Source: Microcella alkaliphila (GTDB lineage Bacteria > Actinomycetota > Actinomycetes > Actinomycetales > Microbacteriaceae). Taken from it: DNA of 64,000 nt. The stretch is from assembly GCF_004216855.1 (NCBI RefSeq), contig NZ_SGXT01000015.1, forward strand, positions 62,001-126,000, given 5' to 3'. This document shows positions 1-64,000 of the stretch, one piece after another (position 1 is the first letter of the stretch; the number at the start of each line of letters is the position of its first letter). Under the pieces are notes generated by a model. The model did not search any database, had not been told where the DNA came from, and saw only the letters and a list, made by a program, of their open reading frames with translations. The translations under genes were made by a program, and so were the position numbers.

Positions 1-299
1 TTCTGCGCGACCGTGAGGTCGGGCATGAGGTTCATCTCCTGGTGGATGATGCAGATACCCAGTTCTTGGGCCACGGCGGGCCCCGGGATCTCCACGTCGT
101 TGCCATCCATGCGAATGGTTCCCTCGTCGCGCTGGTAGATCCCCGAGAGGATCTTCATCAGCGTTGACTTGCCCGCACCGTTCTCACCCACGAGAACGAT
201 TACTTCTCCCGCGGACAGCCGGAACTGAACCTTATGGAGGGCGCGCACTCCGGGGAAGCTCTTGCTAATCCCCTCGACCTCGAGCAGTGCTGCCGTCAC
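1..299 (-). CDS. Sugar ABC transporter ATP-binding protein, N-terminal part (runs off the window)
   Basis: This is the N-terminal ~100 residues of an RbsA/XylG/MglA-type CUT2 ATPase that energises uptake of a monosaccharide. The Walker A motif GENGAGKST is complete, and the Q-loop region ([13 protein letters not shown]) reads through to the window edge. Translation begins at GTG (297-299) after a GGGAGA ribosome site; ATG codons just upstream are out of frame. It lies 354 bp downstream of the isomerase on the same strand, so it probably heads its own transporter transcript for the same sugar. The rest of the protein, including the second ATPase domain expected in this family, lies outside the window. 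Confidence 0.88.
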
Positions 300-653
300 A
301 TCATCTCCCACTTCATTGAAGGAACCGTGTTTCGTCGATAGCCGCCGGAAACATCCGACATATTCTGCGCACAACCCTGGCATCTATGCAAGTTGTTACT
401 TAATGTAACTAAATGCCCGCTGGTCCGCATCCCTCGCGCATAACAAGACCGTAACCATGTGGCCCGATCGCGTGCATCCCGCGTAGATGCAGGAAAAACA
501 GGGGTGAGGCAGGGGCAACGCCCCCGAATCGCAGCCGGACATCACTGCGGGTATCGCGCCGAGTACCCGTTGTGCACTCACCGCGCATACATCCGATCAC
601 CAGGTGTGCGGAATGTTCTCCCGACTGTGACCGCCACCATCTATCGGCAAACA
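300..653. other. Intergenic region upstream of the ABC transporter genes
   Basis: No coding sequence is supported in these 354 bp. The region is less GC-rich than the flanks between about 330 and 420 and holds one clear palindrome (395-409), described separately. It presumably carries the promoter for the ATPase gene starting at 299. No intrinsic terminator or RNA gene was recognised. Confidence 0.6.
395..409. promoter_or_regulatory. Palindromic operator candidate upstream of the sugar ABC transporter
   Basis: GTTACTTAATGTAAC is a perfect 5-bp inverted repeat (GTTAC/GTAAC) around an AT-only 5-bp centre, about 96 bp before the GTG start of the ATPase. Spacing and symmetry fit a dimeric repressor site. 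The cognate regulator is not in the window. Confidence 0.45.
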
Positions 654-2291
654 TCAGATGCTGGTCTCGCCACACAGGTGAACCTGAATACCCATTCCCG
701 CGAACATCGCGGCCTTCGCCTCGAGGGCGCGATCAGCCGCATCCGCGCTCGGCGCGTAGGCGACCTGGATGTGATTCGACTTGTGACGGGCCATCAACTG
801 GTCCCGAGTCACGCCGTGCAACACAGCGTGCATGATCGGCCACTGGTGGTCGGTCGCATGCAGGCGCCGCTGAGTCTCCTCACTCGGCAGCTCGACGACG
901 TGAGCCCGGCCCACGTCGGCGTGCAGAGCGTCGTCCATGACGAACACGCGCGACCACACGATCTCACCGGGCTTCGAAATGCCCGACAGCGTGCCGCCGC
1001 CCTTCGGGAAGAACATGGGCACCTGGCGCATCGAATACGACTTGTCATAGCCACCGTTGTGGCTGGCAGGCACCGAACCTGAGATCTCGAACACCCACAC
1101 GAAGTCGTCGCCGAAGTCCTCACCCCAGCGAATGTCGTGCAGCGTCGTCGCCGGGTCGAATCCCATCGCCGTCCAAATGCGGTTCGTGACGAGCGCATCC
1201 ACCGCAACTCCCTCATCCACCTCGTTGAAGTGAGGCAGCGGTGCACCCTTCCAGAGCTCGCGCTTTCCGTCGCGCGACGACACCGGCGGACGCGCCACAT
1301 TGTTTAGGAGCCCCTCGGCAAGGTCGGAGGCGGCGCACTGATCCTTGAGCCCCTGCTGGTACTGGATGCCGATCGCGTCAACGCCGTAGTCGTCGCCGAT
1401 GCGGAGGGCCGCGATGTACATACGCATCTGGCTCAGCACCTGTGCGCGGGTGAGCTCGGTGGCGTCTTCCGTGCCCCAGTGGAACGTCAGCCCGGCGTTC
1501 TCGAGCCACTGCAGAGCCTGCTCGGCCTCAGCCGCCGACACCTGATCCATCTCCGCCAGGAGTGCGCTCTGCGACAGGCGCTCCTTGTAGATGCCCGTGG
1601 CGTTGAGCATCTCGTCATCGATGATGGCGTTGTACATGCCCATGCAGCCCTCATCGAAGACACCGATCACGGCCTTTTCGTCGCGCAACTGATGCGCGAG
1701 AGCGGTGCCGAGCGCGACTTCGTCGGAGTCGGCCAGCTGGCCGAGCTCGCGCACGTGCGAGGTGTCGTGCTCGATGCGGCCGGTCTCGAGCCACTCGTCG
1801 AGCTTCGCCAGCGCCCACTCATCGGTGAGGTCCTGGCTCCACAGCACCGAGTGCTCGATGTTCGCCTTCGTGAGGCTCGCCGTGAGGTTCAGCAGACCGA
1901 CGAGGCCAGGGAAACGGCCCTCCCAGTTCGCGATGAGCAGGATCGGCCCCTCGTGGGCGCGCAGCCCCGCGAGAACGTGGTGGCTGTACTGCCACACGGC
2001 CTCGATCACGATCAGCGGCGCCGTCTTAGGCACCGAGCGGAACACCTCGATTCCGCGAGCCTGCGAGTCAATGAATCCGTGGCCCTTCTCGGCATCGACA
2101 TCGTGGGCGCGGTGCAGAGACCACCCGCGCGACGCCAGGGTCTCGCTCACGCGCTCCTCAAAGGCGCGCTGTGCTGGCCAGCACGTCGTGTTGGCCGACA
2201 GTCGCAGGTCGCCGGAGGCCACAGAGTAGGCCGTGCGGGGGGCTGCTTCGGGCCACACGCGGCGCTGCGGAATGACGTAGGAGGTCGACAT
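654..2291 (-). CDS. L-fucose/L-arabinose isomerase family protein
   Basis: The 545-residue protein resembles the fucose/arabinose ketol-isomerase superfamily, cytosolic Mn-dependent enzymes that convert aldoses to ketoses. Visible family-like segments are the early Rossmann stretch around ILLIANWEGRFPGLVGLLNL, a central FDEGCMGMYNA segment, and a C-terminal region rich in acidic residues and histidines. Length lies between AraA (about 500) and FucI (about 590). It starts at ATG 2291 behind GAAGGGAA and sits 26 bp after the FGGY kinase start-to-stop unit on the same strand. An isomerase, kinase and CUT2 transporter are the expected parts for a pentose or 6-deoxyhexose. The exact substrate (L-fucose, D-arabinose, L-arabinose or other) cannot be decided here. 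Confidence 0.75.
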   Translation of the reverse strand: MSTSYVIPQRRVWPEAAPRTAYSVASGDLRLSANTTCWPAQRAFEERVSETLASRGWSLHRAHDVDAEKGHGFIDSQARGIEVFRSVPKTAPLIVIEAVWQYSHHVLAGLRAHEGPILLIANWEGRFPGLVGLLNLTASLTKANIEHSVLWSQDLTDEWALAKLDEWLETGRIEHDTSHVRELGQLADSDEVALGTALAHQLRDEKAVIGVFDEGCMGMYNAIIDDEMLNATGIYKERLSQSALLAEMDQVSAAEAEQALQWLENAGLTFHWGTEDATELTRAQVLSQMRMYIAALRIGDDYGVDAIGIQYQQGLKDQCAASDLAEGLLNNVARPPVSSRDGKRELWKGAPLPHFNEVDEGVAVDALVTNRIWTAMGFDPATTLHDIRWGEDFGDDFVWVFEISGSVPASHNGGYDKSYSMRQVPMFFPKGGGTLSGISKPGEIVWSRVFVMDDALHADVGRAHVVELPSEETQRRLHATDHQWPIMHAVLHGVTRDQLMARHKSNHIQVAYAPSADAADRALEAKAAMFAGMGIQVHLCGETSI

Positions 2292-2317
2292 AAGAATTTC
2301 CCTTCGTGGTGATGGAG

Positions 2318-3790
2318 CTAGCGCTCAGTGCGAGCGAGTTCATGCGCGATGTCGCGCGTGGCTGGGTAGAGGTCTCGGTAGAGGCGATACAGCGCGTCGT
2401 AGCGGGCGTGGCGCTGCGGATCCGGCTGCACAATGTCGGCCGGCGGGTTCCAGAGATCGATGTCGGGCACGCCCAGCAGCCCTGCGGCGAGGAACGCTGC
2501 GCCGTAGCTTGCACCGACCGTCACGCTTGGCAGCACCTGCGGTAATCCCGTGACGTCAGACACGATCTGGGTCCAGACTCCCCCGGACGTGCCTCCACCC
2601 ACGGCGACAACCCGATCGACGGAGGCGCCGGAATCTCTCATCACCTCGATGTTGTGACGCACGCCGAACGCGACCGCCTCCAGCGCCGCGCGGTAGAGGT
2701 CACCCACGCTCGTCTCAAGGGTCATCCCGACCAAAACGCCGCGCGCATCCGGATCTTGAATCGGAGTGCGCTCCCCGGCGAAGTACGGAAGCATCAGCAC
2801 CCCCTGGGCGCCGACACCGCTCTCGGCGGCCAGCTGTGTGAGCGTCGCGAAGTCACCGTCGACCAGCTCGCGAATCCACCCGGTGATCGCGCCGGAGGTG
2901 GCCATGCCGCCGGCGAGCGAAAACGATCCGTCGGCGACTCCTCGGGTGGTCCACATGCCAGGCGCGCTCGGGCGATGGTCGGTCGTTGCGATGAGGAACA
3001 TCGTCGTGCCGTACATCAGCACGAGGTCGTTGGCGCGGGTGGCGCCGGCGCTGACGGCTTCGGTCCAGGCGTCGATCGTGCCGCACGCGACTGGGATGCC
3101 TTCCGGCAGACCCGTCTCGGCTGCGGCCTCAGCGGTGACCGCGCCAATACTGCTCGCCGGGGAGACCAGCTCGGGGCGGGTGATGCCCGGCGCGATGTGA
3201 TCCCACCAGTCGTCGCGCCACTGTGCCCTGTCAATGTCGTACAGGGGCCAGCACTGACTCGCCGAGTGGTGATCGAGCACGAGGTTGCCGGTGAGTCGAC
3301 GCCCCAGGAAAGACGCCGGCATCGCCAGCCCGGATGCGCGCTCGTACGCCTCGGGTTCGTGCTCGCGAATCCACGCGATCTTGGGCCCCGCTGCTTGGGA
3401 GGTCAGCGCCGAACCGCCCGATTCGACGATCGCGTCGGCGCCGAGCTCTGCCGTCAGTCGCTCAATCTGCTCGCTGGCACGGGTATCGACGCCGTATAGA
3501 ATGGCCGGCCGAACGGCCCGGCCGTCATCATCGAGCAACGCAACGCACGGGCCCATGCCGCTGACCCCGACCGCTACAGGAGTGACGTCGGGAATGGCCG
3601 CCTGCAGTTCGCGAGCGATGGCGACGAATTCGCTCCACCAGATCTCCGGGTCCATCTCAACTCGGTCGGCGCTGGGTCGGTCAACGCGATGCTCACGAGT
3701 CGCTTGAGCGAGAATCACTCCGTCGCGATCGACCAAAACACCCTTGGTACTGGATGTGCCGATGTCGACACCGATCGTGGCTGAGTTCAT
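2318..3790 (-). CDS. FGGY-family carbohydrate kinase
   Basis: This 490-residue sugar kinase phosphorylates a ketose or polyol using ATP. The N-terminal phosphate loop IGVDIGTSSTKGVLVD (residues 5-20), the central segment EMDPEIWW, and the C-terminal FGGY-type motif VVAVGGGTSGGVWTQI (about 395-410) match the family. The start ATG at 3790 follows a good GGAGGT site 7 nt away. It is first in the kinase-isomerase unit, so its substrate should be the ketose made by the neighbouring isomerase. It resembles xylulokinase/gluconate-kinase-like members, but the family is too promiscuous for a precise name. Confidence 0.85.
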   Translation of the reverse strand: MNSATIGVDIGTSSTKGVLVDRDGVILAQATREHRVDRPSADRVEMDPEIWWSEFVAIARELQAAIPDVTPVAVGVSGMGPCVALLDDDGRAVRPAILYGVDTRASEQIERLTAELGADAIVESGGSALTSQAAGPKIAWIREHEPEAYERASGLAMPASFLGRRLTGNLVLDHHSASQCWPLYDIDRAQWRDDWWDHIAPGITRPELVSPASSIGAVTAEAAAETGLPEGIPVACGTIDAWTEAVSAGATRANDLVLMYGTTMFLIATTDHRPSAPGMWTTRGVADGSFSLAGGMATSGAITGWIRELVDGDFATLTQLAAESGVGAQGVLMLPYFAGERTPIQDPDARGVLVGMTLETSVGDLYRAALEAVAFGVRHNIEVMRDSGASVDRVVAVGGGTSGGVWTQIVSDVTGLPQVLPSVTVGASYGAAFLAAGLLGVPDIDLWNPPADIVQPDPQRHARYDALYRLYRDLYPATRDIAHELARTER

Positions 3791-3826
3791 GACAACACCT
3801 CCATTGGGCTCGTCGCGAATATTGCC

Positions 3827-3911
3827 AGAGATCCGATGTTAATGCACATCAGGTCCGCAGTTCCCTTGCTTTTACGCCGGTCCGGTGCCCCTCGCAACGT
3901 TAGAGATCCGA
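3827..3911. promoter_or_regulatory. Regulatory repeats upstream of the FGGY kinase
   Basis: Two elements lie in the leader region. AGAGATCCGA occurs twice in direct orientation (3827-3836 and 3902-3911). The first copy runs into an inverted repeat GATGT-N6-ACATC at 3835-3850, 45-60 bp upstream of the kinase start. These are plausible binding sites for the sugar regulator of the kinase-isomerase operon. No regulator gene for this operon is in the window. Confidence 0.4.
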
Positions 3912-4273
3912 CAATTTGACCAACCAGCCAGTTCGATCATCGGGTGGGAACTTGGTTGATTAAAGCCCTCTTCAAGGGTCGCCTACCCAACGGCCCCCGA
4001 AGGCGCCGTCGAGAGTTACGTCATTTGCGTACTCGAGGTTGCCGCCAGGGGAGCGGCCGTAGACCGGGCGTGGAACCAAGAGGCCGAGTCGAAAGCCCAG
4101 CCTCGGTGCGACGGTCAATGGCAGAGCCCAGGGTTTGTTGGGGACCCCTGGACTGAAAGCCGAGGCCGGAGGGGTGGTGTCGAATCTAGGAGATACAGGG
4201 CGCCGACTGCACGTTGGTGTTCTCCGGAAGAAGAGGAGGCGGCGGCGGTGCGTATGGTGCGAACCCTCCAGCC
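3912..4273. other. Non-coding spacer, probably part of the decayed region
   Basis: No open reading frame here has recognisable similarity or convincing codon use. The stretch lies between the kinase promoter region and the first recognisable gene fragment (pfkB, 4274). It is probably further eroded sequence, but nothing in it could be matched to another gene of the window. Confidence 0.5.
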
Positions 4274-4363
4274 CATCACGCTCGCCGGCGACGGGCTTCC
4301 ATCGAGCGTCGGATTGATCGGCAATGTCGTGATCGGCAACGGCATTGCGGGATGCGTAAACAT
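4274..4363 (-). pseudogene. Fragment of pfkB (first 30 codons), copy 1
   Basis: The translation begins MFTHPAMPLPITTLPINPT and aligns with the start of the intact PfkB at 19955-20905 (MSEHPAPPLPITTLTINPA). Similarity continues to ASVM and then stops; the following frame is unrelated and basic. Even the upstream box is kept: TAGCCT lies 6 nt before the ATG (4370-4375), as in the intact gene. It cannot encode a kinase. It is one of two such remnants, the other at 6536-6667. Confidence 0.8.
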
Positions 4364-4406
4364 AGCCCCAGGCTAGTGACGTTGTGTGCCGCGCGGCCGG
4401 GTGTGC

Positions 4407-4739
4407 CTATGATCGACGCCGGTCGTAGCAAACCGGTGCGTGGGCGCGGACGACGAGTTCGCGCAATTCTTCTAACGTGCCACGTAGCCCCAGCTTGTAC
4501 GCCCCCATCGGGACGTTGCAGAGTTCCGTCGCCTCGACGGGCCCGGCCAGCACAGGCAGCCCTGCACCATCAGGAGAGAGCTGGCGCAGCAGAGCGTTCA
4601 GCGAACCACCGCCCACCGTGTGAATCCCTCCGGCATGGCGCGACGCGAGCCGCGCCGCGGCGTGTACTGTCTCGGCGAAGGCGACCGCGAGGCTCTCCAT
4701 GATGAATCGGGCACGACCCGCGATCGTGGTGGACACAGC
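4407..4739 (-). pseudogene. C-terminal fragment of rhamnulokinase (rhaB remnant)
   Basis: About 110 residues align without gaps to the C-terminus of the intact RhaB at 26839-28254. Shared blocks include MESLAVAFAETVH against LESLAAAFAEAVH, VGGGSLNALLRQL against VGGGALNALLCQL, and VLAGPVEATELCNV against VLAGPVEATALGNV. The N-terminal three quarters, including the ATP loop and substrate site, are missing and no start signal is present. It is a dead fragment, either a relic of a second rhamnose locus or of a duplication. Confidence 0.85.
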
Positions 4740-4769
4740 CTCGCTGTTTCCATGGTCATCTCGCTGAGC

Positions 4770-4960
4770 GTGCCAAATCACCTCGCGGTCATTGGCTACG
4801 ACAACCAGGCAGCGGCCCGAGTTGCGGCGATCCCCGTCAGCACCGTCGCGCAGGCGGGTATTGAGATGGGCGCCTAAGCCCTGGACGTGCTGTGGGAAGA
4901 ACCCCGACCGCGCGCTTCAGCACGAGCACCGCATGGCGAGCCGCAGGCCGCCCTCACTCA
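4770..4960 (+). pseudogene. C-terminal fragment of a LacI-family regulator
   Basis: The reading VPNHLAVIGYDNQAAA, then IPVSTVAQAGIEMGA, corresponds to VPDDIALVGYDDIEFA and VPLTSVRQPAGLIGS in the intact rhamnose LacI regulator (36740-37756). A stop codon (4875-4877) interrupts the frame. Similarity resumes directly after it as ALDVLWEE, where the intact protein has AVEILLDE. The DNA-binding domain is absent. It is followed by an oppositely oriented aldo/keto reductase relic, exactly as the intact regulator is. Confidence 0.75.
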
Positions 4961-5014
4961 CGCCCGCGAGTTCGATCGGTGCCACGTAAGCCGCGCACGA
5001 GCAGCTCGAACCGG

Positions 5015-5763
5015 CTAGCTCGACAGTGTCAGGGGCACGTCGCGCGAAGCCAAGTCGCCGAGGAAGGCGTCGCGCCGGTGACCGACCACAGGTTCGGCAT
5101 GGTATCGAGCATGCACGCGAGCCTGAGTCGGTGCACCGACTCGCCCCGTGCGATGGCGAGGGCTGCGAGGCGAAGCACGCCCGACTGGAGCGGCGCTGCA
5201 CGGGGCCACCGAAGGGCGCGTAGGCGAAGAAGTCGATGCCGATCGCCGGACAGCGGTGGCACTCGGCGAACGAGTTGACGCCGAGGCCGAGCCGGTTCTG
5301 CACCGTGTCGATCCGTGTGACGGCTGCCGTCTGATCGATGAGCTCAACAGACGTATTAGAAAGGCCAATCGCGCGCACTACTCCCTCGTCACGGAGAGCC
5401 GCGAGCGTGCGCACGGACTCGTCGAGGTCGTCAATACGGTCGGCTCGGTGCAGCAGCAGGAGCTCGGGAGGCGCGCCCAAGATTTGTGCGCTGCGTAGCG
5501 CGTCGGCGCGTAGCCGGCTCGCGCTGCCGTCGGTAAACCGGCTGGAGGTCGAGACGCGGTATTGGCCCGCCTCGGTAACGACCGGAAGGACGTCGCGCAG
5601 CGAACGTGCATCGGCGGTCAGCCGTTCGCCGACGGCATCGTCCTCGACGCTGGCGTAGGCGCGAGCCGTGTCGAGCGCGACCGCACCGGCCTCGACGGCC
5701 GCAGCCACCACATGCCGCGCCTGTTCCTCGGTGACGGCGTCTCTGAGGACGAGAGAGGATTGG
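5015..5763 (-). pseudogene. Frameshifted aldo/keto reductase (decayed paralogue of 37760-38638)
   Basis: Segments in different frames align in order with the intact 292-residue reductase. They are: SSLVLRDAVTEEQARHVV (N-terminal), ALDTARAYASVEDDAVGERL, LLLLHRADRIDDLDESVR, NRLGLGVNSF, YAPFGGP; then a frame change to AALAIARGESVHRLRL; then another to LASRDVPL at the end. The start codon and about 20 N-terminal residues are lost. At least two frameshifts after YAPFGGP remove the C-terminal part of the barrel from the main frame. It cannot give a normal enzyme. Confidence 0.88.
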
Positions 5764-5910
5764 GCTCATGGCCGCACGTTCTGCCCGCGACTGATGCTGC
5801 ATCATTCAACGGTGGACGCGCCTATTACTCGAGCGTGAGGGGTGCGTGGCGTCGCAGGCAGTTGGGCACCCTCCATGCGCGAGCGAGCGAAAGAATTCGC
5901 GCTCGTGCAC

Positions 5911-5920
5911 TTGTATAACA
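5911..5920. promoter_or_regulatory. Retained GntR operator in front of the decayed gntR
   Basis: TTGTATAACA matches the operator before the intact gntR (TTGTATAACAA, 38741-38751). The adjacent -10 box has changed from TAGCGT in the intact copy to TGGTGT here. The binding site therefore survives while the promoter looks lost. Confidence 0.6.
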
Positions 5921-5939
5921 GCCCGCTGGTGTCGCCTTC

Positions 5940-6541
5940 GTGAGCAGTGAAGCCCTTACGTGACGCGGCTACCCGACTCCGTGTACGAGGCGCTGCGCAA
6001 GAGCATCCTGACCCAGCGCGAGGAGCCCGGCGCCCCCGTCACCGAGCAGGCGATCGCCGATCGCTTCGGGGTCGCGCGCCCCACCGCGAAGGCCGCACTC
6101 GAAAGACTCGTCGCCGAAGGGCTCCCACGCCGGACCGCGCACAAGACCGCGCGCGTGCCCTCGCTCACGCGCGACGACATCGTAGACCTCTACGCCAACC
6201 GCGCCACGCTCGAGGTCGCCGCACTCACCAACCTCGCCACGGCGGTCGCCACCGGCGCGGCGCCCATGTCGCCGGGCGTGCTCACTGCGCAGCGCAAGCT
6301 CGCCGACGCGCTCGGCTCGGCCGAGCAGGACACCGCGCCCCTCGCCCGCGCCGACATTGCCTTTCACCGCGCGCTCGTCGAAGCTCAGCGGTCCCCACGA
6401 CTGGCGCGCCTGCTCGGGCTGCTCATGGGCGAGATCGAACTGTGCACCGGGCAGGTGCAGTCGCATCGGCTGCTCGCACTCGGCGATGTGGTCGACCAGC
6501 ACCAGGGTATCCTCGACGCCATCGCGCGCGGTGACGTCGAG
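5940..6541 (+). pseudogene. Truncated GntR-family regulator (decayed paralogue of the gntR at 38769)
   Basis: About 194 residues are close to the intact 239-residue GntR/FCD protein, including the winged-helix segment [20 protein letters not shown] and the ligand-domain block [18 protein letters not shown]. The original start (GTG 5940, equivalent to ATG 38769) is put out of frame by a 1-nt deletion near 5957; an in-frame GTG at 5960 remains. The last ~40 codons are replaced at 6536-6541 by the antisense of a pfkB fragment. The frame then runs on without a stop to 7498 through the complement of xylB, which is a shadow and not coding. A partly functional DNA-binding fragment cannot be excluded. 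Confidence 0.85.
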
Positions 6542-6667
6542 GCGGCTCGGGCCGCACCGCATCTTGTGTTGAGGTCGCACGCGCTCGGTCGAGGTGCTCA
6601 CGTCGAGCGCGGGATTGATCGTCAAGGTGACGATCGGCTGGGGTGGCGCGGAGGTGGTCTCGGCCAT
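6536..6667 (-). pseudogene. Fragment of pfkB (first 44 codons), copy 2
   Basis: The translation contains VTLTINPALDVSTST and HKMRCGPSRLD, almost identical to the N-terminus of the intact PfkB at 19955-20905, and ends precisely where it meets the gntR remnant. Six bases, GTCGAG (6536-6541), belong to both parents, so the junction formed at a microhomology. TAGCCT (complement of 6674-6679) lies 6 nt before the ATG, as in the other copies, and overlaps the stop codon of xylB. Confidence 0.85.
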
Positions 6668-6676
6668 GGGCCCAGG

Positions 6677-8167
6677 CTAGCCCTGCGCCGCGTACTGCTC
6701 GCGGATCACCGGGTACGGGTCGGCGGGCAGCTCGGCGAAGGTCGCGATGGGCCACAGCGGTCGCGTGCCGCTGAGCGCCCACGCCGCCTGCACGGCCGCA
6801 CCTCGGGCGACGTACTCCCCCGGCTCGGGGATCGTGATCGGCAGCCCGAGCACCTGAGCGGCGATCGCGCCGACCGCGCGGCTGCGCGCGGCTCCGCCAA
6901 CAAGGTGGGTGCTCGTGGCCGGCACCCCGAGACCGGTGATCGCATCGAGGCCGTCGGCCAGACCGCACAGCATGCCCTCGATGGCCGCCCGGGCGAGGCT
7001 CTCACGCGTGGTGGAAGCGAGAGTCAGGCCGAACAGCGTTGCCGTGGCGTCGGGCAGGTTGGGGGTGCGCTCGCCCTCGAAGTAGGGCTGCAGGACGAGG
7101 CCGTCGGCGCCAGGCTCAGCGGCGAGGGCCAGCTCAGCCAGGCCGTCGTGATCCACGCCCAACAGGCGGGCGATGACGTCGAGCACGCGCGCGGCGTTGA
7201 GCGTCGCGACCAGCGGAAGGTGGGCGCCGCCCGCGTCGGCGAACCCAGCGACGGTGCCCGACGCATCCGCCACCGGTTCGGCGCTCACAGCGAAGACGGT
7301 GCCGCTCGTGCCGATCGAGACGACCACATCGCCCTGGCCCGCGCCGAGGCCCAGGGCCGCGGCGGCGTTGTCGCCCGCGCCCGCTCCGACGACCGTGCCG
7401 ACGGGAACGGTCAACAACTCAGGACTACTGGCGTCGACCGCGACCGAGTCGCCCGGCCCGAGTACCCGCGGCAGCACCACGGCATCGGATTGTCCTGAGT
7501 TGTTGACGCGCTCCGAGGTGTGGACACGCGCAGGGTCGGCGACGCGAGCGGGGCGGCCGAGCGCGCGCTCAAAGAGGTCGAGGTCGTACTCATCGGTTGC
7601 GGCCGAGAAGTAGGCGGTGCCGCTCGCATCCGACCGGTCGGTGACGAGCTCGTCGAGGGCGGGGCCGAGCGGGCTCTCGCCCTCGGGGCCGTAACCGCGC
7701 AGTCGCCAGGTCAGCCAGTCGTGCGGCAGGGCGACCGCGGCGACGCGTGCGGCGTGGTCCGGCTCGGCGTCGCGCAGCCAGCGCAGTTTCGTCGCCGTGA
7801 AGGAGGCAACGGGCACGACGCCGACGCGGCGGGCGTACTCCTCGGCCCCGACCTCCTCGATCAGGTCGGTGGCGGCAGCGGCGGAGCGCGTGTCGTTCCA
7901 GAGCAGGGCGTCGCGGATGACGCGACCCTGCGCATCCAGCACCACCATGCCGTGCTGCTGGCCGCCGATCGCGATCGCGGCCACGTCGGCCAGGCCGCCC
8001 GCGTCACTGGCTGCCGCGCGCAGGGCAGCCCACCAGGCGGCGGGGTCGACTTCAGTGCCCTCCGGATGCGCGGCGCGGCCCTCGCGAACCGTCGCGCCCG
8101 TCTCGGCGTCGACAATCAGGATCTTGCAGCTCTGCGTCGAGGAGTCGACGCCGGCGACGAGGGTCAT
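6677..8167 (-). CDS. xylB: Xylulokinase
   Basis: The 496-residue FGGY kinase phosphorylates D-xylulose to xylulose 5-phosphate, linking xylose to the pentose phosphate pathway. The N-terminal loop is [14 protein letters not shown] (residues 8-21) and [11 protein letters not shown] follows near 68. The C-terminal [10 protein letters not shown] segment (about 415) is the FGGY-type signature. The start ATG 8167 follows AGGAG. It lies downstream of xylA with a 143-bp gap, so the pair is probably one transcript. The stop codon TAG doubles as part of the -10 box relic of the pfkB fragment. Identity rests on the xylA neighbour and family motifs. Confidence 0.92.
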
Positions 8168-8218
8168 GCGGTTCTCCTGGAGGTGCGGCGGTGCACGGTT
8201 CGAGGCGGGATGCGCGGA

Positions 8219-8276
8219 GTGGGCCGGGAAGGCCGGCTACGGTCGGCTGAACGGTGCTGTCGCGCGGCCGGCCCAC
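8219..8276. repeat. Inverted repeat in the xylA-xylB gap
   Basis: GTGGGCCGG (8219-8227) and CCGGCCCAC (8268-8276) are perfect complements enclosing a 40-nt GC-rich loop that can itself fold. In the xylA-to-xylB direction it would form a stem-loop in the mRNA, which could tune xylB relative to xylA or protect the upstream message. There is no U-tract, so it is not a classical terminator. Confidence 0.4.
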
Positions 8277-8310
8277 CCGGGGTCGTGGTGGCGGTGGTGT
8301 CGAGCCTGCC

Positions 8311-9501
8311 CTAGCGGGCACCCATGAGGTGCTCGGTGGCGAGCTGCTGCAGGCGCACAAACCCGAATCCGCGGCCGTTGAAGTAGGCGCTCGGGTCGAA
8401 CTCTTCGTAGGCCGAGGTGTCGGCGAGCAGGGCGTCGATCGACTCGCCCTCGCCGAGGGTCGGCTGCGACAGCTCGGCGACGCGGGCGGCGGCGAGCGCC
8501 TCCTGCACCTCCGGGTCGGCACGGAAAGCGGCGGCGCGCTCCTTCAGAAGGAGGTAGGTGCGCATGTTGGCCTTGGCCGACTCCCACACGCCGGTCTCGT
8601 CTTCGGTGCGCGACGGCTTGTAGTCGAAGTGGCGGGGGCCGTCGTAGGCCGATCCGCCGTTGGGCCCGCCGTTTTCGAGCAGGTCGACGAGCGAGAACGC
8701 GTTGTGCAGGTCGCCGTGTCCGAAGACGAGGTCTTGGTCGTACTTGATGCCGCGCTGGCCGTTCAGGTCGATGTGGAAGAGCTTGCCCGCCTCGAGCGCC
8801 TGCGCGATGCCGGCCGTGAAGTTGAGGCCCGCCATCTGCTCGTGCCCGACCTCGGGGTTGAGGCCCACGAGCTCGGGGTGCTCGAGCGTTTCGATGAACG
8901 CCATGGCGTGCCCGACGGTTGGCAGCAGGATGTCGCCGCGCGGTTCGTTCGGCTTCGGCTCGATCGCGAAGCGAATGCCGTACCCCTTATCGGTGACGTA
9001 CTGCGTAAGGATGTTGACGGCCTCGCGGTAGCGCTCGATCGCGGCGCCGACGTTCTTGGCGCTGTCGTATTCGGCGCCCTCACGGCCACCCCACATGACG
9101 AAGGTGTGCGCGCCGAGCTCCGCGGCGAGGTCGATGTTGCGCAGCACCTTACGCAGCGCGAAGCGACGCACGGCGCGGTCGTTGGACGTGAATCCACCGT
9201 CCTTGAAGACGGGCGCGCTGAACAGGTTCGTGGTGATCATCGGCACCTGGATGCCCGTAGCGGCTTTCGCTTCGATCAGGCGGTCGATCTGCTTCCGCCG
9301 GTCGGCGTCGGACGAGCCGAACGCGAACAGGTCGTCGTCGTGCAGCGTGAGGCCGTACGCGCCGAGCTCGGCGAGCTTCTCGACGACGTGTACGACGTCG
9401 AGCGGTGCGCGGGTGGGGCCGCCGAAGGGGTCGGCACCGTTGTAGCCGACGGTCCAGAGGCCGAAGGTGAACTTGTCTGCGGGGGTGGGCGTCGGGGCCA
9501 T
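8311..9501 (-). CDS. xylA: Xylose isomerase
   Basis: The 396-residue cytosolic enzyme interconverts D-xylose and D-xylulose using two divalent metals. It has the length of the short actinobacterial class. Catalytic residues fall at the canonical positions: His54 and Asp57 in LTLHDDD, WGGREG at 137-142, and Glu181 and Lys183 in [13 protein letters not shown] 9501 follows GGAGG at good spacing. The gene is divergent from the ROK repressor and upstream of xylB, the usual xylose operon arrangement. Confidence 0.97.
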
Positions 9502-9552
9502 GGTGGCGTTGTCCTCCAGTGCGCGGGCGCGTCACTGCGACACCGCGGGATG

Positions 9553-9573
9553 TATTTGTTGGTTGACACAACG
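9553..9573. promoter_or_regulatory. Divergent xylA/ROK promoter-operator region
   Basis: In the space between the divergent xylA and ROK genes, GTTG and CAAC half-sites flank GTTGACA. A TTGACA -35-like hexamer (plus strand) lies inside this small inverted repeat. It is the most likely site for the ROK repressor to shut both genes off without xylose. The boundaries are approximate. Confidence 0.4.
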
Positions 9574-9634
9574 TATCACGCGCGAGACGATTACCGCCAG
9601 ACTGGAACGCATGACCCCGAGGAAGCCGACCACC

Positions 9635-10825
9635 ATGGATGCTGGAGCGCTGCGCCGCCGCAATCTGTCGGCCGTGCTCGACCTCGTGCACCGCCACGGC
9701 GGCGTTACCCGCGCCGACCTCACCCGGGCACTCGGGCTCAACCGCTCCACCATCGGAGACCTCGTCGCGGTGCTCGTCGAGCACGGCTGGGTCGACGAGC
9801 GCGACGACGCTCCCCGCTCGGGTGTTGGTCGCCCGAGCCCCCGCGTCGCCCCGAGCGACACCCGCGTCGTCGCGGCCGTCAACCCCGAGCTCGACGTCGT
9901 CGACGTGGCGCTCGTCTCGCTGGGCGGACAGATCGTCGCCCGGCGCCGCGTCGACCTCGACCACGTGCCGACCGTCGCCGAGACCGTCACCCTGACTTCT
10001 CACACCGTGCGCGAACTCGCGGCCGACAACCCCGGCGTCGAGGTGCTCGCCGCCGGCGTCGCCGTGCCCGGCCTCGTGCGCGGCCGCGACGGCCACGTGC
10101 GCCTCGCCCCGCACCTCGGGTGGCGCGAGGAACCGCTCGCCGCCCCGCTCTCCGTCGCCCTCGGGATGCCCGTGGCCGCATCCAACGACGCCCACCTCGG
10201 CTGCCGGGCCGAGCAGACGTTCGGCGCCGGGGTGGGCACCGGCACGATGTTGTACCTGAACGGCGGCCCCTCCGGCATCGGTGGCGGCCTCGTCGTCGAC
10301 GGCCGTCCGATGGACGGCACGGCCGGCTACGCCGGGGAACTCGGACACCTTGGGCTCGACCCGGAGGGGCCCGCGTGCGCCTGCGGTGCGCGCGGCTGCC
10401 TCGAAGCGCTCGCGCCTCGCGACGCGCTCGTGCAGGCGGTCGGCCTCGAGCATCCCGATGACGACGCCCTCGAGGCGGCGCTGGTGGCGGCCGTCGCGGA
10501 CGAGGTCGGCGGCGACGCGGCCCGCGCCGAGGTCGCGCGGCAACTGCGCTGGCTCGGCATTGCGTTGCGGGGCGCCATTAACCTGCTGAACCCCGAACGG
10601 ATTGTGCTCGGCGGCCACCTCGCCGCGTTGTGGCGCTGTGCCGACGAGTCTCAGCGCGCATCCCTGATCGCGGATGCTTTGCCCGCGTCGGCCGCGGAGG
10701 TCACGATCGAGCCGGCCGCGCTCGGCTCGCAGCGGCTGTTGATCGGGGCCGCCGAGCTCGCATGGGATGGCCTCATCGCCGCTCCGATCGACGCCGTGCA
10801 GGGCGCCGCCGTCGCGACTGCGTAA
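9635..10825 (+). CDS. ROK-family transcriptional repressor, probably of the xylose operon
   Basis: The N-terminal winged helix (residues 6-50; VTRADLTRALGLNRSTIGDL) is followed by a ROK sugar-binding domain with GVAVPGLV near 141. The zinc-binding cluster GHLGLDPEGPACACGARGC is at 237-255. At 396 residues it is the usual size of XylR/NagC-type repressors. ATG 9635 has a GAGGAAG site about 10 nt upstream; an in-frame ATG at 9611 would add eight residues and sits near a possible leaderless start. Divergent placement against xylA suggests it senses xylose or a derivative. The NagC alternative is less likely here. Confidence 0.88.
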   Translation: MDAGALRRRNLSAVLDLVHRHGGVTRADLTRALGLNRSTIGDLVAVLVEHGWVDERDDAPRSGVGRPSPRVAPSDTRVVAAVNPELDVVDVALVSLGGQIVARRRVDLDHVPTVAETVTLTSHTVRELAADNPGVEVLAAGVAVPGLVRGRDGHVRLAPHLGWREEPLAAPLSVALGMPVAASNDAHLGCRAEQTFGAGVGTGTMLYLNGGPSGIGGGLVVDGRPMDGTAGYAGELGHLGLDPEGPACACGARGCLEALAPRDALVQAVGLEHPDDDALEAALVAAVADEVGGDAARAEVARQLRWLGIALRGAINLLNPERIVLGGHLAALWRCADESQRASLIADALPASAAEVTIEPAALGSQRLLIGAAELAWDGLIAAPIDAVQGAAVATA

Positions 10826-10848
10826 CTTTCGGGAGTACGCTTCGAAAC
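10825..10848. promoter_or_regulatory. Leaderless promoter and half-operators of the LacI regulator
   Basis: The -10 hexamer TACGCT (10836-10841) lies 7 nt before the ATG at 10849, with no Shine-Dalgarno sequence, which predicts a leaderless mRNA. ACTTTCG (10825-10831) and CGAAAC (10843-10848) flank it in inverted order. These are the two halves of the CGAAACTTTCG operator seen upstream of the xylan transporter, suggesting that this repressor controls itself and that operon. Confidence 0.5.
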
Positions 10849-11886
10849 ATGTCGACCACTGCCGAATCCGCCGCACCGCGCGTCACGCTGTCCGACGTCG
10901 CGGCGGAAGCCGGGGTGTCGCTCGCCACCATCTCCAAGGTGCTCAACGGGCGGCCTGACGTCTCGCCGTCGACGCGCGCCCGCGTCGAGGTTCTGCTCGC
11001 CGAGCACGGCTACCAGAGGCGCACCGGCGCGACGACGACGAAGGCCGAGCTGGTGGAACTCGTGTTCCACGAACTCGACCGCATTTGGTCGATGGAACTC
11101 ATCGACGGCGTCGAGTCGGTCGCGAAAGAGCAGGGGCTGAGCGTCGTGCTCACGGTCACGGGCGACCGCCACTCCCCCGGCAGCGAGTGGCTCGAGGGCG
11201 TGCTGCGCCGCCGCCCGGCCGGAGTTGTTCTGGTCTTCAGCGACCTTCCGCCCGAACTGCGCGAACGCCTGCGCTCGCGCGCCATCCCGTTCGTGATCGT
11301 CGACCCCGCCGGCGACCCCTCGCCCGACGTGCCCTCGGTCGGGTCGGCGAACTGGTCGGGCGGCCTCGCCGCCACCCGCCACCTCATCGAACTCGGTCAC
11401 CGACGCATCGCCGCCATCACCGGCCCCGCCGACATGATGTGCTCACTCGCCCGCCTCGACGGCTACCGCTCGGCCATGAACTCGGCGGGGCTCGAGATCG
11501 CGAACGAGTGGGTGCGTTTCGGCGACTTCCACGTCGAGGGCGGCCGAGCGCAGGCGATGGCGCTGCTCGACCGACCCGAGCACGAGCGGCCGACCGCGAT
11601 CTTCGCGGGCAGCGACCTGCAGGCGCTCGGCACGTTGGAGGCGGCACGCTCGCTCGGCTTGACCGTGCCCCGCGACCTGTCGATCGTCGGCTACGACGAC
11701 ATTCCCGTGAGCCGCTGGGTGAGCCCGCGGCTGACGACCGTGCACCAGCCGCTACGCCAGATGGGCGTCGAGGCGGCGAAGCTCGTGCTCGCGGCGGCGC
11801 GCGGCGAGGATGCTCCTGGCACCCCCCGCATGGACCTCGCGACAAGCCTCGTGGTGCGCGATTCAACAGCCCCTCCCGCGCGCTGA
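10849..11886 (+). CDS. LacI-family transcriptional regulator, candidate xylan/xylooligosaccharide repressor
   Basis: The 345-residue protein has an N-terminal helix-turn-helix and hinge (VTLSDVAAEAGVSLATISKV, residues 12-31; LNGRPDVSPSTRARV following). A periplasmic-binding-protein-like sensor domain ends with LSIVGYDDIPVSRWVSPRLT (about 282-301). It follows the ROK gene on the same strand and precedes the xylan genes. Half-sites of the operator found at 19780-19790 surround its own -10 box, the main reason to link it to the GH10/GH3/transporter operon. The ligand is not visible from sequence. Confidence 0.88.
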   Translation: MSTTAESAAPRVTLSDVAAEAGVSLATISKVLNGRPDVSPSTRARVEVLLAEHGYQRRTGATTTKAELVELVFHELDRIWSMELIDGVESVAKEQGLSVVLTVTGDRHSPGSEWLEGVLRRRPAGVVLVFSDLPPELRERLRSRAIPFVIVDPAGDPSPDVPSVGSANWSGGLAATRHLIELGHRRIAAITGPADMMCSLARLDGYRSAMNSAGLEIANEWVRFGDFHVEGGRAQAMALLDRPEHERPTAIFAGSDLQALGTLEAARSLGLTVPRDLSIVGYDDIPVSRWVSPRLTTVHQPLRQMGVEAAKLVLAAARGEDAPGTPRMDLATSLVVRDSTAPPAR

Positions 11887-11908
11887 GCGCAGCCACTACG
11901 GTGGGGCG

Positions 11909-12883
11909 ATGGCCCGCGACGCGCACGATTGGCTCATCAAGGTCGACCCGTCGATGGAGTGGCAGGTGCTGCGCGACCTCGACGGCGAGCCGAAAGAGCG
12001 GTACCTGATCGCGCGGGCGCGCATCCCCCACTCAGGCTGGGGCGAGGCGCTGCTGAAGGCGCAACGGCCTGACGGCTCGTGGGCCGCAGACGAGCCGACC
12101 GGCTGGGCCGATTCGCCCGACGGGTCAGCCACGTACGCGCTCGCCATCCTGCGCCTGTTCCAGATCGACCCCGCCGACTCGGCGGTGCGCGACGCCATCG
12201 ACCGCGTGCGCGAGAAGGTCACCTACATCTACCAAGACCGCATCCCCTACTTCGGCGGCGAGACCGAGGTGTGTGTCAACGGCATGGTGCTCGCCAACGC
12301 CGGCTACTTCACCGTCGACGACGACGGGCCAGCGCGCATCGCCGACCGGCTACTCGGCCAGCAGCAACCCGACGGCGGCTGGAACTGCGACGCCCCCGGT
12401 AGTCGCCGCGGCTCGTTCCACTCGACCCTGTGCGTTCTCGAGGGCCTGCTCGAATGGAACCGGTGGCGCCCCGATCCGCGCCTGCGCGAAGCCCTCGACA
12501 CCGGCATCAGCTACCTCATGGACCGCGGCGCCATGCACCGGCTGTCGACCGGCGAGATTGTCGACGAGGCGTTCTTACAACCCGCCTCACCACCCGGCTG
12601 GCACTACGACATCGTGCGCGCACTCGACTTCCTTCGTGACGCCGGCGTCGAAGCCGACGAACGCCTCGACGCCGCAATCGACCACCTCGAGTCGCTGCGT
12701 ACGCCGGAGGGTCGCTGGGCTCAGGGCGCGCTGCATCCCGGGCTCGACGGCGAGCGAGAGCGCGAGCACTGGGCAACCCTCGCGCCCGGCGTCGGCGAGG
12801 CCGTCGGCGACGACAGTCCGGTGATCACCCTCCGGGCGTTGCGCATCCTGCGGTGGGCCGGCCGCGACGGCGACGACAGCTGA
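11909..12883 (+). CDS. Squalene-cyclase/prenyltransferase-repeat protein of unknown function
   Basis: The 324-residue protein has two clear QW-type repeats of the alpha-toroid fold, KAQRPDGSWAAD (about 50) and QQQPDGGWNCD (about 150), and a third weaker one, RTPEGRWAQGALHPG (about 270). It is only half the size of squalene-hopene cyclases and shows no DXDD acid motif, so it is probably not a terpene cyclase. No signal peptide or membrane segment is present. TACGGT lies 6 nt before ATG 11909, predicting a leaderless transcript. It overlaps nothing and faces the xylanase gene convergently across 19 bp. A single-domain toroid could bind or act on a hydrophobic or sugar-lipid substrate, but no function can be assigned. 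Confidence 0.75.
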   Translation: MARDAHDWLIKVDPSMEWQVLRDLDGEPKERYLIARARIPHSGWGEALLKAQRPDGSWAADEPTGWADSPDGSATYALAILRLFQIDPADSAVRDAIDRVREKVTYIYQDRIPYFGGETEVCVNGMVLANAGYFTVDDDGPARIADRLLGQQQPDGGWNCDAPGSRRGSFHSTLCVLEGLLEWNRWRPDPRLREALDTGISYLMDRGAMHRLSTGEIVDEAFLQPASPPGWHYDIVRALDFLRDAGVEADERLDAAIDHLESLRTPEGRWAQGALHPGLDGEREREHWATLAPGVGEAVGDDSPVITLRALRILRWAGRDGDDS

Positions 12884-12902
12884 CGTGACCTGCGCGGCGT
12901 GA

Positions 12903-14159
12903 CTACCGCGCGGCCTCGGCCGGGGTGAGCGCGACGCGGGCCGGCGATGAGCCGGTGGTGAGCGTGAGCTCAGCCCGAGCATCCCGAGCCGTGATGGCGT
13001 AGTCGCCCGCGAAGCCGGCGACGCGCACCCGGCCCGCGTCGTCAGTGCGCACCGCAGTCGGCGCGACCCACCACTCGCCCTTGATGAGCTTCTTCAGGGC
13101 GTCGTAGCCGGGCTTGCGGCGGCCGTCGGCGCGCACGAGGCCGACGGGGGCGCCGAGCCAGGCTCCGCGGTCGGTGATGCCCCAGTAGGTGATCGAGGCG
13201 ACGTTCGGGTGGCCGACGAGCATGCGGTAGTGCTGCTCGAGCTCGCGAGCCTGCCGCGCCTCCCCCTCGGGGGTCGACGGCCACGCGTCGACGACGTAGT
13301 CGTTCAGGTCGACGATGTCGGCCGGCATCAGGTTGCCCGACAGGATCGTCGTCTCGGTGAAGTGCACGGGCAGGCCGAAGCGGCCGAAGCGGTCGGCCAG
13401 CTCGAGCAGCTGCGCCCCGCGGAACCCCTGGTGCATGTGGGTCTGCACGCCGACCCCGTCGAGCCGCACGCCCGCCTCGAGCACCTGCTCGATGAGGCGC
13501 TCGTAGTCGACGCTGAGGTCGAAGTCGTTGAGCAGCAGCCGCACCCCCGGGTCGGATGCGCGGGCTTCGTCGACGGCGAGGCGCACCATCTCGACGCGGC
13601 CCAGCTCGCGCGCGAGCCGCGAGACAGAGTTCGGAACGCCGTCCGGCTCGTTGACGAAGTCGGGCATGATGACGACCTCGTTGATCGCGTCCCACTCGTC
13701 GATGAGGCCGGCGAAGTTGTGCACCTCGCGGCGCACGCGCTCGCGCACGAGCCGCTCGACCTCGTCGGTCGGCAGCTGATCAAGCCAGCCAGCCTTGACT
13801 GTGTGCCAGACGAGCGGGTGGCCCTTCACTCGTACGCCGCGCTCACCGAACCAGCGCGCCGCCTGCTGCAGTCGCGCCGTGTCGGGGCGGCCGCGCTCGG
13901 GCTCGAACATGCCCCAGTAGAAGGGCAGCACCGCGAGGTTGAACAGCCCCAGCCAGTCGGCAGCAAGGTGCCGTTCGTCGGCCGTGCCGTTCGCGTGGTC
14001 GATCAGGTCGAAGCCGATGCACCCGAACGCGAACTCGTGCCGGGTTTGCTCGATCACGACCTCGGTGTTCGCGAGCGGTTCGCCGTCGGTACCGAGCACG
14101 GTGACGTCGGCCTCGCCGCGACGGTGCGCGACGGGGCTCGCCGGGTCGGTCGGGGTCAC
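12903..14159 (-). CDS. GH10 endo-1,4-beta-xylanase without signal peptide
   Basis: This 418-residue glycoside hydrolase of family 10 cleaves beta-1,4-xylosidic bonds. The acid/base Glu161 lies in EWDAINE and the nucleophile Glu269 in HFTETTIL. KGHPLVWH (112-119) lines the glycone subsites. The C-terminal ~70 residues (VRVAGFAGDYAITARDA onward) look like a small beta-sandwich extension. No secretion signal is present, so it should act inside the cell on imported xylooligosaccharides. The GTG start (14157-14159) overlaps the GH3 stop by 4 nt, so it is translationally coupled at the end of the transporter-glycosidase operon. Confidence 0.93.
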   Translation of the reverse strand: MTPTDPASPVAHRRGEADVTVLGTDGEPLANTEVVIEQTRHEFAFGCIGFDLIDHANGTADERHLAADWLGLFNLAVLPFYWGMFEPERGRPDTARLQQAARWFGERGVRVKGHPLVWHTVKAGWLDQLPTDEVERLVRERVRREVHNFAGLIDEWDAINEVVIMPDFVNEPDGVPNSVSRLARELGRVEMVRLAVDEARASDPGVRLLLNDFDLSVDYERLIEQVLEAGVRLDGVGVQTHMHQGFRGAQLLELADRFGRFGLPVHFTETTILSGNLMPADIVDLNDYVVDAWPSTPEGEARQARELEQHYRMLVGHPNVASITYWGITDRGAWLGAPVGLVRADGRRKPGYDALKKLIKGEWWVAPTAVRTDDAGRVRVAGFAGDYAITARDARAELTLTTGSSPARVALTPAEAAR

Positions 14160-16531
14160 GCTCCGATCACCTGGAAACGGGCGTGCACGGCGCGGTCGGC
14201 GCCGAGTTCACGCACGCCGCCGGTCACCTGCAGGCGGTGCACGAGCGGAATGTCGCCGCTCGACCGCCCGAAGCCCAGCTCGATGGCACCCGGCTCAACG
14301 ATGCGGCGACCGTCGCGACCGGTGAACCCGAGGAGGTCCATCGGCACGGTGACGGCGACCCGCACGGTAGAACCGGCGGGCACCGTGACGCGCTGGTAGC
14401 CGATCAGTCGCTGCACGGGCCGCACGACGCTCGCGACGGGGTCGTGCACGTACAGCTGCACGACCTCGTGAGCGTCGCGGTCGCCGCCGTTGACGAGCCG
14501 CATCGACAGCACGGCCTCGCCGTCGGTCGTGACCTGGTGGTCGGGGCTCTCGAGGTCGGTCCACACCACGTCGGCGTAGCCGAGGCCGTGGCCGAACGGG
14601 TAGGCGGCGGTCGGGTCGACGTTCGACACGTCGGTCTTCCGCGCCAGCGGCGCCGCGAGGTACGTCGACGGCTGAACGCCCGGGTGGGCGGGGATGCTCA
14701 CCGGCAAGCGCCCCGCCGGCTCGACGCGGCCGCTGATGACGCCCGTGATGGCGGCGGCCCCTTCTTCGCCGGGGAAGAACGCCTGGATGATCGCGGCGGC
14801 CTTCTGGGGAGCGTCGCCGAGCGCGTACGGGCGGCCGGTCAGCAGCACGACCACGGTCGGCGTGCCGGTGGCGAGCACCGCGTCGAGCAGCTGCTGTTGC
14901 GCCCCCGGGAGGGACAGGTCTCCCGCGTCGCAGCCTTCGCCGCTCGTTCCACGACCGAACAGACCGGCACGGTCGCCGAGCACGAGGATCGCCACGTCGG
15001 CGTTTTTCGCCGTCTCGGCGGCGGTGCCGATGGCGGCGGTGGCGCCGTCATCGATGCCGGTGCCGGCCAGGTGCGTGACGCGGGCGTCCGCGAATTCGGT
15101 GCGCACAGCATCCAGCACGGTGTCGATGTGGATGCCCATCTCGACCCCCGGATGCTGGCTCACGACGTGCGTCGGGAACGAATAGCACCCGAGCATCGCG
15201 TACCGCTCGTCGGCGTTGGGCCCGATGACGGCGACCCGCTGGGGAGCTGCGAGCGGCAGCAGCCCATCGTTCTTCACGAGGACGATGGACTGCTCGGCCA
15301 GGGTGCGCGCGAGCGCCCGGTTCTCGGGGCTGTCGAGGTCGATCGAGCCCCGCACGCTGTCGGCGTCGGTGAACGCGACGTCGCGCAGCGCCTCGGGCAC
15401 GGGATCGTAGTCGGCCTCGAGCAGGCCGAGCTCGAGCTTCTGGGCGAGCACGCGGCGCAGCGCGGTGTCGACGAGGGCCTCGTCGACGACCCCCTCGTCG
15501 ATGGCCCGACGCAACGGCTCGCCGAAGGTCTTCACCGTGGGCAGTTCGACGTCGATTCCGGCCTCGAGCGCGGCGCCGGCGGCCTCGGCCCACGAGTCGG
15601 CGGTGCCGTGCAGCAACTTGAGGAACGCGATCGCGAAGTAGTCGGCGACGACCGTGCCGGTGAAGCCCCACTCGTCGCGCAGCAGCTCGGTGAGGAGGCG
15701 ACGGTCAGACGCCGAGGGCACGCCGTCGAGGTCGGTGTACGAGTTCATGACGCTGCGCGCCCCACCCTCGCGCACGGCCATCTCGAACGGCGGCAGCAGC
15801 ACGTCGGCGAGTTCGCGCGGCCCGACCGACACGGGGGCGAGGTTGCGGCCGGCGCGCGACGCCGAGTACCCGACGAAGTGCTTCAGCGTGGCGACGATGC
15901 CGGCGGTCTCGAGGCCCCGCACGTACGCGCTGCCGACCGTGGCGACCAGGTACGGGTCCTCGCCGATCGTCTCTTCGACGCGGCCCCAGCGGGCGTCGCG
16001 CACGACGTCGAGCACGGGCGCGAGGCCCTGGTGCACGCCGACCGAGCGCATGTCGGCGCCGATCCGCGTCGCCATCTGCTCGACCAGCTCGGGGTTGAAC
16101 GTGGCGCCCCACGAGAGCGGAACCGGGTAGGCGGTGGCGCCCCAGGCGGCGAAGCCCGCAAGGCACTCCTCGTGCGCGAGCGCGGGAATGCCGAAGCGGT
16201 TCTCGGCGACGATGCGGCGCTGGGTCGTGAGGAGGCTCAGCGCGCCGACCCCCGCATCCACCGGTGCTGTGCCGAACGGGCGCGTCAGCTGCCCGAGCCC
16301 GTCGGGCAGTACCTCGTCGAGGTCGATCTCGTCATCGAGGTCGTGCTGGTGCGGGGCGACGTCGCCACCGTCCGCGCCGGCACCGACCCACACGCCGTAG
16401 AGCTGGGCGATCTTCTCGCGCAGAGTCATGGCGGCGATGAGCGCCTCGACGCGAGCCTGAGGCTCGAGAGCGCGATCGTGCCAGGGTGCTCCGCCGTCGA
16501 CGGTGACGGCGGACGGGGTGTGAATGGTCAT
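14156..16531 (-). CDS. GH3 beta-glycosidase (probable beta-xylosidase)
   Basis: The 791-residue family 3 glycoside hydrolase has an (alpha/beta)8 domain with the nucleophile Asp297 in TGTVVADYF and the substrate-binding KHFVGYS at 217. A second alpha/beta domain (about 400-620; VAVIGPNADERYAMLGCY) and a C-terminal fibronectin-type domain follow (VVQLYVHDPVASVVRP). There is no signal peptide. ATG 16531 overlaps the permease stop by 4 nt (ATGA). Between a xylanase and a CUT1 importer, it most likely releases xylose from xylooligosaccharides inside the cell; beta-glucosidase or arabinosidase activity is possible. Confidence 0.9.
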   Translation of the reverse strand: MTIHTPSAVTVDGGAPWHDRALEPQARVEALIAAMTLREKIAQLYGVWVGAGADGGDVAPHQHDLDDEIDLDEVLPDGLGQLTRPFGTAPVDAGVGALSLLTTQRRIVAENRFGIPALAHEECLAGFAAWGATAYPVPLSWGATFNPELVEQMATRIGADMRSVGVHQGLAPVLDVVRDARWGRVEETIGEDPYLVATVGSAYVRGLETAGIVATLKHFVGYSASRAGRNLAPVSVGPRELADVLLPPFEMAVREGGARSVMNSYTDLDGVPSASDRRLLTELLRDEWGFTGTVVADYFAIAFLKLLHGTADSWAEAAGAALEAGIDVELPTVKTFGEPLRRAIDEGVVDEALVDTALRRVLAQKLELGLLEADYDPVPEALRDVAFTDADSVRGSIDLDSPENRALARTLAEQSIVLVKNDGLLPLAAPQRVAVIGPNADERYAMLGCYSFPTHVVSQHPGVEMGIHIDTVLDAVRTEFADARVTHLAGTGIDDGATAAIGTAAETAKNADVAILVLGDRAGLFGRGTSGEGCDAGDLSLPGAQQQLLDAVLATGTPTVVVLLTGRPYALGDAPQKAAAIIQAFFPGEEGAAAITGVISGRVEPAGRLPVSIPAHPGVQPSTYLAAPLARKTDVSNVDPTAAYPFGHGLGYADVVWTDLESPDHQVTTDGEAVLSMRLVNGGDRDAHEVVQLYVHDPVASVVRPVQRLIGYQRVTVPAGSTVRVAVTVPMDLLGFTGRDGRRIVEPGAIELGFGRSSGDIPLVHRLQVTGGVRELGADRAVHARFQVIGA

Positions 16532-17442
16532 CCCTTCACTGCTCCTGTCAGCCCGCCAACGATGCGGCGCTGGGCGAGGGTGAAGAACAGCAGGGCGGGC
16601 AGCATCGCGATCGACGTGAAGGCGAGCACCCCCGCGGTGTCTTGCGAGTACGCGGTCGAGAAGTACTGCACGCCGACCGGCAGCGTCGCGGTCGCTGGAT
16701 TGCCCAAGAGCAGCAGCGGGAGCAGGTAGGCATTCCAGCTGGCGACGAAGGCGAGCACGCCGACCGTGATGAGGCCCGGCCACGACAGCGGCAGCAGCAC
16801 GCGCCAGAAGAACGTGAAGCGACCGGCGCCGTCGATCAGCGCCGCGTCCTCCAACTCGGCGGGAATCGCGCGCAGGAAGGGGACGAGGATGATGATCGTC
16901 ACCGGGAGGGCGAACGCGATCTGCGGGGCGATCACCGCGAGCAGATTGCCGAGCAGGCCGAACGAGCGGAGCATCGTGAACAGCGGGAGCACCGCAACCG
17001 TCAGCGGGAACAGGAGGCCCGCCACGAACACCGAGAACAGGAACGTGCGCCCGTAGAAGTCGTAGCGCGCGATCACGAACGCGGCCATCACGCCGAGGAT
17101 CACGACACCCCCGGTCGTCGCCACCGCGACGATCGTCGAGTTCGTGAACTGGGTCCAGAAGTTCGGGTCTTGGAACACCCCCAGGTACTTGTCGACCACC
17201 CACGGGTCGGGAAGCCCGGCGGGGTCTCGGTTGATTTGCGCGGTCGTGCGGAACCCGCCCAGGATGACGTAGATGACCGGCGCGACCGTGATGCCGCAGA
17301 TGACGAGAGCGACGATGTACGCGAACGGCGTGGCAAGGTCGCGCTTCTTGCGCCGCGAGGGCGGCGGATCCTCGAGCGAGACGCGGGGGGATCCCGGTGT
17401 GGGCGCGTTGGGCGCCGCCCCGGGAGTGAGTGTGGCGGTCAT
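16528..17442 (-). CDS. Carbohydrate ABC transporter permease, MalG-type (CUT1)
   Basis: The 304-residue inner-membrane protein has six predicted helices and the inner-membrane EAA-type loop (AIPAELEDAALIDGAGRFTF, near 195). It pairs with the next permease to form the channel for oligosaccharides. An unusually long cytoplasmic N-terminus (residues 1-40) is rich in Pro and Ser and ends in RKKRD. The gene overlaps GH3 by 4 nt and lies 4 nt after the partner permease. No ATPase gene accompanies the pair; actinobacterial CUT1 systems commonly share an MsiK-type ATPase encoded elsewhere. Confidence 0.93.
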   Translation of the reverse strand: MTATLTPGAAPNAPTPGSPRVSLEDPPPSRRKKRDLATPFAYIVALVICGITVAPVIYVILGGFRTTAQINRDPAGLPDPWVVDKYLGVFQDPNFWTQFTNSTIVAVATTGGVVILGVMAAFVIARYDFYGRTFLFSVFVAGLLFPLTVAVLPLFTMLRSFGLLGNLLAVIAPQIAFALPVTIIILVPFLRAIPAELEDAALIDGAGRFTFFWRVLLPLSWPGLITVGVLAFVASWNAYLLPLLLLGNPATATLPVGVQYFSTAYSQDTAGVLAFTSIAMLPALLFFTLAQRRIVGGLTGAVKG

Positions 17443-17446
17443 GGGG

Positions 17447-18430
17447 TTAGCCCCTCGTGATCGCGCCGCGCATGTCGCGACGCAGGACGTAGCGCTGGTA
17501 GAGCAGCGCGATGACTAGAGAGACGACGAACAGGATGACGGCGACGGCGCTGCCGTAGCCGATCTGCGAGCGGCCGTTGCCGTACTCGACCATGTAGGTC
17601 GCCATCGTTTCGGTGGCGTTCAGCGGACCGCCGCCGGTGAGGATCCACACCATGTCGAAGAGCTGGAGGGACCCGATCATCGACAGGAACGCCCAGATGC
17701 GAATGGTCGGCCCGAGCAGCGGCAGGGTGATGTGCCGCTGCGTCTGCCACCAGCTGGCGCCGTCGATCGCGGCCGCCTCGCTGAGCTCTTCCGGCACACC
17801 CTGGAGGCCGGCGAGCATGAGGATGATCGCGAAGCCCAGGTACTTCCAGGTGATGACGGCGAAGAGCGTCCAGAAGGCGACGTCGGGGTCGGCGAGCCAG
17901 AGTGGCTTGTCGCCCGTCCAGCCGATCGAGGTCAGCATGGTGTCGAGCGGTCCGCCCGGCGGAAGCATGAGGCGGAACGCAAGACCCGCGACGACCTCGC
18001 TGAGCACGTAGGGAACGAAGACGAGGGTGCGGATTAGTGCTCGACCGCGCAGGGGGCGGTTGAGCAGCAGCGCGATGCCGATGGCGAGCGGCCCCTGGAT
18101 GAGCAGCGACAGCACGACGATCAGGAAGTTGTTCGTCATGGCGCCGAGGAAGATGGGATCGCTCAGTGCGCGAATGTAGTTGTCGAAGCCGATGAAGCGG
18201 TCGAGGGCGCCGAGACCGTTCCAGTTGAAGAAGCTGTAGACGGCGGCGAGCGCGACCGGCACGAGCACGAACGTCACGTAGACGATCAGTGCCGGGGCGA
18301 CGAAAATCCAGATCAGCAGGAGCCCGCGCGACTTCTGTCGCGACCGGGATGCACGGGGCAGGGCAGGTGAGGGGGGCACCGGGCCCGCGGCGGTGGCCGC
18401 GGACCCGGTGCTCGTGGTGGTGAGGCTCAT
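17447..18430 (-). CDS. Sugar ABC transporter permease, MalF-type (CUT1)
   Basis: This 327-residue membrane protein is the second half of the xylooligosaccharide channel. The EAA-like loop is VPEELSEAAAIDGASWWQT, which contacts the shared ATPase. The first helix is GLLLIWIFVAPALIVYVTFV, after a 40-residue cytoplasmic lead. ATG 18430 (MSLTTT) follows the binding-protein stop by 5 nt; the open frame continues upstream into that gene but without its own initiation signal. It is cotranscribed with the binding protein and the MalG-type permease. Confidence 0.93.
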   Translation of the reverse strand: MSLTTTSTGSAATAAGPVPPSPALPRASRSRQKSRGLLLIWIFVAPALIVYVTFVLVPVALAAVYSFFNWNGLGALDRFIGFDNYIRALSDPIFLGAMTNNFLIVVLSLLIQGPLAIGIALLLNRPLRGRALIRTLVFVPYVLSEVVAGLAFRLMLPPGGPLDTMLTSIGWTGDKPLWLADPDVAFWTLFAVITWKYLGFAIILMLAGLQGVPEELSEAAAIDGASWWQTQRHITLPLLGPTIRIWAFLSMIGSLQLFDMVWILTGGGPLNATETMATYMVEYGNGRSQIGYGSAVAVILFVVSLVIALLYQRYVLRRDMRGAITRG

Positions 18431-18435
18431 GAGGG

Positions 18436-19767
18436 TTACAGCGTCGCCGCGGCGTTCCTCATGTTGTCGACGATCGCCGTGGGCGAGCCCTGGCCGCCGA
18501 ACAGGTTGACGATGCCCTCGTTCATGGCGCCGCCGACCGTCGGGCCGTAGGCCGTGTCGAGCCACAGCTGCACGTAGGTCGAGGCCTGGAGGCCTTCGAG
18601 CACCTGCAGCAGGTTGACGTCGGAGATGCCAGCCTCGGAGCCCGGCGTCACCGGGATACCGGCGCCGATCTCACCGAAGCGGGTCTGCACCTCGACGCTC
18701 GTGATGTAGTTCAGCAGGTCGGTGCACTCCGGCGGCGACCACGCGGTGCACGAGAAGCCGTCGCCGCCACCGAGGGCAGCGGTGGCGTCGCCCGCGGCAC
18801 CGGGGATGGCCGGGAAGTTGAACCAGCCGAGGAACTCCGGCGGGGTGGCGTTCTCGTCGCCGGTCTCCTCCTGGAGGATGCCGCCCATGACGCCCGGGTT
18901 CCAGTGGCCCATGAGCTCCATGGCGGCGGCGCCGGTGGCAACCTGGCCGGCCGAGCTACCCGCACCCTGCTGGGCGCTGGTGGCGAGGAAGCCGGGGTTG
19001 AACGGCTCGGAGGCGATGAACTCCTCGAGCAGAGCGCCAGCCTCTTCGAAGCACGGGTCGTCGAAGGTGTAGGAAACCTGGGCCTCCTGCAGGATCTCCG
19101 GCGAGCACGACTTCAGTACGAAGTGGTACCAGTAGTGCGCGGCGGGCCAGCCGTCGCCGGCGCCGACGGCGATCGGCACGATGCCGGCAGCCTTGAGCGC
19201 CTCGATGGCGTCGTAGAGCTCGTCGAGGGTTTCGGGCGTGCCCTCAATGCCTGCCTCGGCGAAGAGCTCGGTGTTGTACCAGAAGCCCGAGATGCCGAAG
19301 TTGAAGGGCAGGCCGTAGGTCGCGCCGTCGAACTGCCAGGGGGCGACGACGCCGCCCATCTGGTCGACCCGCTCGCTCACCTCAGCGCTGATGTCCTTGA
19401 CGAAGCCGGCCTCGACCTGGGCGGCCAGCTCGCCGGCACCCCACTGCTGGTAGAGGTCGAGCCCGCCGCCGGTGCGCAGCTGGTTCGGAATGAGGGTGCG
19501 CTGCAGCTCCTCGTTCTGGTAGGCGGTTACGTCGACGCGAACGCCGGGGTTGGCCTCTTCGAACTCGGCGGCAACGTCTTCCCAGAAGCCCAGCAGGGGC
19601 TCACCCGTTCCGTTGTGCCACCAGGTCAGAACGACCTCGTCGCCGCTGCCCGAACCGCCGTTGCCACCGGTGCCGGGGTCGGCACTCGGGGAGCACGCGG
19701 CGAGGGCGCCGATGGTGAGGCCGGAGAGGGCAATTGCCGCCCAGCGCCTCGGTGCTCGTCTGTTCAT
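18436..19767 (-). CDS. Sugar ABC transporter substrate-binding lipoprotein (CUT1), probable xylooligosaccharide binder
   Basis: The 443-residue extracytoplasmic binding protein has a lipoprotein signal: basic MNRRAPRRW, a hydrophobic core and the lipobox ALAAC with Cys24. A Gly/Ser linker follows (TGGNGGSGSGDE), then the family 1 binding fold (VVLTWWHNGTGEP). ATG 19767 follows GAGAGG. It is the first gene of the xylan operon, behind promoter 19823-19851 and operator 19780-19790. Ligand assignment rests on the downstream GH10 and GH3 genes. Confidence 0.92.
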   Translation of the reverse strand: MNRRAPRRWAAIALSGLTIGALAACSPSADPGTGGNGGSGSGDEVVLTWWHNGTGEPLLGFWEDVAAEFEEANPGVRVDVTAYQNEELQRTLIPNQLRTGGGLDLYQQWGAGELAAQVEAGFVKDISAEVSERVDQMGGVVAPWQFDGATYGLPFNFGISGFWYNTELFAEAGIEGTPETLDELYDAIEALKAAGIVPIAVGAGDGWPAAHYWYHFVLKSCSPEILQEAQVSYTFDDPCFEEAGALLEEFIASEPFNPGFLATSAQQGAGSSAGQVATGAAAMELMGHWNPGVMGGILQEETGDENATPPEFLGWFNFPAIPGAAGDATAALGGGDGFSCTAWSPPECTDLLNYITSVEVQTRFGEIGAGIPVTPGSEAGISDVNLLQVLEGLQASTYVQLWLDTAYGPTVGGAMNEGIVNLFGGQGSPTAIVDNMRNAAATL

Positions 19768-19779
19768 CTTTGAACCTCT

Positions 19780-19790
19780 CGAAAGTTTCG
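19780..19790. promoter_or_regulatory. CGAAACTTTCG operator of the xylan operon
   Basis: Read on the gene strand this is CGAAACTTTCG, exactly the palindrome known upstream of actinobacterial (Streptomyces) xylanase genes and bound by LacI-family xylan repressors. A second half-site ACTTTCGG lies upstream (complement of 19800-19807). Both lie downstream of the predicted -10 box, between promoter and ribosome site, as expected for a repressor roadblock. Confidence 0.75.
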
Positions 19791-19822
19791 GCTTCAGTGC
19801 CGAAAGTGATGGGGACGGTTCG

Positions 19823-19851
19823 ACTATAGGTCGGCGTTCGTTTGTGGTCAA
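19823..19851 (-). promoter_or_regulatory. Sigma-70-type promoter of the xylan transporter operon
   Basis: On the minus strand TTGACC (complement of 19846-19851) and TATAGT (complement of 19823-19828) are separated by exactly 17 nt, near-consensus -35 and -10 boxes. Transcription would start near 19816, leaving a ~50-nt leader that contains the CGAAACTTTCG operator. Confidence 0.75.
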
Positions 19852-19954
19852 GCACAACATATTTCAAAGCGGTAACGGCTGGGTCGCGGCATTCCGGCGC
19901 GAAAGGTTGCGAGCATCCTCGCGAAAGAGACGCGATCGGGATGCGCGGGGCTCG

Positions 19955-20905
19955 TCAGGCGGCGAGGCTCGCTTCCAGCCGCAGCACGTCGTCGGCGTGA
20001 CACAGCTCGGTCGCCTCGGTCATCGCGGTCGCCGCACCGCAGGCGACGCCCGCTCGGAAGGCATCGGCGAGCGAGCGTCCCTCGGCCAGGCGCAGCACCA
20101 TGCCGGCGAGGAACGAGTCGCCCGCCCCCACCGTCGAGCGCACCTCGATCGAGGGCGGGCTGAGCCGCAGCGTTTCGTCGCGCGTCGCGAGCACCGCGCC
20201 CGCGCCGCCCAGGGTCAGCGCCACCACCTCGACGCGGCCGCGCCGGACGAGCTCCTCGGCCGCGGCAATGCGCTCGTCGATGGTCGCGAGCGTCGCGCCG
20301 ACGAGTTCGCCCAACTCGCGCCCGCTCGGCTTGATCAGGTACACGCCCTCGTCGAGCGCCGCGGCGAGCGCCTCTCCCGAGGCGTCGACAACCACGCGTG
20401 CGCCGGAGCCGTGGGCCGCGTGCGTCACCCGCGCGTAGTAGTCGTCGGGAACGCCGGGAGGCAGTGACCCGCTCGGCACGACATACCCGCCGTGCCGTGC
20501 CGCCGAAACGGTGGCATCGAGCGCGGCCTGCCACTCGGCCTCGATCAGCTCGGGGCCCTGCAATACGAAGCGGAACTGCTTGCCCGTCGACGTCTCGTCG
20601 ATCGTGATGTTCTCGCGGGTGGACCCGGCGATCGGCACTGCCCGTCCGACGATGCCCTCGGCCTCGAGCAGTTGCCGGTACGCCTGCCCGGTCGGGCCGC
20701 CCACCGCGTAGATCGCCGTCGACTGGCCTCCGAGTCGCGCGATGACGCGGCTGACGTTGACTCCCCCGCCGCCCGGGTCGAGCCGGCTCGGGCCGCAGCG
20801 CATCTTGTGCTCGGGCATGACCGACGCGGTCGACGTGCTCACGTCGAGCGCCGGATTGATCGTCAGCGTCGTGATCGGCAGCGGCGGGGCGGGATGCTCG
20901 GACAT
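19955..20905 (-). CDS. pfkB: 6-phosphofructokinase II / 1-phosphofructokinase-family hexose kinase (PfkB)
   Basis: This 316-residue PfkB/ribokinase-fold kinase is closest in style to E. coli Pfk-2. It has TLTINPALDVSTST at the N-terminus, the family signature GGGGVNVSRVIARLGG (45-60), SGSLPPGVP in the middle, and the catalytic STVGAGDS anion hole with Asp near 255. It phosphorylates a sugar phosphate (fructose 6-phosphate, fructose 1-phosphate or tagatose 6-phosphate). ATG 20905 has TAGCCT 7 nt upstream and no convincing ribosome site, predicting a leaderless mRNA. Two 5-prime fragments of the same gene survive at 4274-4363 and 6536-6667. Confidence 0.88.
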   Translation of the reverse strand: MSEHPAPPLPITTLTINPALDVSTSTASVMPEHKMRCGPSRLDPGGGGVNVSRVIARLGGQSTAIYAVGGPTGQAYRQLLEAEGIVGRAVPIAGSTRENITIDETSTGKQFRFVLQGPELIEAEWQAALDATVSAARHGGYVVPSGSLPPGVPDDYYARVTHAAHGSGARVVVDASGEALAAALDEGVYLIKPSGRELGELVGATLATIDERIAAAEELVRRGRVEVVALTLGGAGAVLATRDETLRLSPPSIEVRSTVGAGDSFLAGMVLRLAEGRSLADAFRAGVACGAATAMTEATELCHADDVLRLEASLAA

Positions 20906-20958
20906 GCTCTCCAGGCTAGTGAAGGCGGGTGTCGCGCGGCAGGCCCCAACGCGAGCGC

Positions 20959-22404
20959 TCAGTCGACGCGGAGGACGCCGTCGATCCGGCGGGGAATGCC
21001 AGCGGGCGCATCCCGCAGCTCAGCGGGAAGGACCGCCTCCGGTGCCGTCTGAAATGCCAGCGGTCGCAGGAAGCGGCGAATTGCGGTCGCCCCGACCGAG
21101 GTGAACAGCGAGGTCGTCGCCGGGTAGGGCCCGCCGTGCTGCTGCGACCACGCAACGGCGACGCCGGTGGGCCAGCCGCCGAACAGCACGCGGCCTGCGG
21201 ATTCTTCCAGCTCAGCGATCAGAGCGCCAAGGTGCGCCGCCTCGCCGTCTGCGGCGTGCAGCGTTGCGGTGAGCCCGCCGGGCAACCGCGTGATTGCATC
21301 GGCCAGGTCGGCGTCGCCGTCGTGCTCGACCACAACGACGGCAGGGCCGAAGCACTCCTCACGGACGGCCGAATCGTCGGCGCGTAGGGCGGCCGTGTCG
21401 GTATTGAAGACGAGGGGCGCCTGACCGTCACCCACGTCGGACTCCGGGTCACTCACACGAACAACACCGGGCTGTTCAGCGATGGCCGCGGCGCCGGAGC
21501 GGAAGCCGTCCTGAATACGGTCCATGAGCATCCGTTGAGGGGCGACAGCGTCCGCCGCGGCGGCGACGTCACCGGCGAAACCCGAGCCGCGTGGCACAAA
21601 AACGAGACCCGGCTTCGTGCAGAACTGGCCGGCGCCTAGCGTGAACGACTGCACGAGACCGTCAACGAGCTCGGCTCGCCGCTCCGCGAGCGCATCGGCC
21701 GTGATGACGACAGGGTTCAGGCTGCCGAGCTCCCCGTAGAACGGAATCGGAGTGGGGCGTGAGCTGGCCAGGTCGAAGAGCGCGCGACCGCCAGGAATCG
21801 ACCCCGTGAAGCCCACCGCACGTGTCTCGGGGTGCAGCACGAGCGCTGTCGCGTCCTCCCGACCCTCAACGGTGGCGAGGATCCCGGAGGGTGCGCCGGC
21901 CTCGATGACCGCCGTGCGCATCCGGTCAGCGACGCGGTGCGAGAGCTCGGGGTGCCCCGGGTGGATCTTGACGATCACCGGGTTGCCTGCGGCGAGAGCA
22001 GAGGCCGTGTCGCCGCCCGCGACCGAGAAGGCGAACGGAAAGTTTGAGGCGGCGAACACCGCGACCGGTCCGATCGGCACGAGCATGCGCCGCAGATCCG
22101 GAATCGGCGGGGTTGCGGACGGGTCCGGATGATCGATGGTCGCCTCGAGGTACGCACCGTCGGTGATCACCTCGCCAAAGAACCGCAGCTGGCTGCTCGT
22201 GCGGGCCAACTCACCGCGCAGGCGCTGCTCGGGCAGCCGCGTCTCGCGCCCGGCGATCTCGACGAGCGCCTCGGCGTCGGCGTCGAGTGCGTCGGCGGCC
22301 GCGGCAAGCCAGGCGGCGCGGGAGGCGCGGTCGCTGCGTCGCAGCTCGCGGAAGGCCGCGACGGCGTTCGTCATCACGGCGGTCAGGTATGCGGAGGCGG
22401 TCAT
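20959..22404 (-). CDS. Aldehyde dehydrogenase, probable 2,5-dioxopentanoate (alpha-ketoglutaric semialdehyde) dehydrogenase
   Basis: The 481-residue NAD(P)-dependent aldehyde dehydrogenase has the cofactor segment GPVAVFAASNFPFAFS (about 110), the general base in FYGELGSLNPVV, and the catalytic cysteine in GAGQFCTKPG (about 260). The GELGSLNPV block is typical of the ketoglutaric semialdehyde branch. It would oxidise 2-oxoglutarate semialdehyde to 2-oxoglutarate, the last step after KdgD. ATG 22404 overlaps the enolase-superfamily gene stop by 4 nt. Confidence 0.87.
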   Translation of the reverse strand: MTASAYLTAVMTNAVAAFRELRRSDRASRAAWLAAAADALDADAEALVEIAGRETRLPEQRLRGELARTSSQLRFFGEVITDGAYLEATIDHPDPSATPPIPDLRRMLVPIGPVAVFAASNFPFAFSVAGGDTASALAAGNPVIVKIHPGHPELSHRVADRMRTAVIEAGAPSGILATVEGREDATALVLHPETRAVGFTGSIPGGRALFDLASSRPTPIPFYGELGSLNPVVITADALAERRAELVDGLVQSFTLGAGQFCTKPGLVFVPRGSGFAGDVAAAADAVAPQRMLMDRIQDGFRSGAAAIAEQPGVVRVSDPESDVGDGQAPLVFNTDTAALRADDSAVREECFGPAVVVVEHDGDADLADAITRLPGGLTATLHAADGEAAHLGALIAELEESAGRVLFGGWPTGVAVAWSQQHGGPYPATTSLFTSVGATAIRRFLRPLAFQTAPEAVLPAELRDAPAGIPRRIDGVLRVD

Positions 22405-23498
22405 GCGAGTCCCTCCCGGGGATCACGGTCGGTGGCGGGGCGGAAGGCGAGGCCGAGACCGGTGCGCGCGGTGCTGCGGGCAACGCCCGTGGCGATCGAC
22501 ACCGGAGAGTCGGCGTCGAGTACCCCGAGCTCGGCGAGCGACGCACCCTCGACGGCTTCCACGCACTCGACGGCGGGCACCGCGAGCGCGAGCGGCACGC
22601 TGAGCTCGGGCAGCAGATGGGGCGCCAGTCGCACGCCCGCGTCGGAGGCGATGCGTGCAATCTGCAGAAACGGCGTGATGCCGCCGATGCGCACGACGTT
22701 CGGCTGGGCGACGCCGACGGTGCCGGAGGCGATGAGATCAGCGAAGCGGTGCACGGTGTGCAGGTTTTCGCCGACCGCGAGCGGAATCGGGCTGTGGCGC
22801 GCAAGCTCGCGGTGGCCAAGCGAATCGTCGGCCCGCAGCGGCTCCTCCAGCCAGTCAATGTCGTACTCGGCGAGCGCGTGAGCCGCGATGATGGCCTGCT
22901 CGAGCCGCCAGCGCTGGTTCGCGTCAACACGAAGGGCAACGTCCGGGCCGATCGCCTCGCGCACGGCGGCGACACGGGCCACGTCATCGTCGAGGGACGG
23001 TAAGCCGACCTTGATCTTGACCGCGCGATTGCCCGCGTCCACAAATCGCCGCGACTGCGCGACCAGCTCGTCGGTCGAGTAGTGCAGGTTGATTCCCGAG
23101 CCGTAGGCCACGACCTCGTCGCGGTGGCGACCGATCTCGTCGGCGAGCGGGCGCCCTGCGGAGCGGGCACGCGCATCCCACAGGGCGATGTCGATGCCTG
23201 CCAGGGCGATCGAGGTGATGCCCCCTCCCCCGGCTTCGTGCACCTCCTCCCACAGGGCGATCCACAGCGACTCGGGCTCGGCGGGCCGCCCGAGCGCGCG
23301 GGGAACGAGCTCGTCGCGCAGAAACGCGTGCACGGCGCTCGCGCCGATATGGGGGGTCCAGCTGAAGCCCGTGCCGGCAGTGCCGTCGTCGAGCAACACG
23401 TCGACCACGATGACGTGATTTCCCGTGACGTCGGTGGCCCACGGCCGGCCGAGCTCACCACGAAGCCACCGCAATCGGATGCTGTCGATGCGCGCCAC
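22401..23498 (-). CDS. Mandelate racemase/muconate lactonizing enzyme family sugar-acid dehydratase
   Basis: This 365-residue enolase-superfamily enzyme abstracts the alpha proton of a sugar acid and eliminates water. The catalytic KIKVG (about 162-166), metal ligands in LRVDANQRW, WLEEPLRADD and the following GENLHTV, and a late histidine in LAPHLLPEL are visible. Coupling to KdgD and a semialdehyde dehydrogenase suggests an aldarate or aldonate dehydratase. Galactarate, glucarate or pentonate cannot be told apart from these motifs. Confidence 0.85.
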   Translation of the reverse strand: MARIDSIRLRWLRGELGRPWATDVTGNHVIVVDVLLDDGTAGTGFSWTPHIGASAVHAFLRDELVPRALGRPAEPESLWIALWEEVHEAGGGGITSIALAGIDIALWDARARSAGRPLADEIGRHRDEVVAYGSGINLHYSTDELVAQSRRFVDAGNRAVKIKVGLPSLDDDVARVAAVREAIGPDVALRVDANQRWRLEQAIIAAHALAEYDIDWLEEPLRADDSLGHRELARHSPIPLAVGENLHTVHRFADLIASGTVGVAQPNVVRIGGITPFLQIARIASDAGVRLAPHLLPELSVPLALAVPAVECVEAVEGASLAELGVLDADSPVSIATGVARSTARTGLGLAFRPATDRDPREGLA

Positions 23499-23506
23499 GA
23501 CGGGGC

Positions 23507-24421
23507 TCAGCTCACGAGGCGGTCGCCGTGGGCGAGCAGGGCGGTCAGGCGGTCGAGGTGCTCGGGCGACGGGTCAACGAGAGGTGCGCGCACCGAGCCC
23601 ACCGGCTCGCCCGCGATGCGCAGGCCCGCCTTGATGAGCGACACGGCGTAGCCGGGGGTGGTGTCGCGCAACTTCACGAGCGGGAAGAAGAACTCGGTGA
23701 GCAGCCGATCCTGGGTCGCGGTGTCGTGCGCCTCGTGGGCGCGAAGGAACGCCGCCGAGATGGCGGGCGCCATGGCGAACACGGCCGACGAGTAGCGCGG
23801 AACGCCGATCGCTGTGTAGGCCGCCTGGCTCGCTTCGGCCGTGAGCAGGCCGTTGAAGAACAGCAGTTCGCCACGCCCCTCCTCGGCGGCGGTCAGCACG
23901 AACTGTTGCATCAGGGCGACGTCGCCGACGCCGTCTTTGATGCCGATCACGCGCGGGTCGCGAACGAGGTGCCGGATGCTGTCAACCGTGAACTGCGCGG
24001 CTCCCCGGTGGTAGATCACGACGGGCAGCCCCGAGGCCTCGGCGATCTGCTCGACGTAGGCGACGAGCCCGGCCTGGGTGCCGCCAACGAGGTACGGCGG
24101 AAGCACGAGCAGCGCGTCCGCTCCCGCCTCGCGGGCAGCGCGGCCCACGGCCATCGCGTGGCCGAGCGGTCCGCCCGCGCCGCCGATGAGGGGCACCTCG
24201 CCGGCGACGGCGGCCGACGCTGCCGTCAGCACCGTCGCGTACTCATCGGTGCCGAGCGCATGAAACTCTCCGGTGCCGCACGCCGCAAACACGGCCGCGG
24301 CGCCCGCCTCGATGCCCGCCCGGATGTGGCGCGCGGTGACCGCGGCATCGACGGCGCCCGACGGGTCGAACGCCGTGACGGGGAAGAACATCACGCCGGG
24401 CCGAAAGGTGAGAGCGGTCAT
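23507..24421 (-). CDS. kdgD: 5-dehydro-4-deoxyglucarate dehydratase-like DHDPS-family enzyme (KdgD)
   Basis: The 304-residue class I aldolase-fold protein of the DapA superfamily has Schiff-base Lys162 in GIKDGVGD, the partner Tyr137 in VIYHRGAA and the carboxylate site GTGEFHAL (50-57). FFPVTAFDPSG and KDGVGDVALM are typical of KdgD, which converts 5-dehydro-4-deoxyglucarate to 2-oxoglutarate semialdehyde, CO2 and water. A pentonate-pathway keto-acid dehydratase is the main alternative. ATG 24421 overlaps the upstream reductase stop by 4 nt; 8 nt separate it from the dehydratase gene. Confidence 0.87.
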   Translation of the reverse strand: MTALTFRPGVMFFPVTAFDPSGAVDAAVTARHIRAGIEAGAAAVFAACGTGEFHALGTDEYATVLTAASAAVAGEVPLIGGAGGPLGHAMAVGRAAREAGADALLVLPPYLVGGTQAGLVAYVEQIAEASGLPVVIYHRGAAQFTVDSIRHLVRDPRVIGIKDGVGDVALMQQFVLTAAEEGRGELLFFNGLLTAEASQAAYTAIGVPRYSSAVFAMAPAISAAFLRAHEAHDTATQDRLLTEFFFPLVKLRDTTPGYAVSLIKAGLRIAGEPVGSVRAPLVDPSPEHLDRLTALLAHGDRLVS

Positions 24422-25347
24422 CGGTGTGCCTCCTCGGCGGCGTCGGTGGTGGGCGCGTCGGTATCGACGAGTTCGGTACGCCACGACCGCTCGGGACGCC
24501 AGCCGATCAGTTCCGCGGCCCGCGCACTCGTGAAGACGGGGTCGCTCGGGGCGAGAGCGGCGATGTGCGGTGCCGTACTCGGCACCAGTCGGGCGAGCGC
24601 TTCTGCTACCGGCTCGCGAACGAGCGAGTCGCCGGCGCCGACGAAGAAGGTCAGGCCGTTGGTCGCCGACGGGGGCGCCGCCGCCCACGACGCGACGAAT
24701 GCGCCCGCGTCCCGCGCATCCACGTAGTTAAACAGGGCCACGGCCGAGAGTGCCGGGTCGTCGAGCCGCTCTCGGATGGTGTGCCCCTGCTGCGTGGGCG
24801 CCCCGCGCCACTCTTCAGGGGCCACGACGTAGCAGGGTCGGAAGGCACCGACAGTGATGCGGTCGCCGTGCTGCCGCGCGGCCATCGCGACGAGATCCTC
24901 AACGGCGGCCTTCGATTGCGCGTAGCCGTTCCACGGCGCGCGCGGATGCTCATCATCGAGGGGCAGGTACTGCGGCGCCCAGCCTCCGGGCGCCCCGTAG
25001 CCGAGCACGGTCGGGCTACTGGCGACGAGCACGCGCGCCGTGCCGGCTGCGAGCGCCGCATCAAGAACCGAGAAGAAGAGCCCTGTATTGACCGCGTAGG
25101 TCTCGTGATCGGGTGCGCTGAACGGCACGGCAATCGCGGCGAGATGCACGATCGTATCGGGGCGCACGTCGGCGACAAGCGCCGCGGTCGCGTCGCGATC
25201 GCCGAGATCCAGGATGCGCTGCTCGGCTGGGCTGTCCGGGTCAGTCACGCGGTCCACAGCCACCACCCGGTGGCCCCGCTCGGCGAGCACCCGGACGACG
25301 CTGCGGCCGAGGCGACCGGCAGCCCCGGTGACGAGGGTGACGGTCAC
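24418..25347 (-). CDS. NAD(P)-dependent epimerase/dehydratase-family oxidoreductase, candidate sugar or uronate dehydrogenase
   Basis: The 309-residue extended SDR protein has the Rossmann motif TGAAGRLG near the start and catalytic YAQSK (about 155). The N-terminal half resembles uronate dehydrogenases, which oxidise hexuronates to aldarolactones, the first step before an enolase-superfamily dehydratase and KdgD. The C-terminal WRPERSWR is typical of epimerase-type SDRs. Start GTG 25347 (GTGA overlap with the preceding stop) has GGGAGGG 7 nt upstream. The functional assignment comes mainly from its position in the pathway operon. Confidence 0.75.
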   Translation of the reverse strand: MTVTLVTGAAGRLGRSVVRVLAERGHRVVAVDRVTDPDSPAEQRILDLGDRDATAALVADVRPDTIVHLAAIAVPFSAPDHETYAVNTGLFFSVLDAALAAGTARVLVASSPTVLGYGAPGGWAPQYLPLDDEHPRAPWNGYAQSKAAVEDLVAMAARQHGDRITVGAFRPCYVVAPEEWRGAPTQQGHTIRERLDDPALSAVALFNYVDARDAGAFVASWAAAPPSATNGLTFFVGAGDSLVREPVAEALARLVPSTAPHIAALAPSDPVFTSARAAELIGWRPERSWRTELVDTDAPTTDAAEEAHR

Positions 25348-26729
25348 GCTGTGCCCTCCCGCGCATCCCCCGTAAACGCCGTCGACGCGGCGCCGATGGG
25401 GAGCTCGGTGATGGTGACGGGCATGCCGGTCTCGAGAGAGCGGTTGCCGGCGATGCCGACGCCGACGGCGCGTGCCCCATCGGCCCACGTGGCGACGAGT
25501 CCGAGCGGGTCGTCGGTGACGCCGATGAACAGGTCGCGCAAGAGCGGTGCGTCTCCCCCTCCGTGGCCACCTTCGGCCTCGGGAATCTCGACCTCGCGCG
25601 CCGGCGCGAAGTGGTGCTGCAGCACGAGGCGCTCGGCGACCGGGCGAGAGCCGTCGTCGACGACGATGTCGGGGCGCGCGCTCGGGTCGATCACGACGCG
25701 TCCGGCGTCGTCGATGATGACCGACCCGCGCTCGACGACGGTGAGCTCGGCGCGGCCCTTCGTGCCGTTGACGGCGACCGTGTATCCCTCCCACGGAGCG
25801 TGGGCGTTAAGGGCGTAACTCAGGGTCGACCCACCGGCGTAGTCGACAATGACGGCAAGGTTGTCTTCGATCGTGATGCCCTCGTCGAAGACGTCCTGAT
25901 CGCGCCTGTAGCCGTCGTGCTGCTCCTGGTCGAAGTACATCGCCTTCAACTGCGAGTCGGCCCTCAGGTCGAGACTGAAGCCGTCGCGCAGGGGCGAGTC
26001 GACTGAGCCGCGCTCGGGCCGCGGACCGACGCCGCGCTGACGGGCGTTGTCGGCGCCGTAGAAGCGCAGGCCGCCACTGGCGTAGACACGAGTGGGCGTG
26101 TCGTCGATCCACCAGTTCACGAGGTCAAAGTGGTGCGAGGCCTTGTGGATGAGCAGCCCGCCGGAGTTCTGCTTCTGACGGTGCCAGCGGCGGAAGTAGT
26201 CGGCGCCGTGGGCCGTGTCGAGCACCCACTCGAAGTGCACGCTGGTGACATCGCCGATCTCTCCGGAGGCGATCAGCCGACGCAACTCCCCGTTGCGGGG
26301 GGCGTAGCGGTAGTTGAAGGTCACCACAACCTCGCGGCCGGTTCGCTCCACGGCGGAGGAGATCGCGGCGAGTCCCGCCTCGTCGATGGTCAGCGGCTTC
26401 TCGACGATCACGTCGGCGCCGGCCTCGAGCGCCGTGCAGATGTAGTCAGCGTGGGTGACGTCCGGCGTGGTGATGATCACCCGATCGATGCTGTGTTCCG
26501 CGACGGCGTCGGCGAGCGCGGCCGGATCGAAGCGGTGCGGCTCAACTGCGCCGTGCGGGGACATCGACCGGTCGAACGCCACGTCGAGACGCCCCGAGTT
26601 CGTATCGGCCCAAGCGACGAGCTCGCCTCGGTCGGAGTGCAGTCCGGCGAGAGCGCTGATGTACATCTGCGCCCGTGAGCCGGTGCCGACGAGCGCGTAG
26701 CGGGGACGGGCGGTTGAGTGATCGGTCAT
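25344..26729 (-). CDS. Gfo/Idh/MocA-family oxidoreductase
   Basis: The 461-residue NAD(P)-dependent sugar oxidoreductase has the Rossmann start ALVGTGSRAQMYI (residues 11-23) and the catalytic VEKPLTIDEA near 115. The histidine- and aspartate-rich segment HKASHHFDLVNWW (about 195) is characteristic of members acting on sugar rings or sugar acids. It is larger than the family mean (about 350) because of an extended C-terminal beta domain. It is the first gene of the sugar-acid operon, behind the LacI-type operator at 26784-26799. Confidence 0.85.
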   Translation of the reverse strand: MTDHSTARPRYALVGTGSRAQMYISALAGLHSDRGELVAWADTNSGRLDVAFDRSMSPHGAVEPHRFDPAALADAVAEHSIDRVIITTPDVTHADYICTALEAGADVIVEKPLTIDEAGLAAISSAVERTGREVVVTFNYRYAPRNGELRRLIASGEIGDVTSVHFEWVLDTAHGADYFRRWHRQKQNSGGLLIHKASHHFDLVNWWIDDTPTRVYASGGLRFYGADNARQRGVGPRPERGSVDSPLRDGFSLDLRADSQLKAMYFDQEQHDGYRRDQDVFDEGITIEDNLAVIVDYAGGSTLSYALNAHAPWEGYTVAVNGTKGRAELTVVERGSVIIDDAGRVVIDPSARPDIVVDDGSRPVAERLVLQHHFAPAREVEIPEAEGGHGGGDAPLLRDLFIGVTDDPLGLVATWADGARAVGVGIAGNRSLETGMPVTITELPIGAASTAFTGDAREGTA

Positions 26730-26783
26730 GCTGCCTCATTGCAGGTGGGTGGCGGAGTGGCGCATCAGGCGGCGCACACGAAT

Positions 26784-26805
26784 GGGAAAACGCTTCCCCA
26801 GTCTA
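26784..26805 (-). promoter_or_regulatory. LacI-type operator abutting a -10 box, sugar-acid operon
   Basis: GGGAAAACGCTTCCCC (26784-26799) is a CG-centred near-palindrome of the LacI-operator type. On the minus strand it directly follows a -10 hexamer TAGACT (complement of 26800-26805), so a bound repressor would cover the start site. The regulator is unknown; none of the three intact LacI proteins in the window is adjacent. Confidence 0.6.
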
Positions 26806-26838
26806 GCAAGTAGTGCCCCTCACCCTGCTACCTCTCAA

Positions 26839-28254
26839 TCAGCGCCGCGGCTCGTATCGCTGCGGAGGATGGGAGCGCGCGACGAGTTCGCGCAGCTCGG
26901 CACGAGAACCCGCCAGCCCGAGAGAGCGCGCCTGCACGAGCACGTTGCCGAGGGCCGTTGCCTCGACCGGCCCGGCGAGCACCGGCATTCCGGCACGGTC
27001 GGCGGTCAGCTGACACAGCAACGCGTTGAGCGCTCCGCCGCCGACGACGTGAATCACGCCGACGTCGCGGCCGGCGAGCCGAGCGGCCGTGTGCACGGCC
27101 TCGGCGAACGCCGCCGCCAGGCTCTCGAGAATGGAGCGCGCGAAGGCGGCGCGGGTCACGGGCACGTCGTCGCCCGACTCGGCGATCACGCCGGCGATGC
27201 GGCGGGGCATGTCGCCCGGCGCCGCGAGCCGCGGGTCGTTGGCGTCGAAGACCGGCACCGGTTCGCTGACGCGCGCCGCGTGCGCGAGCAGCGTCGACAG
27301 ATCGACGGGGCCGCCCTCGGCCTCCCACGAGCGAATCGACTCGGACAGCAGCCACAGCCCGGTCACGTTGTGCAGGAAGCGCACGGTGCCGTCGACGCCG
27401 CCCTCGTTCGTGAAGTTCGCCTCGCGCGCCGCCTCCGTCATGACCGGCTCGTCGAGTTCGAGGCCCACCAGGCCCCAGGTACCACAACTGACGTAGGCGG
27501 CGTCAGGCCTCGTCATCGGCACGGCGAGAACGGCGGATGCCGTGTCGTGCGAGCCGACGGCGGTGACGCGTACCGTAGCCGTCGTGGCGAGCTCGCCCCG
27601 CGCATCCGATGTCAGCGTGCCGATCTCGTCGCCCGGGGCGACGAGCGGCGGGAAGAGCGACCGCGGGAATCCGAGCTGCTCGATGAGGCCCTCGTGCCAC
27701 TGACCGGTGCGCGGGTCGAGCAGCGCCGTCGTCGACGCGTTGGTGCGTTCGGCAACCGCGCGGCCGGTAAGCCACCACGCGAACAGATCGGGAATCAGCA
27801 GCAGCTGCTCGGCGTCGGCAAGGCTTTCGCCCTCGGCGGCGAGCTGAAACACGGTGTTGAACGGCAGGTGCTGCAGCCCGGTCGCGGCATACAACTCGGC
27901 GGGCGCCACCGTGGCGTGTACCGCTTCGACCCCGCCGGCGCACCGCTCATCGCGGTAGTGGAACGGCGCCCTCAGCAGCTCGCCGCCCGCGACGAGCCCG
28001 TAGTCGACGGCCCACGAGTCGATGCCGATGCTCGCGATATCGGGATGCTCGGCGAGCGCCGCCCGAAGGCCCGCCATGACGTGGCCGCGCAGTGCCTCGA
28101 TGTCCCAGTGCAGCGCGTCCCCCGCGCGCACCGGCCCGTTCGGAAACCGCGCGACCTCCGTCATATCGAGCCGCTCGGGCCCGATCGTGGCCACCATAAC
28201 CCGCCCGCTGGTGGCGCCCAGGTCGACGGCGGCGACGTGAAATTTGTCGACCAT
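26839..28254 (-). CDS. rhaB: Rhamnulokinase
   Basis: The 471-residue FGGY kinase phosphorylates L-rhamnulose to L-rhamnulose 1-phosphate. The N-terminal loop VDLGATSGRVMVA (residues 9-21), the substrate-region motif GIDSWAVDYGLV (about 78) and NVTGLWLLSES (about 290) are diagnostic of RhaB. ATG 28254 (MVDKFHV) is 16 nt after the bifunctional aldolase stop. It is the last gene of the rhamnose catabolic series. A C-terminal fragment of a second copy lies at 4407-4739. Confidence 0.95.
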   Translation of the reverse strand: MVDKFHVAAVDLGATSGRVMVATIGPERLDMTEVARFPNGPVRAGDALHWDIEALRGHVMAGLRAALAEHPDIASIGIDSWAVDYGLVAGGELLRAPFHYRDERCAGGVEAVHATVAPAELYAATGLQHLPFNTVFQLAAEGESLADAEQLLLIPDLFAWWLTGRAVAERTNASTTALLDPRTGQWHEGLIEQLGFPRSLFPPLVAPGDEIGTLTSDARGELATTATVRVTAVGSHDTASAVLAVPMTRPDAAYVSCGTWGLVGLELDEPVMTEAAREANFTNEGGVDGTVRFLHNVTGLWLLSESIRSWEAEGGPVDLSTLLAHAARVSEPVPVFDANDPRLAAPGDMPRRIAGVIAESGDDVPVTRAAFARSILESLAAAFAEAVHTAARLAGRDVGVIHVVGGGALNALLCQLTADRAGMPVLAGPVEATALGNVLVQARSLGLAGSRAELRELVARSHPPQRYEPRR

Positions 28255-28270
28255 CGGGATGCTCGCCCCG

Positions 28271-30304
28271 CTACCGCAGGAAAGCGGCGGCGACCCCCGC
28301 ATCGACGGGCACGTGCAGCCCGGTGGTGTGCGTCAGGTCTGGGCCGGTCAAGACGGCGACGGCGTTTGCCACGTGGTCGGGCAACACCTCACGCTTCAAG
28401 ATCGTGCGCTGCGCGTAGAACGTGCCGAGGTCTTGCTCGTCGACGCCGTACGTCGCGGCACGGTTGGCCCCCCAGCCGGAGGCGAAGATGCCCGAGCCGC
28501 GCACAACCCCGTCGGGGTTGATGCCGTTGACCTTGACGCCGTGCTCGCCGAGCTCGACGGCGAGCAGTCGTACTTGGTGCGCCTGGTCGGCCTTCGTCGC
28601 CGAGTAGGCGATGTTGTTGGGCCCGGCGAACACCGAGTTCTTGCTCGAGATGTAGATCACGTCGCCGCCCATGCCCTGGTCAATGAGGATGCGCGCGGCC
28701 GCTTTCGACACCAGGAACGACCCCTTTGCCATGACGTCGTGCTGCAGGTCCCAGTCACCCTCGGTGGTCTCGAGCAGCGGCTTCGACAGCGACAGCCCGG
28801 CATTGTTCACGACGATGTCGACGCCGCCGAAGGCGAGCACCGCCTCGCGAAGCGCCGTGTCGATCTGCGCCGCATCCGTCACGTTCGCCTGCACGCCGAT
28901 CGCGACGTCCGTCGAGCCGAGCTCGGCGGCGGCCGCCTGGGCCTTCTCGAGGTCGAGGTCGGCGATGACGACGCAGGCGCCCTCGGCGGCGAGCCGGGTG
29001 GCGATCGCCTTGCCGATGCCGCTCGCCGCGCCGGTCACGAAGGCCACCCGCGTGGCGTGGCTCTTCGGCTTTGGCATGCGCTGCAGCTTCGCCTCTTCCA
29101 GCGCCCAGTATTCGATGCGGAACTTCTCAGCGTCACTGATCGGCGTGTACGTGCTCAGCGCCTCGGCACCACGCATGACGTTGATCGCATTCAGATAGAA
29201 CTCTCCGGCGACACGAGCGGTCTGCTTGTTCGCGCCGAAGCTGAACATGCCGACGCCGGGCACGAGCACAATGAGCGGATCGGCACCGCGGATGGCTGGC
29301 GACTCGGGAGTCGCGTGGGCGTTGTAGTAGGCCGTGTAGTCGGCGCGGTACACCTCGTGCAGCTCGTGCAGGCGCGCGATCGCGTCCTCGACGCTCGCGT
29401 CGGCGGGCAGGTCGAGCAGCATCGGCTTGACCTTGGTGCGCAGGAAGTGGTCGGGGCAGCTGGTGCCGAGCTCGGCGAGCGCCGGCGCCTTGTCCCTGGC
29501 GAGGAAGTCGAGCACGCGCGGGTCGTCGCTGAAGTGGCCGACCATGGGCTTGTCGTGGCTGGCGATGCCACGGATGCTCGGGGCGAGCGCCGCCGCCTTC
29601 TCGCGGCGCGCATCCTGGTCACCAATCGCCTCGAAACCGGGCCGTACGGCGCCGAACGGCTCGGCGGCACCGTGCTCGTCGATGTAGGCCTGGGCGGTGT
29701 CGATGATCCAGCGCGAGTTCGCCTCGCACTCGTCAGAGGTGTCGCCCCACGCGGTGATGCCGTGGCCGCCGAGGATGCAGCCGATCGCCTGGGGGTTCTG
29801 TGCCTTGATCTCGGCGATGTCGAGTCCGAGCTGGAAACCGGGGCGGCGCCACGGCACCCAGACGACCTTCTCGCCGAAAACGCGCGCGGTGAGCTGCTCG
29901 CCGTCGGCGGCCGTCGCGATCGCGATGCCGGCGTCGGGGTGCAGGTGGTCGACGTGGGGGGCGTCGACCAGGCCGTGCATGGCCGTGTCGATGCTCGGGG
30001 CGGCCCCGCCCTTGCCGTGTAAGCAGAAGTCGAAGGCCGCGACCATCTCGTCTTCGCGCTCGATGCCGGGGTAGACATCGACCAGCGCGCGCATGCGGTC
30101 GAGCCGCAGCACCGCGAGACCCTGCTCGGTCAGCGTGCCGAGGTCGCCGCCCGAGCCTTTGACCCACAGCAGCTCGACGGGTTCACCCGTCACGGGGTCA
30201 GTCTCGGTGTCCTTCGCCGATGTGTTGCCCCCGGCGTAGTTGGTGATGTGCGGCTCAGCGCCGAGGCGGTTCGAGCGGGCGATGAGGTCGTGTTTGGCGG
30301 TCAT
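28271..30304 (-). CDS. Bifunctional rhamnulose-1-phosphate aldolase / short-chain dehydrogenase (RhaEW-type)
   Basis: The 677-residue fusion has an N-terminal class II aldolase (AraD/FucA) domain of about 400 residues, with zinc ligands in HVDHLHPDAG (about 135) and GGHGITAWG. The C-terminal SDR domain has VTGAASGIGKA (about 425), the NNAGLSL motif and YSATK. The aldolase splits L-rhamnulose 1-phosphate to DHAP and L-lactaldehyde, and the SDR domain is thought to oxidise lactaldehyde to L-lactate. ATG 30304 overlaps the mutarotase stop by 4 nt. The product, lactate, is the expected substrate of the LldD-like enzyme at 39481. Confidence 0.93.
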   Translation of the reverse strand: MTAKHDLIARSNRLGAEPHITNYAGGNTSAKDTETDPVTGEPVELLWVKGSGGDLGTLTEQGLAVLRLDRMRALVDVYPGIEREDEMVAAFDFCLHGKGGAAPSIDTAMHGLVDAPHVDHLHPDAGIAIATAADGEQLTARVFGEKVVWVPWRRPGFQLGLDIAEIKAQNPQAIGCILGGHGITAWGDTSDECEANSRWIIDTAQAYIDEHGAAEPFGAVRPGFEAIGDQDARREKAAALAPSIRGIASHDKPMVGHFSDDPRVLDFLARDKAPALAELGTSCPDHFLRTKVKPMLLDLPADASVEDAIARLHELHEVYRADYTAYYNAHATPESPAIRGADPLIVLVPGVGMFSFGANKQTARVAGEFYLNAINVMRGAEALSTYTPISDAEKFRIEYWALEEAKLQRMPKPKSHATRVAFVTGAASGIGKAIATRLAAEGACVVIADLDLEKAQAAAAELGSTDVAIGVQANVTDAAQIDTALREAVLAFGGVDIVVNNAGLSLSKPLLETTEGDWDLQHDVMAKGSFLVSKAAARILIDQGMGGDVIYISSKNSVFAGPNNIAYSATKADQAHQVRLLAVELGEHGVKVNGINPDGVVRGSGIFASGWGANRAATYGVDEQDLGTFYAQRTILKREVLPDHVANAVAVLTGPDLTHTTGLHVPVDAGVAAAFLR

Positions 30305-30642
30305 GGTGCGGTGGCCTCCAGTTGGTCGGCGAGGTTGAAGACATCGGTGAGGCGACGGGCGGCCTGGTCGGCGCGGCCATCGAGCGTGACGAAGAAGCGG
30401 CCCATCTCGGCCTCCCAGCGGGCGGCGACGGGGCTGTCGGCGAGGTAGCTCTGCGCGGCGTCATCGTCGTCGACCTCGTAGTAGCCGAACAGCGTGCCGT
30501 CCGACTCGTCGAGGAACAGGGTGTAGTTGCGCCGACCGCTTGCGGCGATCGTTTCGAGCATCTCGCGGCGCACCGGTGAGTGCACCCGGCGATACTCGTC
30601 GAGCAGTTCGGGGCGCACCTGCAGGCGGAAGCCGACGCGCAT
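30301..30642 (-). CDS. rhaM: L-rhamnose mutarotase
   Basis: The 113-residue ferredoxin-like (dimeric alpha/beta barrel) protein interconverts L-rhamnose anomers for the isomerase. The N-terminal VGFRLQVRPELLDEYRRVH holds the conserved catalytic-region histidine, and YEVDDDDAAQSYLADSPVA with RWEAEMGRFF complete the pattern. Its length is typical. It is squeezed between rhaI (2 nt away) and the bifunctional aldolase (4-nt overlap), which confirms cotranslation. Confidence 0.95.
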   Translation of the reverse strand: MRVGFRLQVRPELLDEYRRVHSPVRREMLETIAASGRRNYTLFLDESDGTLFGYYEVDDDDAAQSYLADSPVAARWEAEMGRFFVTLDGRADQAARRLTDVFNLADQLEATAP

Positions 30643-30644
30643 AC

Positions 30645-31811
30645 TCAGGCGCCCCAGCCGGCCTGGGTTCCCCCGACGCGCTCGGAGACGATGCGCTCGC
30701 GATAGCCGCTCGCGGCGAACGCGGCCATCGGGTCGGCCGGCAGCCCCCGTGACTCGCGCCACGCTGCCAGGTCGGCCCGAACATCCGTGTAAAAGGCGTC
30801 CATGAGAATGCCGTTCGCGCCGAGAACGTCGTTGGCGCGCTGGGCCGCGTCGAGCGCGTCGTGGTCGATGAGCAGAGCGCGCGCGGTCATCTCTTGCACG
30901 TTCAGCACACTGCGGATCTGCCCGGGAATCTTCTCTTCGATGTTGTGGCACTGATCGAGCATGAACGCCACGTCGGTGCCCTCGTCGTAGCCACCGCCGC
31001 GCACGACCTCGACCATGATGCGGAACAGCTGGAACGGGTCGGCCGCCCCAACGATGAGGTCGTCGTCGGCGTAGTTGCGCGAGTTGAAGTCGAACGAGCC
31101 GAGCTTTCCGAGGCGCAGCAGCTGCATAACGATGAACTCGATGTTGGTTCCGGGCGCGTGGTGCCCCGTGTCGAGGCAGACGACGGCGCGGTCGCCGAGG
31201 GCCGCCACCTGGGCGTACGCGGTTCCCCAGTCGGGAACGTCCGTGTGGTAGAACGCGGGCTCGAAGAACTTGTACTCGAGCACGAGCCGCTGGTTCGCGC
31301 CGATGCGCTCGTAGATCGTCGCGAGGCTCTCGGCCAGGTTGTCCTGGCGGCGACGCATGTCGTCTTGCCCGGCATAGTTCGTGCCGTCGGCCAGCCAGAT
31401 CTTCAGGTCGCGCGAGCCGGTCGCGTGCATGACGTCGATGCAGTCGAAGTGGTGGTCGATCGCCCGCTGGCGGGCCTTCGGGTCGGTCGCGGCGAGCGAA
31501 CCGAACTTGTACTCCTCGTCCTGGAAGGTGTTGGAGTTGATCGTGCCGAGCGCGACGCCGTGCTCCTCGGCGTGGGTGCGCAGGGCTGAGTAGTCGTCGA
31601 CCCTGTCCCACGGAATGTGCAGGGCGACGCTGGGTGCGAGGCCGGTGTGCTTGTGCACCTGGGCGGCGTCAGCGACCTTCTCGAAGGGGTCTCGAGGTGT
31701 ACCAGGCGTACCGAAAACGCGGAAGCGGGTGCCGGAGTTGCCGAACGCCCAGCTGGGCAGCTCGATGGCCTGGCGCTCGAGGGCGGGGGCGATGTCGGCA
31801 AAGGTCGTCAT
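30645..31811 (-). CDS. rhaI: L-rhamnose isomerase (RhaI-type)
   Basis: The 388-residue TIM-barrel metal isomerase converts L-rhamnose to L-rhamnulose. Metal-site segments are LEYKFFEPAFYHTDVPDWG (about 200), CLDTGHHAPGTN (about 235) and FDFNSRNYADDD (about 270). It belongs to the RhaI branch used by actinobacteria and rhizobia, not the enteric RhaA. ATG 31811 lies 8 nt after AGGAG; the ATG at 31817, two codons earlier, is too close to that site. It is the first gene of the catabolic segment, after the terminator-like hairpin following rhaS. Confidence 0.94.
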   Translation of the reverse strand: MTTFADIAPALERQAIELPSWAFGNSGTRFRVFGTPGTPRDPFEKVADAAQVHKHTGLAPSVALHIPWDRVDDYSALRTHAEEHGVALGTINSNTFQDEEYKFGSLAATDPKARQRAIDHHFDCIDVMHATGSRDLKIWLADGTNYAGQDDMRRRQDNLAESLATIYERIGANQRLVLEYKFFEPAFYHTDVPDWGTAYAQVAALGDRAVVCLDTGHHAPGTNIEFIVMQLLRLGKLGSFDFNSRNYADDDLIVGAADPFQLFRIMVEVVRGGGYDEGTDVAFMLDQCHNIEEKIPGQIRSVLNVQEMTARALLIDHDALDAAQRANDVLGANGILMDAFYTDVRADLAAWRESRGLPADPMAAFAASGYRERIVSERVGGTQAGWGA

Positions 31812-31850
31812 TGTCATGGCTCCTGGCAGCAGAAAACGTTGGGGTGGCGT

Positions 31851-31881
31851 GTGGGGCCCGGGCTGTGAACCCGGGCCCCAC
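31851..31881. terminator. Strong hairpin between rhaS and rhaI
   Basis: GTGGGGCCCGGG (31851-31862) and CCCGGGCCCCAC (31870-31881) are perfect 12-bp complements around a 7-nt loop, starting 7 nt after the rhaS stop codon. No U-run follows. In a GC-rich genome it probably terminates or attenuates the transporter transcript before the catabolic genes, or stabilises the rhaS message. Confidence 0.7.
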
Positions 31882-31887
31882 TGCCGA

Positions 31888-32955
31888 CTAGAAGTTGAAG
31901 TCGGCGATGTTGTCAGCGTTGAATACGAACGGGTCGCCAAGCAGCACCGTGCCGTTCGCGCCGACGGTGTAACTGCCGAGTCGGCCAGCGTCGAAGGTGT
32001 CGCCTTCAGCGCCCGTGATGGTGCCCTCGACAAGTGCCTTCGCGGCGTAGGCGGCGAGGTAGCCCAGGTCAGCCGGGTTCCACAGCGCGAACGCGCCAAC
32101 GGTGCCGTCTTCGACGTACTCGCGCATCTGGTTCGGTGTTCCGAGACCGGTAACCGCCACCTGACCCTGGAACTGCGAGGTCTGGATGTAACGCGCAGCC
32201 GCAGCGATACCCACGGTGGTCGGCGAGACGATGCCCTTCAGCTCAGGGTAGGTCTGCAGAAGGGCTGCGGTGCGGTCAAACGACGTCTGGTCATCGTCGT
32301 CACCGTAAACGACATCGACAAGTTCGATGTCGGGCCAGTTCGCGGCGAGCTCCTCCTGCATGAGCTCGATCCATGCGTTCTGGTTCGTCGCGTTGGCCGC
32401 GGCCGACAAGATCGCGATCTGGCCCTCGCCACCGATTTGGTCAGCGATCATTTCAACCTGGACGCGGGCGATGCCCTCGGCCTCGGCCTGGTTGATGAAT
32501 AGGTCGCGGCACTCGGCGTTCGTGTCAGAGTCGAAGGTGACGACCTTGACGTCGACGCTACGCGCCTCGTCGAGCGCATCACAGATCGCCGCGGGGTCGT
32601 TGGCCGACACGACGAGCGCGTCGACGCCCTGCTGGGCGGCAGTCTGGATGAACGATACCTGAGACGTGGGGCTGGCTTCGGTCGGGCCAACCTCCTGGAA
32701 GCTGCCGCCGAACTCCGCGATGGCCTCTGCGCCACCGGCGTTGGAGGTGTCGAAGTAGGGGTTGCCGAGGTTCTTGGGCAGGAATGTAATGGAGAAGTTG
32801 CTGTCGCCTCCGTTGTCAGGGGCGGGGGCAGCGCCATTGTCGCCGGGGGTTTCCGTCTCGCCTCCGGCACAGCCAGCGAGCACGAGGCCAGCAGCCATCG
32901 TCAGCGCCGCGGCTCCGAAGAGACGCCCGCGCCGACCAGTGTGTCGACTAAACAT
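31888..32955 (-). CDS. rhaS: Rhamnose ABC transporter substrate-binding lipoprotein
   Basis: The 355-residue periplasmic-binding-type lipoprotein has a basic N-terminus (MFSRHTGRRGR) and lipobox VLAGC with Cys29. The CUT2 family fold (ITFLPKNLGNPYFDTSNAGG; DALVVSANDPAAICDAL) matches the rhamnose-binding RhaS subgroup. ATG 32955 is preceded by AAAGGAAA. It is the last transporter gene, with 65 nt to the permease and the hairpin after its stop. It is anchored outside the membrane and delivers L-rhamnose to RhaPQ. Confidence 0.93.
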   Translation of the reverse strand: MFSRHTGRRGRLFGAAALTMAAGLVLAGCAGGETETPGDNGAAPAPDNGGDSNFSITFLPKNLGNPYFDTSNAGGAEAIAEFGGSFQEVGPTEASPTSQVSFIQTAAQQGVDALVVSANDPAAICDALDEARSVDVKVVTFDSDTNAECRDLFINQAEAEGIARVQVEMIADQIGGEGQIAILSAAANATNQNAWIELMQEELAANWPDIELVDVVYGDDDDQTSFDRTAALLQTYPELKGIVSPTTVGIAAAARYIQTSQFQGQVAVTGLGTPNQMREYVEDGTVGAFALWNPADLGYLAAYAAKALVEGTITGAEGDTFDAGRLGSYTVGANGTVLLGDPFVFNADNIADFNF

Positions 32956-33020
32956 CGTTGTTTCCTTTCCGTCGAGTGGTGCGTGATTGCAGGACTGGCG
33001 CGATCGGGGTGACCGCTGCC

Positions 33021-34067
33021 TCATCCGTCCTGTTTCCCTCCTCTCGCTCTGGCTGTCGCGCGGGTGCGATGGAACCAGGCGAGGAAGCTTGCGCTCACCA
33101 CGGAGAGGACGAGAACAACTCCTGTGATGACGTTGATGATGTCGGCGGTCACACCCGCAAGGCGGAGCGCGCTGCCGATAGTGCCGATGAGCAGAACTCC
33201 AGCGATCACACCGTGCAGGGCACCCCGTCCGCCAAAGATGGAGACGCCGCCCAGCAACACCGCGGCAATCACGGCGAGCTCCATGCCCGTGGCGTTTTCG
33301 CCCCGGGCGTTTCCGTACAGCAGGGTGAAGTACACGCCCGCGAAGCCAGAGACCGTGCCGCTCGCGACGAAGAGGATGAATTTCGTTCGTCCGACGTTGA
33401 TCCCCGAGAAGTGCGCCGCTTCTTTGTTCAAGCCGATCGCGTAGAGGCTTCGGCCGAAAGGCGTTGCGTGCAGCACCACACCGAAGATGATCGCGAGAAG
33501 GGCAAAGGCGATCATGATCATGGGGATGGGTGTGCCCGGAATGTTGGCCCGCGCGAGCGAGGTCCATTCCTCGGGGAAGTCGGTGACCGCCTGCGTGCCG
33601 AGCAAGCCAACTGAAATTCCGCGGAACATCGCGAGGGATCCAATAGTCACAGCGAGAGAGGGCAACCCCACGACGGTGACGAGGAATCCGTTGATCACGC
33701 CGGCAATCGCTCCGACGAGAACCCCTGCGATCATGGCGAGCTCAAAAGGTGCTCCGTCTCGCGTCAGAATCCCGACCGTCACGCTGGAGAGTGCAACGAC
33801 ACTGGCGACGGAGAGGTCAATCTCCTCCGTAATGATGATCAGCGTCATGGGGAGAGCGATGAGCAGGATGGGCGCGACATCCCGGAGCAAGAACGTGACC
33901 GTAAGCGGGCTGTCGAAATTGGGCACCGTCGTGAGAGCGACGACGATGACGAGGGCGAGCATCCCGATGACGGCGCCCTCCCGCGTCAACACCGCGCGCC
34001 GCCAGGGGGGTCGAGCGTGCGCGACCATTTCGCGGGCGGGAGCGGAAGCCGTGAAGAGGTCAGTCAT
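33021..34067 (-). CDS. rhaQ: Rhamnose ABC transporter permease
   Basis: This 348-residue CUT2 permease has 8-10 hydrophobic segments. The family segment EEIDLSVASVVALSSV (about 82) is the conserved cytoplasmic-facing EEIDLS motif of sugar permeases. It overlaps the previous permease by 8 nt and pairs with it as a heterodimeric channel. Its codon use looks a little less GC-extreme than the xylan genes. Of the two permeases, which is called P and which Q follows order rather than sequence. Confidence 0.92.
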   Translation of the reverse strand: MTDLFTASAPAREMVAHARPPWRRAVLTREGAVIGMLALVIVVALTTVPNFDSPLTVTFLLRDVAPILLIALPMTLIIITEEIDLSVASVVALSSVTVGILTRDGAPFELAMIAGVLVGAIAGVINGFLVTVVGLPSLAVTIGSLAMFRGISVGLLGTQAVTDFPEEWTSLARANIPGTPIPMIMIAFALLAIIFGVVLHATPFGRSLYAIGLNKEAAHFSGINVGRTKFILFVASGTVSGFAGVYFTLLYGNARGENATGMELAVIAAVLLGGVSIFGGRGALHGVIAGVLLIGTIGSALRLAGVTADIINVITGVVLVLSVVSASFLAWFHRTRATARARGGKQDG

Positions 34068-35106
34068 TGTCGGTATCCCTCATTTCGCGCAACTTGCGGG
34101 CCTGCCGAACGGCGAGCACACGATCGAGAACGATGGCGCCGATGATCAGCGCTCCGACGACGGCACGTTGCCAGAAGTCCTGAATGCCGATCACGGGCAA
34201 CGCACGGTTGATAGTGAGCAGGAGGAACGCGCCAATCGCGGCGCCCCAGACCGTGCCGACGCCGCCAGAGATTGCGACGCCGCCAATGACAGCGGCGCCG
34301 ATCGCCTGTAGCTCCCAGCCCGTCCCCGCTTGGGAACTCACCGTCCCGTAGCGTGCGGCGAACATCACCCCAGCAAGGCCGGACAGCGCGCCGGACATAA
34401 CAAACGCCGTAATGATTCGGCGATTCACCTTCAGTCCGTAGAGGTCTGCAGCGTCGGGATCAGAACCAATCGCGTAGAACTCCCGACCACCTCGAGTGTT
34501 TCGGAGGTACCAGGCTGCCGCGATGAGGACGAGAACGGCGACAATCGTGAGCACGGGTATCGACAGAATCTGGTCTGTGCCGAGACTGCGGAATTCACGA
34601 GGCAAGTCGGAGGCGTTAATGCGGTCGCTGCCGACCCACGCCACGTTCAGGCCACGGTAGATGTAAAGCGTTCCCAAGGTGATGACGAGGGCGGGCACGC
34701 GGGCGACGGCGACAAGGGCGCCATTGATGAGGCCAAGCGCGCCACCGACAATCGCGCCAGCGAGGAATACGGCGAGGACTGGAATGCCCGGGATGTCGAT
34801 GAAGAGGCGTCCGGTGAGGTACGCGGTAATACCGACGATTGAGCCAACGGAAAGGTCAACGTTTCTCGTGATGATGACAAACGCCTGACCAACCGCAACA
34901 AGCATGAGGATCGACGGGGTCAGGAGGAGGTCGCGATATCCGTCCGGAGAGAAAACGAAATTAGGGTTCTGGAGCGTGGTGAAGACCACGACAAGAATGA
35001 GTGTTGCAGCGACGCCCGCTTCCCGTGACAGCAACCGGGCGCCGACCTTCGACATGACAGTGCGACGAGCAGCAACGCTTCCCGCGGCAGTCGTGGGCAC
35101 GGTCAT
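34060..35106 (-). CDS. rhaP: Rhamnose ABC transporter permease
   Basis: The 348-residue CUT2 permease has many hydrophobic segments, the motif [16 protein letters not shown] (about 95), and the C-terminal [16 protein letters not shown]. It is the partner of the permease downstream. ATG 35106 overlaps the ATPase stop by 4 nt and the stop overlaps the next gene by 8 nt, so the operon is tightly coupled. The N-terminal ~20 residues are a basic cytoplasmic lead. Confidence 0.92.
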
Positions 35107-36623
35107 CGGGCGCCCTCCTTCTGCTGTGTAGCTGCGAACATGACGTTCTCGGGTGTGGCATCTACGCGATCGATTTCCGCGGTAATCCGGCCCTCGCGCA
35201 TTACGAGCACCCGGTCTGCCATTCCCAGTACTTCGGGCAGCTCCGACGAGATCATGAGGACGGCGAGACCTTGCCCCGCGAGGTCAGAAAGAAGCCGATG
35301 CACCTCGGCTTTCGTTCCCACATCGATGCCACGCGTTGGCTCGTCGATGATCAGCACTTTAGGTTCCGTCGACAGCCACTTGCCGAGCACTACCTTCTGC
35401 TGGTTTCCACCAGAGAGGGTTCCCACGACGGTGTCCATCGCGGATGCCTTGACCTCGAGTCGAGTCGCCCAGATTCCCGTGAGTCGGTTCTCATCACGAG
35501 TGCGAATCAGGCCAAAACGCCGAAGCGAGTCCCGAACGGCGAGCGTGAGATTCCGTGCTACGCCAGAGTCGAGCACGAGTCCCTGTTTACGACGATCCTC
35601 CGGAACAAAGGCCAGGCCTCTGCGCACGGCTTCAGCGGGCCGGCCAGCCGGCAAAGCCCTACCCAGGAGCGTGACGCTGCCGCTGTCATAGGAGTCGACG
35701 CCGAAAACAGCTCGAGCCACTTCGCTCCGGCCCGCACCCACCAGCCCGGCAAGTCCGACGATTTCACCTGCTCGCACAGAGAAGGAAATGTCGTGGAAGA
35801 CTCCAGCGCGATTGAGGCCATCAACGTGCAGAACGACGTCACCGATTGATGCGTCGACCTTCGGGAAGAGCGTCGCGACGTCGCGCCCAACCATCATGCG
35901 GACCATCTCTTCGATGGTGGTCTCGTGAGCGGGGGTCGTGGCGATGTACGCGCCATCACGCATGACTGTGATGGTGTCGCACAACTCGAACACTTCGTCG
36001 AAGCGGTGCGAGATAAACATGATCGCGCGACCCTCATCACGAAGACTTCGCGCAACAGCGAAAAGACGCGCAACTTCGTTGCCCGAGAGCGCGGCAGTTG
36101 GCTCGTCCATGATGAGCACTCGCGCATCCAGCGAGATCGCCTTCGCGATTTCGATGAGCTGCTGGTCAGCGATTGAGAGGCCCTCGGTCACACGATCGGG
36201 ATCGATCCGCACCCCGAGGCGCTCAAAGATTGCGCGCGCCTCAGCACGCATCGCCTTTCGATCAATACGGCCGAATCGGTTCGTCGGCTGTCGCCCCATG
36301 TAGATGTTCTCGGCGACAGAAAGGTCAGGAAAGAGCGTCGGCTCCTGATAGATGACGGCGATGCCCGCGTTCTTCGCCTGCGCGGTGGAGGTGAAGTCCA
36401 CGGATTCGCCACGGAGGAGGTAATCGCCCTGATCGCGACGGTAGAGGCCGGCGATGATCTTGACGAGCGTGGATTTGCCCGCCCCGTTCTCGCCGACGAG
36501 AGCGTGAATGGAGCCCGACTCGAGTACAAGATTGCCGTCGCTGAGGGCTACAACCGAGCCAAATGTCTTCGACACGTTGCGCAGCTCGAGCATGCTCGGG
36601 TGATCCCGTTCGGGCGTCGTCAT
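35103..36623 (-). CDS. rhaT: Rhamnose ABC transporter ATP-binding protein
   Basis: The 506-residue protein is a double ABC ATPase of the RbsA type. Domain 1 has Walker [14 protein letters not shown] (about 43) and Walker [12 protein letters not shown]. Domain 2 has a complete signature, [15 protein letters not shown] (about 400), and [14 protein letters not shown]. Domain 1 has the shortened signature [15 protein letters not shown] typical of the family. It is the first gene of the rhamnose operon behind promoter 36666-36695 and two LacI-type operators. The symbol rhaT here means the ABC ATPase, not the enteric proton symporter. Confidence 0.93.
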
Positions 36624-36640
36624 TGACGATCTCGCTTTCG

Positions 36641-36709
36641 ATGAAACGATTTAATGCGTGACCAAAGAATACGCACGTACGTCTGAGGAGTGCAAGTGAA
36701 ACGAATCAC
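36641..36709. promoter_or_regulatory. Divergent rhaT / lacI control region with two operators
   Basis: Two CG-centred LacI-type sites share GAAACGA: ATGAAACGATTTAAT (36641-36655) and GTGAAACGAATCAC (36696-36709, outer arms GTGA/TCAC). On the minus strand a promoter TTGCAC-N18-TATTCT (complements of 36690-36695 and 36666-36671) drives rhaT. One operator lies just upstream of its -35 and one near its start site. On the plus strand, TACACT (36728-36733) is the -10 for the regulator, and the second operator overlaps its -35 region. Looping repression and autoregulation are likely. Confidence 0.7.
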
Positions 36710-36739
36710 ATTTTGATCACCGGCCCGTACACTGAGGCC

Positions 36740-37756
36740 ATGGCAACCTCGCGCGCGGTGAGCGTCAAAGATGTCGCGGGGCGCGCACGGGTGTCGGTGG
36801 GCACGGTGTCAAACGTGCTCAACCGACCCGAGAAGGTCGCGCCTGCGACCGTGGCCCGCGTACAACATGCCATTAGTGAGCTCGGATTCATCAGGAATGA
36901 CGCCGCGCGCCAACTTCGTGCAGGGAAGTCACGAGCGCTCGGACTGATCGTCCTGGACGTCAGAAATCCGTTCTTCAGTTCGCTCGCTCTCGGGGCGGAA
37001 GATCGGGCCCGCGAGGCGGGGTATTCGATCATCCTCGGCAACAGCGACGAGAAGGTCGAGCGCGAATCGGCATACCTTGACCTTTTCGAGGAGCAACGAA
37101 TGGCCGGGGTGCTCATCAGCCCCTTCGGCGACGTGGACGATCGTCTGGTTCGACTGCGTGAACGAGGGACTCCCGCCGTTCTCGTCGACCGAAGCACCGC
37201 AAGCGCAGGTTTCAGCTCGGTTGCGGTTGACGATGTTGCAGGCGGAGTGTTGGCGGGTCGCCACTTGCTCGATACTGGCCGCCGGAGGATCGCATTCGTT
37301 GGCGGGCCGATCGACATTCGGCAGGTGCACGACCGCCTCACCGGGCTGCAGGAGGCCGCGTCTTCTGTTCCCGACGCGGAAATCGAGGTTCTGCTCGGGG
37401 ACTCCCTGAGCATCATCGAGGGCCGCCGATTGGGAGATGAACTTGCCGCCCGGCCGGTAGCGCAGCGCCCCGACGCCATTTTTGCCGCGAACGACCTCAT
37501 GGCCATCGGCGTCCTGCAGGCACTCGTCATGCTGGGCTCGATCCGCGTTCCCGACGACATCGCCCTCGTCGGCTACGACGACATCGAGTTCGCCAGCGGC
37601 GCTGTCGTGCCCCTCACCTCCGTCCGGCAGCCCGCCGGACTCATTGGCAGCACTGCCGTCGAGATCTTGCTCGACGAGGCGCTCAACGACGCGACGCCGG
37701 GGCGCTCGGTGGTGTTTCAGCCAGAGCTGGTCGTGCGAGCGAGCACGACTGCGTGA
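36740..37756 (+). CDS. LacI-family regulator, probable rhamnose repressor
   Basis: The 338-residue protein has an N-terminal DNA-binding domain (VSVKDVAGRARVSVGTVSNV, residues 7-26; hinge near 55) and a sugar-sensing core (GLIVLDVRNPFFSSLALG, about 65; IALVGYDDIEFASGAVVPL). TACACT lies 6 nt before ATG 36740, predicting leaderless translation; a TTG at 36713 would extend it but lies in the operator region. Divergence from rhaT and shared operators assign it to rhamnose control. Its C-terminal part has a decayed relative at 4770-4960. Confidence 0.9.
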   Translation: MATSRAVSVKDVAGRARVSVGTVSNVLNRPEKVAPATVARVQHAISELGFIRNDAARQLRAGKSRALGLIVLDVRNPFFSSLALGAEDRAREAGYSIILGNSDEKVERESAYLDLFEEQRMAGVLISPFGDVDDRLVRLRERGTPAVLVDRSTASAGFSSVAVDDVAGGVLAGRHLLDTGRRRIAFVGGPIDIRQVHDRLTGLQEAASSVPDAEIEVLLGDSLSIIEGRRLGDELAARPVAQRPDAIFAANDLMAIGVLQALVMLGSIRVPDDIALVGYDDIEFASGAVVPLTSVRQPAGLIGSTAVEILLDEALNDATPGRSVVFQPELVVRASTTA

Positions 37757-37759
37757 CGG

Positions 37760-38638
37760 CTACTCGGCCCCGACCCCGCTGGGCCCGGGCAGCGGCACAT
37801 CGCGGCTGCGCATGTCTTCAGCGAATGCGCTGCGCAGCTCATCGTCGACCTCGTCGCGGCCGGCGGCCGCCGCATCGGCGGCGCTCTCAACCCGGGTGGG
37901 GCCAACGACGGGCCAGCAGCCGGGAAGCGCGTCGATCATCGCGGCGAGCGTCAGGCGGTGCACCGACACTCCGCGCGCCATTGACAGAGCGGCGACACGC
38001 GGCACGCGCGTGGCGAGCGGTGCAGCCTGCGGGCCTCCGAATGGCGCATACGCGAGGAAGGCGATCCCGTTCTCGAAGCAGTACCGATACTCGGTGAACG
38101 CGTCGACGCCGAGGCCCAGCCGGTTCTCGACGGCATTGATGTGGGTGACGCCCCTCACCTGGTCGAGCATCTCGACCGTGGCGTTCGACAGGCCGATCGT
38201 CTCCACGACGCCCTCGTCACGCAGCTCGGCGAGGGTACGCACCGACTCCTCGATGTCGCGCACGCGGTCGGCGCGATGCAGCAGCAGCAACGACGGCGGG
38301 GCGCCGAAGACGTCGCGACTGACTTCCGCGTCGTGACGCAACCGTTCGGCGCTGCCGTCGGCATCCCATGCAGAGGTGGCGATGCGGAAGTGCCCGGCCT
38401 TCGTAATGATCGGAAGGCCCGGTCGTGCGTCGCGGGCGACCTTCGCCAACCGCTCCCCGACCGCTTCATCATCGACGGTTGCGTAGGCCCGCGCGGTGTC
38501 GATCGCGACTGCACCGGCCGCGACGCCCGCACGCACGACGTCTTCGGCGCGCTCGGCGGTCATCCCCTCTTTCAGAACGAGGGAGGCGACGCCCAGCACT
38601 ACGCCGCGCTCGCCGAGGACCTGCGTCACGGCATCCAT
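37760..38638 (-). CDS. Aldo/keto reductase
   Basis: The 292-residue NAD(P)H-dependent (alpha/beta)8 reductase has the active-site Asp/Tyr block AIDTARAYATVDDEAVG (about 44-60), LLLLHRADRVRD with the substrate-site His, and EGVVETIGLSNAT (about 145). It is similar to D-threo-aldose dehydrogenase-type members, so a 6-deoxysugar or lactaldehyde is a reasonable substrate, but this is inference. TAGGCT lies 6 nt before ATG 38638, predicting a leaderless mRNA. It converges on the LacI gene with 3 nt between stops. The same arrangement survives in ruins at 4770-5763. Confidence 0.87.
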   Translation of the reverse strand: MDAVTQVLGERGVVLGVASLVLKEGMTAERAEDVVRAGVAAGAVAIDTARAYATVDDEAVGERLAKVARDARPGLPIITKAGHFRIATSAWDADGSAERLRHDAEVSRDVFGAPPSLLLLHRADRVRDIEESVRTLAELRDEGVVETIGLSNATVEMLDQVRGVTHINAVENRLGLGVDAFTEYRYCFENGIAFLAYAPFGGPQAAPLATRVPRVAALSMARGVSVHRLTLAAMIDALPGCWPVVGPTRVESAADAAAAGRDEVDDELRSAFAEDMRSRDVPLPGPSGVGAE

Positions 38639-38740
38639 GGGGCGAGCCTAGGGGTAATGGTGTTGAGGCGCACGTATTCATGCGTGCGCATATGGCGTTG
38701 CCACGCGCATCCGGGGCCACCTGCGACCGCTAATGTGTAC

Positions 38741-38762
38741 TTGTATAACAATCTGCTAGCGT
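38741..38762 (+). promoter_or_regulatory. GntR operator and leaderless -10 box of the lactate operon
   Basis: TTGTATAACAA (38741-38751) fits the FadR-subfamily consensus TNGTNNNACNA. It lies directly upstream of the -10 hexamer TAGCGT (38757-38762), which is 6 nt from ATG 38769. Binding would block the promoter, indicating autorepression of gntR-lldD. Confidence 0.7.
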
Positions 38763-38768
38763 CACTCC

Positions 38769-39488
38769 ATGAGCATCGACGCCCTCGCCGTGACGCGGCT
38801 GCCCGACGCGGTCTATGACGCGCTCCGCGAGAGCATCGTCGATGGCCGCGACGCCCCCGGCTCGCCCGTCACCGAGCAGGCAATTGCCGACCGTTTCGGT
38901 GTGGCCCGCCCCACCGCGAAGGCGGCGCTAGAGCGCCTCGTCGCCGAAGGCCTGCTGCGCCGCACCGCCCACAAGTCGGCCCGGGTGCCCGAACTCGACC
39001 GCGCCGACATCGTCGACCTCTACGCCAACCGCGCGACCCTCGAGGTCGCAGCGCTCGCGGGGCTCGCCGGCGCTGTCGCGGCCGGCACGACGCCGGTTCC
39101 GGCTGCTGCCCTCGCCGCCCAGCGCACCCTCACCGACGCGCTCGACTCCCGCACCGCCCCGTCGGCGCCGCTGGCGCGCGCCGACATCGCCTTCCACCGC
39201 GCGCTCGTCGAAGCACAGCCCTCGCCCCGACTCGCCCGCCTGCACGCGCTGCTGATGGGCGAGATCGAACTGTGCACGGGCCAGGTGCAATCGCACCGCC
39301 TGCTTGCGCTCGCCGACGTCGTCGACCAGCACCAGAGCATCCTCGATGCGGTTGCCGCCGGTGACGCCGAGCGCGCCGCTTCCCTCACCCGCGCCCACAT
39401 CGAGGGCGCCCGCGACCGCCTCCTCGCGCACTACGACGCGACCCATTCCGCCACGACTCACCCCACCGAAGGATCGACCCATGGTTAA
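38769..39488 (+). CDS. GntR-family (FCD domain) regulator, LldR-like
   Basis: The 239-residue protein has a winged helix ([21 protein letters not shown], about 37-57) and an FCD ligand domain. Metal-ligand positions are in [21 protein letters not shown] and the terminal RAHIEGAR. The next gene encodes a lactate dehydrogenase and overlaps by 8 nt, so the ligand is probably L-lactate. It has no Shine-Dalgarno sequence and a -10 box 6 nt from ATG, so the mRNA is probably leaderless. A truncated paralogue sits at 5940-6541. Confidence 0.88.
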
Positions 39489-40713
39489 GCGCCGCTTCCC
39501 CCGGCCGAGCGAGCTCGCGCCGCTCATGAAGTTCAAAACCCCGACGCTGAACGCCAAGAAGCGCCGACTGGATGCTGCGCTCACCATCGCCGACCTGCGC
39601 GCGATCGCGCAGCGCCGCACCCCGAAGGCCCCCTTCGACTACACGGAGGGTGCCGCCGAAGCCGAGCTGTCACTGGCGCGGGCGCGCGAGGCGTTCCGTG
39701 ACATCCAATTCAACCCGGCGATCCTGCGTGATGTCTCCACCGTCGACACGGGGTGGGACGTACTCGGCAAGCGCGCCGAGCTGCCGTTCGGCATCGCCCC
39801 GACGGGCTTCACCCGCATGATGCAGACCGAGGGCGAGGTCGCGGGGGCGTCCGCCGCCGCCGCCGCGGGCATCCCGTTCTCGCTGTCGACGATGGGCACC
39901 ACGAGCATCGAAGGCGTGCGCGACGCGGCGCCCGACGGCCGCAACTGGTTCCAGCTCTACATGTGGAAGGACCGCGAGAAGTCGATGCAGCTCGTCGACC
40001 GCGCGGCCGCCGCGGGCTTCGACACCCTGCTCGTCACGGTCGACGTTCCCGTCGCCGGCGCGCGGCTGCGCGACAAGCGCAACGGCTTCTCGATTCCGCC
40101 GGCCCTCACGGTCGGCACGATCGTCAACGCGATCCCCCGCCCCTGGTGGTGGTGGGACTTCCTGACGACCGAGCCGCTCGACTTCGCGAGCCTGTCGAGC
40201 TGGGATGGGACAGTCGCCGAGCTGCTCGACTTCATGTTCGACCCCACCGTCACGTACGACGACCTCGCCTGGATCAAGGAGCAGTGGCCCGGCAAGCTCG
40301 TCGTCAAGGGCGTGCAGACCCTCGACGATGCGAAGAAGCTCACCGATCTCGGCGTTGACGGCATCACGCTGTCGAACCACGGCGGCCGCCAGCTCGACCG
40401 CGCCCCGATTCCCTTCCACCTGTTGCCCGAAGTCGCCCGCCAGGTCGGACACCACACCGAGGTGCACATCGACACGGGCATCATGTCGGGCGCCGACATC
40501 GTCGCGTCGGTTGCGCTTGGGGCGCGCTTCACGTTGATCGGTCGCGCCTACCTCTACGGGCTCATGGCCGGTGGCCGAGCGGGTGTCGACCGGGCCATCG
40601 AGATCCTGCGCGGTGAGATCGTCCGCACCATGAAGCTGCTGGGGGTGACCTCGCTCGAGGAGCTCACGCCCGACCACGTCACCCAGCTGCAGCGGCTGGT
40701 GCCGCTCCGCTGA
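39481..40713 (+). CDS. lldD: FMN-dependent alpha-hydroxy-acid dehydrogenase, probable L-lactate dehydrogenase
   Basis: The 410-residue TIM-barrel flavoprotein has the catalytic His300 in SNHGGRQLD, the phosphate-binding [16 protein letters not shown] near the C-terminus and the FMN-contact region [10 protein letters not shown] (101-110). A Trp-rich insertion (PRPWWWWDF, about 220) is in the loop that in membrane-associated members meets the lipid. It oxidises L-lactate to pyruvate with quinone or oxygen as acceptor. ATG 39481 overlaps the gntR stop. It completes rhamnose breakdown by consuming the lactate made by the RhaEW-type protein. Confidence 0.88.
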
Positions 40714-40747
40714 TCACACCACCGGGATGCTCGTGCCCGGTTCACGA

Positions 40748-40787
40748 GGCCCCGTCGCGGCGCTGTGGTGGTCGCCGCGGCGGGGCC
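40748..40787. terminator. Long GC-rich hairpin after lldD
   Basis: A 15-bp stem, GGCCCCGTCGCGGCG (40748-40762) with CGCCGCGGCGGGGCC (40773-40787), has a single T-G wobble and a 10-nt loop. It begins 34 bp after the lldD stop. It lacks a U-tract but is the kind of stem that ends operons in GC-rich actinobacteria. Confidence 0.75.
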
Positions 40788-40860
40788 GTCCCGGGCATCC
40801 CGTCATACGGCGTAACAAACGTGGCCGGCCCGAAAACGGCACGGATACGGTGATCGCATC

Positions 40861-40896
40861 ATGAGCATCCGACTCTGTCGTTGTTGTTGTCGCTAA
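40861..40896 (+). CDS. Poly-cysteine leader peptide (11 codons)
   Basis: The reading frame ATG...TAA encodes MSIRLCRCCCR, with four Cys codons (all TGT) in the last six positions. There is no Shine-Dalgarno sequence; TACGGT (40846-40851) 9 nt upstream suggests a near-leaderless transcript. This matches the leaderless poly-Cys short ORFs known in mycobacteria, whose ribosomes stall when cysteine is scarce and so switch on the genes downstream. The next gene is the 2OG-Fe(II) oxygenase at 40992, with a 95-nt spacer that would hold the attenuator. The peptide has no other obvious role. Regulation is inferred from the class, not shown. Confidence 0.65.
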   Translation: MSIRLCRCCCR

Positions 40897-40991
40897 CGCT
40901 TCCTCCTCGTTAGCTCTCTCTCGCGCGCTCTGCGCACCCGCGGCTGTGCCCGCGTCGACAACCCCCAACTTCATGCATAAGGATTGAACTC

Positions 40992-42002
40992 ATGACCTCC
41001 GCCAGCCTCCCCATCGTTGACATGTCGCTGCTCGACGGCGACGCCGCCGACCAGCAGCGCTTCCGCGACGAACTGCGCCGCGCCACCCACGAGGTGGGCT
41101 TCTTCTACCTCGTCGGCCACGGCGTCACCGACGCGCAGTTCGCCGAGATGATCGAGCTGTCGAAGCGCTTCTTCGCGCTGCCGGAGGTCGAGAAGCTCGC
41201 GATCGAGAACACGCTCAGCCCGCACTTCCGGGGCTACACCCGCGTCGGCGGCGAGCTCACCCTCGGCAAGCAAGACTGGCGCGAGCAGATCGACATCGGC
41301 GCCGAGCGCGAGGCGGTTCCGGCGGGCGAGGGAGTCGAGGACTACTGGGTGCTCGACGGCCCGAACCTCTGGCCTGACGCACTGCCCGAGCTGAAGACCG
41401 CCTCCCTCGCCTGGATCGACCGGCTCAACGGCATCGGCGCGCGCCTGCTCAGCGCCTGGGCGGAAGCTCTCGGCGCCCCGGCCGACCACTTCGACGCCGC
41501 CTTCGGCGAGCGCCCCAGCCCCAACATGAAGATCGTGCGCTACCCCGGCAAGTCGGGCCCGACCCCCGAGCAGGGCGTCGGCGCGCACAAAGACCTCGGC
41601 GTGCTCACCCTCCTCTACGTCGAAGAGGGCAAGGGCGGCCTGCAGGTTGAGAAGGATGGCGAGTGGATTGACGCCCCGCCCGTCGAGGGCGCGTTCGTCG
41701 TCAACATCGGCGAGCTGCTCGAGGTCGCCACGGACGGCTACCTCAAGGCCACCCTGCACCGCGTCATCTCGCCGGCCGAGGGCGACGAGCGCATCTCGAT
41801 CCCCTACTTCCACGGACCGGCGCTCGACGCCGAGATCCCCCACATCGAGCTGCCCGCCGAGCTCGCCGCCGAGGCGCGCGGCGTCACGCTCGACCCGAAG
41901 AACCCCATCCACGCCGTGTTCGGCCGCAACTGGCTGAAGAGCCGCGTGCGGGCGCACCCGAACGTGGTCGAAGCCCACCACCCGCACCTCGCCGCGAAGT
42001 AG
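40992..42002 (+). CDS. Isopenicillin N synthase-family 2OG-Fe(II) oxygenase
   Basis: This 336-residue non-haem iron dioxygenase has the facial triad His199, Asp201 (HKD) and His256 (LHRV), with the 2-oxoglutarate-binding RIS at 267-269. The N-terminal DIOX_N segment (VGFFYLVGHGV, 35-45) is present. It hydroxylates or oxidises an unknown small substrate with O2 and 2-oxoglutarate. ATG 40992 follows AAGGATT by 8 nt. The poly-Cys leader upstream hints at a substrate or product connected with sulfur supply, which no other member of this family in the window suggests. Confidence 0.85.
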   Translation: MTSASLPIVDMSLLDGDAADQQRFRDELRRATHEVGFFYLVGHGVTDAQFAEMIELSKRFFALPEVEKLAIENTLSPHFRGYTRVGGELTLGKQDWREQIDIGAEREAVPAGEGVEDYWVLDGPNLWPDALPELKTASLAWIDRLNGIGARLLSAWAEALGAPADHFDAAFGERPSPNMKIVRYPGKSGPTPEQGVGAHKDLGVLTLLYVEEGKGGLQVEKDGEWIDAPPVEGAFVVNIGELLEVATDGYLKATLHRVISPAEGDERISIPYFHGPALDAEIPHIELPAELAAEARGVTLDPKNPIHAVFGRNWLKSRVRAHPNVVEAHHPHLAAK

Positions 42003-42016
42003 GTACGTCAACGAGA

Positions 42017-42084
42017 TTTACACGTTCTCGTTTCGTGTAAAGAATCTGCTCTTTTTTTTACATGACCCCTCGGTCGTCGTGTAG
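42017..42084. promoter_or_regulatory. Repeated TTTACAYG elements and promoter of the Fic gene
   Basis: TTTACACG (42017-42024) and CGTGTAAA (42034-42041) form a perfect 8-bp inverted repeat. TTTACATG (42057-42064) and CGTGTAG (42078-42084) form a second, imperfect one. The last element contains the -10 TAGTTT (42082-42087), 6 nt from ATG 42094. Fic proteins with a C-terminal helix-turn-helix often regulate themselves, so these are its likely operators. The first hairpin plus eight Ts (42052-42059) could also end the oxygenase transcript. Confidence 0.55.
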
Positions 42085-42093
42085 TTTTTGCAC

Positions 42094-43212
42094 ATGACGT
42101 GGGATCCAAACGTTCCGTACAACGCCCTTGCTCCACTCCCCCCGCCACTGGATGTCGAGACGAAACGGGTTCTCAAGAGCACGATTGAAGCCCGCGCCGC
42201 GCTTGCCGCCCTGAATCAGGCGGCCCAGCGGATCCCGAACCCCGCTGTCCTTCTCAACGCCCTGCCTCTCCTCGAGGCGCAGGCCAGCTCGGAGATCGAG
42301 AACATCGTTACGACCGCGGACGAGCTGTTCGCGGCGGCAGCTCACGAGGGCCTTGCCACGCGGCCCGAGACAAAGGAAACGTTGCGCTATCGGGAAGCGC
42401 TGACCGGCGGCGTTGATCTGGTTCGTGCCCGAGGCCTGTCCATCGCCACCGTGACGCAGGTCTGCTCGATAATCCAGGGCAAGGAGATGGCGATTCGATC
42501 TCTGCCTGGAACCTTCATCGGGAATCCATCCACCCGGACCGCGGTGTACACGCCGCCTGACGGGCGGCTCACAATTCTTGACAAGCTCAGTGACTGGGAA
42601 AGGTTCGCCAGTAGTGAGCGCGTTCTTGACCCGCTCGTCAACATTGCCCTTAGCCACTATCAGTTCGAGGCGATCCACCCGTTCGCCGATGGGAACGGGC
42701 GCACAGGTCGTGTTATTGCCATTCTGCAACTCATCGATCGAGGCCTGCTGTCCTCGCCGATCCTTTACCTCTCTCGGTACATCATTCGCGAAAAGGACGA
42801 GTACTACCGGCTCCTCAAGGAGGTGACGGCCTCGGCTCTATGGGAAGACTGGGTAGTCTTCTTTCTGCGAGGCATCCGAGAAATGGCGGAGTCCACGATC
42901 CACAAGATTGATGGAATCCGGACGCTGCAGGCGGCTACGCAAGAGACGATGCGCGGCGCACTGTCTTCGGGTGCGAACGCGGACCTTCTCGATGTCCTAT
43001 TCGAACAGCCCTACTGTCGAATCCAGGATGTCGTGACCCGATGCAATGTCTCACGCCCAACGGCAACGAAGTGGCTACAGATCTTGGTGGACGCGCAGGT
43101 TCTCATCAGCGTGAAGCTCGGGAAACACCGGATTTTCATCAATCATCGGCTCTTCGAGCTTCTGACACGGGACGACGTGCCCCCCGCACCTCAGGACGCG
43201 ACTCTCTTCTAG
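42094..43212 (+). CDS. Fic family AMP-transferase with C-terminal DNA-binding domain
   Basis: The 372-residue protein has the complete Fic motif HPFADGNGRTGR at 195-206, which transfers AMP (or another nucleotide part) onto a protein. An N-terminal inhibitory helix SSEIEN (65-70) fits the S/TxxxE(G/N) autoinhibition signature, placing it in class II. Residues about 305-345 (DVVTRCNVSRPTATKWLQIL) form a winged helix. The target protein is unknown. It is alone, with no antitoxin gene, and its GC and codon use are visibly lower than its neighbours, suggesting mobile origin. TAGTTT 6 nt from the ATG predicts a leaderless mRNA; a TTG at 42088 is less likely as the start. Confidence 0.9.
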   Translation: MTWDPNVPYNALAPLPPPLDVETKRVLKSTIEARAALAALNQAAQRIPNPAVLLNALPLLEAQASSEIENIVTTADELFAAAAHEGLATRPETKETLRYREALTGGVDLVRARGLSIATVTQVCSIIQGKEMAIRSLPGTFIGNPSTRTAVYTPPDGRLTILDKLSDWERFASSERVLDPLVNIALSHYQFEAIHPFADGNGRTGRVIAILQLIDRGLLSSPILYLSRYIIREKDEYYRLLKEVTASALWEDWVVFFLRGIREMAESTIHKIDGIRTLQAATQETMRGALSSGANADLLDVLFEQPYCRIQDVVTRCNVSRPTATKWLQILVDAQVLISVKLGKHRIFINHRLFELLTRDDVPPAPQDATLF

Positions 43213-43263
43213 CGCGCCGGTATTTAGGCTGGAACTACATCCACCGGCTTCGAAGGAGCTCCC

Positions 43264-44244
43264 GTGTCTGACCTCGCCACGCCCGCCATCGAATGGATGC
43301 GCGCCCGCGTTTCCACCGGCCAGCTTCCGACCGCGGTCATCGGCATCGCGACCGCCGACGGGGTCGTCGACGTTGCGGCGGCGGGCTCGGATTTGGCTGG
43401 TGACGCGCATCCCGATTCGCGGTACTGCCTGTATTCGGTGACGAAGCCGCTCAGCGGGCTTGCCGCGATGCGCGCCGTCGAGCGGGGGCTGCTGACGGTC
43501 GACCAGACGCTCGGCTCGCTCGTGCCGGGCGTGGCGACGCCCCAGGTCACGCTCGGACAGCTGCTCAGCCACACCTCCGGGCTCAGCGACGTCGTGCTCG
43601 GCAACCCGTCGTCGTTGCGCGAGGCGCTGATGCGCGCGGGCCTCGAGTTCGTGCCCGGCACCGCCCGCCGCTACAACAACATCGCGTGGGACGGCATCGC
43701 CGCGATGGTCGAGGCCGTCACCGACGAGCCCTTCACCGCGCAGATCGAGCGGCTCGCGCGCGACGCCGGCGCGACGACGCTGTCGTTCGACGACGAGGGC
43801 GCCCGGCCCGTGCACGATGCTGACGTGGTGCAGCACGACCACGAAAGCCTGATGACGCTGAAGCACCCAGCAGCCGGGGCGGTCGCGACCGTGCTCGACC
43901 TGCTCGCGATCGGTCAGTCGCTACTGCGTGGCGACGGCGCGGTGGTGCGGCCGGCCACGATCGAGGCGATGCGCCGACCGCGCACGCGCGGGCTCTACGT
44001 CATCGACCCCGACCCCATCAAGGTGCACGAAGACTTCGGCCTCGCGTTCACCCTGCCGAAGCGCCCGGGCCTCATCGACCACAGCTGGTACGGGCACGAG
44101 GGCTGGACGTCGACGCAGTTCTGGGTCTCGCCCGCCGCCGGCGTCGCTGTCGTGTTGCTGTCGAATCGCTTCTGGTCGTGGCGCCCCGATGTCGGGGTCG
44201 ACTTCGATCAGCTGCGCAACGTCGTCACGACCGCGTTCGGCTGA
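43264..44244 (+). CDS. Beta-lactamase-fold serine hydrolase
   Basis: The 326-residue protein belongs to the class C beta-lactamase/D-aminopeptidase-like family. The nucleophile-lysine pair is SVTK (58-61) and the Tyr-x-Asn motif is YNN (138-140); HEG near 280 occupies the third motif position. No signal peptide is visible, so it probably acts in the cytoplasm as an esterase or peptidase, not as a resistance enzyme. GTG 43264 follows GGAG closely. It overlaps the oppositely oriented membrane-protein gene by 20 bp at the 3-prime ends. Confidence 0.82.
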   Translation: MSDLATPAIEWMRARVSTGQLPTAVIGIATADGVVDVAAAGSDLAGDAHPDSRYCLYSVTKPLSGLAAMRAVERGLLTVDQTLGSLVPGVATPQVTLGQLLSHTSGLSDVVLGNPSSLREALMRAGLEFVPGTARRYNNIAWDGIAAMVEAVTDEPFTAQIERLARDAGATTLSFDDEGARPVHDADVVQHDHESLMTLKHPAAGAVATVLDLLAIGQSLLRGDGAVVRPATIEAMRRPRTRGLYVIDPDPIKVHEDFGLAFTLPKRPGLIDHSWYGHEGWTSTQFWVSPAAGVAVVLLSNRFWSWRPDVGVDFDQLRNVVTTAFG

Positions 44245-45088
44245 GCCCCATTCGGCGGCGCGCATCGACGACGCGGATGATGAGCGTCGAGGCCCACAGA
44301 ACGCTGACGGCGACGATCGCGAGAATCCAGAGCAGGGTGAGCCCAGCATCCGCCGTGCTGATGCCCACGCCAATCAGTGCGTACGTGACCGTGAGCGCGT
44401 AGACGATCGAGCCGCGCGACACCACGGCGAAGAGCACGGCGAGGCCAGCGGCCGCGGCGAGAACCAGCGCCTGCCAGGTGATGCCCCACTCGGTGTCGTA
44501 CGGGGCGCCCGCGCCCTGCACGACCGTGCCGATCTGCACGAAGAATGCCATCGACACCCAGCCGGAATACACGCCCATCGTGAGGTACAGCAGGCCGCGC
44601 TCGACGACGTTCCAGCTCGCGATCTCGTCGCGGGCGGCGACCACTCGCCGCCACGCGACGACGAACGCCACGAGGTAGACGACGAAGACGACGAGGCCGA
44701 GCGGGTTGTCTTGACCAAACGCGGCGGTCGCGAGCCACAGCGCGAAACCGGCGAACACGACGGCCAGCGGGGCGGCGAGGCGGTCGCGGATGCTCGTGGC
44801 CGGCCGAATCGTCGACGGACGCACCAGCGCGATCGCCCACGCGATGCTCGCCACAATGATGAGGCCCCAGATCGCGAACCACGGCCCCGGCGGGATCAGC
44901 GGCGAGAACTCCGCCCCGGACTCCATCATCTCGTCGGAGAGCACGTCGAACAGCAGCGACGACACCGGCTGCCCGAGGGCGAGGATGAGTACGACGTAGC
45001 GCCACGCTCGATGGCGGGTGAGCGCGGGGTCGGTGCGCGTCGGCGTTGAGGGCGGGGCGGCAGCGGTGGTGGTCGTCGGCGAGGCCAT
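44225..45088 (-). CDS. Multi-pass membrane protein, possibly TspO/MBR-related
   Basis: The 287-residue integral membrane protein has about seven hydrophobic segments after a Pro/Thr-rich cytoplasmic N-terminus. LIPPGPWFAIWGLIIVASIA (about 64-83) resembles the PPGxxF...W segment of TspO-type proteins, and YSGWVSMAFFVQIG follows. It is longer than true TspO (about 160), so the link is tentative. TACCCT lies 8 nt before ATG 45088, with no clear ribosome site. No function is assigned. Confidence 0.65.
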   Translation of the reverse strand: MASPTTTTAAAPPSTPTRTDPALTRHRAWRYVVLILALGQPVSSLLFDVLSDEMMESGAEFSPLIPPGPWFAIWGLIIVASIAWAIALVRPSTIRPATSIRDRLAAPLAVVFAGFALWLATAAFGQDNPLGLVVFVVYLVAFVVAWRRVVAARDEIASWNVVERGLLYLTMGVYSGWVSMAFFVQIGTVVQGAGAPYDTEWGITWQALVLAAAAGLAVLFAVVSRGSIVYALTVTYALIGVGISTADAGLTLLWILAIVAVSVLWASTLIIRVVDARRRMGLSRTRS

Positions 45089-45165
45089 AGCCCCCGAGGG
45101 TAGGGGGTGCGGGCTCGTCGCTCACCGAACTGCCAGCGTGCGGCGAGGGCACGAACAGCAGAGAC

Positions 45166-46053
45166 TCAGGCGTCGTCGGCCTCGACCGCGTCGGCGAGCC
45201 AGCGCACCGCCGCTGCGGCGCCGCGGTCGTCATCGGCGAGCGCCGAGATGTGCCCCTCGCCAGCTACCTCCCACAGTGTCGCGTTCGGCAGGGCGTCGAC
45301 GAGCCAGCGCGCATGCGCGATGGGCACGACGCGGTCGTTCACGCCGTGGGCGAGCAGCGTAGGGGCCGTGATGCGCGAGAGATCGACGCCCCAGGGCGTT
45401 ACGTAAGCGAGGTCGTCGTCGATGAGCCCGTCGAGCCCGCCGGCCACGCCGGCCGCCGCGACCGTGCCGAGCCAGCCCCACGCACCGGCGAGCGCCGCCC
45501 AGTCACGGCCGGTGAAGTCGATGCCGTCGTCGGCGGCGTCTTCGTGGGCGCGCTTGGCGTCGGCTCCGTCGAGCGCTGCGCCCAACGAAGCCGAGCCCAC
45601 CGGCCCCATGCCGTCGAACCAGCGCTCGCGGTCGAGACCGGCGTCACCGTCGGCGAGGGCGAGCGGTGCCAGCCCGCCACTGATCGCGACCGCCGCGACC
45701 CGGCCCGGCATGGACGCGGCGCAGGCGAGGGCGTGGGGGCCGCCGCCCGAGTGACCGAAGACGGCGAAGCGCTCAAGGCCGAGCGCGTCGGCCAGCTGCT
45801 CGACGTCGGAGGCGATCGACCCCACCGTGCGCCCCTCGTGCCGGCTCGACCCGCCGTAGCCGGGGCGGTCGAACGCCACCCAGCGAAGCCCCGCCTTCTT
45901 CGCCGCGCGCATCAGCGGCTCGGGCGGCGGCCCCGTGTTCGGTGTGCCGTGGTGCCAGATGATCGGGAACCTCGACGATCGCTTGCCGGATTCGTAGACG
46001 TGAAGCGTGCGCCCGTCGATAAGCGTGATGTCGCGCTCGCGCACCCGAGTCAC
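45166..46053 (-). CDS. Alpha/beta hydrolase
   Basis: The 295-residue alpha/beta hydrolase has the oxyanion segment HHGTPNTGPPPE (about 31), the nucleophile elbow GHSGGGPHAL with Ser near 97, the acid in LAHGVNDRVVP and the catalytic His in EVAGEGHISAL. The fold is typical of esterases, lipases and lactonases. The GTG start at 46053 overlaps the stop of the acyl-CoA dehydrogenase-like gene by 4 nt, so the two are one transcript. The substrate is unknown; a hydrolase coupled to an acyl-CoA oxidoreductase suggests degradation of an ester or lactone. Confidence 0.85.
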   Translation of the reverse strand: MTRVRERDITLIDGRTLHVYESGKRSSRFPIIWHHGTPNTGPPPEPLMRAAKKAGLRWVAFDRPGYGGSSRHEGRTVGSIASDVEQLADALGLERFAVFGHSGGGPHALACAASMPGRVAAVAISGGLAPLALADGDAGLDRERWFDGMGPVGSASLGAALDGADAKRAHEDAADDGIDFTGRDWAALAGAWGWLGTVAAAGVAGGLDGLIDDDLAYVTPWGVDLSRITAPTLLAHGVNDRVVPIAHARWLVDALPNATLWEVAGEGHISALADDDRGAAAAVRWLADAVEADDA

Positions 46054-47267
46054 GGCAGCGGACCCAGCAGGTCGGCGGCGACGGTTGCCTGCACGCTCTC
46101 GGGGTCGCTCGGGTGGTAGATGCCGGCGAGCACGTCGCGTTGCAGGCGGCTCAGCTCGGCCACGCTGCGGTAGCCCGCTCCCCCGACGGCGTGCATGCAC
46201 TGATCGACGACCTCGCGCGCGGTCTGCACGCAGCGCTGCTTCAGCCCCGTCAGCTCGCGGAACCACCGCAGCCCACGATCGACCCCGGCGTCGCGGTCGG
46301 CGGTGACCGCCTCGAGTTGGGGGGCGAGCGCGTCGAGGGCGATCGCCGCATCCGCGATGCGCCGGCGAATGTCGGGGTCGTGCGCGTACGGCGCCCCGCC
46401 GAGCTTCATGCTCGTGCGGGCCTGCGCCGACTCGACGGCGAGCTCGAGCGCGCGGTCGGCGATGCCCGCATAGACCGCGCCGATGAGGGTCAAGAAGTTG
46501 GCGAAGATCGCCAGCGTGTACTGGTCGCCGGGCGACCCCGCGGGCAGGATGCGCGCCACGCGCTCATCGCGGATGATCGCCTGATCGAGGTGCGTCGTGT
46601 GCGACTGGGTGGCGCGCATGCCGAGCGTGTCCCAGTCGGGGGTGACGGTGACGCCGGGGGGTGTCGCGGTCGCATCGCCCTGCGGGTCGTCGCGCAGGAT
46701 GAAGCCGTGCACGATCACCGGGTCGCCGCTCTCGCCGCGCGCCGGGTCGGGGTCGTGGCGGGCGAGGGTGCCGAGGCGAGTCCACGCGGGCGAGAGGGTG
46801 GTGAAAATCTTCGTGCCGGTGAGGGCCCAGCCGGGCCCTCCGTGCGCAGCGTCGACCCGCTCTGCCCGGGTCAGCGAGTCGCTCATTACCCGGTCGTTGC
46901 CGCGCTCGCTGATCGCGAAGGCGAACACCTCGCCGGCGGCCGCGTCATCGAGCACCCACGCGAGCGAGTCGTCGCCGGCGGCGGCGAGGTCGCGGGCGAC
47001 GCCCATCCAGACGAGGTGCATAGTCAGGCCGAGCGCCGTCGCGGGAGCGTGCGCGGCCAGCAGCCGCTGGTCGCGCATCGCCGCGGTCAGGCTGCGGGGC
47101 CTCAGGTAGCCGTGGGCGCGCAACTCGGCGAGGTCGTCCGTGAAGAATGCGTTGTCGCGGTCGTACTGCGGCGCCCTCTCGCGGATGCGCGCGAGCAGGC
47201 CCGCATCGCGGGTCGCGTCGAGCGCGCGGTCGCCGCCGCGAGCATCCGGGGCCTGGGTGCCAGCCAT
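46050..47267 (-). CDS. Acyl-CoA dehydrogenase family protein
   Basis: The 405-residue flavoprotein has the ACAD layout: an N-terminal helical domain, a central beta domain (FAFAISERGNDRVM; WALTGTKIFTTLSP) that binds FAD, and a C-terminal helical bundle (VVDQCMHAVGGAGYRSV). The catalytic-base region is not obvious, so it may be a monooxygenase-like or non-canonical member. ATG 47267 has TAGCGT 7 nt upstream and no Shine-Dalgarno sequence, predicting a leaderless mRNA. It is divergent from the DrrAB-like exporter across 242 bp. Confidence 0.82.
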   Translation of the reverse strand: MAGTQAPDARGGDRALDATRDAGLLARIRERAPQYDRDNAFFTDDLAELRAHGYLRPRSLTAAMRDQRLLAAHAPATALGLTMHLVWMGVARDLAAAGDDSLAWVLDDAAAGEVFAFAISERGNDRVMSDSLTRAERVDAAHGGPGWALTGTKIFTTLSPAWTRLGTLARHDPDPARGESGDPVIVHGFILRDDPQGDATATPPGVTVTPDWDTLGMRATQSHTTHLDQAIIRDERVARILPAGSPGDQYTLAIFANFLTLIGAVYAGIADRALELAVESAQARTSMKLGGAPYAHDPDIRRRIADAAIALDALAPQLEAVTADRDAGVDRGLRWFRELTGLKQRCVQTAREVVDQCMHAVGGAGYRSVAELSRLQRDVLAGIYHPSDPESVQATVAADLLGPLP

Positions 47268-47356
47268 GCCGGTAACGCTACCCGGCGCGCCTGGCGGCGC
47301 CCCGAGCATCCCGCGCGTCGCCCCCCCATCGGGGTGGGCGCGGTCGTGCGCGCGGC

Positions 47357-47411
47357 GAGTTGCGTGTTGTGGCTGTCTCATGCGCGGGGAGGCAACCACA
47401 ACGCGCATCTC
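47357..47411. repeat. Long inverted repeat between acyl-CoA dehydrogenase-like and ABC exporter genes
   Basis: A 16-nt arm at 47357-47372 pairs with 47396-47411 with one mismatch and one G-U pair around a 23-nt centre; the core is GTTGTGG/CCACAAC. It lies in the divergent promoter gap, about 100 bp from each start. Either a tandem or large palindromic repressor site or an RNA stem is possible. No regulator gene is adjacent. Confidence 0.5.
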
Positions 47412-47509
47412 CCTGGCCAAGCCGTGCGTCACCGCGTACGCACCGATGCCCGCCCGCTGTCAGCGAACGCATAACCGCGGCGTCGTACCTGAGGAGTACT
47501 GTCGCGCTC

Positions 47510-48493
47510 ATGGCATTCATCGAGGCCCGCGACCTCGTCAAGACCTACACTCCGAAGGGTGCCCCCGTCGTGCGCGCCCTCGACGGTCTTGACCTCGACG
47601 TCGCGCAGGGAACCGTCACCGCGTTGCTCGGCCCGAACGGCGCCGGCAAGACCACCACCGTCAAGGTGCTCACCACCCTCATCCGACCCGACAGCGGAAC
47701 CGCCGTGATCGACGGCGTCGACGTCATGCGCGACCCCGACCGCGTGCGCCGCATGATCGGCGCGAGCGGGCAGTACGCGGCCGTCGACGAGAACCTGACC
47801 GGCTTCGAGAACCTCATGATGGTCGGCAAGCTCTACCACCTGGGGTCGAAGGTGGCCAGGCAGCGAGCGACCGAGCTCATCGAGCTCTTCGACCTGGTCG
47901 ACGCCGCCAACCGACCGGTGAAGGGCTTCTCGGGCGGCATGCGGCGGCGCATCGACCTCGCCGGGGCCCTCGTCATCAACCCGCCCGTGCTGTTCCTCGA
48001 CGAGCCGACCACGGGCCTCGACCCGCGCAGCCGCCTCGCTCTGTGGGACATCATCGAATCCCTCGTCAGCGGCGGCACGACCGTGCTGCTCACCACCCAG
48101 TACCTCGAAGAGGCCGACCGCCTCGCCGACGCCATCTCGGTGATCGACAACGGCCGCGTCATCGCCAAGGGCACCGCCGACGAGCTCAAGGCGTCGGTCG
48201 GCGGTCAGCGCGTCGCCGTCACGCTCGTCACCGAATCGGATGCTCGCGCCCTCACCGACATCATGTCCCGTTTCGGATCGGGAGACCCCGTCGAAGGCGG
48301 AGGCGGTCGCACCTTCGTCGTACCCGTCGACAACGGCCCCGTCGCGCTGAGCGCGATCGTCGGGGCCGCCGCCGAGCAGGGCATCGCCCTGCACGACGCC
48401 GGAATGCGCCGCCCCACCCTGGACGACGTCTTCCTCCAACTCACCGGACACACGGCCGAGCAGGCCGACGAGGCAGAAGGAACCGCGGCATGA
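47510..48493 (+). CDS. ABC exporter ATP-binding protein, DrrA-like
   Basis: The 327-residue ATPase has Walker A GPNGAGKTTT (about 39), signature FSGGMRRRIDLAGAL (about 142) and Walker B VLFLDEPTTGLDPRSR. The C-terminal ~90 residues are the extra domain typical of daunorubicin-resistance (DrrA) ATPases. It powers export by the permease whose ATG overlaps its stop by 4 nt. TACTGT lies 7 nt before ATG 47510, predicting a leaderless mRNA; the GAGGAG further up is too distant to be a normal ribosome site. The cargo is unknown (drug or lipid). Confidence 0.92.
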   Translation: MAFIEARDLVKTYTPKGAPVVRALDGLDLDVAQGTVTALLGPNGAGKTTTVKVLTTLIRPDSGTAVIDGVDVMRDPDRVRRMIGASGQYAAVDENLTGFENLMMVGKLYHLGSKVARQRATELIELFDLVDAANRPVKGFSGGMRRRIDLAGALVINPPVLFLDEPTTGLDPRSRLALWDIIESLVSGGTTVLLTTQYLEEADRLADAISVIDNGRVIAKGTADELKASVGGQRVAVTLVTESDARALTDIMSRFGSGDPVEGGGGRTFVVPVDNGPVALSAIVGAAAEQGIALHDAGMRRPTLDDVFLQLTGHTAEQADEAEGTAA

Positions 48494-49320
48494 CGTCCGC
48501 GACCCTGCAACCCCTTGCCGGCAGCGCCATTTCGCGGTTCCTCTCCGACGGGTGGGTGACCACCTGGCGCAACCTGATGAAGATCATCCGGGTGCCCGAG
48601 ATCCTGCTGTTCAGCCTCATCCAGCCGATCATGTTCGTGCTGCTGTTCACCTACGTGTTCGGTGCCGCGATCGACATTCCGGGCGACGGCTACGAGTCGT
48701 TCCTCATGGCAGGCATCTTCGCGCAGACGGTGGTGTTCGGCTCGACCTACTCGGGCTCGGCGATGGCGCAAGACCTGAAAGACGGCATCATCGACCGGTT
48801 CCGCACCCTGCCGATGAGCGGGGCCGCCGTGCTGGTCGGCCGCACGAACGGCGACCTTGTCATCAACAGTCTGTCGATGCTCGTCATGATGGGCACCGGG
48901 TTCCTCGTCGGCTGGCGGGTTAACTCGTCGCCGCTCGAGTTCGTCGCCGGCGTCGCCCTGCTCTTGTTGTTCGCCTACGCGTTCTCGTGGGTCATGGCGT
49001 TCCTCGGCCTCGCGGTGCGCAGCCCCGAGATCATCAACAACGTGTCGTTCCTCGTGCTGTTTCCGCTGACGTTCATCTCGAACGCGTTCGTGCCCAGCGA
49101 GAACCTGCCGACGCCCCTGCGCGTCTTCGCCGAGTGGAACCCCGTCTCAGCGCTCGTGCAGTCTGCCCGCGAGCTGTTCGGCAACGTGCCGCCCGGCACG
49201 CCGCCCGGCGACGCGTGGACCGCGCAGAACCCGATAGCGACCGTCATCATCGGCATCGCCGTCATGCTGCTGATCTTCGTGCCGCTGTCGATCAAGCGCT
49301 TCCAGACCCTCAGCCGGTAG
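48490..49320 (+). CDS. ABC-2 type permease, DrrB-like
   Basis: The 276-residue membrane protein of the ABC-2 type has six predicted helices. A conserved DGIIDRFRTLPMSGAAVLVG (about 98-117) coupling segment and FPLTFISNAFVPSENLP near the C-terminus are characteristic of DrrB and related drug exporters. It starts at ATG 48490, overlapping the ATPase stop, and forms the exporter with it. It is followed by 205 bp without a gene, shared with the convergent sugar permease. Confidence 0.9.
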   Translation: MTSATLQPLAGSAISRFLSDGWVTTWRNLMKIIRVPEILLFSLIQPIMFVLLFTYVFGAAIDIPGDGYESFLMAGIFAQTVVFGSTYSGSAMAQDLKDGIIDRFRTLPMSGAAVLVGRTNGDLVINSLSMLVMMGTGFLVGWRVNSSPLEFVAGVALLLLFAYAFSWVMAFLGLAVRSPEIINNVSFLVLFPLTFISNAFVPSENLPTPLRVFAEWNPVSALVQSARELFGNVPPGTPPGDAWTAQNPIATVIIGIAVMLLIFVPLSIKRFQTLSR

Positions 49321-49488
49321 GGCAAAGCACCCCCGCTCGAAGGAGCCCCAGCGTGTGTCGCGTCACCCCGGTCCATCCCGCGACACGCCGACCAGCAAGA
49401 GCGAAACGCCGACAAACGATTGGCGCACCGGGCTGAGGCGACATCCTGCCTTCGCGACCGTGCTGTGCGAGGGCAGGCAGGCATCGCG

Positions 49489-49517
49489 GCGGGGCCGCGC
49501 CACGCGCGCGGCCCCGC
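49489..49517. terminator. Bidirectional terminator-like hairpin
   Basis: GCGGGGCCGCGC (49489-49500) and GCGCGGCCCCGC (49506-49517) are perfect 12-bp complements around a 5-nt loop. They lie between the convergent exporter permease (ends 49320) and sugar permease (ends 49526). The stem starts 9 bp past the latter's stop. There is no U-run. Confidence 0.75.
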
Positions 49518-49525
49518 ATCCTGCG

Positions 49526-50443
49526 TCACCCCTTCTCGGCCCCCGCCGTCGTGTTCATGATGCGGCGCTGGAAGATGAAGAACAGCACCACGACGGGGAT
49601 GCTCATCAGCACGGCCGCCGCCAACTGCAGCGGGAACTGGTTGCCCGCACCCAGCTGCCCCGACACGAGTTGCGCGACACCGACGGTCAGCGTGTTCAGC
49701 TCGGGGCTCTGCCGCGCCACGATGAAGTGGCCGAGCTCGTTCCACGAGCCCTGGAAGCTCAGGATGAAGATCGTCACGAGCGCGGGCGTCGCCATGGGCA
49801 AGACGACCGACCAGAAGCGCCGGAACGTGCCAGCACCGTCGATCTTCGCGGCCTCCTCAATCGATTCGGGGATCGAGTCGAAGAACTGCTTCATGATGAA
49901 CACGCCCGCGGCCGTCGATAGCAGCGGGATGATCATGCCGCCGTACGTGTCGTACAGCCCCAGCTCGCTGAGGATCAGGAAGCGCGGGATCAGCAGCACC
50001 ACGCCCGGCACCGACAGCACGGCGATGAACGCGGCGAAGATCACCGTGCGTCCGCGGAACCGCAGCCTCGACAGCGCGTATCCGGCCATCGAGTCGAACA
50101 GCACGCGGCCGATCGTCACGCACACGGCGACCAGCATCGAGTTGCCCGCCCACAGCGCGAAGGGCTCGCGCGTGAAGAGGCGCTCGTAGGCCGCGAAGGT
50201 GATGGTCTGTGGAATCAGGCCGAGCGCATCCTGCGTTGCCTCCGCATCCGTCTTCAGCGAGCCCGAGATCGAAATCAGGAACGGGTAGATGTAGATCAGC
50301 GCCAGGCCGATCAAGATCAGGTAGCCGAGCAGCATGCTGCTGCGGGCCTTCGCGCCGATGCGCTTGCGGCGCTTCGGCGGCTTCGCCGACACGGTGCGCG
50401 ACTGCTTCGGTGCGTTCGGCACCTCGGGCGCGGGGGCGCTCAT
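49526..50443 (-). CDS. Carbohydrate ABC transporter permease, MalG-type (CUT1)
   Basis: This 305-residue membrane protein has six helices and the EAA loop IPESIEEAAKIDGAGTFRRF (about 200), which binds the ATPase. The N-terminal lead is basic (PKQSRTVSAKPPKRRKRIG). ATG 50443 has a strong GAGGGAGGAG site and overlaps the partner permease stop by 4 nt. It forms the channel of a second CUT1 importer, also without its own ATPase gene. The locus includes a glycogen-debranching-type enzyme, suggesting an alpha-glucan or related oligosaccharide. Confidence 0.92.
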   Translation of the reverse strand: MSAPAPEVPNAPKQSRTVSAKPPKRRKRIGAKARSSMLLGYLILIGLALIYIYPFLISISGSLKTDAEATQDALGLIPQTITFAAYERLFTREPFALWAGNSMLVAVCVTIGRVLFDSMAGYALSRLRFRGRTVIFAAFIAVLSVPGVVLLIPRFLILSELGLYDTYGGMIIPLLSTAAGVFIMKQFFDSIPESIEEAAKIDGAGTFRRFWSVVLPMATPALVTIFILSFQGSWNELGHFIVARQSPELNTLTVGVAQLVSGQLGAGNQFPLQLAAAVLMSIPVVVLFFIFQRRIMNTTAGAEKG

Positions 50444-51540
50444 CGGACTCCTCCCTCGCTGAGGTTGCGTGCGGCGGCCCGCTGCGCGAAGCCTCGCTTC
50501 TTCGGTGAGCGCTCGCGGAGAATCCACCGTTGCAGGAGCGTCAGCACGATGATGAAGACGAACAGGATGAACGCGATCGCCGCTCCCTGCCCCCACCGGA
50601 ATTCGTTGAACGACGTCTCGTATGACAGGTACGCGGGCGTCAGGATGCTCGCCCCACCACCCAGCACGTAGATCTGGTCGAAGACCTGCCACGACCCGAT
50701 CAGCCCGAGCGTGAGCACGGTGAACAGCGTCGGTCGCAACATCGGCAGGGTGATGGAGAAAAACTTGCGCAGAGGCTTGGCACCGTCCATCAGGGCGGCC
50801 TCGTCGATCTCTGAGCCGATGTTCTGCAACGCTGCGAGGAACAAGAGCATGAAAGTGCCGGAGGTGGTGAAGATCGCCAGGATGATGAGCACGGTCATGG
50901 CGACCGACGGGCCGGCGAGCCATTCCCACCAGCTGATTCCGAGCATCCCGCCGTCGGCGAGCGCGGAGGGCGCCGCGTCGGCGCCGAACGCGCCGTAAAC
51001 GATGTGCAGCACGCCGCGGGAGTCGTTCAGCCAGTTCGGGCCCTGCACCCCGAAGGCGCGCAGCACCTGGTTCACGGCGCCGGTGCCGAGGAACAGGAAC
51101 TGGAAGACGATGACGATCGCGACCGAGCTGGTCACCGACGGGAAGTAGAAGGCGGTGCGGAAGAACCCGCGGCCACGCAGAACCGCCCGGTTGACCTGCA
51201 CGGCGAGGAAGAGTGACAGCGCGGTCTGCAGTGGCACGACGAGCAGCACGTAGTAGAGGTTGTTGCGCACGGCGCGGCCAAAGTTGCGCTGGGCGAGGCC
51301 GTCCTCGGTGGTGATGGCTGCGTAGTTGTCGGCTCCGACGAAGTTCACGCGCGGGTTCAGGGGCGACTGGAAACCGTTCCAGTCGCTGAGGCTCACCCAG
51401 AACGCGAGCGCGATCGGGATCAGGAGGAACACCGCGGCAATGACCACCGCGGGGGTGACGAAGAGGTAGCCCGCGCGGGCCTCGCCGCGGCGGATTCCTC
51501 CGCCGCGACGAGGGCGCGCGCTGGCGCGGGTGGTGGACAT
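50440..51540 (-). CDS. Sugar ABC transporter permease, MalF-type (CUT1)
   Basis: The 366-residue membrane protein is longer than most MalF-type permeases because of an extracellular insertion (about 165-220, including GVLHIVYGAFGADAAPSALA). The EAA loop is IGSEIDEAALMDGAKPLRKF. ATG 51540 shares one base with the stop of the binding-protein gene (TGATG), so translation is coupled. It pairs with the MalG-type permease that follows. Confidence 0.92.
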   Translation of the reverse strand: MSTTRASARPRRGGGIRRGEARAGYLFVTPAVVIAAVFLLIPIALAFWVSLSDWNGFQSPLNPRVNFVGADNYAAITTEDGLAQRNFGRAVRNNLYYVLLVVPLQTALSLFLAVQVNRAVLRGRGFFRTAFYFPSVTSSVAIVIVFQFLFLGTGAVNQVLRAFGVQGPNWLNDSRGVLHIVYGAFGADAAPSALADGGMLGISWWEWLAGPSVAMTVLIILAIFTTSGTFMLLFLAALQNIGSEIDEAALMDGAKPLRKFFSITLPMLRPTLFTVLTLGLIGSWQVFDQIYVLGGGASILTPAYLSYETSFNEFRWGQGAAIAFILFVFIIVLTLLQRWILRERSPKKRGFAQRAAARNLSEGGVR

Positions 51541-52787
51541 CAGCCTCGGGCGCTGTCCAGAGCCGACTGCAGGTTGGTCTGCAGACCGGCCAACAGTGCC
51601 GACGGGTCGGCGTTCGCGATGTTCTCGAGCTCGGTGTTGAACTCGCTCACCGCGGCGGCCGCTCCTGCGAAGGCGACGGGGCTGACGGCGTAGTCGACAC
51701 CGGCGACGAAGGCCGCGTTCTCGGGGAACTGGCTTGCGTAGGTGTCGGCACCGGCCGTGGTCGAGGGGATGACGCCGAACGCCTCGGCGGCGAGCAGCTG
51801 CTCCTCGGGCGTCGTCACGAACTCGACGAAGGCCGTGGCCGAGTCGCGGGTGTTGCTGTCGATCGGCATACCCCAGCAGGTCGCGAACGAGTAGGTCGAC
51901 GGGCCACCGGGGCCTGCCGGCAGTTCGACCGAGATGAACTCGCGGTCGGGGAAGTCGTTCGCCATGGCGCCGTTGATCCACGGGCCCTCGACGACCATCG
52001 CGGCGCGGCCGAGACCGAACGCTTCGCCGCCCCAGCCGGCCTCGAGGTCGGGCGGGAACACGAGCGAGCCGTCAGCGATGAGGCCCTGCAGGTATTCGAG
52101 TCCGGCCGCGTTCTCGGCGGTGTCGGCGGTGACGGTGTCGCCGTCGACCAGCTGGCCGCCGGCCTGGTTCATAAACACGCCGACTCGGGCGTACTCACGA
52201 CCCATCGACAGACCAACCTGGTCGCCGTCGGTCAGCGCCTCAGCGACCGTGGCGAGCTCGTCCCACGTCGTCGGCACGTCGCCGTCGGTGAGGCCGGCGG
52301 CCTCCCACGCCTCCGTGTTGATCTGCAGTCCGAGGGTCGAGAAGTCCTTCGGCGCGCAGTAGAACTCGTCGTTGTAGCTGAACTGTTCGACGAGCGCGGG
52401 CAGGAAGTCGCCCGCGTTGGCGAGGTCGCCCGCGTACGGCTCGAGGAAGCCCTGGCTGGCGTACGTCTCGAACTGGTCCCAGGGCAAGTAGAAGAGGTCC
52501 GGCGGGTTGTTGCCGGCGAAGCCCTGGCCCAGCTGCTGGATGAGGTCGTTCGCGACGACGATCTCGACCTCGGTGCCGGTCGCCTCCGTGAATCGCGCAG
52601 CGGCCTCCTGGTAGTAGCCCGCCTCGGCGGGGCCCGACGACGCGATGAGCACGCTCAGCGAGTCGCCGCCGCTCGCGCCGTTGCCGCCGTTCTCACCGCC
52701 GTTGCCCTCGCCGTTCGGCGCGCACGCGGCTAGAGTGACGGCGAGCGCCCCGGTCAACCCGAGGACGGTCCATTGTGATGCCTTCAC
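51540..52787 (-). CDS. Sugar ABC transporter substrate-binding lipoprotein (CUT1)
   Basis: The 415-residue extracytoplasmic binding protein has the lipobox TLAAC with Cys near 22, followed by a Gly/Asn-rich linker (GEGNGGENGGNGASGGD). The fold begins SVLIASSGPAEAGYYQEAA. The start is GTG 52787 (VKASQW) with AAAGGAAT 8 nt upstream; the open frame extends further but without an initiation site. It lies 34 bp downstream of the LacI gene on the same strand, so the two may share a transcript. The ligand is not evident from sequence; a debranching enzyme nearby suggests a glucan. Confidence 0.92.
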   Translation of the reverse strand: MKASQWTVLGLTGALAVTLAACAPNGEGNGGENGGNGASGGDSLSVLIASSGPAEAGYYQEAAARFTEATGTEVEIVVANDLIQQLGQGFAGNNPPDLFYLPWDQFETYASQGFLEPYAGDLANAGDFLPALVEQFSYNDEFYCAPKDFSTLGLQINTEAWEAAGLTDGDVPTTWDELATVAEALTDGDQVGLSMGREYARVGVFMNQAGGQLVDGDTVTADTAENAAGLEYLQGLIADGSLVFPPDLEAGWGGEAFGLGRAAMVVEGPWINGAMANDFPDREFISVELPAGPGGPSTYSFATCWGMPIDSNTRDSATAFVEFVTTPEEQLLAAEAFGVIPSTTAGADTYASQFPENAAFVAGVDYAVSPVAFAGAAAAVSEFNTELENIANADPSALLAGLQTNLQSALDSARG

Positions 52788-52821
52788 AGTGATTCCTTTC
52801 GATGAGTGATTGCCGGAGCCC

Positions 52822-53868
52822 TCAGGCGCCGGTGGTTCCGCCGAGCGCAAGGTGGTTAGACCTGCGTTCGACGAGTCGAGGCACGAGGAGCCGATTCGTC
52901 GGCTCCTCGTTGCTGTCTGGATTCGGCCGTACGTCTCCGCCGCTCTCGCCGAAGAGCAGCTCGAGGGCGGCGGCCACGACCTCGTCGAGCGGCTGGTCGA
53001 CGCTCGAGAGGCCGACCGCGCCGGCGACCGGCGTGTTGTCGAAGCCCACGATGGGCAGGTCGGGACGGCCCGCGGCCGTCGCCGCCATGAGCGCGCCGAG
53101 GGCGAGCGAGTCGCTCGCGCAGACGATGGCGTCGGGCGCGGTCGCGCCGCTCAACAGCTCGCGGGCGAGTGCCGCGCCCTGCTCGACGCCGTCCTCTGTC
53201 GAGCGTGAAAGCGCCGCCTGGGTCGCCCCGTCGAGCCCGCACGCTTCGGCCCAGCCGGCGCGTCGCTCGTCTCCGGTGCCCGAGGGGCTCGGCCAGCCGA
53301 TCCACGCAACGCGCTCCGCTCCGGATGCTCGCAGCCGGTTCACCGCATCCCGAACGCCCGCGCGCCCGTCCACGTCGACCCATCGGTGCCGCGGGTCGGC
53401 GAGGTCGCCGCCCCATGGCCGTCCGAAGGAGACGAACGGCACGCGGTGTTCGATGAGCCACTGCTGGCGAACGTCGCCGTGCACGGTGCCGATGAGCACG
53501 AAGGCGTCGACATCGGAGCCGTCGTGCAGGCGACGAATGTGGGCGAGCTCGTCGTCGGGGCCGTCTGCGGTGAAAATCATGACCCGCAGGTCTCGCGCGT
53601 CGGCCTGCTCGGCGAGCTTGTGGACGAAGCGGTCAAGTACGGCGCCCGAGATGCCGTCGCGCAGCGGGTCGAGACGAATGCCGATGGTCGACGAGCGGCG
53701 AGTGCGCAGTCGGCGCGCCGATGCGTGCGGCCGGTACCCGAGGTCGGCGATCGCCCGCTCGACGCGCTCGCGCGTGGTTTCGCGCACGATCGCCGGGCTG
53801 TTGAGCACGTTCGAGACGGTCTGGCGCGAGACGCCCGCGGCCTGCGCGACGTCATCGACGGTCGGCAT
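52822..53868 (-). CDS. LacI-family transcriptional regulator of the second CUT1 locus
   Basis: The 348-residue protein has a classical HTH (VDDVAQAAGVSRQTVSNV, residues 4-21) and a sugar-binding core (IGIRLDPLRDGISGAVL; LPIVGFDNTPVAGAVGLSS). The ATG 53868 start puts the HTH at the usual distance from the N-terminus; an in-frame GTG at 53877 is possible. It is upstream of the binding protein and divergent from the debranching-type enzyme. The palindrome at 53946-53955 is the likely operator for both directions. Confidence 0.88.
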   Translation of the reverse strand: MPTVDDVAQAAGVSRQTVSNVLNSPAIVRETTRERVERAIADLGYRPHASARRLRTRRSSTIGIRLDPLRDGISGAVLDRFVHKLAEQADARDLRVMIFTADGPDDELAHIRRLHDGSDVDAFVLIGTVHGDVRQQWLIEHRVPFVSFGRPWGGDLADPRHRWVDVDGRAGVRDAVNRLRASGAERVAWIGWPSPSGTGDERRAGWAEACGLDGATQAALSRSTEDGVEQGAALARELLSGATAPDAIVCASDSLALGALMAATAAGRPDLPIVGFDNTPVAGAVGLSSVDQPLDEVVAAALELLFGESGGDVRPNPDSNEEPTNRLLVPRLVERRSNHLALGGTTGA

Positions 53869-53945
53869 GCGTCCCACATGCGCCCCCTTTGGCCCAGTGC
53901 TCGGATCGGATCAGCGATCGGGTGTTCGCGATGAGAACCTGAATG

Positions 53946-53972
53946 TGATCGATCATTTTGATCGTTCTAATT
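53946..53972. promoter_or_regulatory. LacI-type operator in the divergent gap
   Basis: TGATCGATCA (53946-53955) is a perfect CG-centred palindrome. It is followed by a partial second copy, TTGATCGTTC (53958-53967), in an AT-rich stretch unusual for this genome. It sits 78 bp before the LacI start and about 110 bp before the debranching-type gene. Confidence 0.6.
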
Positions 53973-54066
53973 ATTCGGTAGTGTGTCCCACACCAGACGC
54001 CGGTGTCAAGCCCTCGGCCCCGCACCGGCCCCACCATCGGCCCACACACCGAGGAGCGCACCCGCC

Positions 54067-56088
54067 GTGACCCCACCCCGCCAACCGCTGCTGCACGACG
54101 CCCTGACCGTCCTGCGCGCGCCCACGCAGGTCTGGTCCGCCCCCTCCGGCGCCATGGGCGCCGCCCCGATCCACGGTGTGTACCTCGCCGACGTGCGCAT
54201 CGTGCGCGGCCTCGAGCTCACCGTCGGGGGTCTGGTGCCCGAGCACATCGCGACAGGAGCTCCGAGTGCGAGCGAGGCGAGCATCCAGTTTCTGCTGCGC
54301 GACCTCGACGACCCGACGCCCGACCCCGGCGTGCGGCTCACGCTCACGCGCGCCGTCGACGCGAGCGGCGTGACCGAGACGCTGCGACTCACGTCGCGGC
54401 TACCGCACGAGATCACGACGACGCTCCGCGTCGCGCTCACGGTCGACGCGAGCCTCATGGAGTCGATCAAGCAGGGCCGCCCGGAACACGGGTCCACCAC
54501 GCCGACCGTCGACGGGGGCGCGGCCACCTGGTCGGGCGAGAGCGTGGACGTCACACTGACGGCGGCTGACTTCACGCTCAGCGCCGAGGGCGGCGACATT
54601 ACCCTGACGGCCGAGGTGACCGTGCCGGCGCACGGCGAGACCACGCTGTCCTGGCGGCTCGACGCCGTCGACCGAATCGCGGCCGTGCGCGGGGCCGACG
54701 GTCCGGCGCCCTGGTCGACCCCCGACATCGCCGCGGGCGACGCGCGGCTCGCCCGCTGGGTCGCGCAGTCACTCACCGACCTCGACGCGCTGCGCATGTC
54801 GACGACCGCGCAGCCCGATCTGCAGTTCCTGGCCGCCGGCGCTCCCTGGTTCTTCACCCTGTTCGGGCGCGACTCGCTGTGGGCCGCCCGGTTCCTGCTG
54901 CCCCTCGGCACCGGGCTCGCCGCCGACACGCTGCGGGTGCTGGCCGGCCTTCAGGGCAGCGAGCAGGTCGACGACACGGCCGAAGAGCCGGGCAAGATCA
55001 TGCACGAGTTGCGTCGCCAGACCCTCGTCGTCGACGACGCGACCTCGCTGCCGCCCCTGTACTACGGCACCGTCGACGCGACCGCTCTGTGGGTGTGCCT
55101 GCTGCACGACGCCTGGCGCTGGGGCATGCCCGACGACGAGGTGCGGGCGCTGCTGCCCGCGCTCGAGAGCGCTCTCGAGTGGATGCGCGACCACGGCGAC
55201 GCCGACGGCGACGGGCTGCTCGAATACGTCGACCGCTCGGGCCACGGCCTGGCGAACCAGGGCTGGAAAGACTCGGGCGACAGCGTGCAGTGGCGCGACG
55301 GCAGCCTCGCCGACGGCCCCATCGCGCTGTGCGAAGTGCAGGCCTACGCGTACGAGGCGGCAACGCACGGTGCCGACCTGCTCGACCACTTCGGTCGCAC
55401 AGGCGGCGACACCTGGCGCGCCTGGGCCACCGAGCTGAAGCGACTCTTCCACGACACGTTCTGGATCACCGACCCCGCCCTCACGGGCACCCTCGGCCCC
55501 TACCCGGCGATCGCGCTGGATGCACGCAAGCGCCCCGTCGACACGGTCACGTCGAATATCGGCCACCTCCTTGGAACGGGCCTGCTCGACGACGACCAGT
55601 CGGCGCTGATCGCCCGCCGACTCGCCGACCCCGCCATGAGCTCAGGCTACGGCCTGCGCACGATGGCGACCGACTCGGGCGGCTTCTGGCCGCTCAGCTA
55701 CCACGGCGGCGCAGTCTGGACCCACGACACCGCGATCGCCGTCCTCGGGCTGGCGCGCGACGGCCACTCCGCCGAGGCGGCGGAGCTCATCTCGGGGCTG
55801 CTGCGCGCCGCAGAAGGCTTCGCCTACCGGATGCCCGAACTGCACTCCGGCGACGGGCTCGACCAGGTGGCCTCCCCCGTGCCGTACCCGGCGGCCTGTC
55901 GGCCTCAGGCCTGGTCGGCCGCGTCTGCCGTCGCCGTGCTGCAGGCCGTCCTCGGCCTGGAGCCGGCAGAGGACGGGGCTCTGGCCGTGCGACCGCTCGA
56001 CGTCGCCGGCGCCGTGCGCGTTGACGGGGTGATGCGGGGCGGCCAGCGCCTGCGCGTCGACAGCTCTGGGGCGGTCACCCGCTCCTGA
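54067..56088 (+). CDS. Glycogen-debranching-type glycosidase (GDE N-terminal domain plus six-hairpin domain)
   Basis: The 673-residue protein has a beta-rich N-terminal domain (about 1-215; WSAPSGAMGAAPIHGVYLAD) of the GDE_N_bis type. A (alpha/alpha)6 barrel follows, with FFTLFGRDSLWAARFLLP (about 260) and GLANQGWKDSGDS (about 400) as conserved sugar-site segments, and WTHDTAIAVLGLARDG near 555. Such proteins hydrolyse alpha-glucan branch points or related oligosaccharides in the cytoplasm. The start is GTG 54067, placing PPRQPLLHDAL at the N-terminus. It is divergent from LacI, and its partner importer lacks an ATPase. Confidence 0.87.
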   Translation: MTPPRQPLLHDALTVLRAPTQVWSAPSGAMGAAPIHGVYLADVRIVRGLELTVGGLVPEHIATGAPSASEASIQFLLRDLDDPTPDPGVRLTLTRAVDASGVTETLRLTSRLPHEITTTLRVALTVDASLMESIKQGRPEHGSTTPTVDGGAATWSGESVDVTLTAADFTLSAEGGDITLTAEVTVPAHGETTLSWRLDAVDRIAAVRGADGPAPWSTPDIAAGDARLARWVAQSLTDLDALRMSTTAQPDLQFLAAGAPWFFTLFGRDSLWAARFLLPLGTGLAADTLRVLAGLQGSEQVDDTAEEPGKIMHELRRQTLVVDDATSLPPLYYGTVDATALWVCLLHDAWRWGMPDDEVRALLPALESALEWMRDHGDADGDGLLEYVDRSGHGLANQGWKDSGDSVQWRDGSLADGPIALCEVQAYAYEAATHGADLLDHFGRTGGDTWRAWATELKRLFHDTFWITDPALTGTLGPYPAIALDARKRPVDTVTSNIGHLLGTGLLDDDQSALIARRLADPAMSSGYGLRTMATDSGGFWPLSYHGGAVWTHDTAIAVLGLARDGHSAEAAELISGLLRAAEGFAYRMPELHSGDGLDQVASPVPYPAACRPQAWSAASAVAVLQAVLGLEPAEDGALAVRPLDVAGAVRVDGVMRGGQRLRVDSSGAVTRS

Positions 56089-56204
56089 GCCGCCCCTGGC
56101 TCCTTCCTGGGCGTCCCCTGATTTTGGTGACGAGAGATGCGCGCGATGCGTCTGACTAGAAGACGCGCGTTCGGGCCGACCACCGGCGCGCGGGAAGGAG
56201 AAGC

Positions 56205-56531
56205 ATGAACAGGAACGTGCTCATCGTCGGCGGAGCCGCGATCACCGCGTACATTCTGGGAACGCGTGCGAACCGCCCCACGCTCGCCGAGCATCCCGAG
56301 ACGCTGCGCCACCAGGTCGAGCGCCTGTGGACGGATCCGCAGGCGAAGAAGCGCCGCGCGAAGTTCCGCAAGCAGCGGGCGAAGGATGCGCGCGCCGCCA
56401 CGAAGGCGCTGCAGAAGCAGACGGCCAAGGCGCGCAAGACCCTCGGCAAGCAGGCCGAGAGCGCGCGCAAGAACGTTGCGAAGCAGACAGACCGCGCCAC
56501 GAAGAAGGTGCGCTCGGCGATCGCCGCCTAG
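56205..56531 (+). CDS. Small membrane-anchored Lys/Ala-rich protein of unknown function
   Basis: The 108-residue protein has one N-terminal hydrophobic helix (VLIVGGAAITAYILG, residues 5-19). A long basic amphipathic, probably coiled-coil tail follows, in which AKxARK-type repeats recur (TKALQKQTAKARKTLGKQAE). The repeats resemble histone-H1-like or apolipoprotein-like helices. A good ribosome site (GGAAGGAG) precedes ATG 56205. It precedes a small acidic/basic membrane protein on the same strand 48 bp away. No family was recognised. Confidence 0.75.
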   Translation: MNRNVLIVGGAAITAYILGTRANRPTLAEHPETLRHQVERLWTDPQAKKRRAKFRKQRAKDARAATKALQKQTAKARKTLGKQAESARKNVAKQTDRATKKVRSAIAA

Positions 56532-56579
56532 CGACGCGCGCGCACCACCCGATCACCCGATACGACAAGGAGAACCAGG

Positions 56580-56837
56580 ATGACCGAGAAGCTGAAGAAG
56601 GATGCGAACGACCTGATTGACGCCGGCCGTGACGCGGTGCGCGACGGCGAGAACGTCGTCGGAGACGCCATCGACGACACTCGCGACGAGCCCGTCGTCG
56701 TGCGCGAGGCTCGCAAGGTGGGCCGCCGCGTCGACCAGTACCGCGAGGACTACCCGACCGCGTTCGGCGTGGCCGTGGGCGCCGTGGCCGGCGCACTCGT
56801 CGGCGTGCTCGTCGGCGTCGTCGCGGGTCGCCGCTAG
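56580..56837 (+). CDS. Small membrane protein resembling the DUF883/ElaB type
   Basis: The 85-residue protein has a charged helical N-terminal part (KLKKDANDLIDAGRDAVRDG, 4-23). A C-terminal Gly/Ala/Val membrane helix (AVGAVAGALVGVLVGVVAG) ends in RR. The layout is that of ribosome-binding, stress-induced ElaB/YqjD proteins of proteobacteria, but similarity is only architectural. An AAGGAG site lies 10 nt upstream. It may be cotranscribed with the Lys-rich protein. Confidence 0.72.
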   Translation: MTEKLKKDANDLIDAGRDAVRDGENVVGDAIDDTRDEPVVVREARKVGRRVDQYREDYPTAFGVAVGAVAGALVGVLVGVVAGRR

Positions 56838-56849
56838 GAAGACCCGGGG

Positions 56850-58043
56850 TCAGGCGAGCGCGGCGGCGAGCGATCGCACGCCGCGCTCGACCTCGGCGAA
56901 GGTCGTGCTGAGCGGCGACAGTCCGATGCGCACCCCACTCGGGTGGCGGAAGTCGGGAATCACGCCGTCACCCCACAGTGTCTGCACCGCCCGCGCCGAG
57001 TTCGGGTGGTCGACCGTGATGTGGGAGCCGCGGCGCGCGGCGTCCCTCGGCGAGGCGAGGCGAGCATCCGGAATGAGCTCGTCGATCAGCTCAATCGCGA
57101 ACGAGGTGAGCTCCACCGACTTCTCGCGAATCGCCGCGATGCCGGCGCGCTCGATGAGGGACAGCATGTCGGCTAGCGGCACCATGCCGACGATCGGCGG
57201 CGTTCCGCTCACGAGCCGGCGGATGCCCATCGCCGGCTCGTAGCCCTGCGTCATCGCGAACGGCTCGCGCGCACCCAGCCAGCCCGGAATCGGGTTGACG
57301 ACTTGCTCCTGGTACCGCGCCGCGACATATGCCCAGGCGGGCGCGCCAGGCCCACCGTTCAGGTACTTGTACGAGCATCCGACGGCCATGTCGACGCCCC
57401 ACGCGTCGAGCTCGAGCGGCACCGAGCCGACCGCGTGCGAGCAGTCCCAGATCATGAGCGCGCCGTGCGACTGCACGACGCCGGTGACCGCCGGCATGTC
57501 GGCCCACCACGCGCTGCGGTAGGCGACGCCGCTGAACAGGGCTGCGGCGGTGCGCTCGCTGACGTGCTCGGCGGCGATCTCAGGCGTGATGCCGCCGTCG
57601 TGCGGCGCGCTCACCCAGCGCACCGCGAGCCCGTTGTCGTCGGCGATTTTCTCGACAATGAACCGGTCGGTCGGAAACTCGTCACCCAGAATCACGAGTT
57701 CGCTCCGACCCGGCCGCATCGCAATGGATGCGCGGATCAGCTTGTAGATCATCACCGTCGTCGAGTCGCCCACGACCGTCTGGCCGGCGGCCGCGCCGAG
57801 ACAGGCGGCACCGATGCGGTCGCCGAGCTCTTCGGCGCGGGCGAGCCACAGCTCGTCCCAGCCGCGGATCAGCCGGTCGCCCCACTCGCGCTCGACGAGG
57901 TGCCGCATGCTGTCAACGGTGCGGGCGAGCGGGCGGCCAAGCGAGTTGCCGTCGAGATAGGCGACGAGGTCGTCGCCGGGACAAAACTCGCGTGCGTACG
58001 AGGCGAGGGGGTCAGCGGCGTCGAGGTCGGCGGCGGTGCTCAT
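56850..58043 (-). CDS. kynU: Kynureninase
   Basis: The 397-residue PLP enzyme cleaves L-kynurenine to anthranilate and L-alanine. The Schiff-base Lys226 is in GCSYKYLNGG and Asp200 in IWDCSHAVGS, with QGYEPAMGIRRL typical of kynureninases. ATG 58043 overlaps the fbpC stop by 4 nt. A -10-like TAGCCT lies 7 nt before the ATG inside fbpC, so it could also have its own leaderless promoter. No other tryptophan-degradation gene is in the window, which is unusual. Confidence 0.93.
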   Translation of the reverse strand: MSTAADLDAADPLASYAREFCPGDDLVAYLDGNSLGRPLARTVDSMRHLVEREWGDRLIRGWDELWLARAEELGDRIGAACLGAAAGQTVVGDSTTVMIYKLIRASIAMRPGRSELVILGDEFPTDRFIVEKIADDNGLAVRWVSAPHDGGITPEIAAEHVSERTAAALFSGVAYRSAWWADMPAVTGVVQSHGALMIWDCSHAVGSVPLELDAWGVDMAVGCSYKYLNGGPGAPAWAYVAARYQEQVVNPIPGWLGAREPFAMTQGYEPAMGIRRLVSGTPPIVGMVPLADMLSLIERAGIAAIREKSVELTSFAIELIDELIPDARLASPRDAARRGSHITVDHPNSARAVQTLWGDGVIPDFRHPSGVRIGLSPLSTTFAEVERGVRSLAAALA

Positions 58044-59113
58044 GCCGCAAAGGCTAGCCCCGGGCGCTGCACGGCGAGGCGCAATTCTTCGCCCACCTGC
58101 GGCAGTTCGACCGCGGGCAGCCGCATGCGCACGCGCGGGCCCGTGACGAGATCGCACGTCAGCATCGCGTCGTGGCCGGCGTACGAGATGCCCGACACTC
58201 GCGCGTCGGCGCCCGCGGCGGCGCGCGCGAGCAGGTCGGGGCGCGGCACGATCCACTCGGGGCGCAGCATCAACCGCACCCGCTCGCCGTCGCGCGGGGT
58301 GAACCCGACCGCGGCGGCCTCGACCGCGCCGAGCGCGCACGAGACACGGCCGTGTCGCCACTCGCCCTCGAGCTCGACGACGTCGCCGACGAACCGCGCG
58401 ACCCAGTCGCTTGCCGGCTGCTGGTACACCTCTTCGGGCGTGCCGAACTGCTCGAGGCGGCCGTCGCGAATGACGGCGACGCGGTCGGCGAGGGTCAATG
58501 CTTCTTCTTGGTCGTGGGTGACGAGTAGCGAGGTGGTGCCCTGCTCGCGCAAGAGTTCGGCGACCTCTCGGCGCAGGCCCACGCGCAGTTGGGTGTCGAG
58601 CGCGGCGAACGGCTCATCGAGCAGCAGCACGTCTGGCCGCGGAGCGAGCGCGCGCGCCAATGCAACGCGCTGAGCCTGGCCTCCCGACAGCTGGTTGGGT
58701 GCGCGGCCGACGAGGCCTTCCAGTCCGACCAGCTCGGCGAGCTCGGCGATGCGGGCCGAGCGCTCGCGACCCCGTGCGCCCCCGCGTCGCGCACCACCGC
58801 TCAGCGCAAAACCGATGTTGTCGCCGACGCTGAGGTGCGGGAACAGGGATGCTTCCTGCGGCACCCAGCCCACGCCTCGCTTCTCGGGCGGCACCGTGCC
58901 GCTGGGCGACGACAGCCCGCGGTCGCCAACGGCGATGCGCCCGGCGCTCAGTGGAAGCAGGCCCGCGATCGCGAGCAGTAGCGTCGTCTTTCCACACCCC
59001 GACGGGCCGAGAACGGCGACGAGTTCGCCGGAGTTCACGCGCAGCGACACGTCGGCAACGCCGACCGTCGACCCGTAGTCGACGCTCGCGTTTTCGACGA
59101 CGAGCTCGCTCAC
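58040..59113 (-). CDS. fbpC: Iron(III) ABC transporter ATP-binding protein
   Basis: The 357-residue ATPase has Walker A GPSGCGKTTLL (about 36), signature LSGGQAQRVALARAL (about 142), Walker B VLLLDEPFAAL and a C-terminal TOBE-like domain (about 270-350). The Fbp/AfuC type transports ferric ion. ATG 59113 overlaps the permease stop by 4 nt. It ends in a 4-nt overlap with kynU. It works with FbpB in the membrane and the FbpA lipoprotein; DtxR control is inferred from the box upstream of fbpA. Confidence 0.88.
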   Translation of the reverse strand: MSELVVENASVDYGSTVGVADVSLRVNSGELVAVLGPSGCGKTTLLLAIAGLLPLSAGRIAVGDRGLSSPSGTVPPEKRGVGWVPQEASLFPHLSVGDNIGFALSGGARRGGARGRERSARIAELAELVGLEGLVGRAPNQLSGGQAQRVALARALAPRPDVLLLDEPFAALDTQLRVGLRREVAELLREQGTTSLLVTHDQEEALTLADRVAVIRDGRLEQFGTPEEVYQQPASDWVARFVGDVVELEGEWRHGRVSCALGAVEAAAVGFTPRDGERVRLMLRPEWIVPRPDLLARAAAGADARVSGISYAGHDAMLTCDLVTGPRVRMRLPAVELPQVGEELRLAVQRPGLAFAA

Positions 59114-60660
59114 AGCTCCTCCTTGGCGGTGGTACGCACTCCGGACAAAATCATGGCCGGAACCGCGGCGACGAGCACCAGCAGCGCGGCGTACGGGGCG
59201 GCCGCGCCGAACTCGAACACGACCGTCCTATTCCACAACTCCGTGGCGAGGGTGTTGATTCCCGTCGGCCGCAGCAGCAGTGTTGCGGGCAATTCTTTCA
59301 TCGTCGCGATGGCAACGAGCAGGGCGCCGACACCGACCGCCGGCAGGGCGAGCGGCACGGTGACGCGCCACCACGCGGCGAGCGGCGACACCCCGGTCGT
59401 GCGGGCGACCGCGATGAGGCGCGGCGGCACATCGCCGAGACCGGCGCGCATCGTGCCAATCGCCTTCGGCATGAACAGCACGGCGTAGGCGAAGACGAGC
59501 ACGACAACGCTCTGGTAGAGCGCGGGCACGACAGCGAGTGCGAAGAACACGAGCGACAGGCCGACGACGATGCCCGGGAGGGCGTGGCCCAGGTAGCCGA
59601 CCGACTCGATCGCCGTGACGAGGCGGCCACGATAGCGCGCGGCGAGCGCCGCGATGGGCAGAGCGAGCAGGGTGGCGACCACCGCGGCGGCGACGGCCAC
59701 TCCGAGGGTTGCACCGACGGCCGCGAGCAGGCGCGGCACATCGATGGCCCGCAGCGTGTCGGCCTGCACCAGGCGCGTGCCCAACCCGGCGAGCGGCACG
59801 AATACGCCGACCACGGGCGCTGCGGCCACGACCGGGAGAAGCGAGATCAGCATCCCTCGCCCGATCGGGCGCGGGCGCACCGCGCGCGCGACGGTGCTTG
59901 GCAGCTGGCGGCGCGCGCCGCGCTCACCCGCGACGACGACGAGCGCCATCACGACGAGCAGCAGTGCGAGGGTGGCGGCCTGGGCACGGTCGAAGCTCGC
60001 CGAGTAGGCCGAGTTGATGCCCCAGGTGAGGGTCGGGTAGCGCATCATCGCGACGAGGCCGAACTCGCTCAACGAGTAGAGGGCGACGAGCAGCGAACCG
60101 GCGATCGCGGCGGGCCGAATCTGCGGCCAGGTCGCGACGAAGAACGCGCCGATCGGCCCGCGGCCGAGACTGCGGGCGACGCCTTCGAGGTCGCCGGTCG
60201 CGCTGCGCAGTGCAGCCGCGACGGGCAGCGTCACGTAGGGGACCGTGACCGCGGTCAGCAGCAGCCAGCTCGGCACGAAACCGCTCAGCGTCGGAATCGA
60301 CACGAGCCAGCCATACCCGGCGAGGTATGAGGGCACGGCCAGGGGCAGCGCCGACAGCAGCAGCCACGTGCGCGGAAACGGCACCCGGATGCGCGTTAAG
60401 ATCACCGCGATCGCCGTGCCGAGCACGAGAGCCGAGAACGTGGTCGCGAGGGCGAGGCCGAGGGTGTTCACCGAGTATTCGAGAACACGGCCCCGCGAGA
60501 GGGTCTGGATGATCGAGTCGAGGCCCGTCCCGCCGGCGCGCACGACGAGGTAGACGAGCGGGATCGCCGCAGCGGCCGCGGCAACGCTTGCAAGCGCGAC
60601 GAGGCCGACGGGCGGACGCGTATCCGTCCCCGTCGGCCCCGAGCGCGCGAGCGTTGTCAC
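59110..60660 (-). CDS. fbpB: Iron(III) ABC transporter permease, fused two-domain
   Basis: The 516-residue membrane protein holds two MalF/G-like halves, each with an ATPase-coupling loop (DLEGVARSLGRGPIGAFF and VPPRLIAVARTTGVSPLAAW). This is the FbpB arrangement for iron. About 12 hydrophobic helices are visible. It starts at ATG 60660, 19 nt after the binding protein, and overlaps fbpC. The fusion is normal for this family. Confidence 0.88.
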   Translation of the reverse strand: MTTLARSGPTGTDTRPPVGLVALASVAAAAAAIPLVYLVVRAGGTGLDSIIQTLSRGRVLEYSVNTLGLALATTFSALVLGTAIAVILTRIRVPFPRTWLLLSALPLAVPSYLAGYGWLVSIPTLSGFVPSWLLLTAVTVPYVTLPVAAALRSATGDLEGVARSLGRGPIGAFFVATWPQIRPAAIAGSLLVALYSLSEFGLVAMMRYPTLTWGINSAYSASFDRAQAATLALLLVVMALVVVAGERGARRQLPSTVARAVRPRPIGRGMLISLLPVVAAAPVVGVFVPLAGLGTRLVQADTLRAIDVPRLLAAVGATLGVAVAAAVVATLLALPIAALAARYRGRLVTAIESVGYLGHALPGIVVGLSLVFFALAVVPALYQSVVVLVFAYAVLFMPKAIGTMRAGLGDVPPRLIAVARTTGVSPLAAWWRVTVPLALPAVGVGALLVAIATMKELPATLLLRPTGINTLATELWNRTVVFEFGAAAPYAALLVLVAAVPAMILSGVRTTAKEEL

Positions 60661-60679
60661 CTACTCAGTGAAGCACTGT

Positions 60680-61735
60680 CTAGATCAATCCCACCCGGGC
60701 GAGCATCTCCTGCGTGGTCGACAGGTCGTCAAGGTCGCTCAGGTCGAGCTCGGGGTTGAGCAGCGACTCGAGCGGCGGAACGCCCTCGGGCTCAGCGATT
60801 CCCGGAACCAGGGGGTACTCGAAGATCTGCTCGACGAAGTAGTCCTGGCCGGCCTCCGAGATGAGGTACTCGACGAAGGCGAGGGCGGCGGCGTTGTCGG
60901 CCGATCCGGCCATGATGCCGGCGCCGGTCACGTTCACGATCGAGCCGGGGTCGCCCGCCTCGAGGTACTTCAGCTGTGCGCGCATGTTCTCGGCGCCCAC
61001 CTCGGCCGCCTGGCGGTACCAGTAGTAGTGGTTGATGAGGCCCGTGTCGACGACGCCCTCGTTGACGGCGGTCAGGATCGCGCCGTTGCCGTCGAAGATC
61101 TCGAGGTTCGCGGCCTGCAAGTCGGTGAGCCACTGCTCGGCCGCCTCATCACCCTCGAGCACGCGGTGGGCGGTGATGGCCGACTGGAAGCTTGCGTTCG
61201 TCGGGGCGACACCGATGGTGCCGTCGAAGCTGCCGTCAACGTAGCCGTCGATCGTGTTCGGCAGGTCGGCGTCGTCGTACTGCTCGCCGTCGTACACGAC
61301 GACGCGGGCGCGGCCGGTCACGCCGACCCAGCTGCCGTCGGTCGAGGTGAAGCCCTGCGGCACCGCCCCGGCGATGTCGTCGGGGAGCGGCGCGAACAGG
61401 TCGGCGGCGCTGAGCGCCCCGAGTGCACCGGCGTCCTGCGACAGGAACACGTCGGCCGGAGTCGCCTCGCCCTCTTCCAGTAGTAGGGCGCCGAGCTCGG
61501 CGGTGTTGCCATAGCGCACCTCGACGGCGATGCCCGTCTCGGCCGTGAACTGGTCGATCAGCGGCTGCACGAGGGCCTCGTCGCGGCCCGAGTAGAGCGT
61601 GAACGAGCCGGCGTCGGCGGGCGGTGCCGTGGTGGGGTCGGCGGGGTCGGTGCTGGGGTCGCCCGTGGCGCAGCCAGCCATCAGGGCGATGACGGCGGTG
61701 AGGGCGGCGGGGGCGAGTAGGCGGCGAGCGCGCAT
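60680..61735 (-). CDS. fbpA: Iron(III) substrate-binding lipoprotein
   Basis: The 351-residue binding protein has the lipobox LMAGC with Cys near 22 and an Asp/Pro-rich linker. The fold starts FTLYSGRDEALVQPLIDQFT. The tyrosine-rich segment NHYYWYRQA (about 245) supplies the ligands that hold ferric iron in FbpA/FutA proteins. ATG 61735 is the conventional start. It is the first gene of the fbpABC-kynU transcript, 80 nt downstream of the DtxR box. Confidence 0.9.
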   Translation of the reverse strand: MRARRLLAPAALTAVIALMAGCATGDPSTDPADPTTAPPADAGSFTLYSGRDEALVQPLIDQFTAETGIAVEVRYGNTAELGALLLEEGEATPADVFLSQDAGALGALSAADLFAPLPDDIAGAVPQGFTSTDGSWVGVTGRARVVVYDGEQYDDADLPNTIDGYVDGSFDGTIGVAPTNASFQSAITAHRVLEGDEAAEQWLTDLQAANLEIFDGNGAILTAVNEGVVDTGLINHYYWYRQAAEVGAENMRAQLKYLEAGDPGSIVNVTGAGIMAGSADNAAALAFVEYLISEAGQDYFVEQIFEYPLVPGIAEPEGVPPLESLLNPELDLSDLDDLSTTQEMLARVGLI

Positions 61736-61814
61736 GCGAATATCGGCTCCAAAAGAAGAGGGACAAAACCTGGCGGAGACTCCGGCAGGTGGCGCCAACT
61801 GTGGCACCAAGAAG

Positions 61815-61831
61815 TTAGGTTAGCCTAACCT
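61815..61831. promoter_or_regulatory. DtxR/IdeR iron box upstream of fbpA
   Basis: TTAGGTTAGCCTAACCT matches the 19-bp DtxR/IdeR consensus at all 17 positions shown. It lies 80-96 bp before the fbpA start. In iron-sufficient cells the Fe(II)-bound repressor would block fbpA and, by read-through, fbpBC and kynU. The box also lies 45 bp beyond the rocD stop, between the two genes. Confidence 0.9.
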
Positions 61832-61875
61832 CGCTCGGGATGCACGCCCCAATTCTCAGGAACAGCGTGCGCCCG

Positions 61876-63138
61876 TCACGACCGGCTCGCGAACGCCTCC
61901 AGCACCTCGGACAGCTGGTCGACCGCCCAGTCGAGATCGTCTCGCTCGATGACGATCGGCGGCGCCAGTCGAATGGTCGAGCCGTGGGTGTCTTTGGCGA
62001 GCACCCCGCGTTCGAGCAGCGCCTCGCACACCTCACGCCCCGTGGCGAGCTGCGGGTCGATGTCGATGCCCGCCCACAGCCCGACGCCGCGCACGGCGAG
62101 CAGGCCGTGGCCGACGAGTTCGTTCAGGCGGTGCAGGAGGTGCGTGCCGAGTTCCCGCGACCGGCGCTGCATCTCCCCCGTTTCGAGCAGTTCGACGACG
62201 GCCAGCCCGACGGCGGCAGCGAGAGGGTTTCCGCCGAAGGTGCTGCCGTGCTCCCCCGGCTGCACGACGCCGATGACGTCGGCGCGGCCGATCACGGCGC
62301 TCACGGGCACGATGCCTCCCCCGAGCGCCTTTCCGAGCACGTAGAGGTCAGGGATGATGCCCGCGTTGTCGCACTGGAACGTGGCGCCGGTGCGACCGAG
62401 GCCCGACTGAATCTCATCGGCGATCAGCAGCACGTCACGCTCGTGGGTGATCCGGCGAAGGTTCGGCAGGAATTCCGCGGACGGCACGATGATGCCGGCC
62501 TCCCCCTGAATGGGTTCGACGAGTACCGCGACCGTGCGGTCCGTGATGGCGTCGGCGACAGCATCCGCGTCGCCGTAGGGCACCGTGACGAAACCGGGCG
62601 TGAACGGGCCGAAGCCGTCGCGGGCGGCAGCGTCGGTGGAGAAGCTGACGATCGTCGTCGTGCGGCCGTGGAAGTTCTCGGTCATCACGATCACCTCGGC
62701 CTCCCCGTCGGCGACGCCCTTCACCCGGTGACCCCAGAGGCGGGCAAGCTTGATGGCCGTCTCGACGGCCTCGGCGCCCGTATTCATGGGCAGCACCATC
62801 TCGACGCCGGCGAGCGCCGCCAACGCGTCAGCGAACGGCCCCAGCCGGTCGTTGTGGAAGGCGCGGCTGGTGAGCGTGATGCGGTCGAGTTGGTCGCGCG
62901 CGGCCGCCAGCAGATCGGGATGCCCGTGGCCGAAATTCACGGCCGAATACGCGGCGAGGCAGTCCAGGTAGCGACGGCCGGTGATGTCGGTCACCCACGC
63001 GCCGCTGCCGCTCTCGACCACCACCGGGAGCGGGTGGTAGTTGTGGGCGAGGCGCGCGTCTTCGAGGGCGATCGCAGCGGCGGTGCGGTCGTCGAGGTGC
63101 GCGTGCTCGGTTGCGCGGTCTTCGCTCACGGCACTCAC
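61876..63138 (-). CDS. rocD: Ornithine--oxo-acid aminotransferase
   Basis: The 420-residue PLP transaminase converts L-ornithine and 2-oxoglutarate to glutamate semialdehyde and glutamate. Schiff-base Lys270 is in LYVLGKALGGG and Asp241 in LLIADEIQSGLGRTG. NYHPLPVVVESGSGAWV (33-49) is the signature N-terminus of ornithine aminotransferases. GTG 63138 overlaps the stop of the next gene by 4 nt; GTG 63129 would remove three residues. It should receive ornithine from the guanidino-modifying enzyme beside it. Confidence 0.92.
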   Translation of the reverse strand: MSAVSEDRATEHAHLDDRTAAAIALEDARLAHNYHPLPVVVESGSGAWVTDITGRRYLDCLAAYSAVNFGHGHPDLLAAARDQLDRITLTSRAFHNDRLGPFADALAALAGVEMVLPMNTGAEAVETAIKLARLWGHRVKGVADGEAEVIVMTENFHGRTTTIVSFSTDAAARDGFGPFTPGFVTVPYGDADAVADAITDRTVAVLVEPIQGEAGIIVPSAEFLPNLRRITHERDVLLIADEIQSGLGRTGATFQCDNAGIIPDLYVLGKALGGGIVPVSAVIGRADVIGVVQPGEHGSTFGGNPLAAAVGLAVVELLETGEMQRRSRELGTHLLHRLNELVGHGLLAVRGVGLWAGIDIDPQLATGREVCEALLERGVLAKDTHGSTIRLAPPIVIERDDLDWAVDQLSEVLEAFASRS

Positions 63139-64000
63139 CAGCGCAGGTCGAGCGTGCAGCACTTCACGCCGCCGCCGCCGAGCAACAGCTCGCTCAGGTC
63201 GACACCGATCGGGTTGTAGCCCCGTTCGCGAAGCTGGCGATCGAAGTCCGTTGCGCGGCTGGCAATGACGATGTTGTAGCCGTCGCTGTACGAGTTGAGG
63301 CCGAGCACCGCGGCATCTTCTTCCGTGCAGAGGATCGCGTCGGGGTACCGCTCGCGCAGCACGCCGAGCGAGTGCTCGTCGAAGGCGCTCTCGAGGTAGG
63401 CAATGTTCTGTCGGCCGCCCTCGATGGGCTCGGGGTCGAGCACGGCGATGGCCGTGTCGAGGTGGTAGAAGCTGGGGTTGATGAGGTTGAGGCTCAGCAC
63501 GTCGAGGCCCGTCACCTCGGCGAGTTCGGCGTGGCTGCGGCTGTCGCTGCGGAAGCCGGTGCCAGCGAGAATGACGTCGCCGACGAGCAGGAAGTCGCCC
63601 TCTCCCTCGTTCGTCTCGGCCGGGTCGTGCACGCGGAATCCGTTGTCGCCGAACCACTGCATGTAGGCGGGGCCTTCGGGTTGGCGCTCGGGGTAGGCGA
63701 ACTTGGCGCCGTATGCGACACCGTTGTACGTGAAGCCGCCGTTGGCGGCGTAGACCATGTCGGGCAGCCCGGCGATGGGGTCGATGAGATGCACCTCGTG
63801 ACCGAGCTCGAGGTAGATGTCATAGAGACGCTGCCACTGCTGCACCGCGAGGCTGGTGTCGGTCGGGTTCTCGGGGTGCATCCACGGGTTGATCCGGTAA
63901 CTGACGGTGAAGTGCTCGGGTCGGCACATCAGCACGGTGCGCTTGGTCGGAATCCGCGAGGTCGTCGCGGGTGTGGTCGCGGGGGCGGGGGTCTGCTCGG
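63135..64000 (-). CDS. Guanidino-group-modifying enzyme: dimethylargininase or arginine dihydrolase type (5-prime end outside window)
   Basis: The amidinotransferase-fold protein has the conserved acid block NEGEGDFLLVGD, the catalytic His in SFYHLDTAIAV and the catalytic Cys in GGGVKCCTLDL. The frame is open to the window edge with no convincing start, so the first residues are missing; RTVLMCRPEHF is close to the true N-terminus of relatives. The substrate-site segment reads MVYAANGG. Asn is reported at the equivalent position in arginine dihydrolases, where deiminases carry Asp. Coupling to rocD favours release of ornithine from arginine over citrulline from dimethylarginine, but both remain possible. 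Confidence 0.8.
   Translation of the reverse strand, partial: EQTPAPATTPATTSRIPTKRTVLMCRPEHFTVSYRINPWMHPENPTDTSLAVQQWQRLYDIYLELGHEVHLIDPIAGLPDMVYAANGGFTYNGVAYGAKFAYPERQPEGPAYMQWFGDNGFRVHDPAETNEGEGDFLLVGDVILAGTGFRSDSRSHAELAEVTGLDVLSLNLINPSFYHLDTAIAVLDPEPIEGGRQNIAYLESAFDEHSLGVLRERYPDAILCTEEDAAVLGLNSYSDGYNIVIASRATDFDRQLRERGYNPIGVDLSELLLGGGGVKCCTLDLRW

Follow-up and report, generated by a model that had tools for sequence, protein, structure and literature searches.

The window, as we call the whole stretch of 64,000 nucleotides that was analysed, contains a 2OG-Fe(II) oxygenase gene preceded on the same strand by a very short ORF rich in Cys codons, which forms part of a predicted RNA element. 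The features to which we refer below are the following.

40714..40812, + strand: strong hairpin 3' of the lldD-like (FMN_dh) gene, a putative unit boundary (-58.9 kcal/mol, z -2.87)
40846..40851, + strand: TANNNT -10-like hexamer TACGGT, a putative promoter element ending 9 nt 5' of the leader ATG
40861..40896, + strand: leader ORF MSIRLCRCCCR*, ATGAGCATCCGACTCTGTCGTTGTTGTTGTCGCTAA (sequence read, ORF shuffle count, conservation)
40886..40892, + strand: 5' strand of helix P0, GTTGTCG, within the last Cys codons (shared fold, alignment, window fold)
40893..40913, + strand: P1 hairpin, 40893-40898 with 40908-40913, overlapping the leader stop codon (fold; three pairs changed on both sides)
40923..40935, + strand: P2 hairpin, 40923-40926 with 40932-40935 (fold)
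40939..40954, + strand: further hairpin in the window fold, 40939-40943 with 40950-40954 (fold)
40956..40962, + strand: 3' strand of P0, CGACAAC, the anti-Cys segment (shared fold, alignment, window fold)
40981..40995, + strand: Shine-Dalgarno-like stretch and oxygenase start codon, with a predicted, suggestive pairing to leader positions 40859-40870 (window fold)
40992..42002, + strand: 2OG-Fe(II) oxygenase gene (DIOX_N and 2OG-FeII_Oxy), 336 aa (Pfam match, aligned relatives)

The codons of the leader read ATG AGC ATC CGA CTC TGT CGT TGT TGT TGT CGC TAA. Cys is encoded by codons 6, 8, 9 and 10, which start at 40876, 40882, 40885 and 40888 and are all TGT, and the stop codon lies 95 nt from the oxygenase ATG (40992). 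When we compared 26 poly-Cys leaders, which are related and not independent, we counted 81 TGT and 20 TGC codons, versus 18 TGT and 107 TGC in 51 long ORFs of the window. On both strands of the 64-kb window, MSIRLCRCCCR is the sole ATG or GTG ORF of 6-20 aa with at least four Cys including CC, and 0.1 such ORF is expected by chance per strand (40 dinucleotide shuffles of the + strand). The poly-Cys short ORF that the preliminary description placed ahead of the oxygenase is indeed real, as judged from the sequence read, this low expectation and its retention in the genus. It was also called near-leaderless, which is fair since TACGGT ends 9 nt before the ATG and a TANNNT hexamer stands at -15/-16 in 26/26 poly-Cys leaders compared; a stricter scan of 40300-41300 with the sigma-70 consensus gave no promoter-like site. 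The strong hairpin after the lldD-like gene is present as well. Elsewhere in the same genome, the pattern TGYTGYCGNTRR gave 42 matches versus 73 with the reversed control, and four of them, including that of the window, end in TAA or TAG; the pattern TGYTGYYGN was rejected as too loose (1687 matches versus 2512 with the reversed control).

Residues H199, D201, H256, R267 and S269 of the oxygenase, which we take to be the metal and 2OG residues, are invariant in 18/18 aligned relatives, and this fits a working 2OG oxygenase. No NCBIfam model matched the protein at E 0.001, and among solved chains the nearest ones carry the labels ethylene/succinate-forming enzyme and probable iron/ascorbate oxidoreductase. 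We rejected isopenicillin N synthase proper, the best IPNS chain being at 1.4e-22 versus 3.4e-78 for the best chain. Accordingly, the earlier name of the target, an isopenicillin N synthase-family oxygenase, holds as far as the DIOX_N/2OG-FeII_Oxy match goes, but its IPNS part is an automatic family name only, solved IPNS lying far behind. A SoFic-like Fic protein (Fic_N, Fic, SoFic-like_C) is encoded directly 3' of the oxygenase at 42103-43212 of the window, and a T-rich stretch precedes its gene. A second oxygenase of 36-39% identity was seen in G006, G008, G010, G011, G015, G016 and G022, of which G016 and G022 are without the ortholog. In G009, a C-terminal oxygenase fragment (C1:2377149-2377328) lies ~1.4 kb past the end of the whole gene and is perhaps a partial duplication; the ortholog L017 (G005) has one in-frame TAG stop.

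An oxygenase match at E 0.001 was obtained in 33/60 relatives searched. Within the genus of the window an ortholog is found in 20/26 genomes, two of the 20 being incomplete (G011 is without its 5' end and G023 runs off its contig), and a Cys-run ORF lies upstream in 20/20. These leaders include MSIRTSCRCCCR, MSTLFCCRCCR, MNALLCCCCCR, MSRLLCRRCCCRSSL and VSTLRCLCCRR; the Cys runs vary (CRCCC, CCCCC, CCRCC, CRRCCC, CTCC) and Cys codons persist throughout. In 25 cases measured, the leader-to-gene distance falls 17 times at 78-149 nt and 8 times at 177-230 nt. Conservation of the run and of this distance had been set in advance as a check, with lack of the short ORF in relatives as the refuting outcome: the Cys run is kept in all same-genus orthologs, so that this outcome did not occur, but the distance is not fixed. 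On contig C9 of G011 (L021), the leader is intact and the oxygenase apparently lacks its first 42 residues, the open frame resuming soon after the RNA element. As to the counts, L031, L032, L034 and L035 are the same contigs as L004, L009, L018 and L014 and were left out of the 26 leaders, and L023, with a weak leader of two Cys, was excluded. Incidental Cys ORFs judged not leader-like in the genus set were those at L004, L007-L011, L018-L020, L024-L026, L028 and L029, together with longer in-frame forms.

A covariance model, R1, for which the 150 best candidates per genome were scored, found one element in each of 20/26 genus genomes. Nineteen are at the ortholog and one, in G020, is at a contig edge, where the gene would fall off the contig. 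G018 was missed by R1, yet a Cys-run ORF is present; G001, G004, G016, G022 and G025 have neither an ortholog by homology search nor an R1 element. We take the element to be dedicated to the oxygenase mainly on the strength of this genome search. Another model, R2, built from alignment A3 (see below) with stricter filters, matched 2/297 genomes of the order, both from genus g34, and missed the element of the window itself.

Among 80 named loci, a poly-Cys leader is present in 10 (four of the window clade, three Agromyces and three Promicromonospora) and no leader was seen upstream of the oxygenase in 68. Here we discounted incidental Cys ORFs at L051, L052, L080, L089, L102 and L104 and one of two in L037, as well as those at L042, L052, L076 and L110 in the scan that gave the Ornithinimicrobium leaders described below. 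In genus g34, probably Agromyces, 4/4 oxygenase-bearing genomes have a poly-Cys leader (incidental ORFs at L233 and L240 discounted). On an oxygenase tree of 103 rows, which leaves out L017, L021 and L030, a single change accounts for the poly-Cys trait (support 67), versus a mean of 21.1 when shuffled, and the three Promicromonospora rows group with three Agromyces rows (support 99). Because of this placement and of the single trait change, leader and oxygenase gene seem to have moved together between families. Just upstream of the leader, the Agromyces loci L038, L040 and L043 have a LysE-type translocator gene and a divergent LysR-type gene.

The minimum-free-energy folds of 26/26 leaders follow, by eye, one plan, a three-way junction formed by P0, P1 and P2. 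In P0 the Cys codons (TGYTGTCG; earlier ones in clade B) pair with a segment that lies beyond two hairpins (CGACAAC, CGACAGCA, CGACGACA and others), P1 is the hairpin that begins at or near the leader stop and P2 is a GC hairpin. In the window's own minimum-energy fold, P0 has six pairs (40886-40891) and G40892 goes to P1. Fold stability z was -2.1 to -5.4 in 8 of 26 leaders tested, the window having -3.41. In alignment A2 (11 sequences) 95.9% of cells are paired versus 31-50% when slid, and we observed 4 double-changed pairs versus 1.5 in shuffles, 11/500 of which were as high, but further pair types number 6, below the 7.4 of the shuffles. Between clades, pairs of P1 change from GC to AU, from UA to CG and from UA to GC. 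In the RNAalifold consensus on A2 the downstream segment pairs instead with earlier Cys codons (columns 20-26), and in either predicted register P0 is a helix that involves Cys codons. The plan is reproduced by alignment A3 (8 sequences), which has 3 double-changed pairs and a slightly unfavourable covariation term (+0.8). The energy of the duplex between leader and downstream segment has a z of -0.6 in the window and of -1.25 on average in the 26 leaders, several being no better than shuffles, and native duplexes beat cross-clade pairs by 2.6 kcal/mol on average; taken alone, duplex energy is weak evidence for this pairing. No Rfam family was matched by the element at gathering score.

Poly-Cys leaderless short ORFs of mycobacteria exert cysteine-responsive attenuation on operonic genes (Canestrari et al. 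2020, as described in passages of PMC9094748, PMC9031893 and PMC13236596), and one of these citing papers calls the mechanism translation attenuation. With its near-leaderless short ORF, its consecutive Cys codons and a same-strand gene downstream, the window system looks built like the mycobacterial attenuators; unlike them, as far as those descriptions go, its target is a DIOX_N 2OG oxygenase. The three-way junction built on Cys codons is described here for leaders of the window type, the mycobacterial ones being known from the descriptions in the citing papers. Longer in-frame forms of two other poly-Cys leaders matched no NCBIfam family, leader-peptide models NF042933, NF042934 and NF042936 included, the window peptide (11 aa) being below the 20 aa minimum of the scan.

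In transcription attenuators of the trp/ilv type, stalling on codons of the sensed amino acid picks between RNA folds. The stalling proposed here would choose the RNA fold in the same way, on codons of the sensed amino acid, but, unlike in those attenuators, no intrinsic terminator (GC hairpin with a U-run) was found between leader and gene, in 40846-40991.

We consider it likely that the leader is a ribosome-mediated Cys-codon attenuator controlling a sulfur-scavenging 2OG-Fe(II) oxygenase. Leader conservation, the common fold, the co-occurrence with the gene and the sulfur neighbours of orthologs, presented below, are its computed basis, from which we infer that stalling is the signal, which way control runs, at what step it acts and what kind of substrate the enzyme uses. 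Transcription would begin very slightly upstream of the leader ATG, with a ribosome initiating at once, as the conserved TANNNT spacing suggests. With enough Cys-tRNA, the ribosome would complete the leader and depart; the Cys codons would then pair with the CGACAAC-type segment (P0), with P1 at the stop codon and P2 alongside, and the closed three-way junction would lower oxygenase expression. In the window and its near kin, the outer part of the fold would also mask the ribosome-binding site and the start codon. When Cys-tRNA is scarce, the ribosome would stall on the Cys run and block P0 and P1, and the oxygenase would be expressed, which suggests that cells make this little-known enzyme at cysteine shortage. 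Once made, the oxygenase would liberate sulfur from an organosulfur compound taken up by the cell, and this sulfur would go into cysteine or homocysteine. As a model for how poly-Cys leaders may work, the three-way junction is compact and testable.

The predicted sensing of Cys by the leader is well supported by its anatomy, and start-site occlusion as the output step is only partly supported by the modelling. When the leader was held open, to mimic a stalled ribosome, the mean unpaired probability of the start region rose from 0.34 to 0.59 in the window, which 3/30 shuffled leaders equalled. For 17 short-spacing leaders the mean accessibility rise was 0.16 versus 0.09 for shuffled ones; these accessibility counts leave out L021, which has no oxygenase start. 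The native value was reached by 0-8/30 shuffles in clades A and B and by 10-23/30 in clade C, and loci with the gene 177-230 nt away gave no clear change of start-site accessibility on simulated stalling. The same Cys sensing could instead have a transcriptional output, transcription being halted before the gene either by the junction once closed or by Rho at the C-rich stretch that follows. We give this somewhat less than an even chance: it would agree with the retention of the fold at loci whose gene lies 177-230 nt away and shows no clear response at its start, and with a clade C gain no better than that of shuffled leaders, but 40846-40991 contains no intrinsic-terminator-like site and the outer helix of the window reaches the Shine-Dalgarno-like stretch and the start codon.

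A role of the enzyme in sulfur metabolism had been guessed from the leader, and we therefore turn to the genes that surround its orthologs. By tblastn, the family is found in 133 plasmid records at <60% identity. Our sample consisted of one annotated record per genus, for 14 genera, taken from the 60 matches listed of these 133 records; an unannotated Ensifer record was excluded, Agrobacterium and Allorhizobium share one arrangement, and annotation is sparse in some records, for test and control regions alike. Equal-sized regions 100 kb away in the same 14 records, searched for the same gene names, served as controls. Named sulfur genes lie within 6 kb of the ortholog in 11/14 plasmid genera (Azospirillum, Pseudoroseomonas, Shinella, Sinorhizobium, Roseomonas, Agrobacterium, Allorhizobium, Pantoea, Duffyella, Klebsiella and Rhodococcus) versus 1/14 control regions; before the last two genera and two controls were added, the count was 9/12 versus 0/12. 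The lone positive control is that of Klebsiella, where a gene with the name phosphoadenosine phosphosulfate reductase adjoins one for a ParB-domain protein. The neighbours include a transsulfuration PLP enzyme or O-acetylhomoserine sulfhydrylase, SfnB, SsuD, methionine synthase, ABC genes for sulfate, sulfonate or taurine, and MetQ with a methionine permease.

Comparable arrangements occur on the actinobacterial side. In Promicromonospora thailandica (L033, one of the three loci of that genus), a flavin reductase and a binding protein with SsuA as its best model (below cut-off) come after the leader and the oxygenase; further on lie two monooxygenases, one of DmoA type (554 bits versus a cut-off of 279.7) and one that is SsuD-like (below cut-off). 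At L263, from the Streptomyces-like genus g137, a leader, the oxygenase and an MFS piece precede genes whose best models are MetQ, MetN and MetI, all below cut-offs. L280 of the same genus, where no leader was seen, has amino-acid ABC genes that best match cystine models (below cut-offs) and, just before the oxygenase, a homocysteine S-methyltransferase (353.8 bits, cut-off 215). Clusters at leaderless orthologs (rpsO, PrsW, YceI, MFS, and an LLM/FMN-reductase pair) look like plain synteny and were rejected as functional evidence. The guessed sulfur role is supported by the plasmid genera and by these actinobacterial cases, the window oxygenase itself having no adjoining sulfur gene. One could suppose that the leader senses cysteine and that the oxygenase serves some other process under cysteine-linked control, be it stress (thiol or oxidative) or a natural product. 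The window gene without a sulfur neighbour would allow it, as would the Tsukamurella, Rhizobium and Chlorohelix plasmid records, in which no named sulfur gene lies within 6 kb, but the excess of sulfur genes beside the ortholog over the control regions makes it unlikely.

Sulfite reductase (PF01077) was found in 1/12 genus genomes searched and PAPS reductase (PF01507) also in 1/12, with no match to either in the genome of the window; PF01507 is present in 3/4 g34 genomes. CysK (TIGR01136) and O-acetylhomoserine sulfhydrylase (TIGR01326) are found in 12/12 genus genomes, including that of the window, this set and the reductase set sharing 11 of 12 genomes, and NMT1/SsuA-type binding proteins in 7/7. 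Since cysK and sulfhydrylases are present and no PAPS or sulfite reductase was found, the organism probably lives on reduced or organic sulfur. In the 12 genus genomes, a leader of this kind stands before cysK or the best-scoring sulfhydrylase copy in 0/24 cases. Since no sulfite reductase was found, release of sulfite would be of no help to the organism, and a product at the level of a thiol or sulfide would. Concerning the enzyme, we tentatively put forward a bolder idea, which is possible and rather less than probable: it may be a new kind of sulfur-releasing enzyme, which would hydroxylate a thioether or similar compound, taken up from outside, at the carbon that adjoins its sulfur. The product would fall apart to a thiol or sulfide and feed cysK and O-acetylhomoserine sulfhydrylase in bacteria that seemingly reduce neither sulfate nor sulfite, such as the genus of the window, and a dedicated Cys-codon three-way junction would switch the enzyme on at cysteine shortage.

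The oxygenase orthologs resemble sulfonate and organosulfur scavenging systems in adjoining such genes (SsuD, SfnB, TauA); they differ in that they belong to DIOX_N/2OG-FeII_Oxy and not to the TauD or flavin-dependent families. Among the matches listed from open-licence PMC, no title links a cysteine leader to a DIOX_N/2OG-FeII_Oxy oxygenase, which is weak evidence of novelty, and the word 'isopenicillin' is absent from the passages retrieved for Rhodococcus, Gordonia and Pseudomonas that deal with starvation for sulfur or with its sources. If true, the attenuator reading would provide a regulatory signal and a pathway for a widespread oxygenase family named solely by automatic annotation, and would predict sulfur sources worth testing.

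The same gene is found behind a second leader design. In g137 (family f37; genomes of 6.4-9.9 Mb) the ortholog is present in 18 genomes, and 16 of 17 loci examined have an HVD-type leader, such as MLPMLVRRRHVDYVRVTSMGCRRSA, 85-214 nt upstream of the oxygenase. The leader of G037, MSSVLVRRVHVDLLRTNSSLCRG, reaches 29.6 bits with NCBIfam NF042934 (cut-off 27), which 3/7 leaders of this second design scanned passed (29.6, 28.6 and 27.3 bits); with the Ms4527A Cys-leader model NF042936 (cut-off 45), five of six scanned gave 23-33 bits. Leaders at oxygenase orthologs of other actinobacteria are thus like the NF042934 and NF042936 leaders, which, unlike the window leader, contain one or few Cys in peptides of the form HVD(L/Y)..C. 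A leader common to two Ornithinimicrobium is likewise not of the poly-Cys type (14.4 bits to NF042934, below cut-off). No leader was seen at the oxygenase of G658 (family f58), and 0/10 loci of family f22 have one, incidental Cys ORFs at L243, L250 and L253 being discounted. If the attenuator reading is true, one gene behind two unlike leader designs means that leader peptides can help to assign the function of orphan enzymes.

Clusters of Cys are able to bind metals, and the target resembles an iron enzyme; the sensor could then be the peptide rather than its codons, binding a metal or reacting with oxidants on the ribosome. This is highly improbable given that the number and spacing of Cys vary freely, that the Arg codon after the Cys run belongs to the paired region and that another leader type serves the same gene elsewhere; a metal-sensing peptide was set aside on the varying Cys spacing. 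That the leader is a chance ORF without function, for which nothing was found to speak but its small size, is already refuted by its conservation in 20/20 same-genus orthologs with 0.1 expected per strand. Near the same genes at L280, ~2.6 kb on from the start of the oxygenase, there is a second ORF that resembles an HVD-type leader, MHVPGAAPKGACTGARLITRRHVDYCRTSSAVCTSVHV.
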